From a virus, in IMG/VR virus record IMGVR_UViG_3300028490_000005, positions 18,338 through 82,337 of that record: a stretch of DNA of 64,000 nt; one strand, given 5' to 3'. The notes beneath the pieces were generated by a model. That model saw only the letters and a program-made list of their open reading frames with translations. It was not told the origin of the DNA and searched no databases. Of this stretch, positions 1 to 64,000 are shown one piece after another. The translations under genes and the position numbers were made by a program. Positions within the stretch are counted from its first letter, which is position 1. Every line of letters starts with the position of its first letter.

Positions 1-1
1 A

Positions 2-70
2 GAAAGATTCAAAGAAGAACCAGATTCTAAGAAGTTTTCGAGTAAAAATACAATGTTGGAGTGGTTTTGA
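2..70 (+). CDS. 3' end of an upstream gene (partial)
   Basis: An open frame enters from the left edge and stops at 68-70, encoding about 22 residues that end in TMLEWF. The next gene starts inside it at a GTG (61). The C-terminal MLEWF resembles the MDEWL and MDEWI ends of two other proteins here, and the C-terminal clamp-binding peptides of T4 replication proteins. The missing gene may therefore be a replisome protein such as the DNA polymerase, but this is inference from six residues. Confidence 0.5.
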   Translation, partial: ERFKEEPDSKKFSSKNTMLEWF

Positions 71-2163
71 TATTTAAAATAATTAATGAAAGTGATATAT
101 TGGGTGCAATGATCCCAAATGATTATAAAAAAGATAGTTTTGCTAGAACTGTAATTAGTAAGTGCAACACATATGATTTATGGGATAAAACCTATGGATA
201 TTATGTCGGTGATGAGTTGGTTGGAATTATGATAACTACATTTACAAAGAGAAATCCAATAACTGCTAATTTACAAATTCTATTCACATATTATAGGTAT
301 AGAGGAAACGGTTATGCCAAAGCAATGGTTTTAGAAACTATCCGACAAGCACATGAATATGGTTGTGAATACTATAGGGTGTCATCAGAAGCTAGTGCAG
401 TAGAATTCTATGAAAAAATTGGCTTTAAATTTTTCTGTAAACAAAAAAGTGGGACACAGTTAAGTATTTTTAAAGTTAATAATAGTATAATAGAGGATAA
501 AGATTTTATCCGAGATGAAAATATGGATAAAATGTATTTCAGAAAAGGTAAAGGTGGTTGTGTGGAAATTTTAGGTGAATATAAAAAAGAGGATTTATCT
601 TTCGGTACGGAATTGGAATTTTCGAATATACCGAAGAGTAAAGAGGTTCCCAAAGAGTTGGGAAAATGGGAATATTCTGAACTTGATGTTGTAAATACTA
701 AGGGTGAATATGCATTTAAGTGTGCAGACCCTCGAGGTACAGAAGTTCCAGTCGGTGGGGAAATTAATACAATTCCATCAAAAAACTTTGTTGATCAAGT
801 TGATAAAATTATGAATATCATAAAATATTTTAAGGAAGATGATGTTGATGTTGGATTAACCGCACACACTCATTTACACGTACATATAGATGGTATCGAA
901 GATGATCCGGAAGCATTAGCAAGGTTAGTGAATTATATCTACGATAATCAGGAAACTACCTTGCGAGAATGTTATGCGTTCAATGAAGATATAATTCCAA
1001 AGGAAAAAAGGTTTTCAAAAATTAAAAGGTATCTGAAATTTGATGGTGGGAGACCTTTACCTGAATGGTTCAAGGATAACGCAGTTGATAATGTTGACAC
1101 ATTCGACGGCTTCTTAGACGCTATTGGTTGGGGGATTAAAAAAGAACCAATTAGATATCAACGGTATCACATTAATTTACATGCTTTGAAAAATTCAAAG
1201 ACAATAGAATTCAGGTGTTTCAGGGGATCTTTGGACGAAACTGAGTATTTGGATATGTTTGCATTTGTTCAGGAGTTTATCCTTAATGGGTTGAACGGTG
1301 GTGACTCTGTTCAGGAAATATTAAACAAACGAGACTATAAATTTCCTCGGATGCAATTTAACGAAGATCAGGCGATTGGTTGGCAAGATACGAAATATGA
1401 TTCAAATAGATGTGGTAAGAAGAATAGAGAATATTGGCAAGCAGATAAAGCTTCTGAAAAAATATATGAAATGAAGAAAAAGGAGAAAATTATGGGAAAT
1501 TTACATTTAATAAATTATATGGGTGCAAACGGTGTCGGGAAGTCTACTAGAACTTTTCATTTAGTGGATTACATGAAAAATACCATGGATTTTACTGAAT
1601 TCAAATATGGCATTACACGTAAAGGTAATGATGAAAAGGAAGAAACTATCGGGTTGTTATTTGAAAATGGTTGGTTAGTTCTTGGTAAATTTTCTAAAGA
1701 GAATACTCAATGGGTTTCACTTGATTCAGCCATTTTAAGCAAGTGGGAACATCGTATTGCCTTCATAGAAGACATGTCCAAAAGGGGTGAAATTAAGGTA
1801 GTGTTCATGGAAGGGTATTTCAATAACAGAAGTCGCCAATCATCCCCTGAGAATTTAAAGGCTCACGGGGTTTCCAAAGTGGAAATTCTAACTTCATATT
1901 ATAATGATATATCAGAATTTATTGACAGAACTAATGGTAGAACTGGAAAGAATAGAGGGATGGAATGGGCTGAACAATCTCCTGGATGGAATGATAATAA
2001 ATTATTCGACAAACTATACAATGAATTTATAGAAGAGGTTAATGAGTCTGCTATAGTCGAAAGAATTGATATAAACTCACCCCGTGACACATTGGTCAAT
2101 AGGTTTTTTGATAAGAGTTATGTCAAGAAAGAAGAAGTAAATGTAATGGATGAATGGTTGTAA
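61..2163 (+). CDS. GNAT acetyltransferase - amidoligase - P-loop NTPase fusion
   Basis: A 700-residue protein with three modules. Residues 1-140 look like a GNAT N-acetyltransferase, with the acetyl-CoA loop RGNGYA at 81-86. Residues 165-470 match the putative amidoligase (COOH-NH2 ligase, glutamine-synthetase-like) family: GTELEF at 182-187, a histidine cluster at 269-275, and TIEFRCFRGS at 381-390. Residues 478-700 hold a Walker A motif, GANGVGKS, at 488-495. GNAT and amidoligase genes are known to associate in predicted peptide- or metabolite-modifying systems; the substrate here is unknown. The start is GTG 61. An internal ATG at 1492, preceded by AAGGAGAAAATT, could restart translation and make the P-loop part separately (223 residues). 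The protein ends in MDEWL, a possible clamp-binding tail. Domain calls are fairly firm; the biological role is inference. Confidence 0.7.
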   Translation: MVLIFKIINESDILGAMIPNDYKKDSFARTVISKCNTYDLWDKTYGYYVGDELVGIMITTFTKRNPITANLQILFTYYRYRGNGYAKAMVLETIRQAHEYGCEYYRVSSEASAVEFYEKIGFKFFCKQKSGTQLSIFKVNNSIIEDKDFIRDENMDKMYFRKGKGGCVEILGEYKKEDLSFGTELEFSNIPKSKEVPKELGKWEYSELDVVNTKGEYAFKCADPRGTEVPVGGEINTIPSKNFVDQVDKIMNIIKYFKEDDVDVGLTAHTHLHVHIDGIEDDPEALARLVNYIYDNQETTLRECYAFNEDIIPKEKRFSKIKRYLKFDGGRPLPEWFKDNAVDNVDTFDGFLDAIGWGIKKEPIRYQRYHINLHALKNSKTIEFRCFRGSLDETEYLDMFAFVQEFILNGLNGGDSVQEILNKRDYKFPRMQFNEDQAIGWQDTKYDSNRCGKKNREYWQADKASEKIYEMKKKEKIMGNLHLINYMGANGVGKSTRTFHLVDYMKNTMDFTEFKYGITRKGNDEKEETIGLLFENGWLVLGKFSKENTQWVSLDSAILSKWEHRIAFIEDMSKRGEIKVVFMEGYFNNRSRQSSPENLKAHGVSKVEILTSYYNDISEFIDRTNGRTGKNRGMEWAEQSPGWNDNKLFDKLYNEFIEEVNESAIVERIDINSPRDTLVNRFFDKSYVKKEEVNVMDEWL

Positions 2164-2738
2164 TGGATATATTTGATCTACTGAGAACTGAAGTAATTGT
2201 ACACGACGACGAAATTTCAGAACATGTTGCATTCAAGGTAAAAGAAATTCAGGGTAACAACCAAACATTTGGTCGTGACCAAATGACAATGGAAAACCAT
2301 GTGAAAAGTGGTTCAATTCTCGAGATAGGGCTTGCTAAGTTAATTGATGGAGTTGTTAATCCAAATCTATTCGATTCAAGTGATCCTGAAAGCTTTGCTT
2401 GGGATGTTGAAAAAGGTGGTGTTAGGTTTGAAGTCAAATCATCACCAAAGGCAGATTCTTGGTTTAATTTTAATCTCCATGGTGTTGAGAATAGTTCTAA
2501 TGAAACACTAACCAGAGTTAATTTAACAACTTTTCTGAAATATTCATCATATTCTAATTTCATTATCGCTGGGTATTATACTGAAAGTGGTAGTGGTTAT
2601 GTTGTGAAGTTTAAGTGGTTGATGAAATCACTCACATTTCAAAATTATGTTAAAAAGTCTAGAGCTTCTGGAAAGGGGACTACTAATTATTATGATATCG
2701 TCAGTTCGAAGAGAAATTTGGATTGTTTCGAACTTTAA
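2163..2738 (+). CDS. PD-(D/E)XK-like nuclease (putative)
   Basis: About 191 residues. I use ATG 2163, which overlaps the previous stop as TAATG; an in-frame ATG at 2154 is possible. The central part has a helix with Glu (ILEIGLAKLIDG), then WDVEKGGVRFEVKSS, which fits the D...ExK catalytic arrangement of restriction-endonuclease-fold nucleases. The family cannot be narrowed by eye; a phage-encoded endonuclease acting on recombination intermediates or host DNA is plausible. The C-terminus NLDCFEL is hydrophobic-acidic, like a weak clamp-binding peptide. It is translated with the upstream GNAT-amidoligase gene. Confidence 0.5.
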   Translation: MDIFDLLRTEVIVHDDEISEHVAFKVKEIQGNNQTFGRDQMTMENHVKSGSILEIGLAKLIDGVVNPNLFDSSDPESFAWDVEKGGVRFEVKSSPKADSWFNFNLHGVENSSNETLTRVNLTTFLKYSSYSNFIIAGYYTESGSGYVVKFKWLMKSLTFQNYVKKSRASGKGTTNYYDIVSSKRNLDCFEL

Positions 2739-2767
2739 GATTGTTTTAAGTTAAATTACGCTATAAT
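2734..2767 (+). promoter_or_regulatory. Two-box phage promoter upstream of 2792
   Basis: TTAAG boxes about 11 bp apart, then spacer ending ACGC and TATAAT at 2762-2767. Transcription would start about 18 nt before ATG 2792. Confidence 0.7.
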
Positions 2768-2791
2768 ATACGAAATAAAGAAGGGTAAATT

Positions 2792-3949
2792 ATGATAAGA
2801 GAACTAGACGCAAAATCCGAGAAAAATAAGAAAAGATTAATAAAGTTACTCAATGACGATATTGTATTGGTTGCCGATGAAAATAAAATTTGTAGGTTGA
2901 GAACTAAGGATTTAGAATGTGTTGATGGTGAAATTTCCACAGCTGAATTCCATAAACAAAAATCACATGATATTTTTATTAATGAATCACTTTGGTACAT
3001 ATACTTCATCAATAAAGACAAAAAAGAATTTGGTATTAAATTCAACAGCCAATCAGACGCAGTTTCCTTTTGGTATAAAGAAGTATTCAATGTAGATGAT
3101 GCGACTTTTGTGACTGTAGTTGCTACAGAGACAGCTAATGAAGAGAGAGTGAAAATAGTTTTGGAAAACAACAAATCATATTCATTCACTGAAAGATTGA
3201 TGTCAAATAGTGGTGAAGAAGCTAGAGCATATAAATTCTATTCACATAAATTGGATGAGTACGCTATAATTTCGAAAGATAATTTAAAAGATAATTGTGA
3301 GACATTGGATTTAGATGATCATTTACCAGCTGAATATCTATTTTGTGTGGAATATGAAAGAATTTTTAACATAAGCCTTGATTATAGAAATATCATCTCA
3401 CTTGAATATGTCAATAAAGATGGTCAAAAATTGGCTACTTTTAAGGACGGTTCTTCATATAAATATAACCAGTCTCAATTACATCGAAATAATAACTTTC
3501 CAATTATGTCATATATGAATTTTGGCTCAGAAGAATTTAAATCTCTTGTTTGTAGAATTACTGGACATAGATTTTTCAATGACAGTAAAATCCTAAAACA
3601 TCAAAATTATTCTGCTAAATTTAGTGCTGATTTTCACCACATGTTAGTTATTGATGGTGCAAGCGTACATAAGATTAGTAAAGAACCTTCTGCACTATTA
3701 AACGGTAAAATGAATGACCAAATATTCTTTGAATTGTTGTTTTGTACTATGATTTCTGGTTACGCTCATAAAGATTACCATTCAAAAGCTAGGAATATGA
3801 AGTTAAGTGATTACTATGAAGAACATTTACCGTTACACGTAGTGAGTGAGAGCCACTACTACATTACTCATAAGAAATATGGATTTGTACCGAGACTTAC
3901 TTGGCACGAGTTTAGACAAGCATTGGAAGGGGTATTAACAATTGATTAA
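2792..3949 (+). CDS. Unknown protein, 385 aa
   Basis: First gene after the 2762 promoter, with an RBS-like GAAGGG upstream. Soluble, mixed alpha/beta, rich in Lys, Asp and Asn. No P-loop, zinc ligands, signal peptide or membrane segment stands out. The N-terminal half has two regions with Trp/Phe-Tyr clusters (IFINESLWYIYFIN). I do not recognise the family. The following small gene overlaps its end and is probably co-translated. Confidence 0.85.
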   Translation: MIRELDAKSEKNKKRLIKLLNDDIVLVADENKICRLRTKDLECVDGEISTAEFHKQKSHDIFINESLWYIYFINKDKKEFGIKFNSQSDAVSFWYKEVFNVDDATFVTVVATETANEERVKIVLENNKSYSFTERLMSNSGEEARAYKFYSHKLDEYAIISKDNLKDNCETLDLDDHLPAEYLFCVEYERIFNISLDYRNIISLEYVNKDGQKLATFKDGSSYKYNQSQLHRNNNFPIMSYMNFGSEEFKSLVCRITGHRFFNDSKILKHQNYSAKFSADFHHMLVIDGASVHKISKEPSALLNGKMNDQIFFELLFCTMISGYAHKDYHSKARNMKLSDYYEEHLPLHVVSESHYYITHKKYGFVPRLTWHEFRQALEGVLTID

Positions 3950-4148
3950 TTTACTTGGGCAAAAGGATTGGGGTGTTGGATACATAAAGCAATGTAGGAA
4001 TGATCAAGTGAAGGTGGAAATCGAAGATTACATAAACAAATTGTCATCTGGGTTTAAATATGATTATGATATATCTGATATACAAATACATAAGATTAAC
4101 GATTCTATGTATTGTTCAGTTTGGTTTTCATATTCTAGAACCAAATAA
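3942..4148 (+). CDS. Unknown small protein, 68 aa
   Basis: TTG start at 3942 overlaps the upstream stop; GGAAGGGG sits 8 nt before it and supports the choice. No recognisable domain. Last gene of the two-gene unit that ends at the next promoter. Confidence 0.7.
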   Translation: MINLLGQKDWGVGYIKQCRNDQVKVEIEDYINKLSSGFKYDYDISDIQIHKINDSMYCSVWFSYSRTK

Positions 4149-4180
4149 TTAAGTCTCCTTTAAGGTTTTACAGATATAAT
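4147..4180 (+). promoter_or_regulatory. Two-box phage promoter of the nucleotide-modification operon
   Basis: TTAAG and TTTAAG boxes 11 bp apart, and TATAAT at 4175-4180. It overlaps the end of the previous gene and drives 4202-7830. Confidence 0.7.
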
Positions 4181-4201
4181 AAAACAAAAAGGAGACTATG
4201 T

Positions 4202-5311
4202 TTGAAACCAACATTAATAAACGGAAAAAGTATAAATGAGGTCGTATTCAATTCACTGGATAGACTTATTCATAACGGATACCGAACAAAATCAAGAAAC
4301 GGTGATATTAACACCGTGTATAACGCATTTGTCACTCTAGACAATCCCAAGGCAAGACACCTTTCATTAGAAGGGCGTAAAAACAACATATTCGCAACAA
4401 TAGCCGAGACTTTCTGGGTATTCGCTGGTTCTAATGATATAGACCCTTATTTGAGCTTCTTTCTACCAAGAGCTAAAGACTTTTCAGATGACGGTAAAAC
4501 ATGGCGTGGTGGTTATCCTGAGCGTATTTTCGCGAATGAACAAATCGACGATGTCATTGAACAATTTAGAAACGAGGGTATTCATACCAGACGAGCAGTT
4601 ATGGTAATTTCAGACCCAAGCCTTGATACAAGGGTGGCACTTGATAAGGTGTATGGACTTGAAACAACTAAAGATAGACCATGCAATATGATTATTGACT
4701 TCTTTATTACACCAGACAAACGATTACACATGAACGTGAAATCAAGATCAGGTGATGTAATTTGGGGATTTGGATCAATTAATATTTTTGAATGGACTTT
4801 CCTTCAAGAAATGATTTTAGGTTATATCCAAGATGAAATTGACCCTGATGTAACACTCGGAGAATACAACCATCACGTGACGAATTTACACCTTTATGAC
4901 TTCAATGGCTCACAAGGTTACGATGTAGTAAGAAATAAGCTTGAACAGAAGTTAGGGTTAAATGCTGATGACAAAATTGAATTCCCAGTTATTGAAGAAG
5001 TACATGAGTTCTTTAAAGAACTTGTAAATATGTATAGTAAATGTATCACCTCTCCGGAGTTACCAGATTTTGGTAGAGATATACTTGATATGAACTTCAT
5101 TTTCGATAAATATAGAGTTCCTCAAACAGATAATATCTTGTATGAATATGCTTGTTTGGTTTTAGCGTATATTATGCAAAAACGCCATAAGTTAGCAGAA
5201 GAAGATTTCTTCCTCTTAATAGACCTCAAAGCATCTGACGAATTCTTCCATTGTATAGAAAGTTCACCGTTCAAGAAGTTTGAAATTGAAAGAGTAACGG
5301 GGAATCATTAA
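4202..5311 (+). CDS. Thymidylate synthase / dNMP hydroxymethylase family enzyme
   Basis: 369 residues from a TTG start after AAAGGAGACTATG. Thymidylate-synthase signatures are in order: the Arg pair at 130-131 (THTRRAV), the catalytic Cys 161 in RPCN, SRSGDV at 181-186, Asn 194 in SINIFEW, and YNHHVTNLHLY near the end of the core. These enzymes methylate or hydroxymethylate C5 of dUMP or dCMP using folate. The Asn that selects uracil in ThyA appears retained (T4 dCMP hydroxymethylase has Asp), which favours a dUMP substrate. It is about 100 residues longer than bacterial ThyA, closer to phage-specific variants. A 2OG oxygenase and dNMP kinase in the same operon suggest modified-nucleotide synthesis rather than plain dTMP supply; that part is inference. 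Confidence 0.75.
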   Translation: MKPTLINGKSINEVVFNSLDRLIHNGYRTKSRNGDINTVYNAFVTLDNPKARHLSLEGRKNNIFATIAETFWVFAGSNDIDPYLSFFLPRAKDFSDDGKTWRGGYPERIFANEQIDDVIEQFRNEGIHTRRAVMVISDPSLDTRVALDKVYGLETTKDRPCNMIIDFFITPDKRLHMNVKSRSGDVIWGFGSINIFEWTFLQEMILGYIQDEIDPDVTLGEYNHHVTNLHLYDFNGSQGYDVVRNKLEQKLGLNADDKIEFPVIEEVHEFFKELVNMYSKCITSPELPDFGRDILDMNFIFDKYRVPQTDNILYEYACLVLAYIMQKRHKLAEEDFFLLIDLKASDEFFHCIESSPFKKFEIERVTGNH

Positions 5312-5526
5312 TGGAAATTTATGAAATCACAATTAATGATGAAGTTTTTGTTAGTATGGATACGGATTACGAAGGCACAATCGATACTGTAATTCTTGAG
5401 AATAATCTATATGGTAAGAATAAATTCCTAAGAAAAGAATTCTTTCATAGATTTACTGAAGATGGACCAGAAAAAATAACACGGATAGAAATGTCTAAAA
5501 TTTTAATTCACAGTGAGGATAATTAG
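5311..5526 (+). CDS. Unknown small protein, 71 aa
   Basis: ATG overlaps the TS-family stop as TAATG, so translation is coupled. Acidic, no known motif. It sits between the TS-family enzyme and the 2OG oxygenase and may serve them, but nothing in its sequence says how. Confidence 0.75.
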   Translation: MEIYEITINDEVFVSMDTDYEGTIDTVILENNLYGKNKFLRKEFFHRFTEDGPEKITRIEMSKILIHSEDN

Positions 5527-6348
5527 ATGACAAGTTGGGAAATGATTGAACGAAACGCAAAAGAAGTTAGAGAGAACGGGTATTATATTCAAAGAGGTAT
5601 GCTTTCAAATTTAGATATTGAATGTATCCTTGACGTAACAATTCCTGCAATAGCTAATAATTATACAGAAGAATATGTAGAAAAGCGTTTGTATAGAAAA
5701 CGCGAGAATACTGAAGGGAGACAAGGCGATGCTGTATTAATGTCTATTGGTACACCAGATACAGCACCATTCATGTCGCTAGATGATAGATTCCCTTGTA
5801 TTGGTGGGTTGTACTTAAGTTACGTGAACACATTAAGTCAACTCCTTTATGGTGATTTTAGACTTGAAGATAATACAAAAGTTCTTGTAAATTATCAACA
5901 ATACAAAGAAGGGGCAAGTAATTCTTTACCTTTCCACTTTGACGCTGAGATTTTCAAGGGTGATTGGAACAAAGACTACATTAAGCTTGAAGAAGGGCTT
6001 ATCCCTAGAATGGTAATGGTGGTTGTGCTTGAAAATGAAAATGATGGTAAGGGCTTACAAATCATGACACCAAAGGGTGACATCATTGATTTAGACCTTG
6101 TTCCTGGAGACATTTTATATTTCGATAATACGGCTGTTCTACATGGTGTACCAGATGATCTTGATAAAAAGCGTACAATGATTGGTTTCAGAAGTTTTGA
6201 AACTGAACCACTTTTATTCAATAAACTTGGGTTTATGGATGGAACGGGTGTTATTGAGATTGATACACCATATGTCAAGGGTGAAGCGATTGAACTTACT
6301 ACTGAAAACGCAAAAGAAGAACTAATAAGAGAAGGATGGTATTATTAA
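5527..6348 (+). CDS. 2-oxoglutarate/Fe(II)-dependent oxygenase
   Basis: 273 residues. The double-stranded beta-helix iron site is visible: HxD at His137/Asp139 (LPFHFDAE), distal His206 (AVLHGVP) and the 2OG-binding Arg216 or Arg222 region (KKRTMIGFR). Such enzymes hydroxylate nucleobases, proteins or small molecules. Its position between a TS-family enzyme and nucleotide kinases makes a nucleotide or DNA base the leading substrate candidate. It starts immediately after the previous stop and overlaps the next gene. Confidence 0.75.
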   Translation: MTSWEMIERNAKEVRENGYYIQRGMLSNLDIECILDVTIPAIANNYTEEYVEKRLYRKRENTEGRQGDAVLMSIGTPDTAPFMSLDDRFPCIGGLYLSYVNTLSQLLYGDFRLEDNTKVLVNYQQYKEGASNSLPFHFDAEIFKGDWNKDYIKLEEGLIPRMVMVVVLENENDGKGLQIMTPKGDIIDLDLVPGDILYFDNTAVLHGVPDDLDKKRTMIGFRSFETEPLLFNKLGFMDGTGVIEIDTPYVKGEAIELTTENAKEELIREGWYY

Positions 6349-6530
6349 TGAAAAAGTATAAATATTCAAAGTTGGTAGAGAAGGACATTGTTAAGAGATG
6401 TCCTTCTTGTGAGGGTTCTGGGCGTTGGTATGGTCATGGAGCATTCGGTGAACCAGAAAGTGATACGTGTGGCAGATGTCGTGGTGAAGGTGTTATATTA
6501 AATTGGGATAATATTAATCGGGAAAAATGA
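6348..6530 (+). CDS. DnaJ-type zinc-finger protein, 60 aa
   Basis: ATG 6348 overlaps the oxygenase stop (TAATG). Two CxxCxGxG units (CPSCEGSG and CGRCRGEG) form one DnaJ-like zinc centre; no J domain is present. Small free-standing DnaJ zinc fingers are common in phages and may help folding or bind RNA or protein; the role is not known. Confidence 0.75.
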   Translation: MKKYKYSKLVEKDIVKRCPSCEGSGRWYGHGAFGEPESDTCGRCRGEGVILNWDNINREK

Positions 6531-6727
6531 TGATTGAAATTAATGATGTGAGACAACTTGACCAATTAAAAATCGGTGCTGATTTTAAGCTAGTCAGTGG
6601 GTTGAATATCCTCATCACCGATACGGGAATGAATTTAATCTTCATAGAAACTGAACATCTAACCATAAAGGCGTTCCCACTTGGGGAAGGCATGTATAGA
6701 TTTAAAGATAAACAAATAAACATTTAG
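6527..6727 (+). CDS. Unknown small protein, 66 aa
   Basis: Overlaps the previous stop (AATGATG) with GGGAAAA upstream. Beta-rich pattern, no motif recognised. Fifth gene of the 4202-7830 operon. Confidence 0.75.
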   Translation: MMIEINDVRQLDQLKIGADFKLVSGLNILITDTGMNLIFIETEHLTIKAFPLGEGMYRFKDKQINI

Positions 6728-6735
6728 GAAAAATA

Positions 6736-7278
6736 ATGATAAATATAAATTTTTTTGGTGGACCTGGAACGGGAAAATCAACAACATCAACTGGAGTTTT
6801 CCATGCTATGAAAAAAGAAGGGTATAGTGTCGAATACGTTTCGGAATATGCTAAAGACCTTGTTTACAGTAAAGATTATTTCAAACTCAAAGATCAATTA
6901 ATGATTTTGGCTAACCAATCTCATCCTTGGTTCAAATTAGAAGAACAAGTGGACTTTACTATTAATGATGGACCATTTCTTCTTGGGTTAGTATATTTAC
7001 AAGACAACCCGCATATGCCAACTGAAGAGTTTAAAGCGTTCTTGGTAGCGATGTGGAATTCATATACCCACATTAACATATTCATTGAAAGAGACGTAGA
7101 AGCTCACGGTTATCAAGAATATGGGCGTGGTCAAACATTAGCAGAAGCTGTTGAAAAAGATAACGAAATCAAACAAATCCTTTATGATAACAATATACCG
7201 TTCTTTTCAGTTGTGATGGGTGATGACACGGTTCAATATGCTCTTGATATTATTAAAGATTTGAAAAGGGGTAAATAA
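6736..7278 (+). CDS. P-loop nucleotide kinase-like ATPase
   Basis: 180 residues with Walker A GGPGTGKST at 8-16. The Walker B-like strand TINDGPFLLGL and the layout resemble the AAA_28/NadR-like group of small phage kinases. It could phosphorylate a nucleotide, nucleoside or modified base; the substrate is not readable. It abuts the dNMP kinase gene directly (stop 7278, next ATG 7279). Confidence 0.7.
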   Translation: MININFFGGPGTGKSTTSTGVFHAMKKEGYSVEYVSEYAKDLVYSKDYFKLKDQLMILANQSHPWFKLEEQVDFTINDGPFLLGLVYLQDNPHMPTEEFKAFLVAMWNSYTHINIFIERDVEAHGYQEYGRGQTLAEAVEKDNEIKQILYDNNIPFFSVVMGDDTVQYALDIIKDLKRGK

Positions 7279-7830
7279 ATGGAAACAATTAAAATAGCGT
7301 TCATGGGTGTCAGTGGTAGTGGTAAAGATTACATTGTAGATGTAGCAAAAAAGAATTTCGAATTCACGAGGTTCAGTTTCTCTGACCAACTAAAGAAATT
7401 GGGTGCTAAAATATACCCATGGTTGGAAAGTGATTATCCACCAGAAGAAAAGGAAAAGTCACTTAATATTAAGATTCCTGAGACTGGTGAAGTAATTACT
7501 AAATCACCAAGGGAAATTTGGCTAGAACTTAATAAAATGAGAAATGTAGAAGATAACTTATTTGTCAGGATGTTGGCTCATGAAATTTGGTTGACACAAG
7601 TTGACCGTCTAGTAATATCTGATATTAGAACGCAAAATGAATATGATTGGTGTGTGGAAAATGATTTTACTATCATCGCCATAAAAGGGGATGCCAAACA
7701 CCCTGAAAACTCATTTGATGACTGGGTTAGAGACATGATAGACATGGGTGAATATGATTTTGAATTTACTAATGAATTTGATGGTCATGAAAAGATTGAG
7801 ACTTTCTTTACAAGTTGCTTCGACCTTTAA
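7279..7830 (+). CDS. Deoxynucleoside monophosphate kinase, T4 gp1-like
   Basis: 183 residues with P-loop GVSGSGKD at 10-17 and the RLVISDIRTQNEYDW segment typical of the T4 gene 1 dNMP kinase family. In T4 this kinase phosphorylates dTMP, dGMP and 5-hydroxymethyl-dCMP, and so works just after the TS-family hydroxymethylase gp42. The same pairing is seen here. The 3' end runs into the next promoter. Confidence 0.75.
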   Translation: METIKIAFMGVSGSGKDYIVDVAKKNFEFTRFSFSDQLKKLGAKIYPWLESDYPPEEKEKSLNIKIPETGEVITKSPREIWLELNKMRNVEDNLFVRMLAHEIWLTQVDRLVISDIRTQNEYDWCVENDFTIIAIKGDAKHPENSFDDWVRDMIDMGEYDFEFTNEFDGHEKIETFFTSCFDL

Positions 7831-7859
7831 GCAAGGTTTAAGTTACATTACGGTATAAT
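7826..7859 (+). promoter_or_regulatory. Two-box phage promoter upstream of 7886
   Basis: TTTAAGC boxes 11 bp apart, ATTACGG, TATAAT at 7854-7859, followed by the conserved leader AAAGTTTGAAAGGCTTAAA. Confidence 0.75.
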
Positions 7860-7885
7860 AGAGTATAAAGTTTGAAAGGCTTAAA

Positions 7886-8101
7886 ATGGAAATATTAAAT
7901 TTTATTTTACTGTTTGTTACAGTAACTTACGGTATCGTGTATGGAGTTAGAAATTGGGCATTAGGATTTATTGGTTTATTTGGAAGTGGTACTAGACAAA
8001 GCACTTTAGGTAATATTCTAGATGGTCTTTTTATGACAGCAGTTCTTTACTTCTTGACATACGGTAAAACGTTTATAGCAACTGTAATAGCAGGAGCTTA
8101 G
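7886..8101 (+). CDS. Small membrane protein, 71 aa
   Basis: Two hydrophobic segments (about 4-22 and 45-68) separated by a short Gly/Ser/Arg loop, which suggests a hairpin inner-membrane protein. GAAAGG RBS in the standard promoter leader. No family recognised. Confidence 0.75.
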   Translation: MEILNFILLFVTVTYGIVYGVRNWALGFIGLFGSGTRQSTLGNILDGLFMTAVLYFLTYGKTFIATVIAGA

Positions 8102-8102
8102 T

Positions 8103-8366
8103 ATGAATTCTAACCAAACCATATCAGAACTTATAGATACAGTGATTTGTGGGAATAAAATTGCTGGAGATGTAACTTATACAAAAATGGCAAACTCTGT
8201 CACATTTAAAGAAATCAAACAATATTGTGACGAATACGAATATAATCTTGTTGGTTCATATTGGGCTCCAAGGGGTGACCATCAAATATACCCTAAACAA
8301 ATGGGTACTGGGAACACAATCAGTAAATTGGATTTTTTCGATAAAATAATTAAACAATCTTTTTAA
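8103..8366 (+). CDS. Unknown protein, 87 aa
   Basis: Starts one base after the previous stop. Soluble, no motif recognised. Its last codons overlap the first box of the next promoter. Confidence 0.75.
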   Translation: MNSNQTISELIDTVICGNKIAGDVTYTKMANSVTFKEIKQYCDEYEYNLVGSYWAPRGDHQIYPKQMGTGNTISKLDFFDKIIKQSF

Positions 8367-8395
8367 GCAAGGTTTAAGCGAAGTTACGGTATAAT
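8362..8395 (+). promoter_or_regulatory. Two-box phage promoter upstream of 8426
   Basis: TTTAAGCAAGG / TTTAAGC boxes, GTTACGG, TATAAT at 8390-8395, and conserved leader to the ATG. Confidence 0.75.
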
Positions 8396-8425
8396 AGAGT
8401 ATATTAAAAGTTTGAAAGGCTTAAA

Positions 8426-8782
8426 ATGGTTTACACAGAATTAAAGTTTGTTAGATTGATGGAAGAATTAGATGCAATGAGAGATGAAATGTCAGATTTG
8501 GGTGGTGAGTTCAACTCAATTGAAGATAGAGATGCAGATTACGAAACACATGATGAAGAGGGAGATATTCTACCTGATAGTTTTGACCGTTTAGAAGAAA
8601 TTGAAATTTTAATCGAAATTCTAGAAGCTAAAGAAACTGATATTGCTAAACAACTTGGTGTTACGGCAATGGTTCTCGAAACACATTTCGACTCTTGTAT
8701 CACCAATAGATGGGAAATTTACGCTCAAGTAATGAGTGCAGATATTGTTCCAATTCACACCACTAAAAATAGAAAGGTTTAA
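8426..8782 (+). CDS. Unknown acidic protein, 118 aa
   Basis: Strongly acidic and largely helical in the first 80 residues (possible coiled coil around 1-75). GAAAGG RBS. No family recognised. Confidence 0.75.
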   Translation: MVYTELKFVRLMEELDAMRDEMSDLGGEFNSIEDRDADYETHDEEGDILPDSFDRLEEIEILIEILEAKETDIAKQLGVTAMVLETHFDSCITNRWEIYAQVMSADIVPIHTTKNRKV

Positions 8783-8783
8783 A

Positions 8784-9083
8784 ATGAAATTATCAGTAAA
8801 ATTAGACATTGTAACAATAGTTTACAAACCAACCAACGCAGAAATTTTTAAGTGTGTTCAGTTCAACCAAAGTGAAGATGACACTATCTCAAATATTCCA
8901 AATAAAATTGATCACAACTTTACACCATCCCCTGAACATTTAGAGGAACTTGAGCAAAGTATGGTGATGTATGACGGTGAGCTAAATATCGAAGGGTACG
9001 AAGATCTATATAGGTTTTTGAGTAATGTCGAAGGGCACGATTTCTTTGATGTAAATTATTCTTCTCAAACTGTGGAGTTTTAA
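8784..9083 (+). CDS. Unknown protein, 99 aa
   Basis: Start taken at ATG 8784 after AGAAAGGTTTAAA; an upstream in-frame start at 8736 would overlap the previous gene and lacks an RBS. Mixed alpha/beta, no motif. Ends at the next promoter. Confidence 0.7.
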   Translation: MKLSVKLDIVTIVYKPTNAEIFKCVQFNQSEDDTISNIPNKIDHNFTPSPEHLEELEQSMVMYDGELNIEGYEDLYRFLSNVEGHDFFDVNYSSQTVEF

Positions 9084-9112
9084 GCAAGGTTTAAGCTATA
9101 TTAGGGTATAAT
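9079..9112 (+). promoter_or_regulatory. Two-box promoter of the RNA-repair operon
   Basis: TTTAAGC boxes 11 bp apart, TTAGGG, TATAAT at 9107-9112. It drives 9138 onward, up to about 13236. Confidence 0.75.
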
Positions 9113-9137
9113 AGTATATAAAATATAAAGGCTTAAA

Positions 9138-9311
9138 ATGGACATAGATCTTACAGACGGAAAACGTTTATTTATAGACACTAAAGGGCTTGGAGAAATC
9201 TTAATTAAAGAAACTTCAAAAGGCTTAGAAATCTCTGCTACCAACGCTTCAATTTTAATTAAGCCACGTGGAGAAAACGCAATCACCATTATCAATCAGG
9301 AGATAGAATGA
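9138..9311 (+). CDS. Unknown small protein, 57 aa
   Basis: ATG directly after the conserved leader AAAGGCTTAAA. The 57 codons are beta-rich and end LIKPRGENAITIINQEIE. It overlaps the Thg1-like gene by four bases (GAATGA), so the two are translationally coupled. Confidence 0.7.
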   Translation: MDIDLTDGKRLFIDTKGLGEILIKETSKGLEISATNASILIKPRGENAITIINQEIE

Positions 9312-10204
9312 AATCAAAATTTGAAACATTAGGTGATAGACTCAAAGACTATGAAGCTCAATATGAATATTATATTTGGTCAGATAAACATATTGTAGTA
9401 CGAATTGACGGGCACAAGTTCTCAAAGTATACTAAGGGGTTCAAGCGACCATTTGACGAAATTCTTTCAAAAGCTATGGAACAAACGACTATTGATTTGG
9501 TTCAAGAGTTTCAAGCCGTTGTAGGATATACACAAAGCGATGAAATTACATTAGTAATTCCTTCACCGAAGCCTAAAAAAGTTCATTACAACAAGTTACC
9601 TTCACAAGATTTGAAGCACACGTATTCAGGTAGAATTCAGAAGATTGCTTCATTAACTGCGGGGTTCGCTACTATGGCGTTCAACAGACATTTATTATCT
9701 CTTTACAAAGAACAAAAAATATTAGAGAAGGATTTAGATCAAACTCACGGAATAGAATACAGAAGGGAATTTGGGAAATATATGAATACTATTGAGGGCA
9801 AACTTGGCAAGGCTTGGTTTGATTCCCGTGTTTACGCTGTACCAAACGACGTAGAAGCGTTCAACTCTGTTCTATGGCGAGTTAGGGATGCAGAAAAGAA
9901 CAGCCGTTCAATGTTCGCTCAGGCTCATTGTAGTCACAAGGCACTTCAAAACATGTCTGGTAGAGAGCAAGTAGATTTCTGTAAGGAAACGACGGGTGAA
10001 GATTGGGATCTTGTTGATGATAGATATAAGTACGGAATTCTCGTAAAGAAAGAGAAGTACATGAAAGCTGTTGATTTCGACCAAAATGATACAGTGTATG
10101 AAGGTCCAGAAGAAGTTGAAAGAACTCGGTTGGTTTCATTTAGTAAACATCTAGTATTCAGCGAAGAAAACGTTGAATTGATTATGAGTAAGTATAAAGG
10201 ATAA
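9308..10204 (+). CDS. tRNA-His guanylyltransferase (Thg1)-like 3'-5' polymerase
   Basis: 298 residues. The Thg1 signature RIDGHKFSKYTKGFKRPFD at 32-50 and YTQSDEITLV at 74-83 supply the metal-binding carboxylates. Thg1-like proteins of bacteria and phages add nucleotides at the 5' end of truncated tRNAs in the 3'-5' direction. An Rnl2-like RNA ligase lies three genes downstream, so the operon looks like an RNA or tRNA repair unit. The catalytic motifs are intact and the length is normal. Confidence 0.85.
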   Translation: MKSKFETLGDRLKDYEAQYEYYIWSDKHIVVRIDGHKFSKYTKGFKRPFDEILSKAMEQTTIDLVQEFQAVVGYTQSDEITLVIPSPKPKKVHYNKLPSQDLKHTYSGRIQKIASLTAGFATMAFNRHLLSLYKEQKILEKDLDQTHGIEYRREFGKYMNTIEGKLGKAWFDSRVYAVPNDVEAFNSVLWRVRDAEKNSRSMFAQAHCSHKALQNMSGREQVDFCKETTGEDWDLVDDRYKYGILVKKEKYMKAVDFDQNDTVYEGPEEVERTRLVSFSKHLVFSEENVELIMSKYKG

Positions 10205-10206
10205 AT

Positions 10207-10425
10207 GTGAATTATATTACACAGAAGATTAAAGATTATTTTACAAAAGAAAACGCTACTAAGGTCTTAGAAGTTGGTGTAGACGGAGCGACAGAAGTTG
10301 CCCATGGTTTTCTTAATGGGATTTTAATGAAGATAGTTTTTACGGTATTCGTAATAATTTTACTCATTGGTGGTGGCTGTGTAGGTACAAATATGGCAAT
10401 AGATGCTGTAACAACTAAAGGATAA
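10207..10425 (+). CDS. Small membrane protein, 72 aa
   Basis: GTG start at 10207, two bases after the Thg1-like stop, with AAAGGATAA upstream. One strong transmembrane segment at about 37-62 (KIVFTVFVIILLIGGGCVG); amphipathic N-terminal half. No family recognised. Confidence 0.7.
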   Translation: MNYITQKIKDYFTKENATKVLEVGVDGATEVAHGFLNGILMKIVFTVFVIILLIGGGCVGTNMAIDAVTTKG

Positions 10426-10427
10426 TT

Positions 10428-10610
10428 ATGGAATTCTTAAATGCACATTCATCTACTTGGTGGATTAAAGATATGGCAGTTTCGGAGTTGTTTACACATG
10501 TATATGAACCAATCAACCCTTTCTACCACAACAGTGGGGAAATAGTTCCATCAAACACAAAACGCGTAAATCTTAGAAAGAAACGAAAATTAAAGAATAA
10601 AAGGAAATAA
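10428..10610 (+). CDS. Unknown basic small protein, 60 aa
   Basis: The C-terminal 20 residues are almost all Lys, Arg and Asn, suggesting nucleic-acid binding. AAAGGATAATT RBS. It sits between the membrane protein and the RNA ligase. Confidence 0.65.
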   Translation: MEFLNAHSSTWWIKDMAVSELFTHVYEPINPFYHNSGEIVPSNTKRVNLRKKRKLKNKRK

Positions 10611-10611
10611 C

Positions 10612-11646
10612 ATGACACCAAAATTAATTAAAATGCCATCAATTGCACAATTCAATCAAGTAATTAAAGATATCCAACATGATGCTAGATATGCTGGTCA
10701 GGACGTAAATGATGAGCCAATATATAACAGAAATGCAAAACTGCCAACGGTTATATTTTTCGGTTCAGTTAAGCTGCATGGAACAAATGCATCAATTTGT
10801 TATGATGGTGAAAACCTTTGGGCACAATCTAAGGGTAGTGTTTTAACCATCGAAAGCGATAATTATGGTTTTGCGTCATTTGTTGAAATGAACAAAGAAT
10901 ATTTGACAAGTGAACTTAAGATTATGCGTGACACATTTAATCTTCAAAAGGTTTGTGTGTATGGTGAGTGGGCTGGTAAGGGTATCCAAAAGGGTGTAGC
11001 AATTTCTGAAATCAATAAAACCTTCTTTGCATTTGGTATTAAATTTCTACGATTAAATTCAGAAGTGTTTGAGTGGGTGCAAAAACCATCAGTTGTCTTA
11101 AAGCACTTCAGTGACGGTAACAGAATTCGCTCAATATTCGAATTTGATACATATTACGTTGAAATTGATATCAATAACCCAAAAGCTATGCAAAACGACA
11201 TGATTAAAATCACTGATGGAATTGATAAAATGTGTCCAGTAGCTCGTGATCTTGGTCATATTGGTCATGGTGAAGGCGTTGTTTGGGTTGGTTGGTATAA
11301 TGACAATAAGTACAACTTTAAGATCAAAGGACTAAGTCATGCAAATTCTAATGTTAAGACACTAAAGCCAGTTGATGAAGAAAAGGAAAATGCTAAAATT
11401 GCTTTCGCTAACTATGCTACACCAGCATGGAGACTAGAGCAAATGTACAAAGAAACATTCGGTGAAGGTCAAGGTGATATCAAGAGAACGGGGGAATTCC
11501 TTAAAGCTGTTGTATCTGATGTTATGAAGGAAGAGCTACTGAATATGTCAGAAGCTAACCTTGAGCCAAAAGAAGTTAATGGTATGATTTCTAAAATTGC
11601 TAGAACTTGGTTCATGGAGCAGTTAGATAGAGAGGTTCTTGGATGA
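10612..11646 (+). CDS. RNA ligase, T4 Rnl2-like
   Basis: 344 residues. Motif I KLHGTNASI places the nucleotidyl Lys at 54. Motif III/IIIa is VYGEWAGKGIQ at about 116-126, motif IV is EGVVWVGW at about 221-228 and motif V is YNFKIKG near 243-249, as in the Rnl2 family that seals 3'-OH/5'-PO4 nicks in RNA. With the Thg1-like enzyme in the same operon, repair of cleaved host or phage tRNA is the likely job. Confidence 0.85.
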   Translation: MTPKLIKMPSIAQFNQVIKDIQHDARYAGQDVNDEPIYNRNAKLPTVIFFGSVKLHGTNASICYDGENLWAQSKGSVLTIESDNYGFASFVEMNKEYLTSELKIMRDTFNLQKVCVYGEWAGKGIQKGVAISEINKTFFAFGIKFLRLNSEVFEWVQKPSVVLKHFSDGNRIRSIFEFDTYYVEIDINNPKAMQNDMIKITDGIDKMCPVARDLGHIGHGEGVVWVGWYNDNKYNFKIKGLSHANSNVKTLKPVDEEKENAKIAFANYATPAWRLEQMYKETFGEGQGDIKRTGEFLKAVVSDVMKEELLNMSEANLEPKEVNGMISKIARTWFMEQLDREVLG

Positions 11647-11900
11647 GCCTTGCCCAAACTAGATTAGACATAACTCATAATAGAGTTGTCACTGAAAAAT
11701 ACCAAACGATGTTACGAAAAGCTGATGACTACATACAAGCCCATTTACTTGATATCGATGAGGTTGAAAAGAGAAAAATCCTAGTATGTGATCATATTAG
11801 GAAAACGAGAATAAAATTTGTAAATTGGACAGACGAACAGATATTAGACAGATTTGAGAAACTTAATGAAAAACATGAACGGGAAGAGGAATTAGTATGA
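11643..11900 (+). CDS. Unknown protein, 85 aa
   Basis: ATG overlaps the RNA ligase stop (GGATGAG). Helical, highly charged, no motif recognised. It overlaps the next start by four bases, so it is part of a tightly coupled operon. Confidence 0.75.
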   Translation: MSLAQTRLDITHNRVVTEKYQTMLRKADDYIQAHLLDIDEVEKRKILVCDHIRKTRIKFVNWTDEQILDRFEKLNEKHEREEELV

Positions 11901-12289
11901 TTAAAATTACGAATAAAGTTAAAAAACACGTGAAAAAGAACCCAACGTCTCAGTATCAGTTAATTGTAACTTTCGACGATGGAGACGATATACTACATAT
12001 GGGTCTAACACCAGAATTGCTAGAAAAATTAACATCAGCTTATGATGCTTTCAGAGAGAGATTAGATGCTGATTGGAATAAATGGTGTAACCCAGAATCT
12101 TATCAAATTAAAGAACTATTTGAAGAATTTGGCGTAATTGAAGAAGATGAGGATGAATATGATTTTCTTGAATTAGAATATTGGTCATGGAGTAATGAAT
12201 ATCCTGACCCTATGGCAAGAGTTGATGGTTATACTATCACGTATTGGGATGAAAATGGTATAGAATGGAATACGGAGGTACAAAAATAA
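11897..12289 (+). CDS. Unknown acidic protein, 130 aa
   Basis: Contains a long acidic stretch (EEFGVIEEDEDEYDFLELEYWSW). No domain recognised. The stop overlaps the next ATG as TAATG. Confidence 0.75.
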   Translation: MIKITNKVKKHVKKNPTSQYQLIVTFDDGDDILHMGLTPELLEKLTSAYDAFRERLDADWNKWCNPESYQIKELFEEFGVIEEDEDEYDFLELEYWSWSNEYPDPMARVDGYTITYWDENGIEWNTEVQK

Positions 12290-12564
12290 TGGACACAAGA
12301 AACGCATTAGGTCAACCAATTAATGTTGGTGACTGGTTAGGGCATTCAAATAGGACGGCTGGGGTTGTAGAGGTTACAACTGGGCAAGTCAAAGAAATTA
12401 ATGACGGTAAAGTTGTATTGGAAAACGTGCATAGAGGGAGAGCTTCTTATGAAGATGTGATCTCACAAATTAAAGTAAAACGCTCAGTTGTTACTCTAGT
12501 TGCGAATTCACTTTTCCCAATACAATCAGTAATTATGTGGGATGGTATTATTCAAGATGTTTAA
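12289..12564 (+). CDS. Unknown protein, 91 aa
   Basis: I use ATG 12289, coupled to the upstream stop; a longer in-frame start lies inside the previous gene. The N-terminal NVGDWLGHSNRTAGVVEVTTG looks like a small beta-barrel with a binding loop. No function can be read. Confidence 0.7.
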   Translation: MDTRNALGQPINVGDWLGHSNRTAGVVEVTTGQVKEINDGKVVLENVHRGRASYEDVISQIKVKRSVVTLVANSLFPIQSVIMWDGIIQDV

Positions 12565-12886
12565 ATTTATTTGTGAGGGTGGACACGTTTATAGTCAAAA
12601 TGATATGGACGAACATTACATTTCACCCACTGCTGTTGGTGAACTTTATGGTATTAGACCAGCTAAGTGTATTTGGAAAAAGAGACATATATACTCAGAA
12701 ACTGGAGCAAGTGAAACAATTTACCTCACGCCAGACAGTAGTGGTAAATATGATTTAGTGGATGAAGTTGTACGCCAAATTAATCAACGTATTATACCGA
12801 AGGTGTTAAATAGACAAATTACATCTATTGAAAACTTCTCATTCTTCCAAAGACTGAAATTCCTATTCACTTCGAGATTAGTTTAA
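12557..12886 (+). CDS. Unknown protein, 109 aa
   Basis: ATG 12557 overlaps the upstream stop by eight bases. No motif recognised. The next gene starts at its stop codon (TAATGG). Confidence 0.65.
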   Translation: MFKFICEGGHVYSQNDMDEHYISPTAVGELYGIRPAKCIWKKRHIYSETGASETIYLTPDSSGKYDLVDEVVRQINQRIIPKVLNRQITSIENFSFFQRLKFLFTSRLV

Positions 12887-13236
12887 TGGATTGCACTGAA
12901 TATAAATTCGACTATTGGAAACGCATAGTCATTAAGGATATCATCGGTGCTGAATATAGATGGTATGTTAATGTAGAAGACGTTTTCCAAGGGGTTGATA
13001 TTAACCGTTGTGACGATTGTTTGGTTGAAGGCTATGTTTCAATCAGTATTGTTTTTAATATGCAAGATATGAGTACACATGAACTTGATTGTACTCTACA
13101 GTCCATGGGATTGAAAAAGTTAAATTTTACGGATTTAGACCTGATGGGTGAACTAATTACCACTGAGAGTGGCTTCTTGTGTGAGCATTGTAATGATATA
13201 TTAGAAGAGTTTGATATATTGGATTTAAGTCAATAA
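12886..13236 (+). CDS. Unknown protein with two Cys pairs, 116 aa
   Basis: CDDC and CEHC pairs about 65 residues apart may bind one zinc ion. The fold is otherwise unknown. Its final codons lie in the next promoter region. Confidence 0.7.
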   Translation: MDCTEYKFDYWKRIVIKDIIGAEYRWYVNVEDVFQGVDINRCDDCLVEGYVSISIVFNMQDMSTHELDCTLQSMGLKKLNFTDLDLMGELITTESGFLCEHCNDILEEFDILDLSQ

Positions 13237-13256
13237 TAAGGTTACGACGCTATAAT
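13223..13256 (+). promoter_or_regulatory. Promoter placing the start site at the next ATG
   Basis: TTTAAG box, degenerate second box, GACGC, TATAAT at 13251-13256. The next gene's ATG is at 13262, so the transcript would be leaderless or nearly so. Confidence 0.55.
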
Positions 13257-13261
13257 AAGTT

Positions 13262-13669
13262 ATGGATATATTTAAAGAACTGGAACTCGCAGAATCAGAG
13301 TTGAACACATTAGATCACATTGATATTTGGTTTCACCGAACTTTCGGTGGGTTCATTGACTTCTTCAGGTATGATTTACCACAAGGGATTAAAAACTTCT
13401 GGTATTATAGGAAAGTAATATGGAGACACCGTTGGTATGACTATGGTTTTGCCGATGACGTTGTTCGTAGGTTGTATGAAGATAGGTCTGAAAATTGGCA
13501 CAAGAGCCACTATGTAGGATTTGAAAAAGATGCTTTACAACTTGACATAATCGTAGAACTTTTTAAAAGACTAGAAGATGCCGAATTCTTGACAGTAGAA
13601 GATGACCCTGAAGATAAAATCAGAAAAGAAATTTACAGAAGAATAGCGAGGAAACGATATTGGGATTAA
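13262..13669 (+). CDS. Unknown protein, 135 aa, possibly leaderless mRNA
   Basis: Only five bases separate TATAAT from this ATG, and no Shine-Dalgarno sequence is possible on a transcript starting at the usual distance. Rich in Trp, Tyr, His and Arg in the middle (NFWYYRKVIWRHRWYDY), with a charged helical C-terminus. Family not recognised. Confidence 0.75.
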   Translation: MDIFKELELAESELNTLDHIDIWFHRTFGGFIDFFRYDLPQGIKNFWYYRKVIWRHRWYDYGFADDVVRRLYEDRSENWHKSHYVGFEKDALQLDIIVELFKRLEDAEFLTVEDDPEDKIRKEIYRRIARKRYWD

Positions 13670-14061
13670 TAGAAAAATTGTTTGATAAATACAATGAGTT
13701 TATAAAATTTGAAACCATTGATATTGAAGATAGGCTCAGACGACACACCGAAATCTTGGGCTTCTATCAATCAACATTTTACACCATGAAACAAAAACAT
13801 ACTAAATATTCATTTGAATTGGATAGACAATGGCAAGAAAAATACCTCTACTATAAAAACGAATTCAATATAGTCTTAAACAACAATGAAATTAAGTCCT
13901 TTATTGAAAAGGACTTAGAATATTTAGAAATTAAGAGAAAACTTCAAGAAGTGACTGACATTTTAGAACAAATAGAATTAATCCTGAAAGGGTTGGATTC
14001 AATGAGATGGACTATAAAATCTATAATTGATTGGGAAAAATTTAAGGCTGGTCAGTTCTAA
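13660..14061 (+). CDS. Unknown coiled-coil protein, 133 aa
   Basis: TTG start at 13660 with GCGAGGAAA upstream, overlapping the previous gene. Long charged helices throughout, so probably a coiled coil. Its stop overlaps the first base of the late promoter motif that starts the next operon. Confidence 0.65.
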   Translation: MGLIEKLFDKYNEFIKFETIDIEDRLRRHTEILGFYQSTFYTMKQKHTKYSFELDRQWQEKYLYYKNEFNIVLNNNEIKSFIEKDLEYLEIKRKLQEVTDILEQIELILKGLDSMRWTIKSIIDWEKFKAGQF

Positions 14062-14071
14062 TTAAATAACT
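14061..14071 (+). promoter_or_regulatory. Candidate late promoter of the internal-protein array
   Basis: ATTAAATAACT, identical to the motif at 22207 (- strand), 25228 and 61297. It is similar to the T4 late element TATAAATA and lies 20 bp before ATG 14091. Confidence 0.6.
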
Positions 14072-14090
14072 AAAACAACTAGGAGTTTTA

Positions 14091-14330
14091 ATGTTAAAAC
14101 AAATCATAGAAAAAATTACAAATGAAGTTATGTGCCCAGAAGCTAGATCTTTTGCATCTAAATTGGCAAAGAAGAGTGGTATGGTAACTATTAAGTGTAA
14201 AAAGACTGGGGATGAATTTGAAGTTGATTCAGATGCGAGCATTTTAGGTGGTTGGGTTTCAGCCAAAGGCAGTGATGGTAAATCAACTGATATAGATCTT
14301 TGTGGTAATAAAGATTATAAATTCGCATAA
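14091..14330 (+). CDS. Leader-tagged small protein 1 (putative internal head protein)
   Basis: 79 residues starting MLKQIIEK, first of an array sharing an MLxEIxE leader. After the leader comes a compact domain with three Cys and a Gly-rich beta region. TAGGAGTTTTA is a strong RBS. The leader ends in IxE, like T4 gp21 protease sites (I/LxE), so I infer a capsid-targeting signal. No function is recognised for the body. Confidence 0.75.
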   Translation: MLKQIIEKITNEVMCPEARSFASKLAKKSGMVTIKCKKTGDEFEVDSDASILGGWVSAKGSDGKSTDIDLCGNKDYKFA

Positions 14331-14339
14331 GGTATTGTA

Positions 14340-14600
14340 ATGTTAAAAGAAATCTTAGAAAAATCAAATGAAGTGAAAGATAAGAAAGCTTACGAAAAGA
14401 TTTATAAAGACATCATTGAATACATGGAAGAAGTGATTGCATATAGAGAAAAGATGAAATCTCGTGGTGATAAATTGGATGAATTATATAAAGAACAAAC
14501 TGGGAAGTCTATTTTGTTCCAAAGTCTCTATAATGGTAGTGTTATCACTAAAGATGATATTGATAATTTGAAAAAATTATCTAAGAAGAGGTTATCGTAA
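14340..14600 (+). CDS. Leader-tagged small protein 2 (putative internal head protein)
   Basis: 86 residues starting MLKEILEK. The body is helical and Lys-rich (likely basic overall), which suits a DNA-packed interior. The stop overlaps the next ATG as TAATG. Confidence 0.75.
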   Translation: MLKEILEKSNEVKDKKAYEKIYKDIIEYMEEVIAYREKMKSRGDKLDELYKEQTGKSILFQSLYNGSVITKDDIDNLKKLSKKRLS

Positions 14601-14791
14601 TGTTAAGAGAAATAGTAGAAGCCATTTCTTACGGTAACGTTAAGCAAAGACACGGGGCGTATATCTTTCATTTTGATGGAGATACAATTACTATGGTAGA
14701 TAAAGCTGGTAAGGTGATGGGCACTAAAAAATCCCCTTCTTTAGCATCAGTCCATACTAAAGCTATGACAAAAGAATTTGGTGGTAAGTAA
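14600..14791 (+). CDS. Leader-tagged small protein 3 (putative internal head protein)
   Basis: 63 residues starting MLREIVEA, an ideal IxE|A cleavage site for a T4-type prohead protease. The remaining 56 residues are basic, with a beta-hairpin look and a Lys/Thr/Ser-rich end. Coupled to both neighbours by TAATG overlaps. Confidence 0.75.
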   Translation: MLREIVEAISYGNVKQRHGAYIFHFDGDTITMVDKAGKVMGTKKSPSLASVHTKAMTKEFGGK

Positions 14792-14973
14792 TGTTAAGAG
14801 AAATAGTAGAGGGTGCAGACTGGGGTGAAGATGCTGAATTAACATTTTCAAAAATCATGAAGATAGTTGATGACATTAATTCTAAGATAAGTTCTGCTAA
14901 ATTAGACGCAAGAACTTACCAAACACTAGAAAAAGCTAAACAAGAGCTTGAGAAAGCGTTAAGGAGAATGTAA
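14791..14973 (+). CDS. Leader-tagged small protein 4 (putative internal head protein)
   Basis: 60 residues starting MLREIVEG (IxE|G). The first 20 bases are identical to those of gene 3. The body is a helical hairpin ending in EKALRRM. Confidence 0.75.
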   Translation: MLREIVEGADWGEDAELTFSKIMKIVDDINSKISSAKLDARTYQTLEKAKQELEKALRRM

Positions 14974-15272
14974 TGATTAGAGAAATAGTAGAAGGGTTGG
15001 GATTAGCTTCTGGTTCTAATTATTCGTACTTGAGTGGGAATAAAGATAACCGTCCAACTGGGATTTTAGTTCACACAAAAAGTGAGCGTGGTTCAATAAA
15101 GATCGCGTCAGAAGTAGAGAAAAGAGGACTTAAGTCTGAAATTCGTGACGGTAAGAAACAAATTGAAATATACGCAAGTCATTATAGTGATGAGGAAAAA
15201 TCTTATTTATCTAATATCATCGCTGGAGATGAATTAGATAAATTAATTAAAAAGATAGAAATATTAAACTAA
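14973..15272 (+). CDS. Leader-tagged small protein 5 (putative internal head protein)
   Basis: 99 residues starting MIREIVEG. The body is Ser/Gly/Lys-rich at first and then alpha/beta. It is unrelated in sequence to the other members outside the leader. Confidence 0.75.
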   Translation: MIREIVEGLGLASGSNYSYLSGNKDNRPTGILVHTKSERGSIKIASEVEKRGLKSEIRDGKKQIEIYASHYSDEEKSYLSNIIAGDELDKLIKKIEILN

Positions 15273-15290
15273 AAATTCAAGGAGAATGTA

Positions 15291-15347
15291 ATGAGAGATA
15301 TAGTATTTTGTGGTGAAGAAATCTTAAAAGAAGGAGGAGACGCATAA
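15291..15347 (+). CDS. 18-residue microORF inside the array
   Basis: ATG with a very good RBS (AAGGAGAATGTA) opens an 18-codon frame, MRDIV then FCGEEILKEGGDA, whose stop overlaps the next ATG. It starts like the leader (MR-x-IV) but lacks a body. It may be a decayed member, a leader-only peptide or a translational coupler. Confidence 0.45.
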   Translation: MRDIVFCGEEILKEGGDA

Positions 15348-15562
15348 TGTTAAAAGAAATTATAGAAAAAATCGAAGAAAAAGATATGATCAATCTTGGT
15401 GATTTTGAAAACCAAAAACATAAGAAATTGATTGATGAAGATTCAGATTATCAAAAATTCTTTCAGAAAAAGCTTAAGTCTTGGGGTGTAAAATCACCAG
15501 CTGAACTTGATAAAGAAAAGAGAAAGAAATTCTTTACTGAAATCGAAAAGGATTGGAAGTAA
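15347..15562 (+). CDS. Leader-tagged small protein 6 (putative internal head protein)
   Basis: 71 residues starting MLKEIIEK. The body is highly charged, Lys/Asp/Glu-rich and helical. Two bases separate it from the final member. Confidence 0.75.
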   Translation: MLKEIIEKIEEKDMINLGDFENQKHKKLIDEDSDYQKFFQKKLKSWGVKSPAELDKEKRKKFFTEIEKDWK

Positions 15563-15563
15563 A

Positions 15564-15857
15564 GTGTTAAGAGAAATTTTAGAGGAGCTTGAAATTGATG
15601 AGCTTAAGGGAAATATTGACCCAAAGGCTAAGAAACATGCTAAGATAGTTTCAAAAGCTAGAGCGAAAGTAAAATGCTCCGGAAATAATACTCCCTCTAA
15701 AATTAAAGACACTGGGACATCTGTTCGTTTCAAGTGTACTCCCAAAGACAAAACAAAGGCTAGAAAGATGGTAAAGGTTAGGAAGAAATTCAATAAGACC
15801 TCTGCAGGAAAGAAAGCCGTGAAAGTATCAAAACTTACAAAGAAATTTAGAAAATAG
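15564..15857 (+). CDS. Leader-tagged basic protein 7 (putative internal head protein)
   Basis: GTG start at 15564 (GGAAG upstream) gives 97 residues beginning (M)LREILEE. From residue 15 it is extremely basic (runs of KK, RK and KVRKKF), like a histone-like or DNA-condensing protein. This is the clearest support for packaging with the genome. A second acidic patch, ELEIDELKG, offers another possible cleavage site. Confidence 0.75.
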   Translation: MLREILEELEIDELKGNIDPKAKKHAKIVSKARAKVKCSGNNTPSKIKDTGTSVRFKCTPKDKTKARKMVKVRKKFNKTSAGKKAVKVSKLTKKFRK

Positions 15858-15863
15858 TCCATA

Positions 15864-15897
15864 TTTAAGCAAGGTTTAAGCCAACTTACGGTATAAT
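15864..15897 (+). promoter_or_regulatory. Two-box phage promoter upstream of 15924
   Basis: TTTAAGCAAGG / TTTAAGC, CTTACGG, TATAAT at 15892-15897, conserved leader. Confidence 0.75.
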
Positions 15898-15923
15898 AGA
15901 GTATAAAGTTTGAAAGGCTTGAT

Positions 15924-16655
15924 ATGACTATCCAACTACCAAAATTCACATTACTAGAGAAGTTATCTACTTCTGACGCAATATCTTGTTGCGATCGTTG
16001 TGAACGTGAAATCAAAAACTCATACATTATTAGAAATAACGAAGATAACTCTGTACACAACTATGGTTCTGGATGTGCTAAGCACGTTATGGGAATTTCA
16101 ATTACAGAAGTTGTTGAGCAAAATAAAGCTTATGACGAAGACCAAAAAAGAATAGCACGTGAAGCCGATCAAGAAGCTATGGGTAGAACTTACATACAAT
16201 CGTTTAATGAAGCTAATCCTAAAATGCTTAAGTTTATTGCTGAAGGTGCTACTGACAACAATTTCCTTTCTGACATGAAGAAGCGTATAGAGGAAACGGG
16301 TTCATTGACTGATGGGCAGTTTCACGCTGTGTATCGTATGATGTTACCTTTCGCTCAACTTGACGACAAAGTTAAGGACATGAAAGTGTACCCTTCAAAG
16401 ATTAATGCTCAAGAGGGTCAATGGGGTTGGTCTTATACAGTAACATGTATTACTGAAAACGATGAGAAAGTTCGTATATTCTTTTCATCATTGAATTTGG
16501 CTAACGGTGACCTCCTTGAAAAATGTGGTGTGATAGATGGTGATTTATTCCCTTCAAGAATTGACAAAGAAAATCCTATATTGGTTTCTGGTTCATTCGA
16601 TGGGTATAAAATCAAAAGAGCTAAGTTGGCAACTATTAAGCAAGATTTAAACTAA
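15924..16655 (+). CDS. Zinc-finger-like protein, 243 aa, unknown function
   Basis: N-terminal CCDRC (22-26) and GSGCAKH (48-54) can form a Cys/His zinc site. The rest is helical to about 150 and then beta-rich. The gene ends in the next promoter (KQDLN uses its TTTAA). Function not recognised. Confidence 0.8.
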   Translation: MTIQLPKFTLLEKLSTSDAISCCDRCEREIKNSYIIRNNEDNSVHNYGSGCAKHVMGISITEVVEQNKAYDEDQKRIAREADQEAMGRTYIQSFNEANPKMLKFIAEGATDNNFLSDMKKRIEETGSLTDGQFHAVYRMMLPFAQLDDKVKDMKVYPSKINAQEGQWGWSYTVTCITENDEKVRIFFSSLNLANGDLLEKCGVIDGDLFPSRIDKENPILVSGSFDGYKIKRAKLATIKQDLN

Positions 16656-16668
16656 CTTAGGGTATAAT
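16635..16668 (+). promoter_or_regulatory. Two-box phage promoter upstream of 16692
   Basis: TTAAG and TTTAA boxes 11 bp apart overlap the upstream coding end; TATAAT at 16663-16668. Confidence 0.65.
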
Positions 16669-16691
16669 GAATAAAATTGGTAAGGAATGAA

Positions 16692-17027
16692 ATGATTAAA
16701 TTGATAAAGGCTAAATATTCTGGTCACAGTGTGGTATCTAAATTGGAACTGTTAATTGGAACCGAAGGATTATCGTATTTTAAAGAAGATATAGTTAATT
16801 TCGAAGATTACGACGCCACAAAAACGAATGTCTTGGTATTCGACTATTCACCAATTAAACAAGGTAAAATATTAATTAAAGTACCAAATGGTGTGTGGGA
16901 AGTTTTAAAAATGAATTCTAAGATTTTCAATAGACTTAAAAAATTGGTAGATTATAAAGAACCACATTCTTCTGTAAAAAGTAATTGGTTGAGTTCAATT
17001 CGCTCATCATCAGTCACCGAGTTTTAA
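16692..17027 (+). CDS. Unknown protein, 111 aa
   Basis: ATG 16692 chosen because AAGGAATG lies at RBS distance; a TTG at 16677 is in frame. Lys/Ser-rich, no motif recognised. It stands alone between two promoters, just ahead of the UvsW-like helicase. Confidence 0.75.
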   Translation: MIKLIKAKYSGHSVVSKLELLIGTEGLSYFKEDIVNFEDYDATKTNVLVFDYSPIKQGKILIKVPNGVWEVLKMNSKIFNRLKKLVDYKEPHSSVKSNWLSSIRSSSVTEF

Positions 17028-17055
17028 GTCAATCTTAAGGTAAATTTAATATAAT
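17022..17055 (+). promoter_or_regulatory. Two-box promoter of the helicase gene
   Basis: TTTTAAG and CTTAAGG boxes 11 bp apart; TATAAT at 17050-17055. Confidence 0.65.
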
Positions 17056-17084
17056 AGTTCATAAATTAATGAAAGGACTATTAT

Positions 17085-18779
17085 GTGTTAATAAAAGATA
17101 GAGATGAAAGTTACTCGATTTTATCATTCGAAAATCACTCAAACAGTGAAGCTATAGAGCTGAGAGTTAAGCTTATGGATGACTTATCAGTATTTGTTGA
17201 TGGATATAAATTCAGTCCTAAATTCAGAGCTGGTGTGTGGGACGGAAAGAAATACTACTTCAAGATGCAAGTAGATATGTCAATGCAAATACCAAAAGGC
17301 TTGGCGGAAACTATATCGAAACGGTATGCTCAGCACTTAGATGAACCATATGAACCAATCAACAAACCAACACCATACCCAAAGGAAGTTGTCGAAAGTC
17401 ACATAGAATCATTAAAATTACCATTTGAACCATACGATTATCAAATTGATTCGCTCTATGAAGTATTAGAAAATCCTAGAAGGATTTTGGTGGCAGCGAC
17501 TGGTGCGGGTAAATCACTAATAATATACATAATAATGACATTTTTTGAAGCTCAAAATATGAAAGGATTATTGATTGTTCCAAATGTTGGTTTGGCTGAA
17601 CAAATGCGGACGGATTTTATAAGTTATGGAATGAGTGATGAAGAAGTAGATAAACGACTTCATACAATATTCGCTGGTAAAGAAAAAACATTCAGAAAAC
17701 CGATGACAGTAACTACTTGGCAATCAGCCGTCCTTATGGATTCATCACATTTCGATCAATTAAATTATGTGATTGTCGATGAAGCTCACCTAGCAACTGG
17801 GGAAAGTTTACAAAAATTATTAGCAGTGTCAAGGAATTGTACATATAAAATTGGATTAACTGGAACTCTACCAAAAACTTATGAAGGTAGGTTCACACTA
17901 TCAGCTACTCTTGGTAAAAGTGCTAAGATGATTACTCCTCAAGGTTTAATTGAAAGAGGGTTGGCTACACCAGTTACAATCATTACTGCTTATTTGAATT
18001 ACAGTATCGCTGATAAAAAGAAAGTTAAGGTATTAAAAAATTACCAAAAGGAAATAAAATTTCTCGAGGAACATCAAGGTCGTAACGACTTTATTGCCAA
18101 ACTAGCAATTCAAGCAACCAAGAAATATGGAAATACATTGATGATGTATAGTTCAATTCAACATGGAACGAATTTGTTAGGATTTGTCCTTTCCAATAAA
18201 TTCAACATAGACACACCAACAATTCTAGAAAAGGTTACTCCGAAAAGAGTTGCGGAAGCTAAGGAAGCTTGTTCAGACGCCGAAGGATTGTTTGTATTGA
18301 CTAAGCTCACACCAAAGGATATCAAAACTCTGAGTAAATACTATTCAGGCTCCGAAATAACCAATATAAAAGTCCTGAGTGATTATCACATATACTTGAT
18401 AAAAGGAAGTATTGAGGGAGAGGTGAGAAATGAAATCAGGGCATTGTTGGAGAAGGTTGATGATGCTATTTTAATTGGTTCAGCACAAACTGTTTCCACT
18501 GGTATGAATATTAAGAGATTGCACAACATATTCCTGACAAGCAGTACAAAATCATCGATTAGATTGAATCAAACTATTGGACGTGGTATGAGATTACATG
18601 GTGAAAAGAAAATGATGAGATTCTTTGACTTTATTGATGATTTTAGTACAAAGACGAAAAGAGGTAAGGTCACTAACAAAAACTATACTCTGAAACACAG
18701 TTATGAAAGATTGAACGAATACCTGGAACACGGGTATCCAATTAAAGAATTAGAAATAAATATAAAGGAAGACGATTGA
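17085..18779 (+). CDS. uvsW: SF2 DNA/RNA helicase, T4 UvsW-like
   Basis: 564 residues from GTG 17085 (GAAAGGACTATTAT before it). The N-terminal 110 residues resemble the UvsW DNA-binding domain. Walker A AATGAGKS is at 137-144 and DEAH at 232-235. SF2 motif VI is IGRGMRLHG in the C-terminal RecA domain. UvsW unwinds R-loops and branched DNA, ending origin-dependent initiation and helping recombination-dependent replication in T4. It overlaps the next gene by four bases. Confidence 0.85.
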   Translation: MLIKDRDESYSILSFENHSNSEAIELRVKLMDDLSVFVDGYKFSPKFRAGVWDGKKYYFKMQVDMSMQIPKGLAETISKRYAQHLDEPYEPINKPTPYPKEVVESHIESLKLPFEPYDYQIDSLYEVLENPRRILVAATGAGKSLIIYIIMTFFEAQNMKGLLIVPNVGLAEQMRTDFISYGMSDEEVDKRLHTIFAGKEKTFRKPMTVTTWQSAVLMDSSHFDQLNYVIVDEAHLATGESLQKLLAVSRNCTYKIGLTGTLPKTYEGRFTLSATLGKSAKMITPQGLIERGLATPVTIITAYLNYSIADKKKVKVLKNYQKEIKFLEEHQGRNDFIAKLAIQATKKYGNTLMMYSSIQHGTNLLGFVLSNKFNIDTPTILEKVTPKRVAEAKEACSDAEGLFVLTKLTPKDIKTLSKYYSGSEITNIKVLSDYHIYLIKGSIEGEVRNEIRALLEKVDDAILIGSAQTVSTGMNIKRLHNIFLTSSTKSSIRLNQTIGRGMRLHGEKKMMRFFDFIDDFSTKTKRGKVTNKNYTLKHSYERLNEYLEHGYPIKELEINIKEDD

Positions 18780-19384
18780 GAATTAAAAAACAACAACGTG
18801 GGCTGATATTGTGGGAAAATAAATATCAACATTATATATGGGAAATTTTAATGAAAGATGAAATTGATTGTGGTTTCTGGTCAAATGCTAAATTCGATAC
18901 ATTCCCATATATGACAGCAAATAGTTTTGTATTTCCTAAAAAACCAGGAATTTCATTCCCACCAAGTATGACCAGCTTCAATTTCATTAGTAAAGTGTTC
19001 ATTGAAGATAAGGGATATTTTGTTGCCATGTTAGTGAAATTAATTGAAAGATATGATCTTTCAATAGAGGACATGAAACGACTATCATTTCATGCAGATT
19101 CTTTTATATCAATAGATTTTATGGATAACAATTCAGACTATCGTAGAGTTCAGGTGTCGTATTTTGACCCCATGGATAGAAACATAACTGATTCACATAG
19201 AGAAATGATGCTCACTGAATACGCTTATTTTAAGAATTTAGGTGTTGATATGAAAGAAGTGGCTGATGTTATTAAACATGAACCATTAACAGTCCTACAA
19301 ACTCGTAAGATTTTATTGAGAATGGGAGAAATCACCAGAAAAAGCGTAGACCTGAATGAAGTGGCTGAATTAAGTCAATCTTAA
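18776..19384 (+). CDS. Unknown protein, 202 aa, between helicase and clamp genes
   Basis: TTG start at 18776 overlaps the helicase stop. Mixed helical protein with an aromatic N-terminal third; no P-loop, zinc site or membrane segment. Position beside the clamp gene hints at a replication accessory role, but it does not look like T4 gp62 or gp44. Confidence 0.75.
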   Translation: MRIKKQQRGLILWENKYQHYIWEILMKDEIDCGFWSNAKFDTFPYMTANSFVFPKKPGISFPPSMTSFNFISKVFIEDKGYFVAMLVKLIERYDLSIEDMKRLSFHADSFISIDFMDNNSDYRRVQVSYFDPMDRNITDSHREMMLTEYAYFKNLGVDMKEVADVIKHEPLTVLQTRKILLRMGEITRKSVDLNEVAELSQS

Positions 19385-19401
19385 GGTTATAATATTATAA
19401 T
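19368..19401 (+). promoter_or_regulatory. Two-box promoter of the clamp gene
   Basis: TTAAG boxes at 19370 and 19381; TATAAT at 19396-19401 (a second TATAAT at 19388). Confidence 0.6.
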
Positions 19402-19425
19402 AACAAATACAAAAGGAGAAATAAA

Positions 19426-20127
19426 TTGTTAAACACACAAACTAGAAAGGGTCTTAAGACCTTAACAACCGTTGGAAATACTGCTATCGTACGATATCCT
19501 TGGACATCTGTACTACAAAAGAATAAATCATTAATTGCTTTCATTAATATGGAAGAATATGGTGAAGAACCATTTGAGGAATTTGGGTTAGAAAGTATGA
19601 GCGAATTCTTAAGCTTAGTCGACTTCTATAACGACCCTGAAATTTCAGAGGAAGATGGTATTATATCTATCGAATCTGGTAAATATCACCAAAAATATGG
19701 TACTTCTGATTTAGATACTATGAAATCATTTGATGTTAAGATTACTACTCTAGAAAAAATGTCTGCTGCTCCGGAAGTAATTGCATTCGATATATCACAA
19801 GATGAACTTGTTAGATTTAAGAAAATTGCATCTCTTACTAAGGCAACAAACTTAGTTGTTTCTGGTAACACGGAAGGTGAGAGTACGCTTACAATTTGTA
19901 AGTTGGATAGATCTAAGAATATGTCCGATGAGAGTACGTCCGAATTCCCTATGTCAGTATCTAAAAATATTAATATATCATTTGATGTACAAAACTTCAT
20001 GAAATTACCAGATAAAACTTATTCAGTTAGTATCAAACAATCAGAAACTACTGGGAATTGTATATCGATTTGGGAAGTAGATGACGAACCAATTAGTATC
20101 GTCGTAAGCGTTTCGGATGTTTACTAA
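19426..20127 (+). CDS. 45: DNA polymerase sliding clamp, T4 gp45-like
   Basis: 233 residues, close to T4 gp45 (228). TTG start after AAAGGAGAAATAAA. The segment EFLSLVDFYNDPEISEEDG parallels the gp45 strand/loop GFLGILSLVNDDAEISQSEDG, and the beta-rich two-domain layout fits. gp45 trimers tether the polymerase and activate late transcription with gp33/gp55. A terminator follows. Confidence 0.8.
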   Translation: MLNTQTRKGLKTLTTVGNTAIVRYPWTSVLQKNKSLIAFINMEEYGEEPFEEFGLESMSEFLSLVDFYNDPEISEEDGIISIESGKYHQKYGTSDLDTMKSFDVKITTLEKMSAAPEVIAFDISQDELVRFKKIASLTKATNLVVSGNTEGESTLTICKLDRSKNMSDESTSEFPMSVSKNINISFDVQNFMKLPDKTYSVSIKQSETTGNCISIWEVDDEPISIVVSVSDVY

Positions 20128-20148
20128 ATATTGTTAAATATTTGGTAA

Positions 20149-20170
20149 AAAGACCATTTTTATGGTCTTT
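20149..20170 (+). terminator. Intrinsic terminator-like hairpin after the clamp gene
   Basis: AAAGACCAT / ATGGTCTTT, a perfect 9-bp stem with a TTTT loop. The T-tract lies within the 3' arm and is short. Confidence 0.6.
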
Positions 20171-20174
20171 CCAC

Positions 20175-20184
20175 ATTAAATAGT
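20175..20184 (+). promoter_or_regulatory. Candidate late promoter of the gp32-like gene
   Basis: ATTAAATAGT just after the terminator, matching five other ATTAAATA(A)CT elements. T4 gene 32 also has a late promoter. Confidence 0.5.
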
Positions 20185-20197
20185 AATGTAACTCATA

Positions 20198-20308
20198 ATG
20201 GAGGATATCGAAATGTAACGAGAAATACGAAAAAACGAAAAACACGAAAAACGGAAAAGAGTCATACGAAAAATACGAAAAATACGAAAAAATACGGAGA
20301 AACGAAAA
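20198..20308 (+). promoter_or_regulatory. gp32 leader: start-stop element and ACGAAAA repeats (candidate autogenous operator)
   Basis: A strong GGAGG is followed by ATGTAA (start-stop, 20213-20218). Then about 90 nt of almost unstructured purine-rich repeats of ACGAAAA type run up to the CGGAG RBS and ATG 20309. T4 gp32 represses its own mRNA by binding an unstructured repeat tract next to its start. The layout here is analogous, but the repeat differs. An alternative reading, MEDIEM from ATG 20198, ends at the same TAA. Confidence 0.5.
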
Positions 20309-21376
20309 ATGGGAAAATATAACTGGGATAACCTGAAAGGAAATTTACAAAAAGGTGTTGGTGAAAAAACACAAAACGACTTCAATGATCCACGAGAGTG
20401 GAAACTACAAAGAGATGAAAATGATAACGGTACAGCAGTAATTAGATTGCTTCCAGGTAAAGGTGGAGACACTCCTGCAGTAGTACGAGTTTACGAACAT
20501 TCACTCAGATTCTTCAACAAACAATCAAACAAATATAGATGGTTCATCGAATCTTCCCCATCAAGTATCAAAAAAGACTGTCCTGTAAGTCAAGCATGGT
20601 ATGAATTAGGTGATGTTGGTACGGATGAAGCTAAGAAAATGCAAGAAGCATTTAAGCGTTCTACAAAATTTGTGTCTAATATTCTTGTGGTGAATGACCC
20701 TATGAATCCAGAAAACAATGGTAAAATCTTCTATTGGAAGTACGGTGTTAAATTATTCGATAAGTTCCAGTCTGTTCTTGAACTAACTGAACAACAAATT
20801 AAGGTTGGTAAGAAGCCAATTCAATTATTCGACCCTGAAGACGGTGCTGATATCATACTTGAAATAGCAAAAGTTGGTAACTTCTTGAACTATGACGGTA
20901 CTACAATTGAAACTCCTTCAAGAGCATTCGATACAGACGAAGAAATGGATGAAGCAGTGCTTGAAAAATGTTTCGACTTAACTGAATTTATCAGCGAAGA
21001 TTACTACAAACCATACAGTGAATTGAAAAAGAAACTTGCGTGGGTAATTGAAAAGCAACCAATCGAATCTTTCTTAATTGAAAATGGTTCACAAGTGATT
21101 ACTGAACTTTATAAAAAGAATGCATCAACAGACAACTCATCTTCTGAAGATAGAGAAACTTCTAGTATGCCCAGCACTTCTTATACACCAAAAACTAAAA
21201 AAGCTCCAGAGCCCACAGTTGAAGTGAACGAAGATCCTGCAGTAGAGGAAACTCCTGAAGCAGTTGAAAAGCCAGTAGTAAAGAAGCCAACAGTTGAGAA
21301 AAAAGCTACTAAAGCAAAACCTCAAGGTGAAACAGAAGAAGATATGGACATACTAGCAATGCTAGATGATATGTAA
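20309..21376 (+). CDS. 32: Single-stranded DNA-binding protein, T4 gp32-like
   Basis: 355 residues. A basic N-terminus is followed by a core with NILVVNDPMNPENNGKIFYWKYG, matching the gp32 OB-fold segment NILVVKDPAAPENEGKVF. The C-terminus is acidic and Pro/Thr-rich, ending EEDMDILAMLDDM, the usual protein-interaction tail. The T4 zinc ligands (His and three Cys) are largely missing; only KDCPVS remains, so zinc binding is probably lost. It coats ssDNA in replication, recombination and repair. Confidence 0.85.
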   Translation: MGKYNWDNLKGNLQKGVGEKTQNDFNDPREWKLQRDENDNGTAVIRLLPGKGGDTPAVVRVYEHSLRFFNKQSNKYRWFIESSPSSIKKDCPVSQAWYELGDVGTDEAKKMQEAFKRSTKFVSNILVVNDPMNPENNGKIFYWKYGVKLFDKFQSVLELTEQQIKVGKKPIQLFDPEDGADIILEIAKVGNFLNYDGTTIETPSRAFDTDEEMDEAVLEKCFDLTEFISEDYYKPYSELKKKLAWVIEKQPIESFLIENGSQVITELYKKNASTDNSSSEDRETSSMPSTSYTPKTKKAPEPTVEVNEDPAVEETPEAVEKPVVKKPTVEKKATKAKPQGETEEDMDILAMLDDM

Positions 21377-21378
21377 TT

Positions 21379-22179
21379 CTAGACTGACACCAATTTATAA
21401 CCACAGAACTTAGAACGTCCTTGGTTGTGAATTCGTTTAAAAATTCCTTGGTTTGTGATGTCACTATATACTCTACAAGAGTCAATGTATTTGCATGCAT
21501 TCTTAGGCAGTCCAACATCGACTAAAGTTTCATACATTGCACCCTGAGCGACAATTTCACCAAGTAAATCATAAATTATTATCTCCCTAGCCATAGGGTT
21601 ATCGGTGCCAAGTCGTTTTCCTTTTCTAACATTAGACATTTTGTTCTTTGTTTCTTGAGAAAGAACTTTACCTAAATTTGCTTGTCTTAATTTTTCAAGG
21701 TGTTCTTTTGATTTTTGTTTTCCTTTTAATGAATTAGATATTTTTTGACGGTGTTCAGGTGGTAAATTTTTACCCCTGAACGCAGAGCCATTTTTATATC
21801 TAGTTTCATCGGAAGGGTTTCTGTGACCTTCACTTATTCTTTTTCTAGTTTCTTTTGAAAAAATTATACCTGATTGGTCGAATCCAGAAGAAGTTTGTTT
21901 AGCTTTATTAATGAATTTTTCATTTTTCGCAACATCAAACTTCTCATGTAGGAATATTTCATATTCAATTGCAGATTCTCTATCTACAAATGTTTCAATG
22001 ATAAAATATAAGTATTCTTCTGGGTTTGAAATTTGTCTTTGTTTAAAATTTTTATCAGTTGAAGAAGTACGGTATTTTGTGATATCGACTTCTGGTTCGA
22101 TATCACTTGAACGTGCACCTATGTAGTATCTATCAGTTGGTATTTCAAAAACTATATATACATAATTATATTTTTTCAT
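21379..22179 (-). CDS. GIY-YIG homing endonuclease with NUMOD3 repeats (Seg-like)
   Basis: 266 residues, the only clear gene on the minus strand. The GIY-YIG motif appears as YVYIVF (6-11) and YYIGAR (18-23). Four NUMOD3-type DNA-contact repeats follow (ETRKRISEGHR, EHRQKISNSLKGK, EHLEKLRQANLGK, ETKNKMSNVRKGK), then a C-terminal helix-turn-helix-like region. It is free-standing, tail to tail with gp32. T4 segG occupies the equivalent place beside gene 32. A candidate late promoter precedes it. Confidence 0.85.
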   Translation of the reverse strand: MKKYNYVYIVFEIPTDRYYIGARSSDIEPEVDITKYRTSSTDKNFKQRQISNPEEYLYFIIETFVDRESAIEYEIFLHEKFDVAKNEKFINKAKQTSSGFDQSGIIFSKETRKRISEGHRNPSDETRYKNGSAFRGKNLPPEHRQKISNSLKGKQKSKEHLEKLRQANLGKVLSQETKNKMSNVRKGKRLGTDNPMAREIIIYDLLGEIVAQGAMYETLVDVGLPKNACKYIDSCRVYSDITNQGIFKRIHNQGRSKFCGYKLVSV

Positions 22180-22206
22180 TTATATCTTCCTATGTGCTAT
22201 TTATAT

Positions 22207-22217
22207 AGTTATTTAAT
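22207..22217 (-). promoter_or_regulatory. Candidate late promoter of the homing endonuclease
   Basis: ATTAAATAACT on the minus strand, 28 bp before the ATG at 22179. It is identical to the elements at 14061, 25228 and 61297. Confidence 0.6.
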
Positions 22218-22251
22218 GATTAAGTTAAAATTAAGAAGTAATAGATATAAT
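22218..22251 (+). promoter_or_regulatory. Two-box promoter upstream of 22272
   Basis: TTAAG boxes at about 22220 and 22231; TATAAT at 22246-22251. It lies back to back with the minus-strand late promoter. Confidence 0.6.
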
Positions 22252-22271
22252 AGAGTTTCAAAGGAGTTAAA

Positions 22272-22493
22272 ATGGAACAAATTCAAGAATCTTTTGATTC
22301 AATGAAGTGTGGGATGAAATATTTCATCCTTCAAGAGGGGTCTAGTGTAGAACTAGGTAAATTTCAAGTCGATGAAAAGACAGATAATGTTATTCTGTTC
22401 AGTAACATGAATAAGAAAGTTGAGTTCGGACTTTCGATTTTCAAGGAAGATTTTGGAAATTATGAAGTATACAAAATAAAGGAGAATGATTAA
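22272..22493 (+). CDS. Unknown small protein, 73 aa
   Basis: AAAGGAGTTAAA RBS. Beta-rich and acidic, no motif. Directly precedes the RNase H-like gene (ATG two bases after its stop). Confidence 0.75.
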   Translation: MEQIQESFDSMKCGMKYFILQEGSSVELGKFQVDEKTDNVILFSNMNKKVEFGLSIFKEDFGNYEVYKIKEND

Positions 22494-22494
22494 T

Positions 22495-23580
22495 ATGGTA
22501 CTAATTGATTTTTCCCATATGTCGATGCGTAACTTATATGTCGCCCTTTCTCAAGCTAGACCGAGAAAGGTCGAGGGAGAGTACATTACGAGTGAATTCA
22601 TAACATTTTATTACCACTTGATGCTACAATCTTTGAGACATATATCAGATAAATTTGATAATTACGGTGAAATTGTCCTTGCTTTAGATAGTAAGGACAA
22701 TTGGCGTAAAGATATCTATCCAGAATACAAGGGTCACAGAAAGAAAGATCGTGATAAGAGTGAAGTGAATTTCAGTGAATTCTTTGAATATGTTGAATCT
22801 TTCACTGATGTATTGAATGCTAATTTTCCTTATAAGGTGATACGAGTTCATAGAGCCGAAGCAGATGATATTATTGGTATTTTAGCTGAAAGATATGCTG
22901 ATTATGAAAAGGTCATAGCCGTTTCCAGTGATAAAGACTTTAAACAAATCCTTGAAGTTGGTGCTGAATTATATGACCCAATTAAAAAGGCAAAGATTAG
23001 AATGTCCACTGAAGAATTGAAGAAATGGAAAATTGTACACATATTATGTGGTGATTCTGCTGATAATATTCCTCATGTTAAAAGAGGTACGGAATTCACG
23101 CCAACATTTATTTCATACTTAAAAGAAAATGAAATTCACGTGAAAGACCCAGCAACTTTTAATAAATTGACAATATCAGAGAAATTATATTCTGATTTCA
23201 ATGTTTATAAAGTCAATAAAAAGGGAGAAGTGCTTGATGAATTGGACATATTCAAAGCAACACCATTCGGTCCAAAGACGGCTGAAAAGTTTGCAGATGA
23301 TTTGAAATCAAATCTAAAATTAAATCCTATATATGCGTCTAATTTTAGGCGAAATATGGACTTGGTATTATTTAGTAAGATACCTCAAGATATTCAAGAC
23401 ACTATCATTAATGATTTTAAGGGTATTGAAGTTCAATATGACCCGAATGGTATTTTCAAGTTTCTTTCTGAAAACCATTTAAGTCAACAATTAATGAATG
23501 TTACTGACTTCTATATAGATTCTAAAAAATCTCAGGATAGAACTTCATCTCCTGCTGAAGCAATGGATGAATGGATTTAA
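22495..23580 (+). CDS. rnh: 5'-3' exonuclease / RNase H, T4 Rnh-like
   Basis: 361 residues from ATG 22495; the in-frame ATG at 22486 is too close to the AAGGAG. FEN-family signatures: LIDFSHMS (first metal Asp), DSKDNWRKDIYPEYKGHR, RAEADDIIGILAER, SSDKDFKQ and GDSADNIP. T4 RNase H removes RNA primers from lagging-strand fragments together with gp32. The C-terminus AMDEWI looks like a clamp-binding peptide, as FEN1 uses for PCNA; that is inference. Confidence 0.85.
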   Translation: MVLIDFSHMSMRNLYVALSQARPRKVEGEYITSEFITFYYHLMLQSLRHISDKFDNYGEIVLALDSKDNWRKDIYPEYKGHRKKDRDKSEVNFSEFFEYVESFTDVLNANFPYKVIRVHRAEADDIIGILAERYADYEKVIAVSSDKDFKQILEVGAELYDPIKKAKIRMSTEELKKWKIVHILCGDSADNIPHVKRGTEFTPTFISYLKENEIHVKDPATFNKLTISEKLYSDFNVYKVNKKGEVLDELDIFKATPFGPKTAEKFADDLKSNLKLNPIYASNFRRNMDLVLFSKIPQDIQDTIINDFKGIEVQYDPNGIFKFLSENHLSQQLMNVTDFYIDSKKSQDRTSSPAEAMDEWI

Positions 23581-23608
23581 GTGAGTTGTAAGAAACTCAC
23601 GCTATAAT
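23575..23608 (+). promoter_or_regulatory. Promoter with a 7-bp inverted repeat
   Basis: GTGAGTT (23581-23587) and AACTCAC (23594-23600) flank a 6-nt loop just upstream of TATAAT 23603-23608. It could be an operator or the terminator of the upstream gene; the usual TTAAG second box is absent. Confidence 0.5.
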
Positions 23609-23624
23609 TGGTAAAGGATTAATA

Positions 23625-23843
23625 ATGGTACATAACGCATTTAAATCTGCTTTGAAAAAAGCAGGATTATTGGAATCAAGTGCTTCTTTCGATAGAGCAG
23701 AAAATTACTACACTGTCATCAAGGTGACAACTAAAGAAGTGGCTGACAAGTTTCTATTCGAAGCAAAGAAGCTCGGTATTAAACACAAAGCAAGTCTATA
23801 CGCTGGATCAGATCAGATCTGGGTATTCAAAGCATATAATTAA
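23625..23843 (+). CDS. Unknown small protein, 72 aa
   Basis: AAAGGATTAATA RBS. Alpha/beta with basic helix (AFKSALKKAGLL) and a later KKLGIKHKASLYAGSDQIWVF. No family recognised. Confidence 0.75.
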   Translation: MVHNAFKSALKKAGLLESSASFDRAENYYTVIKVTTKEVADKFLFEAKKLGIKHKASLYAGSDQIWVFKAYN

Positions 23844-23853
23844 AGGGATAAAA

Positions 23854-24192
23854 ATGAAAATAGAATTAAATCATGAATTGGATGACATCGAACAAATTAT
23901 AGAAGAAGCATTAATCACAGATGATACTTCTGATATCAATGAAGTTAAGGAATCTTTACGAAGATTCAATACCGCATTTCAGGCGTTTGAAGTAGGAATA
24001 TTTGTAGGGTATGTTGGAATTGTAAAAGGTGAACCAATTACAAAGATGTCAGAAATCATACAAGAAATTATCAACCGTGATGGATACCAAGTATTCACTG
24101 AATTACTCGAAATGATAGAGGTTCCATACTTAAAAGAAGTTGAACTTATAAGAGAACTTGCTGAAGATGGTAACGAAGATACGATAGATTAA
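23854..24192 (+). CDS. Unknown acidic protein, 112 aa
   Basis: Largely helical and strongly acidic. Middle segment hydrophobic (FEVGIFVGYVGIV) but short for a membrane span. Upstream of and probably co-transcribed with the primase. Confidence 0.75.
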   Translation: MKIELNHELDDIEQIIEEALITDDTSDINEVKESLRRFNTAFQAFEVGIFVGYVGIVKGEPITKMSEIIQEIINRDGYQVFTELLEMIEVPYLKEVELIRELAEDGNEDTID

Positions 24193-24201
24193 GGAGATAA
24201 T

Positions 24202-25212
24202 TTGCTAGATCCTATAAATACAAAATATTTTAGATATGCTGTAGGTTCGGATGTTGGCAAGGAAACTCCTAATGACATTTCCGCGAAATGTGTAATCTGT
24301 GGGGACTCTGATAAAGATTCCCGACAAAAAAGACTACACCTATATCGAAAAGAAAGATATGATGATGATGCTATACATTGTTTTAATTGTGAATTTTCTG
24401 GGAATATGTATAGTTTCCTTAAAGAAGTGAACTCAAACCTATTTGAACAATATAAGAAAGAAAAAAGAGAGTCTAGTTTTGCTAACTTGAAAAGTAAAAG
24501 GGAAAATACTCAAACTGACATTGATGAAGTGCCATCATTCATATATAAGAAGAAAGAAGCTCCGAAATTTAAGACATTCAAATTACCACCAGAATTATCA
24601 CCAGCAATCGAAAGTGAAAGGGCAACCGAGTATCTTAATGGTAGGATGATAGACCCGTTGGAAATGTTTTATTCTGAGACAAGCTTTAAGTACAATGGGA
24701 AAATATTACCAATAAAAGACTGTGTGGTAATCCCTCTATGGTACAAACGTGAAGATGAATTGGTATATGGATTTCAAGCCAGAAGTATAGAAGGAAAGAC
24801 ATTCTATACATATATTCCAGATGAAAATAGTGGGATGAAAATATGGCTCGGTATTGATTTTGGTGAACATAGTGACATAGTATTGGTTGCCGAGAGTGCA
24901 TTTGATGCAATGAGCATGGGTGTGCCAGCAAAATATTCTGGTGCAATTTTAGGTGCTTCTGAAAATGATTATTTCAAACAACACTATAAGAAGGTTGTTT
25001 GGTGTCTAGACAATCAGAGATTAGACCATACCGCAAAGAGTAAGACAAAAGATTTACTAAAAATGGGTGAATATGTATTCATTTGGCCAAAGGGTGTGAA
25101 GGAGAAGGATTTCAATAAAATGAAGACTTCCGGAGCCACTGATGAGGAGATAAAGAAAATGATTATAGAGAACACTTATCAAGGTTTAATTGGTATATCC
25201 AAATTACTGTGA
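24202..25212 (+). CDS. 61: DNA primase, T4 gp61-like
   Basis: 336 residues, TTG start after AAGGAGATAA. The N-terminal zinc ribbon has Cys 30/33 (CVICGDS) and Cys 60/63 (CFNCEFSG). The Toprim core follows, with VAESAFDAMS near 230-240 and WCLDNQR. gp61 makes short RNA primers on the lagging strand with helicase gp41. The gp41-like helicase is not in this window. Confidence 0.8.
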   Translation: MLDPINTKYFRYAVGSDVGKETPNDISAKCVICGDSDKDSRQKRLHLYRKERYDDDAIHCFNCEFSGNMYSFLKEVNSNLFEQYKKEKRESSFANLKSKRENTQTDIDEVPSFIYKKKEAPKFKTFKLPPELSPAIESERATEYLNGRMIDPLEMFYSETSFKYNGKILPIKDCVVIPLWYKREDELVYGFQARSIEGKTFYTYIPDENSGMKIWLGIDFGEHSDIVLVAESAFDAMSMGVPAKYSGAILGASENDYFKQHYKKVVWCLDNQRLDHTAKSKTKDLLKMGEYVFIWPKGVKEKDFNKMKTSGATDEEIKKMIIENTYQGLIGISKLL

Positions 25213-25227
25213 TAACAGTATAACTCA

Positions 25228-25238
25228 ATTAAATAACT
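25228..25238 (+). promoter_or_regulatory. Candidate late promoter upstream of 25262
   Basis: ATTAAATAACT in the short gap after the primase, 23 bp before ATG 25262. Confidence 0.6.
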
Positions 25239-25261
25239 TTATAAAACTCAGGAGAACGTAA

Positions 25262-26752
25262 ATGGTAGAGATAAGAAAAATTATAGAAAACTTAAGTGAC
25301 TATGGGCTTATTGAAGGTGAATTGAATGAATCTTCATTCAGTGCTTCAAAAATAAAGAAGGTATCAGACCTTCTTGCAGTAGTCCTTGGGCATTCTTTTG
25401 GAGAATTTAAACAACTTGGTGGAAGCCTTGGTTTTGAAGAATTCAAGAAGAAAGGGATGGGTGAAGGAAAGGGATACAAATACATGAACAACAAAGGGTT
25501 CATGATTAGATTTGGTTGGCTTAAAAAGTCTAAAAAGTCCAAATACCAAATTAACGTGGTAGACTTTTGGAATCCAAAAGATGGTAAGAAAAGATGGGAT
25601 ACACCTTCATTGACAATTAGATTAGCTGATTGGATGAATATTGTGGACGTAGTTTCTGAATTGAAAGATGTACTTATTTCTGGTAATGTTAATTCTATTG
25701 TAGAATCACATTCAGATAAGAAATCACTGTCACTATTAGAATCAAAAGAACCTGGAAGTAAATTAATCCAATACGCAGCATTTAAAGGTGTTGAATATGT
25801 TGGTCCAATGACACCTTACAAATTCATACAAACTCTTAAAGACGGTGGTCACTGGGATGAAGATGAATATAAAGGTTATGCAATCACTAAACATGAGAAA
25901 GAAAGTAACTCAACTGGAGAAGTTTTCAAAGCAGCAGACAAGAAATTGGCTGAAAAGAAATGGTCAGATCCTGAATTAGTATTTGATGACATCGAAAAGT
26001 TGACTAAGATTGTAGCAACTGGTGGAGCAAACGGACTAATTGTAGCTGGAATGGCTGGTATGGGTAAAACTTTCCACGTTGAAAAAACTATGAAGGCTTT
26101 ACTTGGTACGTCACAAGGTGCTGATGCTAAGTGGAGACACAGAAAAGGTGCTAAATTATCACCATTCGGTCTATATATGGACTTGTTCATGAATAGAAAT
26201 GATATGACTATTGTATATGATGACTCTGACTCAGTATGGAATGATAAAGATTCAGTGAATATTCTTAAGTCAGCAATTGATACATATAAGGTGAGACAAG
26301 TATCTTGGCCATCTAAAGCAACTGTGAACCTTGAGCTTATGGGTGTGGAAGAAAAAGAAGAATACCTTGAAAAATTGTATGATGCAATGGTGAATAACCC
26401 AGAAGCTGTTGGTACAAGTATTAAACTTCCTTCTGCGTTCGACTTTACATCAAGAATTATTTTCATATCAAATATGCCCGCAGCAAAATTTGATAAAGAT
26501 GCTAACATGTCTGCTATTAAGTCGAGAACATTCTTCATGGACGTTCAACTTAAGCGTGAGGATGTCATTAATAGAATTAGATCCATTCTACCATTCATTG
26601 AACCAGAAGTAGATATCAATATGAAAGAAGAAATTCTTGCTCAATTAGCAGAATCGGATCACACACTAACTATGAGAGCCGTTGTTGCCGCAATAGCAAT
26701 TAGAAAAGCTGGTCTTACAGACTGGGACAGATTGGTTAAAGAGTACGCGTAA
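25262..26752 (+). CDS. AAA-like ATPase, late-expressed, unknown role
   Basis: 496 residues. Walker A GMAGMGKT is at 263-270, a Walker B-like strand MTIVYDDSD at about 318-326, and FTSRIIFISNM in sensor-1 position. The first 25 residues (MVEIRKIIEN...EGELNE) resemble the IxE leader of the 14 kb array. With the late promoter in front, this suggests a virion or assembly role. The N-terminal 200 residues hold no domain I recognise. Confidence 0.7.
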   Translation: MVEIRKIIENLSDYGLIEGELNESSFSASKIKKVSDLLAVVLGHSFGEFKQLGGSLGFEEFKKKGMGEGKGYKYMNNKGFMIRFGWLKKSKKSKYQINVVDFWNPKDGKKRWDTPSLTIRLADWMNIVDVVSELKDVLISGNVNSIVESHSDKKSLSLLESKEPGSKLIQYAAFKGVEYVGPMTPYKFIQTLKDGGHWDEDEYKGYAITKHEKESNSTGEVFKAADKKLAEKKWSDPELVFDDIEKLTKIVATGGANGLIVAGMAGMGKTFHVEKTMKALLGTSQGADAKWRHRKGAKLSPFGLYMDLFMNRNDMTIVYDDSDSVWNDKDSVNILKSAIDTYKVRQVSWPSKATVNLELMGVEEKEEYLEKLYDAMVNNPEAVGTSIKLPSAFDFTSRIIFISNMPAAKFDKDANMSAIKSRTFFMDVQLKREDVINRIRSILPFIEPEVDINMKEEILAQLAESDHTLTMRAVVAAIAIRKAGLTDWDRLVKEYA

Positions 26753-26780
26753 TGGAGTCTTGGCCACCAGTATTATAGAG

Positions 26781-26814
26781 TTTTAAGTTAATCTTAAGAC
26801 TCTTTTAATATAAT
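26781..26814 (+). promoter_or_regulatory. Two-box promoter upstream of 26840
   Basis: TTTTAAG and CTTAAG boxes 11 bp apart; TATAAT at 26809-26814. GAGTCTT (26755) and AAGACTCTTTT (26794) could also pair as a terminator across the boxes. Confidence 0.6.
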
Positions 26815-26839
26815 TAAGTTTAAAAAGGAGAAAATGTAA

Positions 26840-27076
26840 ATGGAAAAAGTAATGAGTTATTTATCAACATTTGATTGGTATAGCGTCGGTATACATACTG
26901 GTGAGTTTTTAATTCAATTTTTATTCTTCCTATTCACAATACAAATCACAACCATAGTTTTCAGTAAGATAGTATTCACTACAGCAAAGGTCTCAGAAGT
27001 CACACAAGATTTCTATTCAAATGTTACAGTGATGTCTTTCATGTGGGCACTTGGAATTGTGACTTATATTAATTAA
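26840..27076 (+). CDS. Small membrane protein, 78 aa
   Basis: Two hydrophobic segments (about 22-44 and 62-77). AAAAGGAGAAAATG RBS. Inner-membrane location likely; function not recognised. Confidence 0.75.
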   Translation: MEKVMSYLSTFDWYSVGIHTGEFLIQFLFFLFTIQITTIVFSKIVFTTAKVSEVTQDFYSNVTVMSFMWALGIVTYIN

Positions 27077-27087
27077 TAGGATATGAA

Positions 27088-27558
27088 ATGTTAAAAGGAT
27101 TAAGAAAAGCTGGAACTGATAAAACAATTTTATTGAAAAATGTTTCGGTAGTATCTCTCGACGAAGAGAGAAATAGGATAGTGTTTAACTTCATGAACAA
27201 TATATTTGTGTTCGGAAGATGGACGCCAGATTATCATTATGCACCTTATGGTTCTCTTTTAGAAGCCAAGGAAGCATTTACGAAGATTAAGAATATGCCA
27301 TACTTTCAATTGAACTTCTTTATATCAGAAAGTGAAGATAACCTTCACCTCGTGAATAGAGATTCAGTTACCTCATTAAGTGTGAAAGAAGACGAATTAA
27401 AAGTAATTTTTAATTTAAACTTCTCAATCACTTCATATAAGGAAAACCAACCAATTGAAATTAGTAAGTTCATATTCTGGAATTACGATAATGAAGATGT
27501 GTTCGACGACGATAGATTTGAAATAATCGAGTTGTTGGGTGAAATAGAAGAAATTTAA
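27088..27558 (+). CDS. Unknown protein, 156 aa
   Basis: TAGGATATGAA RBS. Beta-rich, acidic C-terminus, no motif recognised. Second gene of the 26840-28557 unit. Confidence 0.75.
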   Translation: MLKGLRKAGTDKTILLKNVSVVSLDEERNRIVFNFMNNIFVFGRWTPDYHYAPYGSLLEAKEAFTKIKNMPYFQLNFFISESEDNLHLVNRDSVTSLSVKEDELKVIFNLNFSITSYKENQPIEISKFIFWNYDNEDVFDDDRFEIIELLGEIEEI

Positions 27559-27570
27559 GGAGAAATTGAA

Positions 27571-27876
27571 ATGGAAATATACGAAGAAGTAGAAATGGTA
27601 GACGCAGACGGTAAAGAGCAAACAATGGACGTATTGGATTACGCAGCATCAATTATTGCTTGTCAAATTGAAATGAAGGCAATTCAAGACGATATAAAGA
27701 CAATCAAGGGTGAAGCGAAAGAAAACGGTGTACTTGTAAAAGAAATCGACTCAGCTATTAAAGAGATTAAGAAAGAGTTGAAGACTAATCCTGCAGACCT
27801 TGCACTAGAAGTTGAAATCACTGATATGCTTAGAAACAACCAAGATATTATGGACTCAATTGCAATGACTATCTAG
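27571..27876 (+). CDS. Unknown helical protein, 101 aa
   Basis: AAGGAGAAATTGAA RBS. Heptad-like charged helices from residue 30 to 85 suggest a coiled coil. No family recognised. Confidence 0.75.
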   Translation: MEIYEEVEMVDADGKEQTMDVLDYAASIIACQIEMKAIQDDIKTIKGEAKENGVLVKEIDSAIKEIKKELKTNPADLALEVEITDMLRNNQDIMDSIAMTI

Positions 27877-27911
27877 TCATTGCAAAATAGATTCGAAAAG
27901 GAAACAAAAAT

Positions 27912-28274
27912 ATGAAAGTAGGAATTCTAATAAAAGACTCAATGGTTTGGCGTCCAGCTAACCGTTTCTTTAAATTATTCAGGGACGGAATTGAAGCTCA
28001 GGACCACCAGTACCTTCCCCCAAAGGAAGTTTTGGTACAAACATATAATTCAATGGTTGGTAATATATACCTACTATTGAACACTGCCCTCGAACCAACC
28101 GAGTACGATTTAAAAACATTGGAAATCGAAACAAAGGATGTTTTCTACAACGATGAACTAGATGAATTGATGGAAAGTCATAGAAGATTTCAGGTAGATG
28201 ATGAATCTTATGTGAATTTAAATCAACACTTAATTATTTATGATGAAAACAAAAGTGGAATTAGAATTTATTAA
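27912..28274 (+). CDS. Unknown protein, 120 aa
   Basis: GAAAAGGAAACAAAAAT RBS. Mixed alpha/beta, no motif. Its last 35 bases overlap the next gene. Confidence 0.7.
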   Translation: MKVGILIKDSMVWRPANRFFKLFRDGIEAQDHQYLPPKEVLVQTYNSMVGNIYLLLNTALEPTEYDLKTLEIETKDVFYNDELDELMESHRRFQVDDESYVNLNQHLIIYDENKSGIRIY

Positions 28275-28557
28275 AGTCTTCTCTTATGGTACTCTTATAC
28301 ACAAGTATCCAAATAGTATCATCAGTGAAGACGCTGAATTGATAGGAAACTTCACACTAGACGATAGTGGTTGGTATCCTTGTTTATTCAGATATGGAAA
28401 CAAAACAACAATACATGGTCATTTACTCAATTTGACCAAAGAAGAATTATATGAAGCAGACAAATACGAAGATGAAGGTGGACTTTACTTCAGAAGAGAA
28501 GCTGAAGTAAAGGTAGGGAACTCAATCTATAAATCATGGGTATATTTTTCAAACTAG
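28240..28557 (+). CDS. Gamma-glutamylcyclotransferase (AIG2/GGCT)-fold protein
   Basis: 105 residues. VFSYGTLI near the N-terminus is the YGTL nucleotide- or substrate-loop motif of the GGCT fold. GHLLNLTKEELYEADKYED carries the usual strand-helix and an acidic catalytic-site region, and YFRREAEVKV is the closing strand. These enzymes cleave gamma-glutamyl bonds (for example gamma-Glu-amines or glutathione). A gamma-glutamyl substrate is family knowledge, not seen here. The genome also encodes an amidoligase-type domain that could make such bonds. Confidence 0.65.
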   Translation: MMKTKVELEFIKVFSYGTLIHKYPNSIISEDAELIGNFTLDDSGWYPCLFRYGNKTTIHGHLLNLTKEELYEADKYEDEGGLYFRREAEVKVGNSIYKSWVYFSN

Positions 28558-28565
28558 ACTCCCAA

Positions 28566-28599
28566 ATTAAGATTGTTTTAAGCTAATCTACGCTATAAT
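28566..28599 (+). promoter_or_regulatory. Two-box promoter upstream of 28618
   Basis: TTAAG and TTTTAAGC boxes; ACGC; TATAAT at 28594-28599; conserved AAAGGCTTAAA leader. Confidence 0.7.
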
Positions 28600-28617
28600 A
28601 TAGTATAAAGGCTTAAA

Positions 28618-28950
28618 ATGAAAACTAGACAAGAACTATTAACTATTGCAACTGGTGCACAAATTCTAAGAAACACCAATTCACTTACAGAAGTTGTTAT
28701 CAGAGCAACGGATAAATTCCTAAATCAACAAGTGAATTCATATGGCAATTTATCCGTTGAATGTAATATAGGTAAATCTTCATTGAATAAATTCATCCAA
28801 ATTGAAGATATCCGTGATAGCAAACACCTTGATGAAATTGCAATTAGAAGATATTTCACGAACTTGGGAATATTTATAACTTTCAAAAACATAGGTTCCA
28901 TTGAAGATAAGTCAATTATTGTTAGTCTTGTACAAGAAGGTATTGAATGA
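28618..28950 (+). CDS. Unknown protein, 110 aa
   Basis: Soluble alpha/beta protein with no recognised motif. Stop overlaps the next ATG (GAATGA). Confidence 0.75.
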   Translation: MKTRQELLTIATGAQILRNTNSLTEVVIRATDKFLNQQVNSYGNLSVECNIGKSSLNKFIQIEDIRDSKHLDEIAIRRYFTNLGIFITFKNIGSIEDKSIIVSLVQEGIE

Positions 28951-29279
28951 AACACCTAAAATCATTTTTACTATTATCAATATTAATTCTAAATGGTTGT
29001 ACCCATTACGAAAGTCAGGTAGCACTCGGAGCAATAGCTGGAGCATCTACTGGAGCGTTAATAGTTGATAGGAATTATAACAACTATCCTCGAGCTTCCT
29101 ATGACCGTTATTCAAGAGGTTACGGTTACGGTCAGCAACGGACTATGTACACTCAACCAATAAGACAATCAACGTACTATGTACCATACCACCCAGCGTA
29201 TAGAGATGCGTATGGTGGATACCATCCTGGGAATGGTAATACTTACGGCTATAAAACAATCACACATCCCCAATATTAA
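28947..29279 (+). CDS. Lipoprotein with a glycine-zipper-like segment
   Basis: Signal peptide with lipobox LNGC, lipidated Cys at 18. A Gly/Ala-rich stretch follows (LGAIAGASTGALIVD), as in outer-membrane glycine-zipper lipoproteins, then a Tyr/Gly/Arg-rich low-complexity tail. An envelope location in a Gram-negative host is likely. It may alter the cell surface during infection. Confidence 0.75.
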   Translation: MKHLKSFLLLSILILNGCTHYESQVALGAIAGASTGALIVDRNYNNYPRASYDRYSRGYGYGQQRTMYTQPIRQSTYYVPYHPAYRDAYGGYHPGNGNTYGYKTITHPQY

Positions 29280-29308
29280 GATTGTTTTAAGGTTGTTTAC
29301 GCTATAAT
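29275..29308 (+). promoter_or_regulatory. Two-box promoter upstream of 29334
   Basis: TTAAG and TTTTAAGG boxes; TTTACGC; TATAAT at 29303-29308. Confidence 0.65.
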
Positions 29309-29333
29309 ATATAAATTAAAATAAAGGTTTAAA

Positions 29334-29552
29334 ATGTTAATACTAGAAACGGGTGAATATGGGATTCAAAGAATGAATAACACTCATACAAATAATTTGA
29401 GAAAAAAGATAGTTGTATACAAAGGCATGGATTTAACTGGAGTAATCAGTGTATCAGAAAACATTGTTAATCTCGGGTATAATGAAATTATCACATGTGA
29501 AACTGATGTCCAAGCTGGTTATTTATTTTATAAAATTGCAGAGGAGCTTTAA
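29334..29552 (+). CDS. Unknown small protein, 72 aa
   Basis: AAAGGTTTAAA RBS. No motif recognised. The stop overlaps the next ATG (TTTAATGA). Confidence 0.7.
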   Translation: MLILETGEYGIQRMNNTHTNNLRKKIVVYKGMDLTGVISVSENIVNLGYNEIITCETDVQAGYLFYKIAEEL

Positions 29553-29731
29553 TGAAAGTTGTATTAATGAATGTTGTATTCTATTCGTTCTTAGGATTAA
29601 CTGCGTATTTCGTAACTCCACACGTGCTGTGGGTGTTAGCATTCATTCAAGGTTATACGGAAACAAAAGAAACTAAAACACTTAAGGGTGTAGAAACTCT
29701 TGACGCTATTAAGGAAGTAATGAATGATTAA
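29552..29731 (+). CDS. Small membrane protein, 59 aa
   Basis: GAGGAGC RBS. Hydrophobic segment 3-35 (VVLMNVVFYSFLGLTAYFV then LWVLAF), followed by a charged tail. Overlaps the next start. Confidence 0.65.
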   Translation: MKVVLMNVVFYSFLGLTAYFVTPHVLWVLAFIQGYTETKETKTLKGVETLDAIKEVMND

Positions 29732-30089
29732 AGGTGACGAGTTCTTAACTGAAGGACAACGAAGTTGGACAATGGCTAGAGTAAGAAAAGAAATTGAAAA
29801 AGTAGAAAACTTACACGGTCAATCCATCAGTAGACCATTAAGAGCGATGAAGCTTAAGGAACTGAGACTTGTATTAAAGGTAAAATTATTACAAGATAGA
29901 ATGTTATTGGAAGATAAGGTTCGAAAGGTTCTTAAGCAAGACAAGGTCGGTGGTAATTATCAACCTCATCAAGTTGCATTGGTAATAGGTGAAACTGAAA
30001 GACAAGCTGTCGTGATTGAGCGTAAAGCTCTTGCGAAACTAAAATCACCAACACTAGGTAAACGGATTAGAGGAGCAATGTATGCGTAA
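29724..30089 (+). CDS. Unknown basic helical protein, 121 aa
   Basis: Strongly basic, long helices, Lys/Arg/Leu-rich; possible nucleic-acid binder. Overlaps both neighbours. No family recognised. Confidence 0.7.
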   Translation: MIKGDEFLTEGQRSWTMARVRKEIEKVENLHGQSISRPLRAMKLKELRLVLKVKLLQDRMLLEDKVRKVLKQDKVGGNYQPHQVALVIGETERQAVVIERKALAKLKSPTLGKRIRGAMYA

Positions 30090-30378
30090 TTTTAAATTTG
30101 ACAAACCAGATGCAAATAAGACTAAGTTCAAATCAATAAGAATTTTTGTAATTTCATTTATTGTATTGGTATTTGTTATTATAGTTGCTTCTTGTATTAA
30201 TAGAGATTATGATTATTCTGTAATCTCAAATGAAAAGGTTATCGGATACACATTTACACCTTACGCGACTGAAGGTTGTGTTGTATATTACACTAAAGAT
30301 GGAGTAATGAAGGGAACTACTTGTGGTAACTTCACTATTCAAAAAGGCTATAAAGCCAAAGTGAATCAGGATTATTAA
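30082..30378 (+). CDS. Membrane-anchored member of the CG-x-F exported family, 98 aa
   Basis: A charged 19-residue N-terminus, a long hydrophobic segment (about 19-38) ending VASC, then an external domain. The ending GCVVYYTKDG...TTCGNFTIQKG matches 31443-31715 and 63192-63497. It is probably a periplasmic domain held by a membrane anchor or lipid, with one disulfide. Confidence 0.65.
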   Translation: MRNFKFDKPDANKTKFKSIRIFVISFIVLVFVIIVASCINRDYDYSVISNEKVIGYTFTPYATEGCVVYYTKDGVMKGTTCGNFTIQKGYKAKVNQDY

Positions 30379-30581
30379 TGGGTGAATTTACTAGAAGACT
30401 TGAGTTAATGAAAGAGTCAGGTGATCGAGCTACACTTACTGACCTCTGGGAATTGAAAATCATGAAGGGTCGTGAGAAACAAAAGGTCGATGTAGAAGTA
30501 GACGCTATTGCCACTGCTATTATAGTGGTACAGAATAATATCCTAAGAGAAGAGAAAAGGCTCGCAGATGCAGAATTTTGA
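30378..30581 (+). CDS. Unknown small protein, 67 aa
   Basis: TAATGG overlap with the previous stop. Helical and charged. Overlaps the next gene by 14 bases. Confidence 0.65.
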   Translation: MGEFTRRLELMKESGDRATLTDLWELKIMKGREKQKVDVEVDAIATAIIVVQNNILREEKRLADAEF

Positions 30582-30987
30582 TGATATTTGCCCCGAAGAC
30601 TTTATTGACTACATTGATATCACTTCTGACGAACAAGAAGTAATTGATCAAACTATTCATATGCAACGTATGATGACAGCGAAAATGTCTGTGAATTTAT
30701 TGATGGCAAAGCCAATAATCATAGATACACCTTGTTCAGCAGATACTTCACAACTCATCAATAACATAACTGAAGGTGGAATTGTAGTGGCATCACCAAG
30801 TGGCTTTATGTTACATGACCCACACATGAGACCAGCAGAGAGTGGGAAGACTTGGTACGCTCTATCTGAAAGAGATTTAATGTACCCTGATAACTTTGAA
30901 GATTCTGTAAAGTGTAATAGGGATAGCAAACCATTATTTGGCTTAGACCCGAATGATGTATTTAGAAAGGGTAGAAAGAAATGGTAG
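30568..30987 (+). CDS. Unknown protein, 139 aa
   Basis: Acidic N-terminus, then a helical segment rich in Met, then a Pro-rich C-terminal half (FMLHDPHMRPAESGKTWYAL). No family recognised. Confidence 0.7.
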   Translation: MQNFDDICPEDFIDYIDITSDEQEVIDQTIHMQRMMTAKMSVNLLMAKPIIIDTPCSADTSQLINNITEGGIVVASPSGFMLHDPHMRPAESGKTWYALSERDLMYPDNFEDSVKCNRDSKPLFGLDPNDVFRKGRKKW

Positions 30988-31088
30988 ATTTTGAAACTGT
31001 TTCAATTATTATATTTGGTGTCGCGTTGGCGATGAACATGGTTCTCATATGCTTAGTTATATATGATGACATTACATCTTTCAGATAG
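30981..31088 (+). CDS. Single-span membrane microprotein, 35 aa
   Basis: GAAAGAA RBS; overlaps the previous stop (AATGGTAG). One transmembrane segment (VSIIIFGVALAMNMVLICLV) with an acidic tail. Confidence 0.55.
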   Translation: MVDFETVSIIIFGVALAMNMVLICLVIYDDITSFR

Positions 31089-31098
31089 GAAAAAATAA

Positions 31099-31446
31099 AT
31101 GAAATTATTACAATACCCAAATTATTTCGACGATGAATTAGATGTTAGGCTAATAATCGTCGAAAAGGAAACTGGTAAAATCAATTACCCAGTAGTTAGA
31201 TGTGTAGGAAGCTATACTGATTATATTGTCGTTGGTTTAATGATGATTCATGGAGATTGGGAAACGTATATTGTATATGCGACGGATAATTTACCAAAAG
31301 AGGAATTCACGGTGACTCACTCAGCTCAAGTTGTCGGGACTCCAGGAAATAAAACTACTTGGGTCGATGATATCAAATTCATCGAAAAGAGTATAACAGC
31401 GAGAGCTAAAGATAGATTACTTAATTTTAAAGGGGAAAAGAAATGA
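31099..31446 (+). CDS. Unknown protein, 115 aa
   Basis: TAGGAAAAAATAA RBS. Beta-rich, no motif. Stop overlaps the next ATG. Confidence 0.7.
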   Translation: MKLLQYPNYFDDELDVRLIIVEKETGKINYPVVRCVGSYTDYIVVGLMMIHGDWETYIVYATDNLPKEEFTVTHSAQVVGTPGNKTTWVDDIKFIEKSITARAKDRLLNFKGEKK

Positions 31447-31715
31447 AACAAATGAAACAATTAATTGCAATGACATTAATATTCGTGGGTATATTATTGA
31501 GTGGGTGTAATTCAGGGAAGATTGAAAACTTCAGGGCGAAATATACTATAATAAAAGATGGTAAGATCATCGGATATTCTGAAAGACGTGGTTCGTATGA
31601 TTCTGGTTGTAAGGAAGTTTATACAGCACAAGGCGATTTCTCTGGTAAAATTTGCGGTGATTATTTCATCAAAAACGGTGTGAAGATGGAGTTTGATAAT
31701 GGTTCAGTTAAGTAG
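31443..31715 (+). CDS. Lipoprotein of the CG-x-F exported family, 90 aa
   Basis: Signal peptide with lipobox LLSGC (Cys22). The mature part has DGKIIGYSERRG, then GCKEVYTAQG and KICGDYFIKNG, the same spacing as in 30082-30378. Two conserved Cys probably form a disulfide. Function unknown; an envelope or superinfection role is possible. Confidence 0.7.
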   Translation: MKQMKQLIAMTLIFVGILLSGCNSGKIENFRAKYTIIKDGKIIGYSERRGSYDSGCKEVYTAQGDFSGKICGDYFIKNGVKMEFDNGSVK

Positions 31716-31884
31716 TGGATTAGAACACAATACTGTAATGAAAATATTTGAGTTAGAAGGCAATGTGGCAATTATAAGTTCTCCACTATGGGGTGATTAT
31801 CTAACCACATTAATGTTGTTTGATCATGAAGAGGAAGAACTCCTCGAATATTTACTAAAAAGAAAAATGGAAAGGGAAAAATAA
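31699..31884 (+). CDS. Unknown small protein, 61 aa
   Basis: ATG 31699 chosen; GATGGAG lies at RBS distance. Acidic middle, basic end. Overlaps the previous gene by 17 bases. Confidence 0.6.
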   Translation: MVQLSSGLEHNTVMKIFELEGNVAIISSPLWGDYLTTLMLFDHEEEELLEYLLKRKMEREK

Positions 31885-32300
31885 TGTATTTTGAAAAGGT
31901 AAATGTAGGGGACGAAGTATATGGCTTCGTCTATGGAAAAGGTAAAGTGAGTTATGTCATTGACGACAAATTCGATATGGATGGTTTTTATTCGTTCGAA
32001 GTGTTATATGATAACGGCGAAAGTGTGTTTTACACTAGAGAGGGTGTTCCGAATTGGTGTAACGCTGATGGTTGTATCCAAACCGTGTATTGGGCTGATG
32101 ATATTGACTTGATGGAAGAAGACTTCAGTCCATCAGAGGGGTCATTGACACCAAAGAAGATTATGAAGTTAAGAGTGAAAGGTACGCTTGAAATGAAATG
32201 CCCATCAGGTATTTGGAGAAGCGTTGATAATTGTCCCGATAATGTATTTCTCGGAGCAATAACAAAAGAACAATATTTCTTATTTAGGAGAGCAGTATGA
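31884..32300 (+). CDS. Unknown protein, 138 aa
   Basis: N-terminal VNVGDEVYGFVYGKGKVSYV resembles a small SH3-like or CarD/KOW-type beta-barrel that often opens phage small proteins; certainty is low. Two Cys-containing loops. Stop overlaps the next ATG. Confidence 0.7.
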   Translation: MYFEKVNVGDEVYGFVYGKGKVSYVIDDKFDMDGFYSFEVLYDNGESVFYTREGVPNWCNADGCIQTVYWADDIDLMEEDFSPSEGSLTPKKIMKLRVKGTLEMKCPSGIWRSVDNCPDNVFLGAITKEQYFLFRRAV

Positions 32301-32494
32301 GAATACCAAAATTGAGTGACGATGTATCTGTAGCATTTACCACAATGCTAGTTATAGGTTATATGGGTGGAATGTTGACATATATTTTTGAAGGGTTGCA
32401 ATCAGGACACATCAGGTTCTTAACTGTGTTTATTCCATTAACAATAATCTGGGTATTCACTTCGAGCCATGTAGTTAAGGGTTCATTGAAATGA
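32297..32494 (+). CDS. Small membrane protein, 65 aa
   Basis: Two hydrophobic segments (12-30 and 38-58). Overlaps both neighbours by four bases. Confidence 0.65.
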   Translation: MRIPKLSDDVSVAFTTMLVIGYMGGMLTYIFEGLQSGHIRFLTVFIPLTIIWVFTSSHVVKGSLK

Positions 32495-32574
32495 CATATT
32501 CAAGAGAGGGAAATAACCACTTAGGTAAAATCCTTCAACATCAAAAGTTGGAAAATATATTAAGCTTCTTTTAA
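32491..32574 (+). CDS. Possible 27-residue microprotein
   Basis: ATG overlaps the previous stop (AATGA). The frame runs 27 codons and ends in the next promoter's first box. It may simply be read-through of spacing sequence. Confidence 0.3.
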   Translation: MTYSREGNNHLGKILQHQKLENILSFF

Positions 32575-32592
32575 GCAACATTACGGTATAAT
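32559..32592 (+). promoter_or_regulatory. Two-box promoter upstream of 32619
   Basis: TTAAGC and TTTTAAGC boxes; TTACGG; TATAAT at 32587-32592. Confidence 0.7.
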
Positions 32593-32618
32593 AGAACAAC
32601 TTAAAAGATTGGAGACTT

Positions 32619-32846
32619 ATGAAACCTTTAGGATACGATAAAATGATAAACTTCGGGTATGAGGACTGTGCTGACATATTACAATATGGTTCTCCCAGTG
32701 CTAAATCTCACATCAAAGGTAAAGGTGGGGTTATTAGAAACTCTATGAACCCTAAATCAAAAGCATCTTCACGCAGAATATATAAAAGAGTATCTCGCAA
32801 CGAGGGCAAAGAAACTTGTAAAAACTACAAAAAGGATTACGAATGA
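32619..32846 (+). CDS. Unknown basic protein, 75 aa (MKPLG family)
   Basis: Starts MKPLGYDKMINFGYEDC, like MKPLGRRPINFPGKEDC in 61692-61862. The C-terminal half is rich in Lys, Arg and Ser and may bind nucleic acid. Confidence 0.7.
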   Translation: MKPLGYDKMINFGYEDCADILQYGSPSAKSHIKGKGGVIRNSMNPKSKASSRRIYKRVSRNEGKETCKNYKKDYE

Positions 32847-33067
32847 GAAAAATTAAAGAAATGAAGAATAAAGCAATGAGAAAAGCGTCAACGATAGTTG
32901 AACTGATTTTTGTGATATTGAGTATTGGTGCATTAGTCGGTTGGGTAATGAATATCATGGCTGTAATTCAATTAGCAATGGCTAACTCAGAATTGACAAC
33001 TATGTTTATATTGAGAATAGCAGGAATCTTTGTAGCACCACTTGGTATTATCTTAGGTTATATGTAA
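32843..33067 (+). CDS. Small membrane protein, 74 aa
   Basis: Basic N-terminus, then two membrane segments (17-42 and 52-73). Four-base overlap with the previous gene; TAATG overlap with the next. Confidence 0.7.
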   Translation: MRKIKEMKNKAMRKASTIVELIFVILSIGALVGWVMNIMAVIQLAMANSELTTMFILRIAGIFVAPLGIILGYM

Positions 33068-33327
33068 TGTTTTCAATAGCTACAATTATCACCCTAGTGA
33101 TTTTGCTAGTGTTTGTCTGTGCTATGTATAGGAACGAAAGAATTTGGTCAACGAGAAACGATTTATTAAATGCAGCAAGAATTGCCATTAGTGAAAAGGA
33201 TCTCGAACGTTATGATACTATCATGGAGTCGTATCATAAATATTCTTATACAGAGATGTTATATAAACACCTGACCAAATTTTCAGTGAAAGATTTTTAT
33301 CCTGAATTAAATGGGATGAAGATTTAG
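33067..33327 (+). CDS. Single-span membrane protein, 86 aa
   Basis: N-terminal hydrophobic segment (2-19, SIATIITLVILLVFVCAM), then a charged cytoplasmic-type domain. No family recognised. Confidence 0.65.
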   Translation: MFSIATIITLVILLVFVCAMYRNERIWSTRNDLLNAARIAISEKDLERYDTIMESYHKYSYTEMLYKHLTKFSVKDFYPELNGMKI

Positions 33328-33555
33328 ATGTTTACGTTTAATAATTGTGACGACTTAATGAATTGTTCTAAGGCTGAATTCCAAATGAGGGTTATAAATA
33401 CCATTTTAGCTTTTCTCATCTTGGTTGATTTAGTTTTTGGTAATATGGACTTAATGTTCATTGAAATACCAACTCTTATTTTAGGGTTATGGTACAACAA
33501 AATACTCCACGACAACCTATTGAAGTCGATGAAGAAATACATACTTAAGGATTAA
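33328..33555 (+). CDS. Small membrane protein, 75 aa
   Basis: Starts at the base after the previous stop. Two hydrophobic stretches (19-37 and 41-57), Lys-rich tail. Confidence 0.65.
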   Translation: MFTFNNCDDLMNCSKAEFQMRVINTILAFLILVDLVFGNMDLMFIEIPTLILGLWYNKILHDNLLKSMKKYILKD

Positions 33556-33556
33556 T

Positions 33557-33769
33557 ATGAATAATGTTTTAGACCCTGATTTTAAGCAATGGATTGAGAA
33601 ATCCTTTAAGCGTGGTGGTGTAACTACTTCAGCTGGTAATCCAGAAGAGTATCTATTGGTTCGCTTAGATACAAAGGCTATTGCGATTAATAGAATAGAT
33701 TCAACAGTTTGGAACGTATTTTATAATTGGGAAAATGAGCTTAAGGTCACACTGGACAGAAAGTTCTAA
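33557..33769 (+). CDS. Unknown protein, 70 aa
   Basis: AAGGATTAAT RBS. Soluble, no motif. Ends at the first box of the next promoter. Confidence 0.7.
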   Translation: MNNVLDPDFKQWIEKSFKRGGVTTSAGNPEEYLLVRLDTKAIAINRIDSTVWNVFYNWENELKVTLDRKF

Positions 33770-33801
33770 TTAAGTTTGATTTAAGATAAATCTAGTATAA
33801 T
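33768..33801 (+). promoter_or_regulatory. Two-box promoter upstream of 33820
   Basis: TTAAG and TTTAAG boxes; TATAAT at 33796-33801. Confidence 0.65.
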
Positions 33802-33819
33802 AATCAAAAAGGAAAAAGT

Positions 33820-34479
33820 ATGAACAAAGAAAGTAATGAATTTGCGTCAGAAATAGTTTGGCAGTCTACTGAAACAACACCAGACGGGAAGCCGTTTATG
33901 TCAGTTAAAAAAGCTAGAGGGTATTACTACTATGCCGAAAGAGGTGGTAGAGATTCTATAGCATTTATCCTATATGATGAGGAAACTGGATCACTTGGAC
34001 TTATTAAGGAGTCTAAGCCACCAATGGATGAAGAATTTAATCAAAAACACATGAAGGTGACAGCGTTCGGTGGTTCTATTGATATGGACAAAACACCTGA
34101 AGAAATTTGTCAAATTGAAGTTCTTGAAGAAGCTGGTTACAATATCCCGATGGAAAATATAGTATATATTGGTAAAACTATGGTATCAACTCAAATGAAC
34201 CAAAGTTGTTTCGGATATATGGTAAATGTTACAGGTTTCACTCCAGGAAAAACGGAAGCTGATATCCACAATGAAGCTCAAATTGCTAAAGATGCTGATG
34301 AGTTCAGCCACAATGAAGTTGTTTGGGTAACTGAAAACGAAATTATGGACAACAACGATTGGAAGTCTATTTGGATATACAGTAAAATGTATTTTGCAAG
34401 TGTTAGACATATCATAGAAAAAGAGAAAGCTACTAAGAAAGCTGAAGACCCAAATTATCACCCAAAGAAGGAAGTGTAA
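33820..34479 (+). CDS. Nudix hydrolase
   Basis: 219 residues. The Nudix helix region FGGSIDMDKTPEEICQIEVL is followed by EEAGY, retaining the metal-binding Glu100, 103 and 104. The usual first Glu and Arg of the box are replaced (Lys91, Ile99). Family members cleave nucleoside diphosphate-X compounds such as ADP-ribose or NADH. A link to the NAD genes downstream is possible but unproven. Stop overlaps the next ATG. Confidence 0.75.
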   Translation: MNKESNEFASEIVWQSTETTPDGKPFMSVKKARGYYYYAERGGRDSIAFILYDEETGSLGLIKESKPPMDEEFNQKHMKVTAFGGSIDMDKTPEEICQIEVLEEAGYNIPMENIVYIGKTMVSTQMNQSCFGYMVNVTGFTPGKTEADIHNEAQIAKDADEFSHNEVVWVTENEIMDNNDWKSIWIYSKMYFASVRHIIEKEKATKKAEDPNYHPKKEV

Positions 34480-34787
34480 TGATTAAAATTGAAAACGACG
34501 AAATAACACTGAACGCAAGTTCATTAACAGAACTATTAACAGAGATTAGTGCCCTTATCTCAGCAGTATCAAAACAAGTGGTAGAAAGCTCAGGTGGTAC
34601 AGATGCGGATATAGAAATTATCGAAAGGGATATATTTGACTCTTTGAGATTTACGAGACTTGTAAATGGTGGAATGTCGGGTGAAGAAGCGTTCAATACT
34701 ATCAACCCAGAACTAAATAGATCTGATGATACAGATACTACTGACTCGGCTGGTACACCAGATAAAGAAGAATCTAAGGAAGCTTAG
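34479..34787 (+). CDS. Unknown acidic protein, 102 aa
   Basis: TAATG overlap with the Nudix gene. Helical first 70 residues, then an acidic Thr/Asp/Glu-rich disordered tail. Confidence 0.7.
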   Translation: MIKIENDEITLNASSLTELLTEISALISAVSKQVVESSGGTDADIEIIERDIFDSLRFTRLVNGGMSGEEAFNTINPELNRSDDTDTTDSAGTPDKEESKEA

Positions 34788-34973
34788 ATGGTAATCATAG
34801 TTCAATCAACTACATATGAAGACTTCAACTCAATTGAAGAGGGGTTGTACTTCACAAGTAGATACAACGCAACTATTTATATTGGGGACAAGGTATCCAA
34901 GCTCCCAAAAGAGTTAAGGGAAAATTTCAATGTTGATGAGGTATTCATCAACGAATTAGAAACAAATCAATAA
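34788..34973 (+). CDS. Unknown small protein, 61 aa
   Basis: Begins directly after the previous stop; AAGGAAGC is the RBS. Alpha/beta, acidic, no motif. Confidence 0.65.
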   Translation: MVIIVQSTTYEDFNSIEEGLYFTSRYNATIYIGDKVSKLPKELRENFNVDEVFINELETNQ

Positions 34974-34982
34974 AGGTAATAA

Positions 34983-35660
34983 ATGTATTTATTAATTTCA
35001 TTAGTAATCATCGCAGTAATAGTGTACTTTATATTCATCAACCACGCAAAAACAATCATTATAGAGAATATTGAAGAATATCAGTATAATCAGGGGCTTG
35101 GATATAAGGCATTAAAGAGTAGAGAAACCTTTCTCAAAAGTAAGGAAGTTCAAAAGGTCGGTGATAAAGATAAAATTATATTCGCATTAACGGCTATTCA
35201 ACGAAGAAGATTCTCACTAAATGATATCAAAAAACACGGGTTCATTCTAAATGGTGGAAAAACATATATCAGTCTTGGTCACAACAGTGTTGAAGTCTCT
35301 GATATGGTTAAGCTTCTCATTGAACAAATTGGCGTCAAAGAAACTGTGTTTTCTAGTAGACTAGGGAACCACACTGATCTATGTGTAAAAATACTAAATG
35401 ATGGTACATTTTTAGAGCCAATATTAGTTAGACATAAGGATTATGACGGTCAAGAAGATTCATCATACATTGAACAACATTTCAAGGTAGCTATTATCAA
35501 CGAAGAAAAGGGTTGGGATTATGTAATTGACCAACTTAAATCACCAGCACCCAAAGAGGGACAAGGGAAAGATTGGTACTACAGTTCATCAATTATCCAA
35601 TGGAACCTTACTCAAATCGGTGACTTCTTAAGTGTACTTTGGAAACATGATGACATATAA
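34983..35660 (+). CDS. Membrane-anchored protein, 225 aa, unknown function
   Basis: N-terminal transmembrane anchor (2-20), then a basic and mixed soluble domain of 200 residues. AAAGGTAATAA RBS. No catalytic motif recognised. Confidence 0.75.
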   Translation: MYLLISLVIIAVIVYFIFINHAKTIIIENIEEYQYNQGLGYKALKSRETFLKSKEVQKVGDKDKIIFALTAIQRRRFSLNDIKKHGFILNGGKTYISLGHNSVEVSDMVKLLIEQIGVKETVFSSRLGNHTDLCVKILNDGTFLEPILVRHKDYDGQEDSSYIEQHFKVAIINEEKGWDYVIDQLKSPAPKEGQGKDWYYSSSIIQWNLTQIGDFLSVLWKHDDI

Positions 35661-35669
35661 GAATCTATA

Positions 35670-35813
35670 ATGACTCCACAAGAATTTACTGAACTTATGG
35701 CTGAACTCGAAAAGGAATATGAGTACTATATTTCAATCGGGGATCAAATTAGTGTTGATATATTAATTGGCCAAATGAACTCCCTTGAGGCAGATTACGG
35801 GAGAGGTGGTTGA
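35670..35813 (+). CDS. Small helical-hairpin protein, 47 aa
   Basis: Starts MTPQEFTELMAELEKEYEYY; acidic amphipathic helices. Loosely similar in size and character to 47147-47290, 57462-57617 and 63014-63178. Confidence 0.55.
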   Translation: MTPQEFTELMAELEKEYEYYISIGDQISVDILIGQMNSLEADYGRGG

Positions 35814-35847
35814 ATTAAGTTTGTTTTAAGCGAATATACGGTATAAT
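35814..35847 (+). promoter_or_regulatory. Two-box promoter upstream of 35874
   Basis: TTAAG and TTTTAAGC boxes; ATACGG; TATAAT at 35842-35847; conserved leader. Confidence 0.75.
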
Positions 35848-35873
35848 AGAGTATAAAGTTTGAAAGGCTTAAA

Positions 35874-36200
35874 ATGAAATTAACAAATTATGTATTAACG
35901 TTCACGGACAACAAAGGCAATTCAGTATTATGTAAAAACGACGGGTCATCAGTCGACATTTCTGAAAAGCCATTCTACAAATCAAGAGACAACGCCGAAA
36001 AGGCTATTTCTAAAATCAATAACACTTTAAAAACATTACAAGAGAAAAGACTATTCTGGTACGAAAAAGTTCAGAATGCTGGACTATACTCTCAAGATGA
36101 TTCCCAAAGAAATCTTATAGTGGACAGCTATGAGAACGGTGAATTGATTTTAGCAAACGGACTTGAAATTAAAGAAGTTATTATTGAAATTAATCTTTAA
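35874..36200 (+). CDS. Unknown protein, 108 aa
   Basis: GAAAGG RBS. N-terminal beta-strands (YVLTFTDNKGNSVLCK), a central helix, then a closing strand pair; no family recognised. A single-gene unit between two promoters. Confidence 0.75.
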   Translation: MKLTNYVLTFTDNKGNSVLCKNDGSSVDISEKPFYKSRDNAEKAISKINNTLKTLQEKRLFWYEKVQNAGLYSQDDSQRNLIVDSYENGELILANGLEIKEVIIEINL

Positions 36201-36234
36201 ATTAAGCAAGGTTTAAGCTAACTTACGGTATAAT
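36201..36234 (+). promoter_or_regulatory. Two-box promoter upstream of 36260
   Basis: TTAAGC and TTTAAGC boxes; CTTACGG; TATAAT at 36229-36234. Confidence 0.75.
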
Positions 36235-36259
36235 ACAATATAAAATATAAAGGTTCAAA

Positions 36260-36469
36260 ATGACAAAAGAAATTGAAGTAGGAAGTGAAGTTCAGATATT
36301 GGACATGGATCCATGTCTAAGAAACGACGGTGACTATGAAGTTGGTCAAATTTGTTTAGTGAAGGATATCACTGAAGTTTATGGTAGAGCTAAAAAATAC
36401 ACAGTTTGGACAGAAGATCGTTCAGGGTATTGGTTCTTCGTAGAGCCACAGTTAAAGTTGGTGTCGTAA
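36260..36469 (+). CDS. Unknown small protein, 69 aa
   Basis: VGSEVQILDMDPCLR...VGQICLVKDI looks like a small beta-barrel. Stop overlaps the next ATG (TAATG). Confidence 0.7.
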   Translation: MTKEIEVGSEVQILDMDPCLRNDGDYEVGQICLVKDITEVYGRAKKYTVWTEDRSGYWFFVEPQLKLVS

Positions 36470-36720
36470 TGCCTAAAATTATCACGAACGAAACTAGAGA
36501 AATCATCTATGGTTATTCTACATATGGTGCCGATGGGTCACCAATGTCAGTTGGGGACGGGTCATTTCAAATTCATGGACAATATGAAGTAGGTGAATTA
36601 GTGAAAGCCGTGAGAGAAGCTATTGTTGAGTCGATTAACAACCCTAATATTACGTCAAAAAACATCATCCTCACATTCATGTTTGAAAATATAGTTTATA
36701 AGGAAGTTGACAATGGATAA
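36469..36720 (+). CDS. Unknown protein, 83 aa
   Basis: ATG 36469 chosen from the TAATG overlap; a longer in-frame start lies within the previous gene. Alpha/beta, no motif. Confidence 0.65.
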   Translation: MPKIITNETREIIYGYSTYGADGSPMSVGDGSFQIHGQYEVGELVKAVREAIVESINNPNITSKNIILTFMFENIVYKEVDNG

Positions 36721-36823
36721 TTTAGGACAAGCTATGGTTGGAGCCATACTAGGAATTGCAGTTGCAGTTGGATTGATAGGATTGGTCATAGGAACCATCG
36801 TCGGTGCTCTGATAGGGTCATAA
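36713..36823 (+). CDS. Glycine-zipper membrane microprotein, 36 aa
   Basis: Overlaps the previous stop by eight bases. Nearly all hydrophobic, with regularly spaced Gly (GAILGIAVAVGLIGLVIG), which favours oligomerisation in the membrane. It could be a holin-like or pore peptide; unproven. Confidence 0.55.
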   Translation: MDNLGQAMVGAILGIAVAVGLIGLVIGTIVGALIGS

Positions 36824-36859
36824 ACTCTTTCATTGAGAAATAAATTATAAAGGTTTAAA

Positions 36860-37477
36860 ATGAAATATAATGTCGGGAACAGAGTTCATATAAAGAAAGA
36901 TTATCATGACATCACTGTATCTAAAGATAGTATTAGAGTAATAAGTTCTAGAGTAGGATTGAACTATGATCTTACTGATGCTAAATTAGAAGAAACTTAT
37001 GAAATTTCACGCATTGATGATGATGGTGATTTGTGGATATATTCAATTAATGAAAGTGAAGACTCTTCATTTGCAGTACATGTAGAAGTAGTTACTATCA
37101 TCGAAGCTTTTAATTTGAAAAACTCACGTCACATATATAATAGAAATGATATGGATGATATCGGTATGGCAGTTTCAAGCTTTATCTATGAGCACGAGTT
37201 ACCGTCATATTCGTACCCAGAAGTGTATGCGTACTTCGTTGAAAGAATAGACGGAATAGACGTGGCACGGTACGGTCACTCAGAAAGATTCCTAGTCAAT
37301 GGAGAACCTCTGAAAGAATGGGACACACTAGCTGATCAAATCAGACACATGCATAAAACTTTTAAATTATTTTTTCAACGAAAGAACAAAGAGGTTTCGG
37401 TGATTAGAAATGAGATAATCGAACTTCAAATGAAATTGGAAAACGCTATAAGAAAATCAAAGAAGGTAATTGAATAA
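36860..37477 (+). CDS. SYPEVY/FFQRK family protein A, 205 aa
   Basis: N-terminal domain with a DDGDLWIYS...SSFAVHVEVVT strand pair shared with the next gene. The C-terminal domain LPSYSYPEVYAYFV...KLFFQRKNK is shared with 37477-38121 and 50900-51325, and is followed by a helical tail. Conserved AAAGGTTTAAAATG leader but no clear TATAAT promoter in front. Confidence 0.75.
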   Translation: MKYNVGNRVHIKKDYHDITVSKDSIRVISSRVGLNYDLTDAKLEETYEISRIDDDGDLWIYSINESEDSSFAVHVEVVTIIEAFNLKNSRHIYNRNDMDDIGMAVSSFIYEHELPSYSYPEVYAYFVERIDGIDVARYGHSERFLVNGEPLKEWDTLADQIRHMHKTFKLFFQRKNKEVSVIRNEIIELQMKLENAIRKSKKVIE

Positions 37478-38121
37478 TGAAGTCAAGAAGAATTAGAGAA
37501 GATGATGTCGTTACTATATCAAAGGATTATGAAGAGTTGACTAGGGAGGTAGATTCACGAAGACAAGTTAATGATCAACCATTATGTGGTGTGAGTGAAA
37601 GATTAATGGTTTATTTAAAGAGTCGGAAAGATCCGCATGAACAATTCATAGTTAAAAGATTGGATGGTGATGGTGACGTATGGATCCGCACTTCGGGTGA
37701 TAGCTCATTTGTAGTGTATCCCGAAGTCCTGACATTAGTGACGGAAGCTCCAGTAGAATCAGATATTGCAGATATCGATGAATGTTATTCAAGTGATTTC
37801 AATTTAGATTTGAAAAACACTTCAAAAATATATTCACAAGATGAAATGGGTGATGAGAGGGATGCTATAGTAGACTTTATCACACAAAATGAACTTCCGA
37901 TATATGCGTACCCAGAAGCTTATGAATATTTTGTGACAAGAGGTAATGTATATGATAGTAATGACAATGAGCTTATTTCGGAAATAATCAACATGAAAGA
38001 GCAAGAAACTCTGTTCTTCCAGAGAAAGAACATTGGTGTTCGTAGAGCAAAGAACCTATTTGAAAAGGCTAAAAATGACTTACGAATAGAAATTGATAAA
38101 TCAAGAAAGGTGTTAATTTAA
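37477..38121 (+). CDS. SYPEVY/FFQRK family protein B, 214 aa
   Basis: Tandem paralogue of the previous gene (start overlaps its stop). Shared DGDGDVWIRTSGDSSFVV and LPIYAYPEAYEYFVTRG...LFFQRKN. The duplication suggests a dosage or interaction role; no known domain. Confidence 0.75.
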   Translation: MKSRRIREDDVVTISKDYEELTREVDSRRQVNDQPLCGVSERLMVYLKSRKDPHEQFIVKRLDGDGDVWIRTSGDSSFVVYPEVLTLVTEAPVESDIADIDECYSSDFNLDLKNTSKIYSQDEMGDERDAIVDFITQNELPIYAYPEAYEYFVTRGNVYDSNDNELISEIINMKEQETLFFQRKNIGVRRAKNLFEKAKNDLRIEIDKSRKVLI

Positions 38122-38492
38122 TGTTTAAATGTAAATATAAATTGAAAGATGAATCTAAGGCTGAATTGTATGAATTCATGATAGGTATGTTAATGTTCAT
38201 GATCACTATGTTCGTGATATTTCTTGTGGGTTATTTCGGGGATAATTGGTTTGGGTTACTTACGGCAGAACAAAATGACCACTTTGTATTCAGTGAATAT
38301 TGGGATGCGGTGTTTGTGCATTTCTTGGCTGGTGTAGCTTTAATTGGTGGATTTCTCATATTTATACTTTTCCTTAATGGGGTACTCATTGGGATCAGTG
38401 ATTTAATTGAACACCTTAAAGATCAAGTGGAGTGTCGTGAAGATTACGAAGCCGTTAAAAAACGTGAAGCTCGCGAAAATAGGGATAATTAA
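38121..38492 (+). CDS. Membrane protein, 123 aa
   Basis: Two transmembrane segments (about 19-43 and 70-95), the second followed by a charged C-terminal helix. TAATG overlaps on both sides. Confidence 0.7.
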   Translation: MFKCKYKLKDESKAELYEFMIGMLMFMITMFVIFLVGYFGDNWFGLLTAEQNDHFVFSEYWDAVFVHFLAGVALIGGFLIFILFLNGVLIGISDLIEHLKDQVECREDYEAVKKREARENRDN

Positions 38493-38812
38493 TGATAAGA
38501 ACATTAAGAAAATTCAGAAACAAATATTCTGAAAAGGTAGACGGGTTAATAGACACAGCTGAACTAGCGTACAAGTACAAAATGGATTTCAAAGTCGATA
38601 TGGGTTCTATTTTAAGTATGGAACATTATGTCGAACTCATTGGAAATTTAGATAAAGCTATTGAAGATGTGTATGATGAGGCAGATAGAGTCAGTGAGAA
38701 CGGTGAAAACGGTGAAAAGAAGCGAAAGATTTCTAATATACATGATATAATTAAAATACAAGAAGCTCAATTAAATTCTTCAAAAGAAATTCTTAGAAAT
38801 TTAACAATTTAA
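38492..38812 (+). CDS. Unknown helical protein, 106 aa
   Basis: Charged helices, possible coiled coil. Ends as the next promoter begins. Confidence 0.7.
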   Translation: MIRTLRKFRNKYSEKVDGLIDTAELAYKYKMDFKVDMGSILSMEHYVELIGNLDKAIEDVYDEADRVSENGENGEKKRKISNIHDIIKIQEAQLNSSKEILRNLTI

Positions 38813-38841
38813 GCAAGGTTTAAGCTACATTACGGTATAAT
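38808..38841 (+). promoter_or_regulatory. Two-box promoter upstream of 38867
   Basis: TTTAAGCAAGG / TTTAAGC; ATTACGG; TATAAT at 38836-38841. Confidence 0.75.
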
Positions 38842-38866
38842 AGTATATAAAATATAAAGGTTCTAA

Positions 38867-39037
38867 ATGAAAACATTATTTATTTGTAATAATTGCGGTG
38901 ACGAAGCCAACTCGGAACATTGTCAAGGTTGTGGGTCAACAGACACTACAGAACTAGACACTGAAGAAGTTACATTAGAACAACTAGATGACTTCTATTC
39001 AGAAGAAGATTTGGCATCATTTGAAGAGGAAAATTAA
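38867..39037 (+). CDS. Zinc-ribbon microprotein, 56 aa
   Basis: CNNCGDEANSEHCQGCG forms a Cys4 zinc ribbon near the N-terminus; the remaining 35 residues are highly acidic. It may bind a host enzyme such as RNA polymerase, but this is speculation. Confidence 0.7.
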   Translation: MKTLFICNNCGDEANSEHCQGCGSTDTTELDTEEVTLEQLDDFYSEEDLASFEEEN

Positions 39038-39064
39038 TATGTGGGCAAGAAAAACAATAAGATA

Positions 39065-39098
39065 GTTAAGCTTCTTTTAAGGAAGTTTACGCTATAAT
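39065..39098 (+). promoter_or_regulatory. Promoter of the structured RNA gene
   Basis: TTAAGC and TTTTAAGG boxes; TTTACGC; TATAAT at 39093-39098. The predicted start falls at about 39105, which is the 5' end of the RNA below. Confidence 0.7.
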
Positions 39099-39106
39099 AT
39101 AGATAT

Positions 39107-39355
39107 GCTCCGACTGGTTTGGGGGAAGCATTTAGGCGAAAACCTAGAATAATTAAGGAAAACGAGAAAAGTGTTCAGACGGGTTAGTTCCCTTTCTGTC
39201 CCCGATTCAAGTTATAATAGATAATTTACTGATTCCCACTGTGGTTTCAGATGAAATGAATCTGAAGATATGAACTATAAGCTTCAGATAATTTCGGGTT
39301 ATTTATTGGAATCCTTGCAGTCCCTTTCGTGGTTCGATTCCTCGACGGAGCACCA
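39107..39355 (+). ncRNA. Structured RNA with tRNA-like ends (intron-containing tRNA or tmRNA-like)
   Basis: About 249 nt, non-coding. GCUCCG (39107-39112) pairs with CGGAGC (39346-39351), followed by A and an encoded CCA (39353-39355). A T-arm with loop UUCGAUU lies at 39328-39344 (one U-U mismatch in the stem). No normal D-arm or anticodon arm is evident. Inside, GUUCA (39173-39177, before GACGGG) can pair with UGAAC (39271-39275, after AAGAUA), and a perfect UUCAGA/UCUGAA hairpin lies just before it. This resembles P7 and P8 of a group I intron. A GGGA-A-GCA / UGC-AG-UCCC helix next to the T-arm recalls tmRNA helix P2, but no convincing tag reading frame is present. Confidence 0.6.
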
Positions 39356-39372
39356 AAAATTAAAGGCTAGAA

Positions 39373-39798
39373 ATGAACACTGAAAAACAATATACAATCT
39401 TATTTGGTAAGAATAATAACTCAGATAAAATCGAAGTTGGTAGCTTTTATCTTTACTTAACAAGATTCTTTGTTGAATGGGAAGAATTTCAAAATTGGGG
39501 AAGAGAAAGATTTCGCCAAAAGTATTTATCTGAAGGAACGAAACAAAATGAAGCTACTTCTTATGAAGGGTTTAGACAACATACTACAGAAGACGATCTT
39601 TATTACTTCACTTTAGAAGAAGCAGAAAGAATTTTGAAGAAACTTCGAAAGAAGGCGTTCAAAATTAACAAAACACGAAGAGAAGCATTTCGCGATTATA
39701 AATATGGTAAAGCTAGAGCGAACGAATTATATGCATATGGTAAAGAGCCGTTCATTGTTAAGAAAACTAAAATTAAACAATACTTAAAGAAAGGTTAA
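39373..39798 (+). CDS. Unknown basic protein, 141 aa
   Basis: Starts 18 bases after the RNA's CCA end, probably on the same transcript. Strongly basic, with Arg/Lys-rich helices (RILKKLRKKAFKINKTRREAF); a nucleic-acid binder is likely. It could act on the adjacent RNA, but nothing proves that. Confidence 0.75.
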   Translation: MNTEKQYTILFGKNNNSDKIEVGSFYLYLTRFFVEWEEFQNWGRERFRQKYLSEGTKQNEATSYEGFRQHTTEDDLYYFTLEEAERILKKLRKKAFKINKTRREAFRDYKYGKARANELYAYGKEPFIVKKTKIKQYLKKG

Positions 39799-39799
39799 T

Positions 39800-40021
39800 G
39801 TGGAAAAGAAATATTTTGAAAGAAAAGATGGTAAGATTTTCAAACTCGTTTCAATGAAAGTTTATGAAAAAGGTTCTGGTTTGGAGAAATGGCAAACTGT
39901 TGCTTGGCATGAATCAAATGAAATAGGTTGTTCAACAAACTTCTACAAGGAACTATGTATAACTGAATGTGAATATATTTGTAAAGCATTTAAGCAAGGT
40001 TTAAGCGAACTTACGGTATAA
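39800..40021 (+). CDS. Unknown protein, 73 aa
   Basis: GTG start at 39800, GAAAGGTTAAT upstream. The C-terminus KQGLSELTV is encoded by the next promoter; its TAA stop lies inside that promoter's TATAAT. Confidence 0.65.
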   Translation: MEKKYFERKDGKIFKLVSMKVYEKGSGLEKWQTVAWHESNEIGCSTNFYKELCITECEYICKAFKQGLSELTV

Positions 40022-40022
40022 T
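39989..40022 (+). promoter_or_regulatory. Two-box promoter of the lytic transglycosylase operon
   Basis: TTTAAGCAAGG / TTTAAGC; CTTACGG; TATAAT at 40017-40022; entirely inside the upstream gene's 3' end. Confidence 0.75.
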
Positions 40023-40048
40023 ACAGTATAAAGTTTGAAAGGCTTAAA

Positions 40049-40765
40049 ATGAAACGCAAGATTATAACAGCGACATTAATGCTCGGAGTTTCACTATCTC
40101 TCTTAAGTGCTAACGTATGCCAAGAGACTGAGGTTCACGTTGGTTCAATAAAACAAATGGACCTCCTTATAGAGAAGTGTGAGAAGTTAGAAAGTGTTTC
40201 TAAAACAGTAGATTTAAATGTATCAACTGCTAGTGCTTCACAATTAGAAAATATATTAGTTGTGAGTAAATTGGTAAGCGTTTATCCTAATGAGCCAGAA
40301 GCTAAAACTCAGATCATAAAGTCCGTCTTGAAGTATTCAGAGGAATATGATATTGACCCACTTACATTGACAGCGTTGATTGCTAAAGAGTCTAGTATGA
40401 ATAAGGGTGCAAAACACGGTTCAGTATTTGTAAAAATTCCTACTGCCCCTCATTGGACTAAGATTAAATCAGCTAGAGTAACAGCCGTTGGTATGGGTGG
40501 CGTCATATTTGAAATTTGGAAGTATGAGCTTGCCGAAATAGGGATTACAAGTAGAGAAGAACTATTCGGTATCGAAACAAATATTAAGGCATCAGCATTT
40601 ATCCTCAGTATCTATACACATGAACGTAAACAACTCAAACATACAGATTCAAGAGAACAGTCAGCCTTACTTAGATATTACGGTGTAACAAGAAACAAAT
40701 GGGGTGTGCCAAACAAAACGTATAGCACACAAGTATATAAAATTAAAAATTCAATTGAAGGGTAG
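40049..40765 (+). CDS. Secreted lytic transglycosylase (SLT family)
   Basis: 238 residues with a signal peptide (1-22, cleavage near SANVC). The catalytic Glu114 is in ALIAKESSMN, followed by VGMGGVIFEIW, an IKASAFILSIY helix and LLRYYG, in the SLT order. It would cleave peptidoglycan in the periplasm, either for lysis or for envelope remodelling. It is co-transcribed with membrane proteins, which could include a holin. Confidence 0.75.
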   Translation: MKRKIITATLMLGVSLSLLSANVCQETEVHVGSIKQMDLLIEKCEKLESVSKTVDLNVSTASASQLENILVVSKLVSVYPNEPEAKTQIIKSVLKYSEEYDIDPLTLTALIAKESSMNKGAKHGSVFVKIPTAPHWTKIKSARVTAVGMGGVIFEIWKYELAEIGITSREELFGIETNIKASAFILSIYTHERKQLKHTDSREQSALLRYYGVTRNKWGVPNKTYSTQVYKIKNSIEG

Positions 40766-40767
40766 AC

Positions 40768-41202
40768 ATGAGCGTATTAGACATATTTAACTATTTGAGA
40801 TTAGAGAGTATTGGGTTGTGGTTTGAAAACTTACTATTGAATCATTTTGGTATGTTATTTTTAGTGATTTCAGTTATAGCGTTATTCATCGTAATAGTGC
40901 TAGAAACCAGTCCTCGTGATATATTCACAAACGGTGGTTGGGTAATTGATTATACTGAAATTCAGAGTAAGAGTTTAAGACCTGAGGCAATTTTGGCAAC
41001 TGTTGGAAGAACTATATCTCTGACGTTTGTATTATTGGTGGTATTCGGATTATTGGTGGTATTCACGGAATTCATTTTCTTATTACTTGGTGCATTGACA
41101 TTTTTGGCAACAATTTACGGTGTACTGTACGGTTTGAAGAAAGTTTCAATCTCAATACAAAATAAACGTTTAGAAAACAAGAAGGAAAAAGATGAAAGAT
41201 AA
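40768..41202 (+). CDS. Membrane protein, 144 aa
   Basis: At least three hydrophobic segments (about 28-48, 80-100 and 104-124) with a basic C-terminal tail. Directly follows the transglycosylase; a role in lysis is possible. Confidence 0.7.
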   Translation: MSVLDIFNYLRLESIGLWFENLLLNHFGMLFLVISVIALFIVIVLETSPRDIFTNGGWVIDYTEIQSKSLRPEAILATVGRTISLTFVLLVVFGLLVVFTEFIFLLLGALTFLATIYGVLYGLKKVSISIQNKRLENKKEKDER

Positions 41203-41284
41203 AATTTTATACGGTCTATTAATGGTAGGAATATTGGTAGTTTGGTTATGGGGAATGTCAGTGGTTTCTTGGAGGGTATTTTAA
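41192..41284 (+). CDS. Membrane microprotein, 30 aa
   Basis: AAGGAAAAAG RBS. One span (ILYGLLMVGILVVWLWGMSVV). Stop overlaps the next ATG as TAATG. Confidence 0.55.
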   Translation: MKDKILYGLLMVGILVVWLWGMSVVSWRVF

Positions 41285-41652
41285 TGAATAGAGTACTCAT
41301 CATGTCTGAAATTTTAGGAGTTGAGGTTGAATCTATTTCAGATACCTTAAGCCCATCAGTGCCATTTATTAATGACGGGTTTTCTTATAACCTATTGGGT
41401 GATGAAAACCATGTTCATCATGTCGTAAATCCAGATAGTTTCTATGATTTAGTTTCTGAATATATGATTAAAAATAAAGTCGATATTCATTTAGTAAATG
41501 CTCACAGCATTTTAATTTATAAAGAATATGCTGGTGTATTAAATCCAGAAACGTGTGATTTAGAAGTATATTTTGAAACTAGGGACAAGAAGATAGATGC
41601 TTTATTTAAAGCATCTGAATTTGTAATTCAAATAGGAAAAGAAAATGAATAG
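41284..41652 (+). CDS. Unknown protein, 122 aa
   Basis: ATG 41284 chosen (GGAGGGTATTTTA before it); an earlier in-frame start lies inside the previous gene. Acidic, no motif recognised. Confidence 0.7.
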   Translation: MNRVLIMSEILGVEVESISDTLSPSVPFINDGFSYNLLGDENHVHHVVNPDSFYDLVSEYMIKNKVDIHLVNAHSILIYKEYAGVLNPETCDLEVYFETRDKKIDALFKASEFVIQIGKENE

Positions 41653-42004
41653 AACGGTCGCAGCAGAACTCAAGCACTTAGAGATGCTTCAGAAAGAGCA
41701 AGATAAGATAGTTTCATTAATGGTGTCTGATATTAATGAGCGTGACGAAATTCTTCATAAAGAACGCCTTCAGTCTCAAAAGATTAGTAAACAAATTAGA
41801 GATCTTAAAAATATGAATAAAGAGGTTATTGTTAGTGAACATGCTACTCTAAGATACATCACAAGAGTAATGGGAATTGACGTAGAAAAATTACGAACGA
41901 AAATCCTACCAAACGGGACAACTGGTATTATCGATGGTAAGTATCCAATCGGTGATGGGTTTGTATCAGTCGTAAAGAACAACGTTGTTGTTACAGTTGA
42001 ATAG
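41645..42004 (+). CDS. Unknown protein with N-terminal coiled coil, 119 aa
   Basis: Coiled coil at 5-60, then a small domain VIVSEHATLRYITRVMGID...VVKNNVVVTV that recurs in phage hypothetical proteins and resembles RelE-like or DUF4258-like folds. Toxin activity is not implied. Confidence 0.65.
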   Translation: MNRTVAAELKHLEMLQKEQDKIVSLMVSDINERDEILHKERLQSQKISKQIRDLKNMNKEVIVSEHATLRYITRVMGIDVEKLRTKILPNGTTGIIDGKYPIGDGFVSVVKNNVVVTVE

Positions 42005-42012
42005 GGGATAAT

Positions 42013-42150
42013 ATGAACTTATATGTAGTTACAGTAATAGTGATAATCACTTTAGGATTTCTTTATGTGTTTAGAGACATAAAGAAAAGAGTACAAAATG
42101 GCGAAAGCTATGAGATAGATTCAGATGTTGCTAACTCTGGTGGCTTCTAA
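42013..42150 (+). CDS. Single-span membrane protein, 45 aa
   Basis: AGGGGATAAT RBS. N-terminal transmembrane segment (2-20), then a charged tail. Last gene before the tail-fibre cluster. Confidence 0.6.
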   Translation: MNLYVVTVIVIITLGFLYVFRDIKKRVQNGESYEIDSDVANSGGF

Positions 42151-42169
42151 AATAACATACTCCTAACAC

Positions 42170-42179
42170 ATTAAATACT
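42170..42179 (+). promoter_or_regulatory. Candidate late promoter of the tail-fibre cluster
   Basis: ATTAAATACT, close to the T4 late element, 30 bp before ATG 42209. No early-type promoter is present between 42150 and 46576. Confidence 0.6.
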
Positions 42180-42208
42180 TTAAATATTAAAATTTAAAGG
42201 AATGTTAT

Positions 42209-43033
42209 ATGGCATTAGGAATAAAATTCAGAGGAAACTTGAAACAAAATTTAAGTCCTCACCATGAAGGAGAAATACTTCATGCAGCAGATACAAATGA
42301 ATGGGGTCTTGTTTTCTCGAACAATGGTGCCCTTGACATTATCTGGCGTCAAAACGAGAGTACTCAACACATATTTTCAGGTGACGATACTCCAAATCTA
42401 GATGTTGGTCAAAATTATGATTACTACATCGACAATACATCAAACATATTATATAGAAAAAATGGGCATTGGGCACAAGTTGAATATCCAGCAGGACTAG
42501 CTTTCTTTACTAAATTCTTACCAATCCCAGGAATTGCAGATTACACTAAAACTCTCAGAACAGACGGGTCAGTCTTAATAGACGGCGTCACAACTCTCCC
42601 AAATGAAGTTTCAACATATGAATACCTATTGAGTAGATCTACTATATCATCTGATGGCGATAGAAAGTTTCTTGATAATATGGTTACTGATAAATTCGGT
42701 GCCATTTTCAGGAATGCGAATGTTGTTCCCGCAGTTGAAAGAAGCGTTGAATGGGAAGAATATGTTGGTAGTAGAAGTGGTATGGGTGGTTTAGAAATTG
42801 TAGTTAAGAATTCTGATGATGCTACAGTTTTCCATAATGACCAATGGTTAAGGAAAGAATTGAAGTTTGACATTTTAGTAACTACACCAGAAAGACCAAA
42901 GTTAAAAGGGGTACAAGGTGGAGAGATTGACATCATAGATAATTGTGATGGAACATATTCACTACAAAGCAGTGATGATATCACCCACTTTCAAATAGTC
43001 GGTGCAGATTATATATATCAAGAAAGTCAATAA
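42209..43033 (+). CDS. Tail-fibre/adhesin-like structural protein, 274 aa
   Basis: The N-terminal GEILHAADTNEWGLVF resembles the opening module of phage fibre proteins (compare VLATDTNEVGV in 45053-46576). The rest is beta-rich with DGT-type turns. AAAGGAATGTTAT RBS. Late promoter in front; a virion surface role is inferred. Confidence 0.6.
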   Translation: MALGIKFRGNLKQNLSPHHEGEILHAADTNEWGLVFSNNGALDIIWRQNESTQHIFSGDDTPNLDVGQNYDYYIDNTSNILYRKNGHWAQVEYPAGLAFFTKFLPIPGIADYTKTLRTDGSVLIDGVTTLPNEVSTYEYLLSRSTISSDGDRKFLDNMVTDKFGAIFRNANVVPAVERSVEWEEYVGSRSGMGGLEIVVKNSDDATVFHNDQWLRKELKFDILVTTPERPKLKGVQGGEIDIIDNCDGTYSLQSSDDITHFQIVGADYIYQESQ

Positions 43034-43092
43034 GATGTACTTTAATTACTCAGATTACAATAATAATTTATTAAGATTAAAAGGAGAATAAT

Positions 43093-43935
43093 ATGGCAGC
43101 AATAGCACCAAACGACTGGTTCTTATATGGAGACCACTCACCAATTACAAAAATAGAAATTAAAAAAATGAAAACGGTAAATAATCTATATGATTCTTTT
43201 AGAGGGTTGGATAGATTATCTGAGTTTATTTGTGACTTCGATCAAATGGAAAATGTGGTTGTACTTGATCACACTTGGCATCTTTGTCTTAATTTAGATT
43301 CAATACCATTAATAGATACATCGAAAGTAATAAACTTCAATAATGCATTCTTTGGTTGTCGATCATTGACTTCATTTCCTTTAATAGATACATCGAAAGT
43401 GACTCACATGGGGGCAGCATGGAACTATTGTGACTCATTAACTTCATTCCCTTTAATAGATACATCAGAAGTAATAAGAATGGGTAGTACTTGGTCTAAT
43501 TGCCGATCATTGACTTCATTCCCTTTAATAGATACATCGAAAGTAACTTTTATGACAGCAACATGGAACTATTGTGACTCATTAACTTCATTCCCTTTAA
43601 TAGATACATCAGAAGTAACATCCATAGATATCGCTTGGGCTAATTGTCAATCATTGACTTCATTTCCTTTAATAGATACATCGAAAGTGATAACAATGGG
43701 TAGCACTTGGTCGAATTGTAAAAAAATAACTTCATTTCCTTTAATAGATACATCGAAAGTTGAGGCATTCGGATACACTTGGGCTAATTGTGACTTATTG
43801 ACTTCATTTCCAACACTTGATGTGTCAAGTGGTACAAATTTTTATGGTACTTGGTCATTCAACACTCCAGTGTGTCCGCGAGATGATGGTTCAATTACAT
43901 TCCCAGTTGGTGCTGATGTCGGTTCGGCGTGTTAA
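43093..43935 (+). CDS. BspA-like (DUF285-type) repeat adhesin
   Basis: 280 residues. After a 65-residue start come seven to eight 24-residue repeats of form LTSFPLIDTSKV...MGSTWSNC, each ending near a Cys. The cap is CPRDDGSITFPVGADVGSAC. The repeats match the BspA/DUF285 leucine-rich-like class used for surface binding. AAAAGGAGAATAAT RBS. A receptor-binding or fibre-tip protein is likely. DNA-level similarity between repeats invites recombination. Confidence 0.7.
   Translation: MAAIAPNDWFLYGDHSPITKIEIKKMKTVNNLYDSFRGLDRLSEFICDFDQMENVVVLDHTWHLCLNLDSIPLIDTSKVINFNNAFFGCRSLTSFPLIDTSKVTHMGAAWNYCDSLTSFPLIDTSEVIRMGSTWSNCRSLTSFPLIDTSKVTFMTATWNYCDSLTSFPLIDTSEVTSIDIAWANCQSLTSFPLIDTSKVITMGSTWSNCKKITSFPLIDTSKVEAFGYTWANCDLLTSFPTLDVSSGTNFYGTWSFNTPVCPRDDGSITFPVGADVGSAC
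43294..43815 (+). repeat. 72-bp tandem coding repeats
   Basis: About seven direct repeats containing TTTAATAGATACATCGAAAG and close variants. Units alternate (AACTATTGTGAC and TCTAATTGCCGA types), indicating a 144-bp higher-order duplication. Confidence 0.8.
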
Positions 43936-43951
43936 ATGAAAAGGAGATAAT

Positions 43952-45034
43952 ATGATAGGAAAAATAATTTTAAGAACGGGTGTAGAGCCCACAGATAGAG
44001 AAATTACATTCAAAAATGATAAGATTGCTACCAAAGAAAAGGGTATCACAACTTCTAGAGGGATTTTCAACTGGACTACAGTAACTGGTGGTCCACTCGA
44101 TACTGTACAAGGAATAATAGACGATTTGAATACATCTGATCTAACTAATGTTTTATTATACAATAGTTTCAAAGATAAAAAATTCAATAGATATTTTAGA
44201 ATTAACGGTACATTTGTAAAATTCCCTAGTGGATTAAATGAAACAAATGCACTAGCTACATATGTAGCAAAGGTTGACTCATCTATATATTTGAGAAAGG
44301 ATCTTCAAAATGGTATATTAGAAAGCTATACTGCCACAGATCCTCAAGGAATAGTTGCGAAAAGACAAGCTGACCCACTATTTGTGAAGTCTACTGAGTT
44401 GTTGATGGATGATGATTTCGTTAATACTAAAGAATTTGAACCTCACGTTGTTGATGATGAAGCCATGTATGTTAGGTTGGATACAACCGAACCTACTGGA
44501 ATGGGATTACTTTGGAATGACAAAGGTGAAATTAGAAGAACTCAAGAAGTTAAATTTGAGCTTGAGGTGACTACATTACAACCAGGAAAAGACGCTGATA
44601 GATACATACCAAAAATAAGAGCCCTTCAATCTTTCACACCAAAAGTGTATATAATCAGGAATTCAGTAATTTCATTTACGATACGTTCATATTCGAAGGT
44701 GGAAAAATTCAGACTAATTGGGGAAGGTATAACAACAGTTGAAGTGAAAAAGTTGGGTGTTGATTCCCTCTCAAATTCGTTTAACGGTCTCCATGAGCTT
44801 ACTGAATTCATTTGCCCGTTCGAAGCAACTGCGAACATTACTAATTTCTACAGTGCTTGGGAGGACTGTCCTAAACTTCACGAGAACACATTCCCGTCCA
44901 TTGATGTTAGTTCTGCAAATCAACTTTCTCGAGCTTGGTTTGGAACATTCACTTCAATTAATTGTCCAGGAACTAACGGGATTGTCACGGTGCCAGCTGG
45001 TGCATATACACATGACATGTGTTCTCCAACATAA
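43952..45034 (+). CDS. Tail-fibre/adhesin-like protein with a BspA-type C-terminal module, 360 aa
   Basis: AAAAGGAGATAAT RBS. The N-terminal 230 residues are beta-rich and fibre-like. The C-terminal 110 residues hold one or two BspA-type repeats (LHELTEFICPF..., FPSIDVSSANQLSRAW) and the cap CPGTNGIVTVPAGA...DMC shared with both flanking adhesins. Confidence 0.6.
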   Translation: MIGKIILRTGVEPTDREITFKNDKIATKEKGITTSRGIFNWTTVTGGPLDTVQGIIDDLNTSDLTNVLLYNSFKDKKFNRYFRINGTFVKFPSGLNETNALATYVAKVDSSIYLRKDLQNGILESYTATDPQGIVAKRQADPLFVKSTELLMDDDFVNTKEFEPHVVDDEAMYVRLDTTEPTGMGLLWNDKGEIRRTQEVKFELEVTTLQPGKDADRYIPKIRALQSFTPKVYIIRNSVISFTIRSYSKVEKFRLIGEGITTVEVKKLGVDSLSNSFNGLHELTEFICPFEATANITNFYSAWEDCPKLHENTFPSIDVSSANQLSRAWFGTFTSINCPGTNGIVTVPAGAYTHDMCSPT

Positions 45035-45052
45035 TAAATATAAGGAATATAA

Positions 45053-46576
45053 ATGAAAGGAATAATTTTAAGTAAAGGAACAAAGAGTGAGTTTGAATCA
45101 ATGAACATCACTGATAGAATTTCGGGAACTGTTGTTCTCGCTACTGATACAAACGAAGTAGGAGTTATATCCTCTGAAAAACTCTATATATGGAGAAAAT
45201 GGCAAGAAGGTGATTCAAATTCACTTAAACATGATGGGGAACTGATTACTCTAGACGACGGTGGGTTATTCGTTGACAGTGATGGTAATGAACATTATCT
45301 AGATAACGGAGAGTTGTTACCAGTTGAAATTGGAATCAGTGAACAAAGAGCTAATGAAATTCTAGAACCTAATTGGCATAATGCTCAGGACTTCCCGTTT
45401 ATTGGTCAATATGACAATTTAGTAACTGCAACAGTTACTAAAGATGAAGATATCATTACAAATACTTATGTTGATGATGTATTGGTTGCCGATAATATTC
45501 AACAAAAAGGAAAAGTGATTGGAAACATAGACTTTTCAGAAGCTGGAATCAACTCAAAGACTATAGTGAATTTAAACTACCTTATGGAACACCCAGAAAA
45601 ATTCCCTAATGAAGATCCTTGTGACAAAGGAATGGCTGGAGTGTTGTGGACACCAAACGGTGGTGCAGACATTATATTGAGTGGTTCTTGGTCAAATGGT
45701 GAACAAAGGTGTAGAGTGTTTGAAATAATAGTTCAAGGTGAACAAAATGGTGATAATGATCCAACAATATCTATGCAAGTACCTCTGGGTCAAAGTGTAA
45801 CTCGTGAATTCTTTGACATGGATCACCCAAATTCTGAAACTAAACATTACGCCATTAGGTTCTCTAGTAATGAACCAATAACTTCATTTAAACTGCTGGC
45901 TCAAGGTAGTTCAGTAATTAGCACAAATGTTAATATCATCAAATTTAAAACAGTGACATCCATGAATGAAGCGTTCATGGGTATGAACAATTTAGGAAGT
46001 TTTACGTGTCCATTTGACCAGACTGAGAATGTCACTGATTTTTCCAATGCGTTCAATGGTTGTAGTATCCCTGCAGGTCAATTTCCATCTATTGACGTGA
46101 GTTCAAGTAATTCATTTGTAAGGACTTGGTATAATTGTCCACAACTTTTAGGTGCGAACTGCCCAGGAACAGATGGTACATTGGTTATACCAACTGGTGC
46201 TGATACAACTGAAATGTGTGGGATTCCATCTATTTGGGGACATTATAGAGTGACATCTGCAAATAATCCTGATGGATATTTTAATTCAATAGCGTTTGCT
46301 GATGGTTCAAAAGGATCAATTGAGTTCCTTGATGGGGCAGATTATGGACTTACTAAAATGGAATTTGCTTCATACGAAGATTTCCCATTAAGACTTTTAA
46401 CTAATGTGGTGCCAAATGACCAAGCACTATTCATTGCTACTGGTGACAAGTCTAATAAAAGAATGGTTGGTGGGGCAAGTAATCAAATAAACACTTTTGG
46501 TACTCCATTCCAAGGTTTAATGGAAGATGGTGTTTCACATGAATTCTATATTAAGATGGATGTATATAACCAATAA
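45053..46576 (+). CDS. Tail-fibre/adhesin-like protein with an internal BspA-type module, 507 aa
   Basis: Starts with a fibre module (VLATDTNEVGVISSEKLYIW). The middle carries LGSFTCPFDQTENVTDFSNA, FPSIDVSSSNSFVRTWYNC and CPGTDGTLVIPTGADTTEMC, as in the two genes before. A further beta-rich domain of about 115 residues ends the protein. Probably a virion surface or receptor-binding protein. Confidence 0.6.
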   Translation: MKGIILSKGTKSEFESMNITDRISGTVVLATDTNEVGVISSEKLYIWRKWQEGDSNSLKHDGELITLDDGGLFVDSDGNEHYLDNGELLPVEIGISEQRANEILEPNWHNAQDFPFIGQYDNLVTATVTKDEDIITNTYVDDVLVADNIQQKGKVIGNIDFSEAGINSKTIVNLNYLMEHPEKFPNEDPCDKGMAGVLWTPNGGADIILSGSWSNGEQRCRVFEIIVQGEQNGDNDPTISMQVPLGQSVTREFFDMDHPNSETKHYAIRFSSNEPITSFKLLAQGSSVISTNVNIIKFKTVTSMNEAFMGMNNLGSFTCPFDQTENVTDFSNAFNGCSIPAGQFPSIDVSSSNSFVRTWYNCPQLLGANCPGTDGTLVIPTGADTTEMCGIPSIWGHYRVTSANNPDGYFNSIAFADGSKGSIEFLDGADYGLTKMEFASYEDFPLRLLTNVVPNDQALFIATGDKSNKRMVGGASNQINTFGTPFQGLMEDGVSHEFYIKMDVYNQ

Positions 46577-46586
46577 ATAGTTAATC

Positions 46587-46620
46587 TTTAAGCTTGTTTT
46601 AAGCGAATGTACGGTATAAT
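46587..46620 (+). promoter_or_regulatory. Two-box promoter upstream of 46648
   Basis: TTTAAGCTTG / TTTTAAGC; GTACGG; TATAAT at 46615-46620. Confidence 0.7.
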
Positions 46621-46647
46621 GGTATATAAACTTAAAAAGGCTTAAAA

Positions 46648-46932
46648 ATGATAAAAACTCCAAAAATCGGTGAAACTTATATCACTAACGAAACTGCTTC
46701 AATCTACGTCATGTCCGACATGACGGGTGAAAACCTTACTCCAGTCAACGACATCAAAAATAAAAAAGCTACATTAATGAGAATTAAAGAATATGATAAT
46801 TCTGATGCACTCCTTGGATTCAAATTAGAATCAGAAGATGGTGAATGTACGAGAACTCTTTATGGTTCTGAAGATAACTTATTTTGGTTATATGCAGACG
46901 AATTAGACGAATTATCTACGGAAGAAGCGTAA
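46648..46932 (+). CDS. Unknown protein, 94 aa
   Basis: AAAAGGCTTAAAA RBS. Acidic, beta-rich start (PKIGETYITNETASIYVMSD). No family recognised. Confidence 0.7.
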   Translation: MIKTPKIGETYITNETASIYVMSDMTGENLTPVNDIKNKKATLMRIKEYDNSDALLGFKLESEDGECTRTLYGSEDNLFWLYADELDELSTEEA

Positions 46933-46933
46933 T

Positions 46934-47128
46934 ATGAGCACTACAGAGATATGTTTAATGACACTCACCGTGATATATGGTATAGTTCTATTATATATCA
47001 CCTACAAGGAGAGTAGAGAGTCTAAACGACTTTCAGTGCAGTATTACTCAGAATTGGAAAAACACCTCAGAGGAGAGCCGAATTCGTTCGAAAGTGCTTC
47101 AGAGGAATATAAAAGATTCTTATCTTAA
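46934..47128 (+). CDS. Single-span membrane protein, 64 aa
   Basis: N-terminal membrane segment (4-23), then a charged helix. Followed by a promoter-less copy of the GTTTGAAAGGCTTAAAATG leader. Confidence 0.65.
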   Translation: MSTTEICLMTLTVIYGIVLLYITYKESRESKRLSVQYYSELEKHLRGEPNSFESASEEYKRFLS

Positions 47129-47146
47129 AAGTTTGAAAGGCTTAAA

Positions 47147-47290
47147 ATGACATTAGAAAAATTTCAAGAAAAAATGACCGAATTAAAATCAGAATACAAT
47201 CACTTTATTGAGGAAGAAGAATTTGCATCTGCTTGTCATGTTATGGACTTAATGTTAGATCTAAAATTTAATTTCGAAAAGGAAAACTAA
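47147..47290 (+). CDS. Small helical-hairpin protein, 47 aa
   Basis: MTLEKFQEKMTELKSEYN..., acidic helices; similar layout to 57462-57617 and 63014-63178. Its leader is the conserved AAAGTTTGAAAGGCTTAAA without a TATAAT. Stop overlaps the next ATG. Confidence 0.6.
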   Translation: MTLEKFQEKMTELKSEYNHFIEEEEFASACHVMDLMLDLKFNFEKEN

Positions 47291-47664
47291 TGGAAAATGG
47301 AACATACAAAGGCGTCGTGATCGTAACGACTTATTTCAGGGATTGGAAATCTACTGAATTTAATTACGGTGATTATTCTGGTGTACTCACTCACCCAACG
47401 GTCGGAACAAAAAATTTTCATAGTGCCCATATTTATTGTGGTGGTGATAGTAGATTATTAGTGAGAACTTTAGGCTTAGTTGCTCATCCACTGGACGTCG
47501 AACGTTCAAGAAACACGAAAGGTGTTTCAGGTTACTTACTCCACCCAATAAATGATTTTGGTGATTTGAATTCAAATCAAATTATAATTGAAATTGCTAG
47601 ACAAATTAAATCTATAGGTGACTGTTTTGATTCGAATTGTGAACGCAATTTTCATATCTCATAA
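47290..47664 (+). CDS. Unknown protein, 124 aa
   Basis: TAATGG overlap. Contains GVLTHPTVGTKNFHSAHIYC and a later LVAHPLDVERSR; no family recognised. Ends at the next promoter. Confidence 0.7.
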   Translation: MENGTYKGVVIVTTYFRDWKSTEFNYGDYSGVLTHPTVGTKNFHSAHIYCGGDSRLLVRTLGLVAHPLDVERSRNTKGVSGYLLHPINDFGDLNSNQIIIEIARQIKSIGDCFDSNCERNFHIS

Positions 47665-47697
47665 TTAAGCAAGGTTTAAGCCAAATTAGGGTATAAT
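47664..47697 (+). promoter_or_regulatory. Two-box promoter upstream of 47723
   Basis: TTAAGC and TTTAAGC boxes; TTAGGG; TATAAT at 47692-47697. Confidence 0.75.
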
Positions 47698-47722
47698 AGT
47701 ATATAAACTAAAAAGGCTTAAA

Positions 47723-47911
47723 ATGACATACCAAGAAACTCAAGAAATCCAAAAAGATAAAAGACAATTATTATATGCTTCTATGAAAGAGCTTGGTTTG
47801 TACCCAATTACACAACACCCTTCTTATGAAGAAGATTTAGCGTATGATATCGATGATGTTATAGAACTCATGGAAACAATTCAACAAATCCAAACTACTC
47901 AAGGAGCTTAA
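47723..47911 (+). CDS. Unknown small protein, 62 aa
   Basis: Helical, Gln-rich (MTYQETQEIQKDKRQLLYAS and IQQIQTTQ). AAAAAGGCTTAAA RBS. Confidence 0.7.
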   Translation: MTYQETQEIQKDKRQLLYASMKELGLYPITQHPSYEEDLAYDIDDVIELMETIQQIQTTQGA

Positions 47912-47912
47912 T

Positions 47913-48194
47913 ATGAGACAAATTAATATGTACTTAGACGATATTAGAGACCCAAAGGGTGAGTTTGATATTATTACTAGAACTTCACAAGAAGCTATTG
48001 ATTGGATGTATGAATTTGGTTGCCCCGACTTCATTTCTTTCGACCATGATCTTGGTGGTGATGATACTGCTATGAGAGTCGTGAAGTGGATGGTTGAAAG
48101 AGACCTAGATAATGGCAATTCTTCAATACTGGTGTCCAAAACACCACACAACAAAAAGACTTACAAGGTTAGAAGGTTGGATGAATTGGGGTGA
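47913..48194 (+). CDS. Cyclic-phosphate-processing receiver-like (cREC) protein
   Basis: 93 residues. MYLDDIRDP, TRTSQEAIDW and DFISFDHDLGGDDT match the receiver-like cREC family, described near RNA-repair and cyclic-phosphate systems. The usual last strand (NVHSxNP type) is not present; the end runs ILVSKTPHNKKTYKVRRL, so the C-terminus is divergent or truncated. AAGGAGCTTAAT RBS. Confidence 0.6.
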   Translation: MRQINMYLDDIRDPKGEFDIITRTSQEAIDWMYEFGCPDFISFDHDLGGDDTAMRVVKWMVERDLDNGNSSILVSKTPHNKKTYKVRRLDELG

Positions 48195-48318
48195 TTATGG
48201 TAAGGGGATGGTTCGAAAGGCTTGTTTTACGAGAATTAAACCAATTTGTCAAATTTGTAGACAACCTATGGTTTATGCTGGGAGTAATTTACCAAAGAAA
48301 AAGAAAGGTAAGAAATGA
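48181..48318 (+). CDS. Small Cys-pair protein, 45 aa
   Basis: Start uncertain (48181 or 48208, both in frame). CQICRQP could be half of a zinc site; the tail is KKKKGKK. It overlaps the cREC gene end and the next gene start. Confidence 0.45.
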   Translation: MNWGDYGKGMVRKACFTRIKPICQICRQPMVYAGSNLPKKKKGKK

Positions 48319-48569
48319 GACGCACATATAATTCATGTCTAGAAGGTGTTATGCAAGATCACGAAATGTCAGACAAGGCTCAAAGAGCGTTTGCCGTTGG
48401 TTTTGAAATTGGTGAACAAGGTGCAGAAGATGGTGTTTTTCTCACTGAATGTTTAGAGAAAGCATCAGCGATGGCAGTTTTGATTTTTGGTTCTACAAAT
48501 GAAGCTACTTTCTTCTGTAGACGTGGTTGTATTAGTGGGTTTAATAACGCCTTAAAGGACGAAGGATGA
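48315..48569 (+). CDS. Unknown protein, 84 aa
   Basis: AAAGGTAAGAA RBS. Helical, Ala/Glu-rich, with several Cys near the C-terminus (FFCRRGC). Stop overlaps the next ATG (GGATGA). Confidence 0.7.
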   Translation: MRRTYNSCLEGVMQDHEMSDKAQRAFAVGFEIGEQGAEDGVFLTECLEKASAMAVLIFGSTNEATFFCRRGCISGFNNALKDEG

Positions 48570-48820
48570 ATAAAACAAATCAGAGTCATATATTCCTTGA
48601 TGGTGACAAACTCAAGGTTATTCACGCGTATTTAGACGGAGTTGAAGCTTGGATATTTTCAAATATTTACGGGCTTGATGAAAGATTCTGTTCTGGAGGT
48701 AGATATGTTCAATACCAAGATTACACAGACAACACAGAGGGTGTACGCTACTTCGCAGAGAAGTTAGGCGTAGAATACGAAATTGATGATAGGATAAAAG
48801 ATGAAAATAGAAATAATTGA
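48566..48820 (+). CDS. Unknown protein, 84 aa
   Basis: Acidic alpha/beta protein; no family recognised. Its last 20 bases overlap the next gene. Confidence 0.7.
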   Translation: MNKTNQSHIFLDGDKLKVIHAYLDGVEAWIFSNIYGLDERFCSGGRYVQYQDYTDNTEGVRYFAEKLGVEYEIDDRIKDENRNN

Positions 48821-49448
48821 AGATATTCTTGACGGAATTACTAATGAACTTGAAAGGCTTTTCGATAAGAGATATATGTTTTATTACAATGGGTTATTCA
48901 GTCAATGGTATCTTAGACACCCAGATACAGATAGGGTACATAGACCTTCTATTTATAAATTCATGGAAAAATTTGTACCAAAAGGAACTGAATTTAGAAT
49001 GTGGGAATGCACCCATTCCCAAGTACGGTTTCCAGGTGGTGATATTGAACCAGAATTGAAAGAAATTCTTAGGAAATTAACTGAACGAAAATCTAAATTA
49101 GTTAATATTGAAGTCGGTTCTGTGTACAAAATGAATGAACCTTTATATCTGGGAAGAATTAGAGCTGACAAGGGTGCAGTTGTACATTTTGAAAAATCTA
49201 TCCCAGCTTGTGGTGGTTACAGAATAATTGTAAAACCAATCAGTGGAGATTTTGCATTGACTTGTCATTCTTCATTTTTCTCAAATTCTACTAAAGACTT
49301 TCGAGGAAATTCTGATGCATTCTATCCCTTAGATGTTCTTAAGGAAAATATTGGGCTGAGTGATTTTGGTGAGTCTATCCTTTACGACGATTATTATTCA
49401 TCAAAGATAAAAGCGACTAAGTTAGATTTAAGTGAAGTTACGGTATAA
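48801..49448 (+). CDS. Unknown protein, 215 aa
   Basis: ATG 48801 after TAGGATAAAAG. Aromatic-rich first half, mixed second half with several Cys. The C-terminal LDLSEVTV is encoded by the next promoter; the stop lies within its TATAAT. Confidence 0.7.
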   Translation: MKIEIIEDILDGITNELERLFDKRYMFYYNGLFSQWYLRHPDTDRVHRPSIYKFMEKFVPKGTEFRMWECTHSQVRFPGGDIEPELKEILRKLTERKSKLVNIEVGSVYKMNEPLYLGRIRADKGAVVHFEKSIPACGGYRIIVKPISGDFALTCHSSFFSNSTKDFRGNSDAFYPLDVLKENIGLSDFGESILYDDYYSSKIKATKLDLSEVTV

Positions 49449-49449
49449 T
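49416..49449 (+). promoter_or_regulatory. Promoter upstream of 49476
   Basis: TTTAAG box, GTTACGG, TATAAT at 49444-49449, conserved leader. The upstream box is weak (CTAAG). It lies wholly inside the previous gene. Confidence 0.65.
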
Positions 49450-49475
49450 AGAATATAAAGTTAGAAAGGCTTAAT

Positions 49476-49685
49476 ATGACAATTCACACACAAGATAAAA
49501 TTAAAGATTTAATTTTACGCGTTTTATCAGGGGAAGACATTTCAGGAAGGTCTGAATTGAAAACTCTTTCATATAAAGAAATTAGCGTATATGCTAAAGA
49601 ACATAACTTAGAATTCTCTTTTGAAGATATAGGTAGAGATCAAAAATCAGATTTAATAAAAAGTATAGTGAAAAGGAATACATAA
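49476..49685 (+). CDS. Unknown small protein, 69 aa
   Basis: GAAAGGCTTAAT RBS. Two helical segments with a basic end; no motif. Confidence 0.7.
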   Translation: MTIHTQDKIKDLILRVLSGEDISGRSELKTLSYKEISVYAKEHNLEFSFEDIGRDQKSDLIKSIVKRNT

Positions 49686-50123
49686 ATGGGAAGAGAAAGA
49701 GATGAAGAATATAAATATAATCACTTGGTAGATTTTGTTGTAGAAGATATAGAGGGGTTTAATGACTTTGAAATTGCTTCTGCTTTGAAAGAATATTTTC
49801 TAAATTACGGTAACGGATATTGTATAATGTCATTTATCGATTTCGACGGAACTTGGTTTGCTAATGTATCAGGCTCAGTGTTTGAGAAGGGGTTTCAAGG
49901 AGCTTCTGAACCAGAAGCTGTGTATAAAGCGTGTGAGTGGATTATTGAACATGAAGCTTCTTTGGAAAAAGAAGAAACCACAGAAACTCCAAAAAATTTG
50001 AAATGGTTATGGATGATGAAATGGTGTGAATCAAATAGATTAGCTCCTGCCGATGAAGTTTCATGGAGAAAGGCTGAAGAAGCTTTCAATAATAGAGAAA
50101 TAGTGGAAAACGTCGATGTTTGA
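49686..50123 (+). CDS. Unknown protein, 145 aa
   Basis: Starts at the base after the previous stop; AAAAGGAATACATAA RBS. Alpha/beta N-terminal domain, then a helical Glu/Trp-rich end. Overlaps the next gene by eight bases. Confidence 0.7.
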   Translation: MGRERDEEYKYNHLVDFVVEDIEGFNDFEIASALKEYFLNYGNGYCIMSFIDFDGTWFANVSGSVFEKGFQGASEPEAVYKACEWIIEHEASLEKEETTETPKNLKWLWMMKWCESNRLAPADEVSWRKAEEAFNNREIVENVDV

Positions 50124-50388
50124 TAATAAACAAACTGCATATACTGAATTAAATTTCAACGCTGTATCAGGAACAATTCTCAAATCTCATTCAAAGAGTC
50201 GCATTACTAGGTGTCACATGAAGAGTCCTATGGCTGGATATCTTTTTGATGATAGTTATCCAACACTTAGGAAAAATGGAAAGGGTATTGTTGTCCTTCA
50301 AGTGATGTTGTGTGGTGACAGCGAAATGTTAGTAGAATATATCTACAGCGAAGATTATGTAATTGAATCAGGAGAACCGAATGAATAA
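50116..50388 (+). CDS. Unknown protein, 90 aa
   Basis: Beta-rich; no motif recognised. Overlaps both neighbours. Confidence 0.7.
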   Translation: MFDNKQTAYTELNFNAVSGTILKSHSKSRITRCHMKSPMAGYLFDDSYPTLRKNGKGIVVLQVMLCGDSEMLVEYIYSEDYVIESGEPNE

Positions 50389-50590
50389 AGCGAAATTGAC
50401 TTATGTGATAACTATGAAATACACCACAGAGGTAGAAAAGTATGATGAAGATTATACACTAGATCAGGAGATTGCTCTTCAAACAGAATATCTCCAAAAT
50501 CAAGGTGAAGATTTACATGAAGCGTTAATTAATTCGGAATTAATTAGTGTCGAATTAAGTTCTGTCAAAAAGTTTGATCAACATGGATGA
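50381..50590 (+). CDS. Unknown small acidic protein, 69 aa
   Basis: ATG 50381 after AGGAGAACCGA; an in-frame upstream start is within the previous gene. No motif. Confidence 0.65.
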   Translation: MNKAKLTYVITMKYTTEVEKYDEDYTLDQEIALQTEYLQNQGEDLHEALINSELISVELSSVKKFDQHG

Positions 50591-50855
50591 TGCACTCACT
50601 TTCGAAATATTAGATAATATGATCAAACAATTCCCAACAACTCCGGATATCAATACACAGTTTAAGAATTGGGTGAAAGGTAGGCAAGAAATACCAGATG
50701 ATGCAGTGTATTTCGTGCACGAATCATTATTCAAAAATCTTATGCCAGATAAAGATATATTCATGTCCAGTTTAATTGACGAGGGTGAACTAATTGTAAT
50801 ATCGAAATCGTACTTAGAAAATATAGAAGAAATTGCTGATTTAAGCAAGGCTTAA
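50583..50855 (+). CDS. Unknown acidic protein, 90 aa
   Basis: ATG 50583 overlaps the previous stop. Helical first third. The end ADLSKA is encoded by the next promoter's first box. Confidence 0.65.
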   Translation: MDDALTFEILDNMIKQFPTTPDINTQFKNWVKGRQEIPDDAVYFVHESLFKNLMPDKDIFMSSLIDEGELIVISKSYLENIEEIADLSKA

Positions 50856-50873
50856 GCTACATTACGGTATAAT
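50840..50873 (+). promoter_or_regulatory. Two-box promoter upstream of 50900
   Basis: TTTAAGCAAGG / CTTAAGC; ATTACGG; TATAAT at 50868-50873; conserved leader. Confidence 0.75.
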
Positions 50874-50899
50874 AGAGTATAAAGTTTGAAAGGCTTAAA

Positions 50900-51325
50900 A
50901 TGAATTTACAAAACACTCAAAAAATTAAAAATATCCAAGACATGACTCCTTACACTCACGTGGTAATGACTTTTATTGAAGTGAACAACTTACCGTCATT
51001 TTCATACCCAGAAGTGTATGAACGTTTTGTAACTCAATTAAATTTACCTATTGAGGAATTTGAAGGAGAATTGTTTTTCGCATTCCCTGATAATTTTACT
51101 GGTTATTTTGACTTAGTGGATGCTATTAAAGAGCTAAATGATAATGACGCATTATTCTTTCAACGCAAGAGTGAGGGGTTGTCAGAGGCAGGACGTGATG
51201 TACGAGCAGCAGAACATTTAGTGGCTACAACTGAACAAGTATTGGTAGAAGCTCAAACTACTCTACGAGAAGCTAACCTTAGATTGGTTCATGCCAAAGT
51301 TGCTTCTGAAGCAGTGGTAATCTAA
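50900..51325 (+). CDS. SYPEVY/FFQRK family protein C, 141 aa
   Basis: Third copy of the C-terminal domain of 36860-38121: LPSFSYPEVYERFV...ALFFQRKSEG, without their N-terminal domain. It ends in a long Ala/Glu-rich coiled coil. Confidence 0.7.
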   Translation: MNLQNTQKIKNIQDMTPYTHVVMTFIEVNNLPSFSYPEVYERFVTQLNLPIEEFEGELFFAFPDNFTGYFDLVDAIKELNDNDALFFQRKSEGLSEAGRDVRAAEHLVATTEQVLVEAQTTLREANLRLVHAKVASEAVVI

Positions 51326-51382
51326 TACAATTTCACTCTCTCGCCACAAGGCTAACTTATTTGAAAAGGAAAAGAAAATAAA

Positions 51383-51568
51383 ATGACATATATAGTAAAT
51401 GCTAATAGAGATGCAGTTATGAATAGATCACACCCAGTTGGGGAGATTGTTGAATTTGTAAAGGTTTGTAAAAGTGGGTTAATACTTGTTAAGGATAATG
51501 ACGGTAAAGAATACACACTTGCAAAGTTTAACCTCGATGAATATCCACGTGGCAATAATAATGATTAA
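51383..51568 (+). CDS. Unknown small protein, 61 aa
   Basis: AAAAGGAAAAG RBS. Small beta-barrel look (VGEIVEFVKVCKSGLILVKD). The 57 bases before it hold no promoter. Overlaps the next start. Confidence 0.65.
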   Translation: MTYIVNANRDAVMNRSHPVGEIVEFVKVCKSGLILVKDNDGKEYTLAKFNLDEYPRGNNND

Positions 51569-51902
51569 ATTAGAATTACTGAAAATGATTTTAGATGATC
51601 ATTTAATTACGAATTGTGAATACAGTACAGATTATCCAAACATTATCATGTACGGACATTCTTATGAATTGAAGATAAAGAAAGTTCATGTTGGTGATTT
51701 GGCGTTTGATTGTAAGAAATTCATTCATGAGAAATACGGCGTTGTTGTAAGGTCATATACACATGACTTCTGTGTTTCAAAATTATCTTACGGTGAAACG
51801 GGTGATATGGTAACCAGTTCTATATTCTGTGACGATAGATCTGAACCATATACGATATTTCTCGCAAGCTTGTGGGTTGTAAATAACTTAAGTCCTTCTT
51901 AA
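51561..51902 (+). CDS. Unknown protein, 113 aa
   Basis: ATG 51561 chosen; the preceding in-frame start lies within the previous gene. Alpha/beta with several Cys. Ends within the next promoter. Confidence 0.65.
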   Translation: MIKLELLKMILDDHLITNCEYSTDYPNIIMYGHSYELKIKKVHVGDLAFDCKKFIHEKYGVVVRSYTHDFCVSKLSYGETGDMVTSSIFCDDRSEPYTIFLASLWVVNNLSPS

Positions 51903-51919
51903 GTTTAATAAGTTATAAT
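51886..51919 (+). promoter_or_regulatory. Two-box promoter upstream of 51943
   Basis: CTTAAG and CTTAAG boxes 11 bp apart; TATAAT at 51914-51919. Confidence 0.6.
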
Positions 51920-51942
51920 TATAAAAAATAAAGGATACAAAA

Positions 51943-52347
51943 ATGGGAATCAAAGCAAAAATATACTGTGGTCATGATTTTAGAGAAGAGGAAGCGAGAT
52001 TAAACTCCGTTGTTCAGGCTTGTAAAGTAGCTGATGTACAAATACCTCAAGAGGTTCAAGATAAACTGATGAAAATCTCCGATGGTTTTAACCAAGTAAA
52101 ATTGAATGTTGAATTAGAAATCAATGCAGACGGCGTAAAGCGTTTTAGAGTCAAGGCTTCTGAAATAGCGAAGACCGAAACTGAATTTGTTTATTTTGAG
52201 ATGGAACAATTCAAAACTGACAAAACTATGACTGACGAAGAAGAAACATTAGAGTTAGCAGATATTATGTTGGCTGACCCAGAAAAAGGTCCAATTAAGA
52301 AGTTCTTCTCAAAAGATGAAGGTGACATCTTCGAAGCTTTAAATTAA
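51943..52347 (+). CDS. Unknown protein, 134 aa
   Basis: AAAGGATACAAAA RBS. N-terminal GIKAKIYCGHDFREEEARL, helical middle, acidic C-terminal helices. Single-gene unit. Confidence 0.75.
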   Translation: MGIKAKIYCGHDFREEEARLNSVVQACKVADVQIPQEVQDKLMKISDGFNQVKLNVELEINADGVKRFRVKASEIAKTETEFVYFEMEQFKTDKTMTDEEETLELADIMLADPEKGPIKKFFSKDEGDIFEALN

Positions 52348-52376
52348 GCAAGGTTTAAGCTACATTACGGTATAAT
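52343..52376 (+). promoter_or_regulatory. Two-box promoter of the NAD-regeneration operon
   Basis: TTAAGCAAGG / TTTAAGC; ATTACGG; TATAAT at 52371-52376. It drives 52402 onward. Confidence 0.75.
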
Positions 52377-52401
52377 AGTATATAAATTAAAAGGATATGA
52401 T

Positions 52402-52680
52402 ATGAACATACAAAACATGAAAGAGGATTTCCACATTCAATTGGAATTGAATCGAGAAGTTAAAATTGGTCAATTTCTAATAGTTGAATATGAAGATGGT
52501 GATTCTGACATGAATGGTACTTTCTATATATTAGATGAAGATAATGGTATCCAAAACTATTTACATGAAGACGCAGTTATAAAACACTCAGCTTCATGTG
52601 GTGTTGATGGAACTACAGCTTGGTATGATACCCGTGAAGACGCATTCAACACACTAACAAAATATTTCGAAAACAACTAA
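52402..52680 (+). CDS. Unknown acidic protein, 92 aa
   Basis: AAAAGGATATGAT RBS. Beta-rich and acidic; no motif. First gene of the NAD operon. Confidence 0.7.
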   Translation: MNIQNMKEDFHIQLELNREVKIGQFLIVEYEDGDSDMNGTFYILDEDNGIQNYLHEDAVIKHSASCGVDGTTAWYDTREDAFNTLTKYFENN

Positions 52681-52691
52681 AAGGAAATAAT

Positions 52692-54137
52692 ATGAATACA
52701 AATATAATTATGATGGCTGACAGTTACAAATACAGCCACTGGAAGCAATACCCTAATAATATGGTTTCAATGTTTGATTACGCAGAAGCACGTTCTGGTA
52801 AAGTTTACCCAGCAACTGTATTCTTCGGTCTACAATACTACATCAATGAATACCTTATGAAACCACTCACGGTCAATGATGTTTACGAAGCTAAAGACTT
52901 TGCACAAGAACACGGAATTCCGTTTAACCTTGATGGTTGGATGCATATTCTAAATGAACACGACGGTTTCCTTCCAGTAGAAATTAGAGCAGTCAAAGAG
53001 GGTACGCTTGTGCCAACGGGTAATGCACTATTCACTATTGAGTCAACTGACAAAAAAGTTCCGTGGATTGCTGGTTTCCTTGAAACACTTCTAATGAAAG
53101 TTTGGTATCCATGTAACGTGGCTACAAGAAGCTTCTATGTTAAAGAATCTATCGCTAGATTTTGGGCAGATACAGTAGACCCTGAAGAGCAATTTGGTAT
53201 TAACTTTGCTTACCACAACTTTGGTGATAGAGGTTCTAGTTCTCCTGAGTCAGCTGGTATCGGTGGTCTAGCACACCTTACTCAATTTATGGGTACAGAT
53301 AACTTCGACGCACTTAGATACGCAAAAGTGTATGGTGAAAAGGTCATAGGATTTAGTATTCCTGCTACAGAGCACTCTAGTACAACAGCGTGGGGTCAAG
53401 AGAACGAGCTTCAAATGATTATGAACCACATTGAAACAAATAAGGGTTCAGACATCATCGCAGCAGTTTGTGACTCATACGACTACCTTGCAACGGTTAA
53501 GGCTGTGACATCAGGGGAATTTAAGTCTAAGATTGAAAGTCCAGATTACCCTAAATTTGTAATCAGACCCGACTCTGGGGATCCAATTGAAATGGTAGAT
53601 GCTACACTTGCTATCATGGAAATGAACGGGGTTGAACTTACTGTAAATTCAAAAGGATATAAAGTCTTTAACAAGTATGGTATCATCTGGGGTGACGGAA
53701 TTGACAATGTAGTTATTGAAAAGCTTCTTAATCTTCTTAAGAAAAGAGGGTTTGCTGCGAGTAACATAGCATTTGGTTCAGGTGGTTGGCTAATGCAACA
53801 ACACGATAGAGATACTCAAGCGTGGGCAGTTAAATGTTCTAGTATTACAGTTGATACGGGTTCTCCTATAGAAGATGGGGCAGGAAAATTCTCTTGGGAA
53901 GAATTCCTAGTAGAACGTGACGTGTTCAAAGACCCAATTACTGCTCCGAACAAGAAAAGTAAGAAGGGTGTGCTTACACTATGGTACAACAAGGCGACCA
54001 AGACATACTTCACTGATAGTAGAAGTATGGACACAGATGGTCAAGTAATTGATTGTCTTAATATAGTGTACAGAAATGGTAAGGCTCCAAACCAAGTTAC
54101 GTTCACCGAAGTTCGCGAAACTTCTGGAGAACTGTAA
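52692..54137 (+). CDS. nadV: Nicotinamide phosphoribosyltransferase (NamPRT)
   Basis: 481 residues, full length for the family. ADSYKYSHWKQYP at the start, FGDRGSSSPESAG, TEHSSTTAWG and VIRPDSGDP are hallmark NamPRT segments for substrate and PRPP binding. It makes NMN from nicotinamide and PRPP. With the NMN adenylyltransferase two genes on, it forms the two-step pathway phages use to rebuild NAD+ (called NARP2). That pathway can counter NAD+-depleting host defences. Confidence 0.9.
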   Translation: MNTNIIMMADSYKYSHWKQYPNNMVSMFDYAEARSGKVYPATVFFGLQYYINEYLMKPLTVNDVYEAKDFAQEHGIPFNLDGWMHILNEHDGFLPVEIRAVKEGTLVPTGNALFTIESTDKKVPWIAGFLETLLMKVWYPCNVATRSFYVKESIARFWADTVDPEEQFGINFAYHNFGDRGSSSPESAGIGGLAHLTQFMGTDNFDALRYAKVYGEKVIGFSIPATEHSSTTAWGQENELQMIMNHIETNKGSDIIAAVCDSYDYLATVKAVTSGEFKSKIESPDYPKFVIRPDSGDPIEMVDATLAIMEMNGVELTVNSKGYKVFNKYGIIWGDGIDNVVIEKLLNLLKKRGFAASNIAFGSGGWLMQQHDRDTQAWAVKCSSITVDTGSPIEDGAGKFSWEEFLVERDVFKDPITAPNKKSKKGVLTLWYNKATKTYFTDSRSMDTDGQVIDCLNIVYRNGKAPNQVTFTEVRETSGEL

Positions 54138-54436
54138 TGGGTTGGCTACTGTACGTCATTGGATTCATAATAGTATTCACTTTAGTATATGTTTGGAACA
54201 TAGCAAATGCACAAAGCGTCTCAGGTAATTCAGATAATATTGTTTCCTTACCATGGGGATTATTTTTAAGTCTCATGAGTTGGGGTTCAATAGTATTTTT
54301 CCTAGTCGTGATTGTGATAGGGTCTACCATATATTTCTTCACCGAAACGGAGTGGGTTCAATCTCTAAATGATAAATTCACTGGTGTTAAAGAGAAAAAA
54401 GTACCAACTCCTCCATCAGGAAGAACTGGTCCATAA
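54137..54436 (+). CDS. Membrane protein, 99 aa
   Basis: TAATGG overlap with the NamPRT stop. Two transmembrane segments (4-24 and about 42-68), Pro-rich cytoplasmic-type tail. Why it is coupled to the NAD genes is unknown. Confidence 0.7.
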   Translation: MGWLLYVIGFIIVFTLVYVWNIANAQSVSGNSDNIVSLPWGLFLSLMSWGSIVFFLVVIVIGSTIYFFTETEWVQSLNDKFTGVKEKKVPTPPSGRTGP

Positions 54437-54446
54437 AGGAACAAAA

Positions 54447-55157
54447 ATGAACAAAGCAAAAATAAACAAAATCAAACACGCGTATAAGATACTCAAGGAA
54501 CTTCACGGTAACTCTTCTCCAGAAGATGAACTTATTGGGATTGTTTCAAGGGACTTCTCGGTATCTGTTGAAGATACTGAATGGGCTATTGATTACAACA
54601 ACGGCTCAGTTCTACCCGCAATAAAATATGGTATTGTTAAGGGGCGTTTCCAACCGTTCCACTTTGGTCACCAACATATCATTAATGAGATTATACTTGA
54701 TGGTAGAACACCTATTGTGATTATTGGTGATGATGACGGTAAAAACCCAGAAAAGAATCCTCTCACAATATCTCAAAGAATGCAACTTATTGAACAAGTG
54801 TTTCCTGGAATGTGTATATTTGTGCCAATAAAGGATAATAATGATTGGACAGAATGGTTTGCTTCAATTGAATCTGCACTTATTAATATTGCACCGAAAG
54901 AAGATATAGCACTGTTCTTCCACAATAAAGAAGTAGATAGATACGCTGAATTTGAATGTAATGGTAAGAAATACTGTAATGAATTTTACACCAAGATTTA
55001 CGAGGACGCTGGGTATAACCTAATTCCAGTTGAATTTGTAGAGCGTACAGATATCAAGGTAGACGCAGACGCAAGAAATATTCGAGAGAACTTTGAAGCA
55101 TTCAAGCACCTTATGGACGGACGTAATTACTGGAAACTGAAAGGATGGGGATGGTAA
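54447..55157 (+). CDS. nadM: NMN adenylyltransferase (NadM-like) with an N-terminal extension
   Basis: ATG 54447 after AAAGGAACAAAA gives 236 residues. GRFQPFHFGH at 66-75 is the nucleotidyltransferase HxGH motif. The C-terminal half has the NadM-type ISxTDIR-like region as VERTDIKVDADARNIREN. It joins NMN and ATP to give NAD+. Residues 1-60 form an additional helical domain not seen in minimal NadM. Completes the NAD+ pathway with 52692-54137. Confidence 0.8.
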   Translation: MNKAKINKIKHAYKILKELHGNSSPEDELIGIVSRDFSVSVEDTEWAIDYNNGSVLPAIKYGIVKGRFQPFHFGHQHIINEIILDGRTPIVIIGDDDGKNPEKNPLTISQRMQLIEQVFPGMCIFVPIKDNNDWTEWFASIESALINIAPKEDIALFFHNKEVDRYAEFECNGKKYCNEFYTKIYEDAGYNLIPVEFVERTDIKVDADARNIRENFEAFKHLMDGRNYWKLKGWGW

Positions 55158-55429
55158 CGGCTGGAGAAATTCTCCTAACTTCAATTTCATATAACAAGAA
55201 AAAATACGTGAGGTCTAAGATCAATAAGATGAATAAGATTTTTAATGACATTGAAAAGAATAATTCACATGATATTGAATTATATAATCTTCTTATGACA
55301 ACAATGAGATATAAGTTTGTTGAAGATGTTAAATCTTCAACATTAAGTGGTAGACAATTGGATTTTATGTTGAATGTAATTAAATCCATAACCCTAACGA
55401 AAATGAATAGAGTAGGAGAAATTGTATGA
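55145..55429 (+). CDS. Unknown basic protein, 94 aa
   Basis: Overlaps the NadM end; start at 55145 or 55151. Basic and helical. Four-base overlap with the next gene. Confidence 0.65.
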   Translation: MGMVTAGEILLTSISYNKKKYVRSKINKMNKIFNDIEKNNSHDIELYNLLMTTMRYKFVEDVKSSTLSGRQLDFMLNVIKSITLTKMNRVGEIV

Positions 55430-55923
55430 AAATAGTATATGCACAAGAGGATTTAGATTATTCTAAACCATCTATATTTTTAGCTGGACCAACACCAAGG
55501 AGCGAAGATGTGAAGTCTTGGCGACCAGAAATGTTAGCTAAGATTGAAGCTGAATATGGTGATAAATTTACATGTTTTATACCTGAGATGAGAAATGGTT
55601 GGACAGATGATTTTGAATACCATGAACAAATTGATTGGGAATCACATGCTCTTGAAAGTTCAGATATAATTGTATTCTGGATACCAAGAAATATGAAGGA
55701 TATGCCCGCACTAACCACCAATGTGGAATTCGGTTATTGGTTGGCAAAAGACCCTTATAAAATGGTTGTCGGTATTCCTGAAGGTGCTGAACGTATGAGA
55801 TACATACAACGGTTACTAGAAGAACATGGAGTAGAAGAACAAACTACTATGGATGAAGTTGTTGAGTTTATAGACATAATTAAAGTAAATGAACACGATG
55901 ATTTTACGGGATGGGTATCATAG
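55426..55923 (+). CDS. Nucleoside 2-deoxyribosyltransferase-like protein
   Basis: 165 residues. SIFLAGPTPR (nucleotide loop), ALESSDIIVFWIPRN and TNVEFGYWL (candidate catalytic Glu) match the Nuc_deoxyri_tr2 type. Such proteins exchange or hydrolyse N-glycosidic bonds of nucleosides; the wider fold includes NAD-cleaving and signal-sensing domains. Located in the NAD operon, it may act on a nucleoside, NAD derivative or defence signal; inference only. TAGGAGAAATTGT RBS. Confidence 0.7.
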   Translation: MKIVYAQEDLDYSKPSIFLAGPTPRSEDVKSWRPEMLAKIEAEYGDKFTCFIPEMRNGWTDDFEYHEQIDWESHALESSDIIVFWIPRNMKDMPALTTNVEFGYWLAKDPYKMVVGIPEGAERMRYIQRLLEEHGVEEQTTMDEVVEFIDIIKVNEHDDFTGWVS

Positions 55924-55926
55924 AAA

Positions 55927-56124
55927 ATGATAGAGAATTTTATTGATTCATGGAAATCATCGGGGGTTGTAGTAAGTGTGACTCCTAGATTAATCCCATA
56001 TGATGAAATAACAGTGGTTCCTCTAGGACCACCAATGAATAAGGACGAAAGGTTGAGAATGATGGGGTTTGTTAAGATAATAAAAAATGGCGAGGTAAAA
56101 TATGTTTCTATTCAGAGGAGTTGA
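55927..56124 (+). CDS. Unknown small protein, 65 aa
   Basis: Starts three bases after the previous stop. Beta-rich, Pro-containing; no motif. Overlaps the next gene by 23 bases. Confidence 0.65.
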   Translation: MIENFIDSWKSSGVVVSVTPRLIPYDEITVVPLGPPMNKDERLRMMGFVKIIKNGEVKYVSIQRS

Positions 56125-56323
56125 GGTTTGTGACTGTGATTGTCACAAAGAGGGTAGAAATATCATGCACTTCATGGCTTGCTGTGATTTATGTGGTTTT
56201 GACTACATAAATCACGATGGTTCAATAAAAGAAGAAGTCTTGTATAAATTGCTTAGAATGGACTTCGTAGAAAAGGCAGAGGTAACATATGGCAAACTCA
56301 AAAATATCAAACATACCAAATAA
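56102..56323 (+). CDS. Small zinc-binding protein, 73 aa
   Basis: CDCDCH and CCDLCG within the first 35 residues provide a Cys/His metal site of a kind often seen in small phage proteins. The rest is helical. Confidence 0.65.
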   Translation: MFLFRGVEVCDCDCHKEGRNIMHFMACCDLCGFDYINHDGSIKEEVLYKLLRMDFVEKAEVTYGKLKNIKHTK

Positions 56324-56543
56324 TGGGTGTGAAAGAAAATACAATCTAATATTTGAATTCGGTAAAAGAAATCGAATCCAACATTTCCTACAAGACGTTG
56401 AAAGGTTCAGAGATGTTTATGGTGATGAGACACTCAATGAAATGTTGGATTGGATAAAACACGATCAGTCAGAGTCATACAGTGAAAAGATTTCGGAAAA
56501 CTATGATCTTATATTGGAAGCAGTTCAAAAGGAAAGTTCATGA
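56289..56543 (+). CDS. Unknown protein, 84 aa
   Basis: ATG 56289 with GCAGAGGTAAC upstream; overlaps the previous gene by 35 bases. Helical, charged. Confidence 0.65.
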   Translation: MANSKISNIPNNGCERKYNLIFEFGKRNRIQHFLQDVERFRDVYGDETLNEMLDWIKHDQSESYSEKISENYDLILEAVQKESS

Positions 56544-56950
56544 GTGGTGCGTTTATATTAGTATTGTTGTTCTTAGCATTTTTAATCATACCGAATAACG
56601 GTGAGAAAGCTCCTATAGATAAATTTTTCGAATGGTTGGACGGAAGAGGTATTAATGAAGAGTCTTTAAAACACAAGGGTGATAAAGAATTTATTCTAAA
56701 AATGATCAATGATGACATTCAAAAAGATAATGATAGAGATATAGAAATTATGGCAATGGGGTTCAAGAATAGGGATCTTACAAAAAAGATAACTGACATT
56801 GACCCTTACAAACGCTACATATTTCATGGTGGTTGCCATGGATGTATTGTACCTGAAAGAGATAGTATTTCTATGTGTTTAGGATGTCAATATTATAACC
56901 GTGATTTAAATGTTAGTCTATATGAAGGAAAAGATAATGAGAAATTGTGA
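56540..56950 (+). CDS. Membrane-anchored protein with Cys cluster, 136 aa
   Basis: N-terminal hydrophobic segment (2-17), a helical linker, then FHGGCHGCIVPER...MCLGCQYYN, a likely zinc or Fe-S site. Overlaps both neighbours. Confidence 0.65.
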   Translation: MSGAFILVLLFLAFLIIPNNGEKAPIDKFFEWLDGRGINEESLKHKGDKEFILKMINDDIQKDNDRDIEIMAMGFKNRDLTKKITDIDPYKRYIFHGGCHGCIVPERDSISMCLGCQYYNRDLNVSLYEGKDNEKL

Positions 56951-57209
56951 AGTATGTGGGAAAAATGATTTAGCGACGATGGTACATAGTTCAAGTGTTG
57001 CTGGGGCAAGTTTCAACTTTTGCAGTTGTTGTAGTCCAATGGGTGCAGAGCCTTCTGGGTTAGTAGATTCATATATTTCATACGATAGTAATTCTGACAG
57101 TTATTATGATGAGTCAGATAATCATATGGAAATAGTTTTAGCAAATGGTTTGAAATTTCAGACTAGAGGAGAATATGTAAAATGGAGAGAAGAAAATAAA
57201 AATGGATGA
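56937..57209 (+). CDS. Zinc-ribbon protein, 90 aa
   Basis: ATG 56937 chosen (GAAGGAAAAGATA before it). CEVCGKND and FCSCCSP make a Cys4 site; the second half is Ser/Asp/Tyr-rich and then helical. Confidence 0.65.
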   Translation: MRNCEVCGKNDLATMVHSSSVAGASFNFCSCCSPMGAEPSGLVDSYISYDSNSDSYYDESDNHMEIVLANGLKFQTRGEYVKWREENKNG

Positions 57210-57405
57210 TTTAATAGAAGCATTACAAATATTTAGGAAGTACGGCAACCCAGATAACCCAACTCATTGTGAGCACGATGAAATGTGGATTGATATTGAT
57301 AATGAAGACGTATCAGACGCAGACATTAAAAAGCTTGACGATTTAGGGTTTTTTATAAATGAAAGTGAGGGAGGATTTAGTTCTTTCCGTTTTGGAAGCT
57401 GTTAA
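57202..57405 (+). CDS. Unknown acidic protein, 67 aa
   Basis: Overlaps the previous gene by eight bases. Acidic helix-strand pattern; no motif. Ends at the next promoter. Confidence 0.7.
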   Translation: MDDLIEALQIFRKYGNPDNPTHCEHDEMWIDIDNEDVSDADIKKLDDLGFFINESEGGFSSFRFGSC

Positions 57406-57434
57406 GCTTGTTTTAAGCGAAGTTACGGTATAAT
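57401..57434 (+). promoter_or_regulatory. Two-box promoter upstream of 57462
   Basis: TTAAGCTTG / TTTTAAGC; GTTACGG; TATAAT at 57429-57434. Confidence 0.75.
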
Positions 57435-57461
57435 AGAGTATATTAAAATAAAGGTTCAAAA

Positions 57462-57617
57462 ATGATAAAAGATTTACTAGAAAAGTATGAGGCAAAGCTT
57501 CAAGAGTTTCAAGCAGAATTTGACGAAGCGTATGAATCACAATACACAGAAAGATGTGATGAGTTAGATGAAGTTATTGAGTTATGTACTGAAATCATTG
57601 AAGATTTGAAAGGGTAA
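57462..57617 (+). CDS. Small helical-hairpin protein, 51 aa
   Basis: MIKDLLEKYEAKLQEFQAEF ... CDELDEVIELCTEIIEDLK. It aligns end to end with 63014-63178 (M-x-K-L-x-x-K-Y ... C-E/D-x-L-D ... D-L-K). Confidence 0.65.
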   Translation: MIKDLLEKYEAKLQEFQAEFDEAYESQYTERCDELDEVIELCTEIIEDLKG

Positions 57618-57621
57618 AGTG

Positions 57622-58005
57622 ATGGATATGTTTAAAAATATAGATTGGCAAAAAGGTTTGTTAGAAGGTGCGTTGGCAGTAGGATTCTTTTTGATTGTTT
57701 ACTTAATGATCACTATTATGGTGTTCACTTCTGGGCGTCCAATTGATCCCAATTTACAATACATTTTAACTATACTCACAACAACCATCATGTATTTCAA
57801 TATGATGGATAAGCGTGATATGGATAAAAGGTTAGATGAGATTGTTGAAACTTTAGAGACAATTGAAGATACTACTGAGGCAACTTGGGATATTCAGCGT
57901 ATGGATGATGAAGATTTTACCATCGATGAACTTAGAGAAATGATTGAAGACCTTCAAATTGAAATTGATGTGAAATCAGAAAGTAAAGCAAGAGATTTAA
58001 AGTAA
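57622..58005 (+). CDS. Membrane protein with cytoplasmic coiled coil, 127 aa
   Basis: ATG 57622 preferred over GTG 57619. Two membrane segments (about 15-36 and 46-62), then a long acidic coiled coil. Confidence 0.7.
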   Translation: MDMFKNIDWQKGLLEGALAVGFFLIVYLMITIMVFTSGRPIDPNLQYILTILTTTIMYFNMMDKRDMDKRLDEIVETLETIEDTTEATWDIQRMDDEDFTIDELREMIEDLQIEIDVKSESKARDLK

Positions 58006-58012
58006 TTGTCAA

Positions 58013-58046
58013 TTTAAGCAAGGTTTAAGCTACATTAGGGTATAAT
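58013..58046 (+). promoter_or_regulatory. Two-box promoter of the NAD kinase operon
   Basis: TTTAAGCAAGG / TTTAAGC; ATTAGGG; TATAAT at 58041-58046. Confidence 0.75.
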
Positions 58047-58072
58047 AGTATATAAAGTTTGAAAGGCTTAAA

Positions 58073-58357
58073 ATGGAAAATGGTTTAAATGTTATTGACA
58101 AAACTATATTAGGACTCACTGCAGGACTATTGATTACAATGGGTATATTTTATGAATCACCTGAAACAAGGAATACATTGGTTTGTAAGTATAGTTATCT
58201 TGTAAGGGACGTTGACTACTATAGTCAAGGTTATACGAATGAAATCCCAAGCACGGTAAATGGTTGTGTTCAAACAACAACTAATGTGTATTGTGGGACT
58301 ATGTCACTTGAAAGAACCAAAAAAGGTACAACATATTGCGAGAAGAAAGGTAAATAA
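58073..58357 (+). CDS. Membrane-anchored protein related to the CG-x-F family, 94 aa
   Basis: Hydrophobic segment at 10-26, then an exported-looking domain with four Cys. NGCVQTTTNVYCGTMSLERT parallels the paired-Cys ending of 30082, 31443 and 63192. Confidence 0.6.
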   Translation: MENGLNVIDKTILGLTAGLLITMGIFYESPETRNTLVCKYSYLVRDVDYYSQGYTNEIPSTVNGCVQTTTNVYCGTMSLERTKKGTTYCEKKGK

Positions 58358-58821
58358 TGGTACAATACAATTTAGATATAAAAGACGCATTGGTTATGGC
58401 AACTGAATTACAAACAATTTCAGCGTGTGCTCAAACTAACGACGCAATCATATCAGACATATCTACTCAGGAAAGTTTAGTTGTTGAGGTGATGGCATTA
58501 GATTTCAATACGGTAAGTAATGAATATGAACCAAATCTCAAAAATGTATTTGATACAATTATATGTGCTTTAAAGTACAATATGAAGCCAGTGGGAGTTA
58601 CATATAATCTACTTGATTATTTGGTAAGTAAAATTCCTCAAATAAAAAATAACATAGAAGCATTAGATTACGCTACTCTGAACGCTGACGAAGAAGATAT
58701 GGACGAATTGAACGAACAATATTTAGTTCAGTCAGCTTTATTGAACCTCGTATATACATTGAGTAACAGTAACAAATTCGAAACGGTACAAACGAGACGA
58801 AAGGAACGTAATGATTCATAA
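58357..58821 (+). CDS. Unknown helical protein, 154 aa
   Basis: TAATGG overlap. Helical and acidic; no motif recognised. Overlaps the next gene. Confidence 0.7.
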   Translation: MVQYNLDIKDALVMATELQTISACAQTNDAIISDISTQESLVVEVMALDFNTVSNEYEPNLKNVFDTIICALKYNMKPVGVTYNLLDYLVSKIPQIKNNIEALDYATLNADEEDMDELNEQYLVQSALLNLVYTLSNSNKFETVQTRRKERNDS

Positions 58822-59086
58822 GTTACTGAATGAAATTCTAACTGAAATGAACGAAAAAGCTGAAACAATTTTAGGCACTAAGATGATTAGACCTGAAGAT
58901 GCTATTTCAGCAATTCTTAAATTTGACGAATATGAAGGTAAATCAGAAAGACTTCATAGATTGTCAGAATACTTCACCGTTGAAAATGGAGAAGGTGTAC
59001 ACACATTTGACACATTAGATGAAGCTCAGGCGTTTGCTAAGGGTAAAGTGTATTATATGTATGTAACTAGATCAAAAAGGATATAA
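58811..59086 (+). CDS. Unknown protein, 91 aa
   Basis: ATG 58811 after AAAGGAACGTA. Starts MIHKLLNEILTEMNE, faintly like the IxE leaders, but in an early-type operon. Alpha/beta body. Confidence 0.65.
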   Translation: MIHKLLNEILTEMNEKAETILGTKMIRPEDAISAILKFDEYEGKSERLHRLSEYFTVENGEGVHTFDTLDEAQAFAKGKVYYMYVTRSKRI

Positions 59087-59087
59087 G

Positions 59088-59195
59088 ATGTTTGATATAA
59101 TTAATAACGGAATGGTTGGTGGGGTAATCGGTACAGTAATACTCGCGTCTATTTTTATAGTTATATACATAACGACACCTGAAAAGGAAGACTAA
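59088..59195 (+). CDS. Membrane microprotein, 35 aa
   Basis: AAAAAGGATATAAG RBS. One Gly-rich span (MVGGVIGTVILASIFIVIYI), acidic tail. Confidence 0.55.
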   Translation: MFDIINNGMVGGVIGTVILASIFIVIYITTPEKED

Positions 59196-59513
59196 ATGGA
59201 AATTTTATTGAGTATACTCGAAGTTGTTGGTGGGGTAATCATGATAATTGGATTACTTTTTAACATCCAATTCATGACCGAAGGATATAAAGATTTCGAC
59301 TATGACTTCATCGGATATAATGGGTTTTTTGTATCATTAAATGAATTCAAGGACTCGTGGAGAGTCCTAGAAAATATATACCTTATCCCGAGAATGATAC
59401 TTTGGGTAATAATGGTGGTGGCTATATACGCATTTGTTACATTATTTGCTATAGGAACTCTTAGATGGGTTGTTTGGTTGATTGTAAAAAGAGAAAAATT
59501 ACTGGAGGTTTAG
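59196..59513 (+). CDS. Membrane protein, 105 aa
   Basis: Starts at the base after the previous stop. Hydrophobic segments at 2-27 and 66-98, basic C-terminus. Confidence 0.7.
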   Translation: MEILLSILEVVGGVIMIIGLLFNIQFMTEGYKDFDYDFIGYNGFFVSLNEFKDSWRVLENIYLIPRMILWVIMVVAIYAFVTLFAIGTLRWVVWLIVKREKLLEV

Positions 59514-59514
59514 T

Positions 59515-60147
59515 ATGAATAGAAAAAGAATGAGACAATTATTACCAGCAATGAAGTTTTGGGCACAAGGTGGTACGCTCCATCACTATGATTTCATTGA
59601 TGATACTTGGAAAGAAATGAAAGATGATATAAACTTCTTAGATGTTGGTCCAACATATATTATGGAAGACGGTCACTTTGAAGCAAGAAAAGCTCATGTA
59701 ATGGGTGAGTACCTTGAATATCCGACGTGTGGTAATGGGTGGATTAAAACTACTGAACCTGATTGGACTGCTGAAACATATAGACTAAGTTCCGACAATG
59801 AATTTAATTATCCTATATATAAAGAAGCCATCGACACTGGTGTTGTAGTGAAGTTTACTTCTCTATATGATTGGGAATGTGAAATACCAACGGAACATAG
59901 CGTTAAAAAAGGAACTCGACACACGGGTAGACAAACTCACGAAAACTACTTAATGTGGAAAGCGTATGTAAAATATGAATGGCAATATTCTTTTGTTGAA
60001 TACACAGATGAATGTGATGAAATTGAACACACCCAATATCAAATATCAAAAGAACATTTTGTTAATGAAGGTGAATTTATGAGAAAATATCCTTTTGGTA
60101 GGAGCTTTTCTCGCGTAGATAATAGTAAAAGAGAAAGGAGACTGTAA
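59515..60147 (+). CDS. Unknown protein, 210 aa
   Basis: GGAGGTTTAGT RBS. Aromatic-rich (Trp, Tyr, His); N-terminal LLPAMKFWAQGGTLHHYDF. No family recognised. Directly followed by NAD kinase. Confidence 0.75.
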   Translation: MNRKRMRQLLPAMKFWAQGGTLHHYDFIDDTWKEMKDDINFLDVGPTYIMEDGHFEARKAHVMGEYLEYPTCGNGWIKTTEPDWTAETYRLSSDNEFNYPIYKEAIDTGVVVKFTSLYDWECEIPTEHSVKKGTRHTGRQTHENYLMWKAYVKYEWQYSFVEYTDECDEIEHTQYQISKEHFVNEGEFMRKYPFGRSFSRVDNSKRERRL

Positions 60148-60882
60148 ATGTTTAATATAGGAAGACTACATGAAACTATAATTGATGATTATGATTCAAA
60201 TAAATACATCAAACGGTTTGACAACGTTGTTATTGCAAAGGGTGGTGACGGTACGCTACTAACAGCGATTAAAGAATTTGGAGATCTCGGTCTTCCGTTC
60301 TGGGGAATTAATGCAGGAACAGTGGGTTTCCTAATGAATGAAAATCGCATCGATTGTTCAAATGTTGATAAAATCATAACGAAAGAATTCTCACGAATTA
60401 AAGTTGAGGTTACATATCTACAAAGTGTTCGTGATATGGCAAGCATCGTTAATAGAGATATTGAGGTTGTAGAAACATTTGAAGCCTTTAATGATATTAT
60501 GATTGGTGGGGACATGAATTCGTGGATATCATTTGATGTAACGGAAAAGGATGAAATCTTTGCGAAATTTAAAGGTGGTGGAATGATTATTAGTACACCA
60601 CAAGGTTCTACTGCAATTAATAAGAATAATAACGGGGTGGTTCTACCACTTAGTTCAAATATGTGGTCAATCACTGGTGATAAAACTGATAGACACATAG
60701 AATATGTTATTAAGCCACGTAAAATGATCGTTAAGGCTGAAAGTAGAACTGACATTACAGTATGGGTTGATGGATCAAATACCATCATTAAACGTGTAAA
60801 GAAGATTGAAGTGACCAAAGGCTCTAAAATTAGAGTTATGTTCAGTGACTTCGAAGATTTTAAAAAGAAAAGGAGAATATAA
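60148..60882 (+). CDS. nadK: NAD kinase
   Basis: 244 residues. GGDGT at 32-36 (KGGDGTLLTA), GINAGTVGFL at about 53-62, FNDIMIGG, and the Gly-rich strand GGGMIISTPQGSTAINKNN are all NAD kinase signatures. It phosphorylates NAD+ to NADP+, which supports ribonucleotide reduction and folate enzymes. Slightly shorter than bacterial enzymes but complete. Together with NadV and NadM it gives this phage control of NAD(P) supply. Confidence 0.85.
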   Translation: MFNIGRLHETIIDDYDSNKYIKRFDNVVIAKGGDGTLLTAIKEFGDLGLPFWGINAGTVGFLMNENRIDCSNVDKIITKEFSRIKVEVTYLQSVRDMASIVNRDIEVVETFEAFNDIMIGGDMNSWISFDVTEKDEIFAKFKGGGMIISTPQGSTAINKNNNGVVLPLSSNMWSITGDKTDRHIEYVIKPRKMIVKAESRTDITVWVDGSNTIIKRVKKIEVTKGSKIRVMFSDFEDFKKKRRI

Positions 60883-61277
60883 TGACGGGTTATTTAGATT
60901 TTGATAGAATAGAACACTTAGGGCTTATGGAAGTTAATGTCAGTGAATTACCAACTCAGGTGATTAAACTACAAGAAGAAGCAGGAGAGGTTGCTGCGGC
61001 ATATTTAGCGTATGCTGGTACAAACAACGCTTCTGGTTCAGCACTTAAAGAGGAAGACCTTTATTCGGCGTTACTTGAAGAAGTTATTGATGTGATGATT
61101 GTATGTGCTGATATCGTTAATAAAATGACTATTGACGAAGATGAACACGGAGTATTCTATGATGGTGAAGCTAAATTGAAAAAATTGGTTGACAGAAAGT
61201 TGACTAAATGGGGTTCAAAACAGAATCTCAGGCACGCAAAAGAGAAAATGGAAAAAATTGAAACTTTCTTGAAATAA
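60882..61277 (+). CDS. MazG-like nucleotide pyrophosphohydrolase
   Basis: 131 residues, all-alpha. KLQEEAGEVAAA and LLEEVIDVMIVCADI give the ExxE...ExxD metal site of the MazG/dUTPase-like superfamily. It may remove unwanted dNTPs or NTPs, or alarmone-type nucleotides. TAATG overlap with the NAD kinase gene. Confidence 0.75.
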   Translation: MTGYLDFDRIEHLGLMEVNVSELPTQVIKLQEEAGEVAAAYLAYAGTNNASGSALKEEDLYSALLEEVIDVMIVCADIVNKMTIDEDEHGVFYDGEAKLKKLVDRKLTKWGSKQNLRHAKEKMEKIETFLK

Positions 61278-61296
61278 TACTAGGTAATCTCAGCTT

Positions 61297-61307
61297 ATTA
61301 AATAACT
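61297..61307 (+). promoter_or_regulatory. Candidate late promoter upstream of 61333
   Basis: ATTAAATAACT in the gap after the MazG-like gene, 25 bp before ATG 61333. Confidence 0.6.
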
Positions 61308-61332
61308 ATAATTTAATAGTGAAGGATTACTC

Positions 61333-61386
61333 ATGGCTCTACATACAATAAACGAAGTTGTTCAATGGTGTTACGATGCCATATAA
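61333..61386 (+). CDS. 17-residue leader ORF or frameshifted gene start
   Basis: ATG after GTGAAGGATTACTC, the only good RBS here, opens MALHTINEVVQWCYDAI and then stops. The larger frame starts inside it in another phase and has no RBS. Either a leader peptide couples translation, or a one-base change split a gene. Confidence 0.4.
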   Translation: MALHTINEVVQWCYDAI

Positions 61387-61681
61387 AGAATCAAATCTTA
61401 CAAGTTCAAATTCAATCATAGATAAAACTCAAGCTTGGGTTGATAACGGCTTAGACGTAGATGGAATTCCATTCTTTCATAGAATAAACGAACTTTCATT
61501 TTTTGAAATAGAACAGCTATGTACTGATATGATGTTTTTATTAATATTTGTTTTCATTGTAGTAAAGATCATCGAAAACTCTAAAATTCTTTCTATTCTA
61601 TCAATTAAGGTAGACATATTAATGAATAAGAATGACCACGAAAAGTTTATTGAAAAAGAACTCTTTAGGGACTTAATGTAA
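61376..61681 (+). CDS. Unknown protein with one membrane segment, 101 aa
   Basis: ATG 61376 (TTG 61358 also in frame). Hydrophobic segment around 55-72 (MMFLLIFVFIVVKII), charged ends. Behind the candidate late promoter. Confidence 0.6.
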   Translation: MPYKESNLTSSNSIIDKTQAWVDNGLDVDGIPFFHRINELSFFEIEQLCTDMMFLLIFVFIVVKIIENSKILSILSIKVDILMNKNDHEKFIEKELFRDLM

Positions 61682-61691
61682 AGGATAAACA

Positions 61692-61862
61692 ATGAAGCCA
61701 CTCGGCAGAAGACCAATTAATTTTCCAGGGAAAGAAGACTGTCACCCTCGTGACGGTTATATGAATTGGTGGGAAGATGTGATAGAACCAGATAAACGTC
61801 GGGAACGAAGAAACTCCAAAAAAGAAATTAGAAAAATTAAAGAAGATTTAAGCAAGGTTTAA
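61692..61862 (+). CDS. Unknown basic protein, 56 aa (MKPLG family)
   Basis: AAAGGATAAACA RBS. MKPLGRRPINFPGKEDC matches 32619-32846; the rest is Trp- and Arg-rich. The C-terminal EDLSKV is encoded by the next promoter's boxes. Confidence 0.65.
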   Translation: MKPLGRRPINFPGKEDCHPRDGYMNWWEDVIEPDKRRERRNSKKEIRKIKEDLSKV

Positions 61863-61880
61863 GTTACATTACGCTATAAT
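61847..61880 (+). promoter_or_regulatory. Two-box promoter upstream of 61908
   Basis: TTTAAGCAAGG / TTTAAG; ATTACGC; TATAAT at 61875-61880. Confidence 0.7.
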
Positions 61881-61907
61881 ACATTATAACAATTAAGAAA
61901 GGTTTAT

Positions 61908-62276
61908 ATGTCAGTAGCACAAACTATTGCGAAACAAATTAATGGTATGGATCCAATGGCATTCTTTGCTTGGGGCACTTCCGAATTAACTGCTTTTTCA
62001 GAGTCAGAAGACGATCTAGGAGCTTTACGCTTCAAGGTAAGGAATTGTAGGAACTTCAGAGGAACAGCGTTTATAAAGGTCACTCTCGACTTCTCAGACA
62101 CGTATACGGTATCTCTATATAAACATAAAAACATTACGAAGTCAATTAAAGCAAAAATGTTAGAAGGCGATTGGAAATACGATGAAAAGGATTTCATTAA
62201 TGAAATCTCGACAGAAAAAGATGTTTACTTTGACCAACTGGTTACGGTAATAGATAAAATTGTAGGAGAAAAATAA
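61908..62276 (+). CDS. Unknown protein, 122 aa
   Basis: GAAAGGTTTAT RBS. N-terminal helix (VAQTIAKQI), then strands (LRFKVRNCRNFRGTAFIKVTLDFSDTYTVSLYK). Resembles small phage proteins of unknown function. Confidence 0.75.
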   Translation: MSVAQTIAKQINGMDPMAFFAWGTSELTAFSESEDDLGALRFKVRNCRNFRGTAFIKVTLDFSDTYTVSLYKHKNITKSIKAKMLEGDWKYDEKDFINEISTEKDVYFDQLVTVIDKIVGEK

Positions 62277-62605
62277 TGAGCGAAATGTATTTTAAAGATT
62301 GGAACGAAGCAACTGAATTTATGAAAGAAAACCCAGCAGATGGGGTTGATGTCGGTGATATGAAAATTGTAAACTCATCAGTGTTAATTGCTATGGTGAC
62401 TGATATGTCATTACTTAGTCGTATGGTACTTGGAGATTTGACTGGTCAGGAATTAGACACAAATGAACAACTATATGATTATCTTGCAAAAACTATAGTT
62501 TTGGATGATAAAAAGGTTATGGAATATGGTTTGGTTGTGGTGGCTCAACACAGTGGTTTGGGTGATGTTCTGTCTATGATCAATCCAGTGAGTGAAGGTA
62601 AGTAA
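62276..62605 (+). CDS. Unknown acidic protein, 109 aa
   Basis: TAATG overlap. Helical, acidic. No motif recognised. Confidence 0.7.
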   Translation: MSEMYFKDWNEATEFMKENPADGVDVGDMKIVNSSVLIAMVTDMSLLSRMVLGDLTGQELDTNEQLYDYLAKTIVLDDKKVMEYGLVVVAQHSGLGDVLSMINPVSEGK

Positions 62606-62991
62606 TGAGAAATTTTACAATAGAGAACTTTTTGTGTGACAAAACTTATGGTGGTATCTGGACCGCAAGTGACCTTGACGAAACGAACGAACAAGTTTTA
62701 AAATATTCGTTGAAAACACTTGAGAAGCATTACGGTTCAGATAGACCATACATCCAAGAACAAGCTAAAAAAGGCGAACAATTACGAAAGTATATGTACA
62801 TCGCTTGGTTATCTGGTGAACTACCTTTAGAAGAAACAGATCCTAGAAACTTTGACGAATCTGGTAATGAAGTTCACGGGTTTCATCTCTTTGTTATAGG
62901 TTTCACTGATTCACCTGAAAATTGTGTCGATGACATTAATGCGATGGGTGATGAAACATTTGATAAATTGGCAAAGGGTTTCTTTTATTAG
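62605..62991 (+). CDS. Unknown acidic protein, 128 aa
   Basis: TAATG overlap. No family recognised; GFHLFVIGFTDSPENCVDDI near the end. Confidence 0.7.
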   Translation: MRNFTIENFLCDKTYGGIWTASDLDETNEQVLKYSLKTLEKHYGSDRPYIQEQAKKGEQLRKYMYIAWLSGELPLEETDPRNFDESGNEVHGFHLFVIGFTDSPENCVDDINAMGDETFDKLAKGFFY

Positions 62992-63013
62992 AAACTCAAA
63001 TTAAGGATAAATT

Positions 63014-63178
63014 ATGGAAAAATTGATAAAGAAATACCAATCAGAAATTAGAGAACTTGTAGCTTCAGTTGAAGAAAATTACGTTCAAAATAACTGTGAA
63101 GTATTAGACGCAATGGATATGGAAATTGAAACTTTGAGAAGAGTAGTAGATGACCTCAAAAATCTAAGAAAAAATTAA
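63014..63178 (+). CDS. Small helical-hairpin protein, 54 aa
   Basis: AAGGATAAATT RBS. MEKLIKKYQSEIRELVASVE ... CEVLDAMDMEIETLRRVVDDLK aligns with 57462-57617. Confidence 0.65.
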   Translation: MEKLIKKYQSEIRELVASVEENYVQNNCEVLDAMDMEIETLRRVVDDLKNLRKN

Positions 63179-63191
63179 CGAAAGGTTCGAA

Positions 63192-63497
63192 ATGAAAAAA
63201 CTATTTCTAATATCATTAACGGCGTTGATGTTTGTCGGTTGTACTGACTTTACGAAAACGAACACGAACACTAAATCTCCAACAGTAGAAACTGAAGAAG
63301 AAATGGCAAAAGGTGCAATATTCATAATGCGTCGAGGTTATCACAAAGGTTCATTTGAAATCTATTATAATCAATATAGTACGACAGTATCTTTTTATGA
63401 AATTTACATGGGTGATAGTGGAAAATGTGTAGCTTATGTAAATAAGGGTAGACCAACTGTAACTTGTGGAACATTTTCAATTCAGAAAATTATTTAG
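63192..63497 (+). CDS. Lipoprotein of the CG-x-F exported family, 101 aa
   Basis: Signal peptide with lipobox FVGC (Cys17), Thr/Lys/Asn-rich linker, then a domain ending GKCVAYVNKG...TVTCGTFSIQK as in 30082-30378 and 31443-31715. Envelope-located; role unknown. Confidence 0.7.
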   Translation: MKKLFLISLTALMFVGCTDFTKTNTNTKSPTVETEEEMAKGAIFIMRRGYHKGSFEIYYNQYSTTVSFYEIYMGDSGKCVAYVNKGRPTVTCGTFSIQKII

Positions 63498-63501
63498 CAA
63501 A

Positions 63502-63535
63502 TTTAAGCAAGGTTTAAGCTACATTACGGTATAAT
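63502..63535 (+). promoter_or_regulatory. Two-box promoter upstream of 63562
   Basis: TTTAAGCAAGG / TTTAAGC; ATTACGG; TATAAT at 63530-63535. Confidence 0.75.
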
Positions 63536-63561
63536 AGAGTATAACAAAAGAAAGGTTCAAA

Positions 63562-64000
63562 ATGACATTTACTTACAAAACTATTGCAAACTTAACTCCT
63601 CAGGAATTTAACGAAAGATATGAGGCATTCAGAGTGTTCGCTGACGAGCAATTAGAAGTTGCTAAAGGATTAGCTGAAGATGAAGTTCACACTTCAAAAA
63701 TTGGTATTGATTTATGGGATAGAAAATCCTTAGATTCAGACTGTATTTATGGTCAAGATATGGAAGACACTATAGACACCATTACCAATTTCCAAATTGA
63801 AATTTCTGAGTATAGAAATAGAAGAGGGTTCAGAGTAGAAAATAAAGATTCAATTGACGGTGATTATGAAGATTCATACGCTGAAATCGGTTATGTAGGG
63901 TATCAAGCTTCTTGGTTAGAGCCAATAGAGAAAATTAGTGATAACACATTGAATTCTGAATTTAGGGAATTAGTTAAGACTTGGTTGGCACCAGAAGGAT
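63562..64000 (+). CDS. Unknown protein, 5' part (146+ aa, partial)
   Basis: GAAAGGTTCAAA RBS; the open frame runs off the right edge. Acidic, helical start (ANLTPQEFNERYEAFRVFAD). No family recognised. Confidence 0.75.
   Translation, partial: MTFTYKTIANLTPQEFNERYEAFRVFADEQLEVAKGLAEDEVHTSKIGIDLWDRKSLDSDCIYGQDMEDTIDTITNFQIEISEYRNRRGFRVENKDSIDGDYEDSYAEIGYVGYQASWLEPIEKISDNTLNSEFRELVKTWLAPEG

What the first reader, a model, noticed from the sequence alone, without database searches (positions are those of the whole stretch)
14091..15857. Tandem array of unrelated small genes sharing a 7-residue leader: candidate capsid-targeted internal proteins
Seen: seven consecutive genes begin MLKQIIE, MLKEILE, MLREIVE, MLREIVE, MIREIVE, MLKEIIE and (GTG)LREILE, with conserved DNA over the first ~20 bases. 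The remaining 50-90 residues are unrelated and often Lys-rich; the last is histone-like. Known: T4 internal proteins carry a short N-terminal capsid-targeting sequence cut after I/L-x-E by prohead protease gp21, and their loci are hypervariable. Every leader here ends in I-x-E; three continue with Ala or Gly. A late-type promoter precedes the array. Inference: this is a cassette of cargo proteins packaged with DNA and injected into the host, with a leader much shorter than T4's. Injected proteins of this kind can block restriction or other defences.
Basis: partly seen in the sequence, partly recalled or inferred. Interest (0 to 1): 0.88.

Follow-up and report, generated by a model that had tools for sequence, protein, structure and literature searches.

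The report
Phage cassette of head-packaged, injected proteins
In an uncultivated T4-like phage, seven neighbouring small genes with unrelated bodies share one short N-terminal tag that looks like a ticket into the phage head, removed there by the head protease; the same tag sits on dozens of other proteins in relatives, including a known blocker of bacterial immunity (Acb1), so it may mark the proteins the phage injects with its DNA.

Summary
Seven consecutive ORFs (14091-15857), each in a different body family, share a leader; chance per gene is about 3e-6. The array lies between uvsY and uvsW, starting 30 nt after an ATTAAATA late-promoter-like box conserved in relatives.

The same leader was found on 68 proteins (45 body families) in five uncultivated T4-like phage contigs, and in less related ones. 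Conservation covers about 11 residues, not 7: M-[LI]-[RK]-E-[IA]-[ILV]-E-x-[ILV]-x-E, giving two possible T4-gp21-type sites ([IL]-x-E). 64 of 68 have a site within 12 residues (1-7% at control positions). Where the first site is lost, the second is usually present (20/26 versus 10/42, p=4e-5; about 0.003 with one protein per family). In the gene-4 family the bodies align from just after each predicted cut.

Gene 6's body recurs in Vibrio phages with a T4-type leader beside a major-head-protein homologue. Two relatives carry the leader on Acb1 (anti-CBASS). Leader proteins are Lys-rich, and the locus is hypervariable, empty in two relatives.

Best reading: a distinct, larger counterpart of T4's capsid-targeting/internal-protein system. 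Packaging, cleavage, injection and targets are inferred, not shown. Head genes lie outside this contig.

The parts
13660..14061 (+). UvsY recombination mediator; upstream border of the cassette locus
   Evidence: phrog_231, E=9e-16; same neighbour in L013, L014 and L109
14061..14068 (+). ATTAAATA, late-promoter-like box; its first base is 30 nt upstream of the gene 1 ATG
   Evidence: Found 28-30 nt ahead of leader genes in L013, L014, L106 and L112, and ahead of portal/terminase genes in L045/L112; [AC]TTAAATA lies within 75 nt of a start in 51/69 cases versus 44/151 for the reversed motif
14091..14123 (+). Leader of gene 1 (MLKQIIE|KITN), predicted cut after E7
14091..14330 (+). Gene 1, 79 aa; orthologue in L014 (47% identity). 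AlphaFold model: poorly ordered leader (pLDDT <50, residues 1-9), then helix plus five strands
   Evidence: no significant PDB match
14340..14600 (+). Gene 2, 86 aa, leader MLKEILE; weak relative at L005:119-301 (31%, E=1e-5, alignment includes the leader)
14600..14791 (+). Gene 3, 63 aa, leader MLREIVE|A; orthologue L005:301-480 with leader MLKEILENLKE
14791..14973 (+). Gene 4, 60 aa, MLREIVE|GADW; L014 orthologue reads MLRETIKDLKE|SASW, bodies align from the predicted cut
14973..15272 (+). Gene 5, 99 aa, MIREIVE|G; no relatives found
15291..15347 (+). Tiny ORF MRDIVFCGEEILKEGGDA between genes 5 and 6; possibly a remnant, function not assigned
15347..15562 (+). Gene 6, 71 aa, MLKEIIE|K; C-terminal module of phrog_28651, found in many large phages, some next to head genes
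15564..15857 (+). Gene 7, 97 aa (GTG start), very basic histone-like protein (net +24), leader (V)LREILE; relatives in L005, L013, L041
17085..18779 (+). UvsW helicase; downstream border (genes 15924-17027 lie between it and the array here)
   Evidence: phrog_16 E=6e-72; nearest cultured relatives are Campylobacter phages at about 34%
25228..26752 (+). Possible further processed head protein: ATTAAATA at 25228, then a 496-aa ORF at 25262 (MVEIRKIIENL...ELNE|S)
   Evidence: phrog_1250; box; relatives have SLNE|A and ILNE|A at the same place

Best explanation
The array is a cassette of small internal head proteins of a T4-like phage. Steps shown by sequence: seven unrelated, Lys-rich proteins carry one conserved N-terminal leader of about 11 residues that contains one or two [I/L/V]-x-E motifs; the same leader is on at least 45 body families in five related contigs; the uvsY-uvsW locus is a variable insertion site behind a late-promoter-like box. 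Steps inferred: late in infection the leader docks each protein to the prohead core, the S77 (gp21-type) prohead protease cuts after [I/L]-x-E, the freed basic proteins stay with the packaged DNA, and they enter the next host with it. There at least some would act on host defences (in two relatives the cargo is Acb1, an anti-CBASS enzyme), while others such as gene 7 may only bind or condense DNA.
For: Leader shared by 68 proteins/45 families with conservation ending at residue 11. 64/68 have [ILVM]-x-E within 12 residues; control positions 1-7%. The second site is present in 20/26 leaders lacking the first site versus 10/42 with it, Fisher 3.6e-5, median 0.003 with one protein per family. Gene-4 family bodies align from the predicted cut despite leaders of 7 and 11 residues. 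Pattern scan: 9, 6 and 6 leader starts in G001, G002 and G006, 0 for the reversed pattern. Same locus uvsY-array-uvsW with different cargo in G000, G001, G002, G009, and on the uvsW side of L005; empty in L131 and L132. Gene 6 body in Vibrio phage pv27 with leader MKQTFREFLEE|S, two genes from a major-head-protein homologue (phrog_138, 2.5e-15); three other pv27 proteins have similar leaders. Acb1 with the leader in two contigs (PF23474, 6e-26 and 2e-25), the leader lying before the domain. In G008 a leader gene lies between terminase parts, about 4.2 kb upstream of an S77 protease; G004 has leader genes plus S77 protease and gp23. Leader proteins are Lys-rich (14.8% versus 7.3%, p=1e-16) and more basic (p=3e-5). 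T4 precedent: CTS, L/I-X-E, injected inhibitors (PMC9026906, PMC3012670, PMC12373910).
Against: No portal, gp23 or prohead protease was found on this phage's contig or in G001/G002; these contigs appear to lack the head module, so the protease of this very phage is unseen. P1' after E7 is often Lys (12/42), while T4 cuts are best known before Ala; P1' after the second site is more often Ala. The leader is not homologous in sequence to T4's. The compensation statistic is modest with one protein per family, and the leader set was picked by its first residues. No expression, virion or function data. The bodies in the window have no assigned function.
Confidence: 0.85

Rival explanations
1. The leader is a capsid-targeting sequence, but the cargo are mainly structural core or DNA-condensing proteins that stay in the head; they are not injected anti-defence effectors.
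For: Gene 7 is histone-like (net +24) and most leader proteins are Lys-rich. The gene 6 module is also found inside large proteins directly downstream of portal genes in Pseudomonas phages. T4 IPIII affects head assembly.
Against: Two relatives put the leader on Acb1 and others on possible kinase-, ART- and nucleotidyltransferase-like enzymes; cargo content varies strongly between relatives and is absent in L131/L132, unusual for core assembly parts.
Confidence: 0.25
2. The leader is a targeting or docking tag for something other than the head (for example a phage compartment, a host complex or a degradation pathway), and the [I/L]-x-E motif is incidental.
For: Not excluded directly; no virion data. 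P1' is permissive.
Against: [ILVM]-x-E in 64/68 leaders, the second site when the first is lost, and bodies aligning right after the predicted cut; gene 6 with a T4-type leader beside a head gene in pv27.
Confidence: 0.08
3. The shared starts are a DNA-level feature: a translation start region or recombination seam that lets cassettes shuffle, with the peptide of no importance.
For: Codons 2-5 favour A/T-ending synonyms (GC3 0.09 versus 0.18); TAATG overlaps make clean seams; cargo is shuffled between relatives.
Against: Several codons are used for Leu, Ile, Lys, Glu; position 6 swaps between ATA, GTA, TTA, CTA while staying I/L/V; conservation returns at residues 9-11 after a free residue 8; scattered single leader genes elsewhere in the genomes. 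A seam role may coexist.
Confidence: 0.05
4. Chance, or recent tandem duplication of one gene whose bodies have diverged beyond recognition.
For: Tandem arrangement.
Against: Per-gene chance 3e-6; bodies fall in separate families with different predicted folds; the same leader occurs on Acb1 and DUF5856 proteins.
Confidence: 0.02

Closest known systems
T4 internal proteins IPI, IPII, IPIII and their capsid targeting sequence (CTS)
   Same: Short N-terminal leader shared by otherwise unrelated small basic proteins; [L/I]-x-E at its end; hypervariable loci; diverse cargo (PMC9026906, PMC3012670, PMC12373910).
   Different: Leader sequence differs (M[LI][RK]EI[ILV]E-x-[ILV]-x-E; T4's IPIII leader, from memory, MKTYQEFIAE); often two candidate cut sites; far more cargo per genome; uvsY-uvsW location; uncultivated phages with UvsW nearest to Campylobacter phages (34%).
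T4 Alt (injected ADP-ribosyltransferase with gp21-processed termini)
   Same: Enzyme-sized head cargo; in the relatives the leader is also on larger proteins, one with a weak PARP match (0.002, below cut-off).
   Different: No homology to Alt was tested or found.
Acb1 anti-CBASS phosphodiesterase (PF23474, PDB 7t26)
   Same: Domain at 6e-26 and 2e-25 in two leader-bearing relatives, both H-x-T motifs present.
   Different: Carries an 11-16 residue leader ahead of the domain; would arrive ready-made instead of being made after infection (inference). Not present in this window.
phiKZ/SPN3US ejection proteins and P1 DarA/Hdf
   Same: Proteins packaged in heads, some cut by the prohead protease, and ejected with DNA (PMC5694885, PMC7411985, PMC12810830; titles/abstracts only).
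   Different: Not a shared short leader on tandem small genes (own knowledge).
phrog_28651 (unknown function)
   Same: Gene 6 residues 33-71 belong to it (2e-6); so does the pv27 protein with a T4-type leader (7e-7).
   Different: No function known for the family; in other phages the module is embedded in larger proteins.

Membership tests
T4-type capsid-targeted internal proteins | One short N-terminal leader shared by proteins with unrelated bodies | tested here: met
   68 proteins, 45 body families
T4-type capsid-targeted internal proteins | Leader ends in a gp21-type [L/I]-x-E site | tested here: met
   64/68 within residues 1-12, 1-7% at control positions
T4-type capsid-targeted internal proteins | Leader sequence related to the T4 CTS | tested here: not met
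   Pattern M[LI][RK]EI[ILV]E differs; only the plan (short, hydrophobic spacing, final [I/L]-x-E) is alike
T4-type capsid-targeted internal proteins | Phage encodes an S77 prohead protease | tested here: inconclusive
   Not on G000, G001, G002 (these contigs lack recognisable head genes); present in leader-bearing G004 and G008
T4-type capsid-targeted internal proteins | Hypervariable locus | tested here: met
   Different gene sets at the same uvsY-uvsW site and empty sites
T4-type capsid-targeted internal proteins | Small, basic, Lys-rich proteins | tested here: met
T4-type capsid-targeted internal proteins | Late expression | tested here: inconclusive
   Conserved [AC]TTAAATA box, also before portal/terminase genes of relatives; no transcription data
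T4-type capsid-targeted internal proteins | Present and cleaved in mature virions; injected | not testable with these tools
   Needs proteomics and infection assays
T4-like phage (host genome of the array) | T4 core replication/recombination genes | tested here: met
   UvsY, UvsW, ssDNA-binding protein, primase, exonuclease
Acb1 | Acb1 domain in a leader-bearing protein | tested here: met
   Relatives only: L039:6799-7278 and L106:4477-4953; none in this window's array

The most novel reading that the evidence does not exclude
A lineage of uncultivated T4-like phages uses one leader as a general delivery tag for a large, fast-changing set of pre-made effectors (roughly 10-25 per genome) packed in the head and injected with the DNA, including an anti-CBASS enzyme that would act before any phage gene is expressed.
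Probability: 0.55. Interest if true: 0.82.

Novelty: new variant of a known kind. Interest (0 to 1): 0.68.

Why it matters
If right, the leader is a sequence-searchable mark for injected phage proteins: any ORF in these phages that starts with it is a candidate effector. Most such proteins have no known function, and the few recognisable ones include a CBASS inhibitor. That turns an open question (which proteins do T4-like phages inject, and against which defences?) into a list that can be screened, outside the enterobacterial T-even phages where internal proteins have been studied.

Tried and rejected
Blastn of the locus against cultured phages: no match. tblastn of gene 7 against cultured phages: none. 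Scan of Campylobacter phage NCTC12673 for this leader: no convincing cases. A tail-sheath hit near a leader gene in G002 looked spurious on inspection and was dropped. Search for gp23 in eight further leader-bearing contigs: none. The leader-type DNA pattern of pv27 gave one hit; a looser protein pattern found three more similar starts. Gene 1 model against PDB: no significant match. Gene 6 model: two helices, N-terminal half poorly ordered, not searched further. GTDB genomes with gene 6: two distant embedded modules, no leader array. Many hits of the exact leader pattern in IMG/VR are in unrelated phages and look like chance. The idea that the leader is only 7 residues was rejected.

Full report
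Observation. The seven ORFs are real and consecutive, with starts MLKQIIE, MLKEILE, MLREIVE, MLREIVE, MIREIVE, MLKEIIE and (GTG)LREILE. The GTG start of gene 7 is supported by its orthologue in contig L005, which starts with ATG at the matching place. The bodies belong to seven different families. No other gene of the window has the motif, whose chance is about 3e-6 per gene. uvsY lies directly upstream and uvsW downstream, so this is a T4-like phage; the best UvsW matches among cultured phages are Campylobacter phages at about 34% identity.

Relatives. IMG/VR contig L005 (UvsW 70% identical) carries the same kind of array just upstream of uvsW: six genes, relatives of genes 2, 3, 4, 6 and 7 in a different order plus one different body, with MLKEILE/MLREILE/MLIEILE leaders (the first gene is cut by the contig end). 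G001 (110 kb) and G002 (141 kb) have uvsY-array-uvsW with four and three genes; G009 has two leader genes there with other bodies. L131 and L132 have uvsY followed by uvsW with no leader gene. The locus is therefore a variable insertion site. A degenerate DNA pattern for the leader found 9, 6 and 6 starts in G001, G002 and G006, all on one strand per contig except one in G002, and none for the reversed pattern. G006 has long tandem runs, one of about 14 genes.

What the leader is. Over 55 leader proteins, information is 2.1-3.5 bits at residues 2-7, drops to 0.45 at residue 8, and is again above the null at residues 9-11 (hydrophobic - x - Glu), then falls to the null. It holds one or two [I/L/V]-x-E motifs; gp21 of T4 cuts after L/I-X-E. 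64 of 68 leaders have such a motif in the first 12 residues against 1-7% at control positions, and leaders that lack the first site have the second far more often (20/26 versus 10/42; Fisher 3.6e-5; median about 0.003 with one protein per family). In the gene 4 family MLREIVE|GADWGEDAELTF and MLRETIKDLKE|SASWADDAELTF align from just after each predicted cut. The upstream copy MLKEVLD has Asp at the cut position, which in T4 allows targeting but blocks processing. Caveat: Lys is the commonest residue after E7 (12/42).

DNA or peptide? The first codons favour A/T-ending synonyms more than other genes do, so a start-region effect contributes, but several synonymous codons are used and residue 6 swaps among I, L and V. 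Selection on the peptide is the simpler reading.

Link to heads. Gene 6's C-terminal module (phrog_28651) is found by tblastn in 23 cultured phages. In Vibrio phage pv27 it is a 61-aa protein with leader MKQTFREFLEE|S, two genes downstream of a major-head-protein homologue (phrog_138), and pv27 has three more starts of the form MKFKQFLAE, MKFKEYLNE, MSKRGFKKFLEE. In Pseudomonas phages the module lies in the gene directly after the portal gene. In contig G008 a leader gene lies between terminase parts, about 4.2 kb upstream of an S77 protease; G004 combines leader genes, S77 protease and gp23, and its scaffold-like protein is rich in [ILV]-x-E-[AGSN] (15 versus 3.4 expected). The head module of this window's own phage was not found.

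Cargo. In two relatives the leader precedes an Acb1 domain (PF23474 5.8e-26 and 2e-25; PDB 7t26), with the leader outside the domain. Others carry DUF5856 (5e-14), a zeta-toxin/kinase-like domain (6e-6) and a cytidylyltransferase-like domain (3e-5), and one has a sub-threshold PARP match. Leader proteins are Lys-rich and more basic than other small ORFs, as T4 internal proteins are. The window's own cargo has no assigned function; gene 7 is histone-like.

Promoter. ATTAAATA at 14061-14068 starts 30 nt ahead of gene 1. The box [AC]TTAAATA recurs at 28-30 nt before leader genes in L013, L014, L106 and L112 and before portal and terminase genes in L045 and L112; in G000, G001, G002 and G006 it lies within 75 nt of a start in 51/69 cases against 44/151 for the reversed motif. 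It resembles, but is not, the T4 late consensus.

Conclusion. The most likely mechanism is capsid targeting, protease release and co-injection, by analogy with T4 internal proteins, three of which are now known inhibitors of type IV restriction enzymes (PMC12373910). It works like the T4 system; membership in the same family of leaders is not shown, since the leader sequence differs. Novel points are the distinct leader, its two-site design, the number of cargo families and the association with Acb1.

Noticed in passing
L004:13314-14203 (same contig, upstream of the window): An HNH endonuclease gene sits after a metabolic gene whose 3' end is duplicated behind it (TGRPRNRY...ECSIDEWL), with a stray leader-gene copy (MLKEVLDKIKEEN..., Asp at the cut position) in between.
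   Followed up: partly
window 25262-26752: 496-aa protein (phrog_1250) with a late-type box and a possible cut site ELNE|S; relatives keep SLNE|A and ILNE|A. Possibly another processed head protein.
   Followed up: partly
L004:6689-11576: Sugar genes on the phage contig that look like a fucosyltransferase, GDP-mannose dehydratase and GDP-fucose synthase (read from sequence, no database search).
   Followed up: no
window 52692-54137: Nicotinamide phosphoribosyltransferase (phrog_448, 1e-133), pointing to phage NAD metabolism.
   Followed up: no
G001, G002, G006 (e.g. L040:8536-10173, L105:1917-3842, L107:4091-4882): A second leader flavour MIREA..INE|A / MFRQA..IQE|R on larger proteins (some cytidylyltransferase-like, 250-640 aa).
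   Followed up: partly
L126:7968-9737 (Algoriphagus sediminis) and L127: The gene 6 module occurs near the start of a 589-aa protein in a bacterial genome scaffold and in a contig binned as Pacearchaeota that looks phage-like.
   Followed up: no
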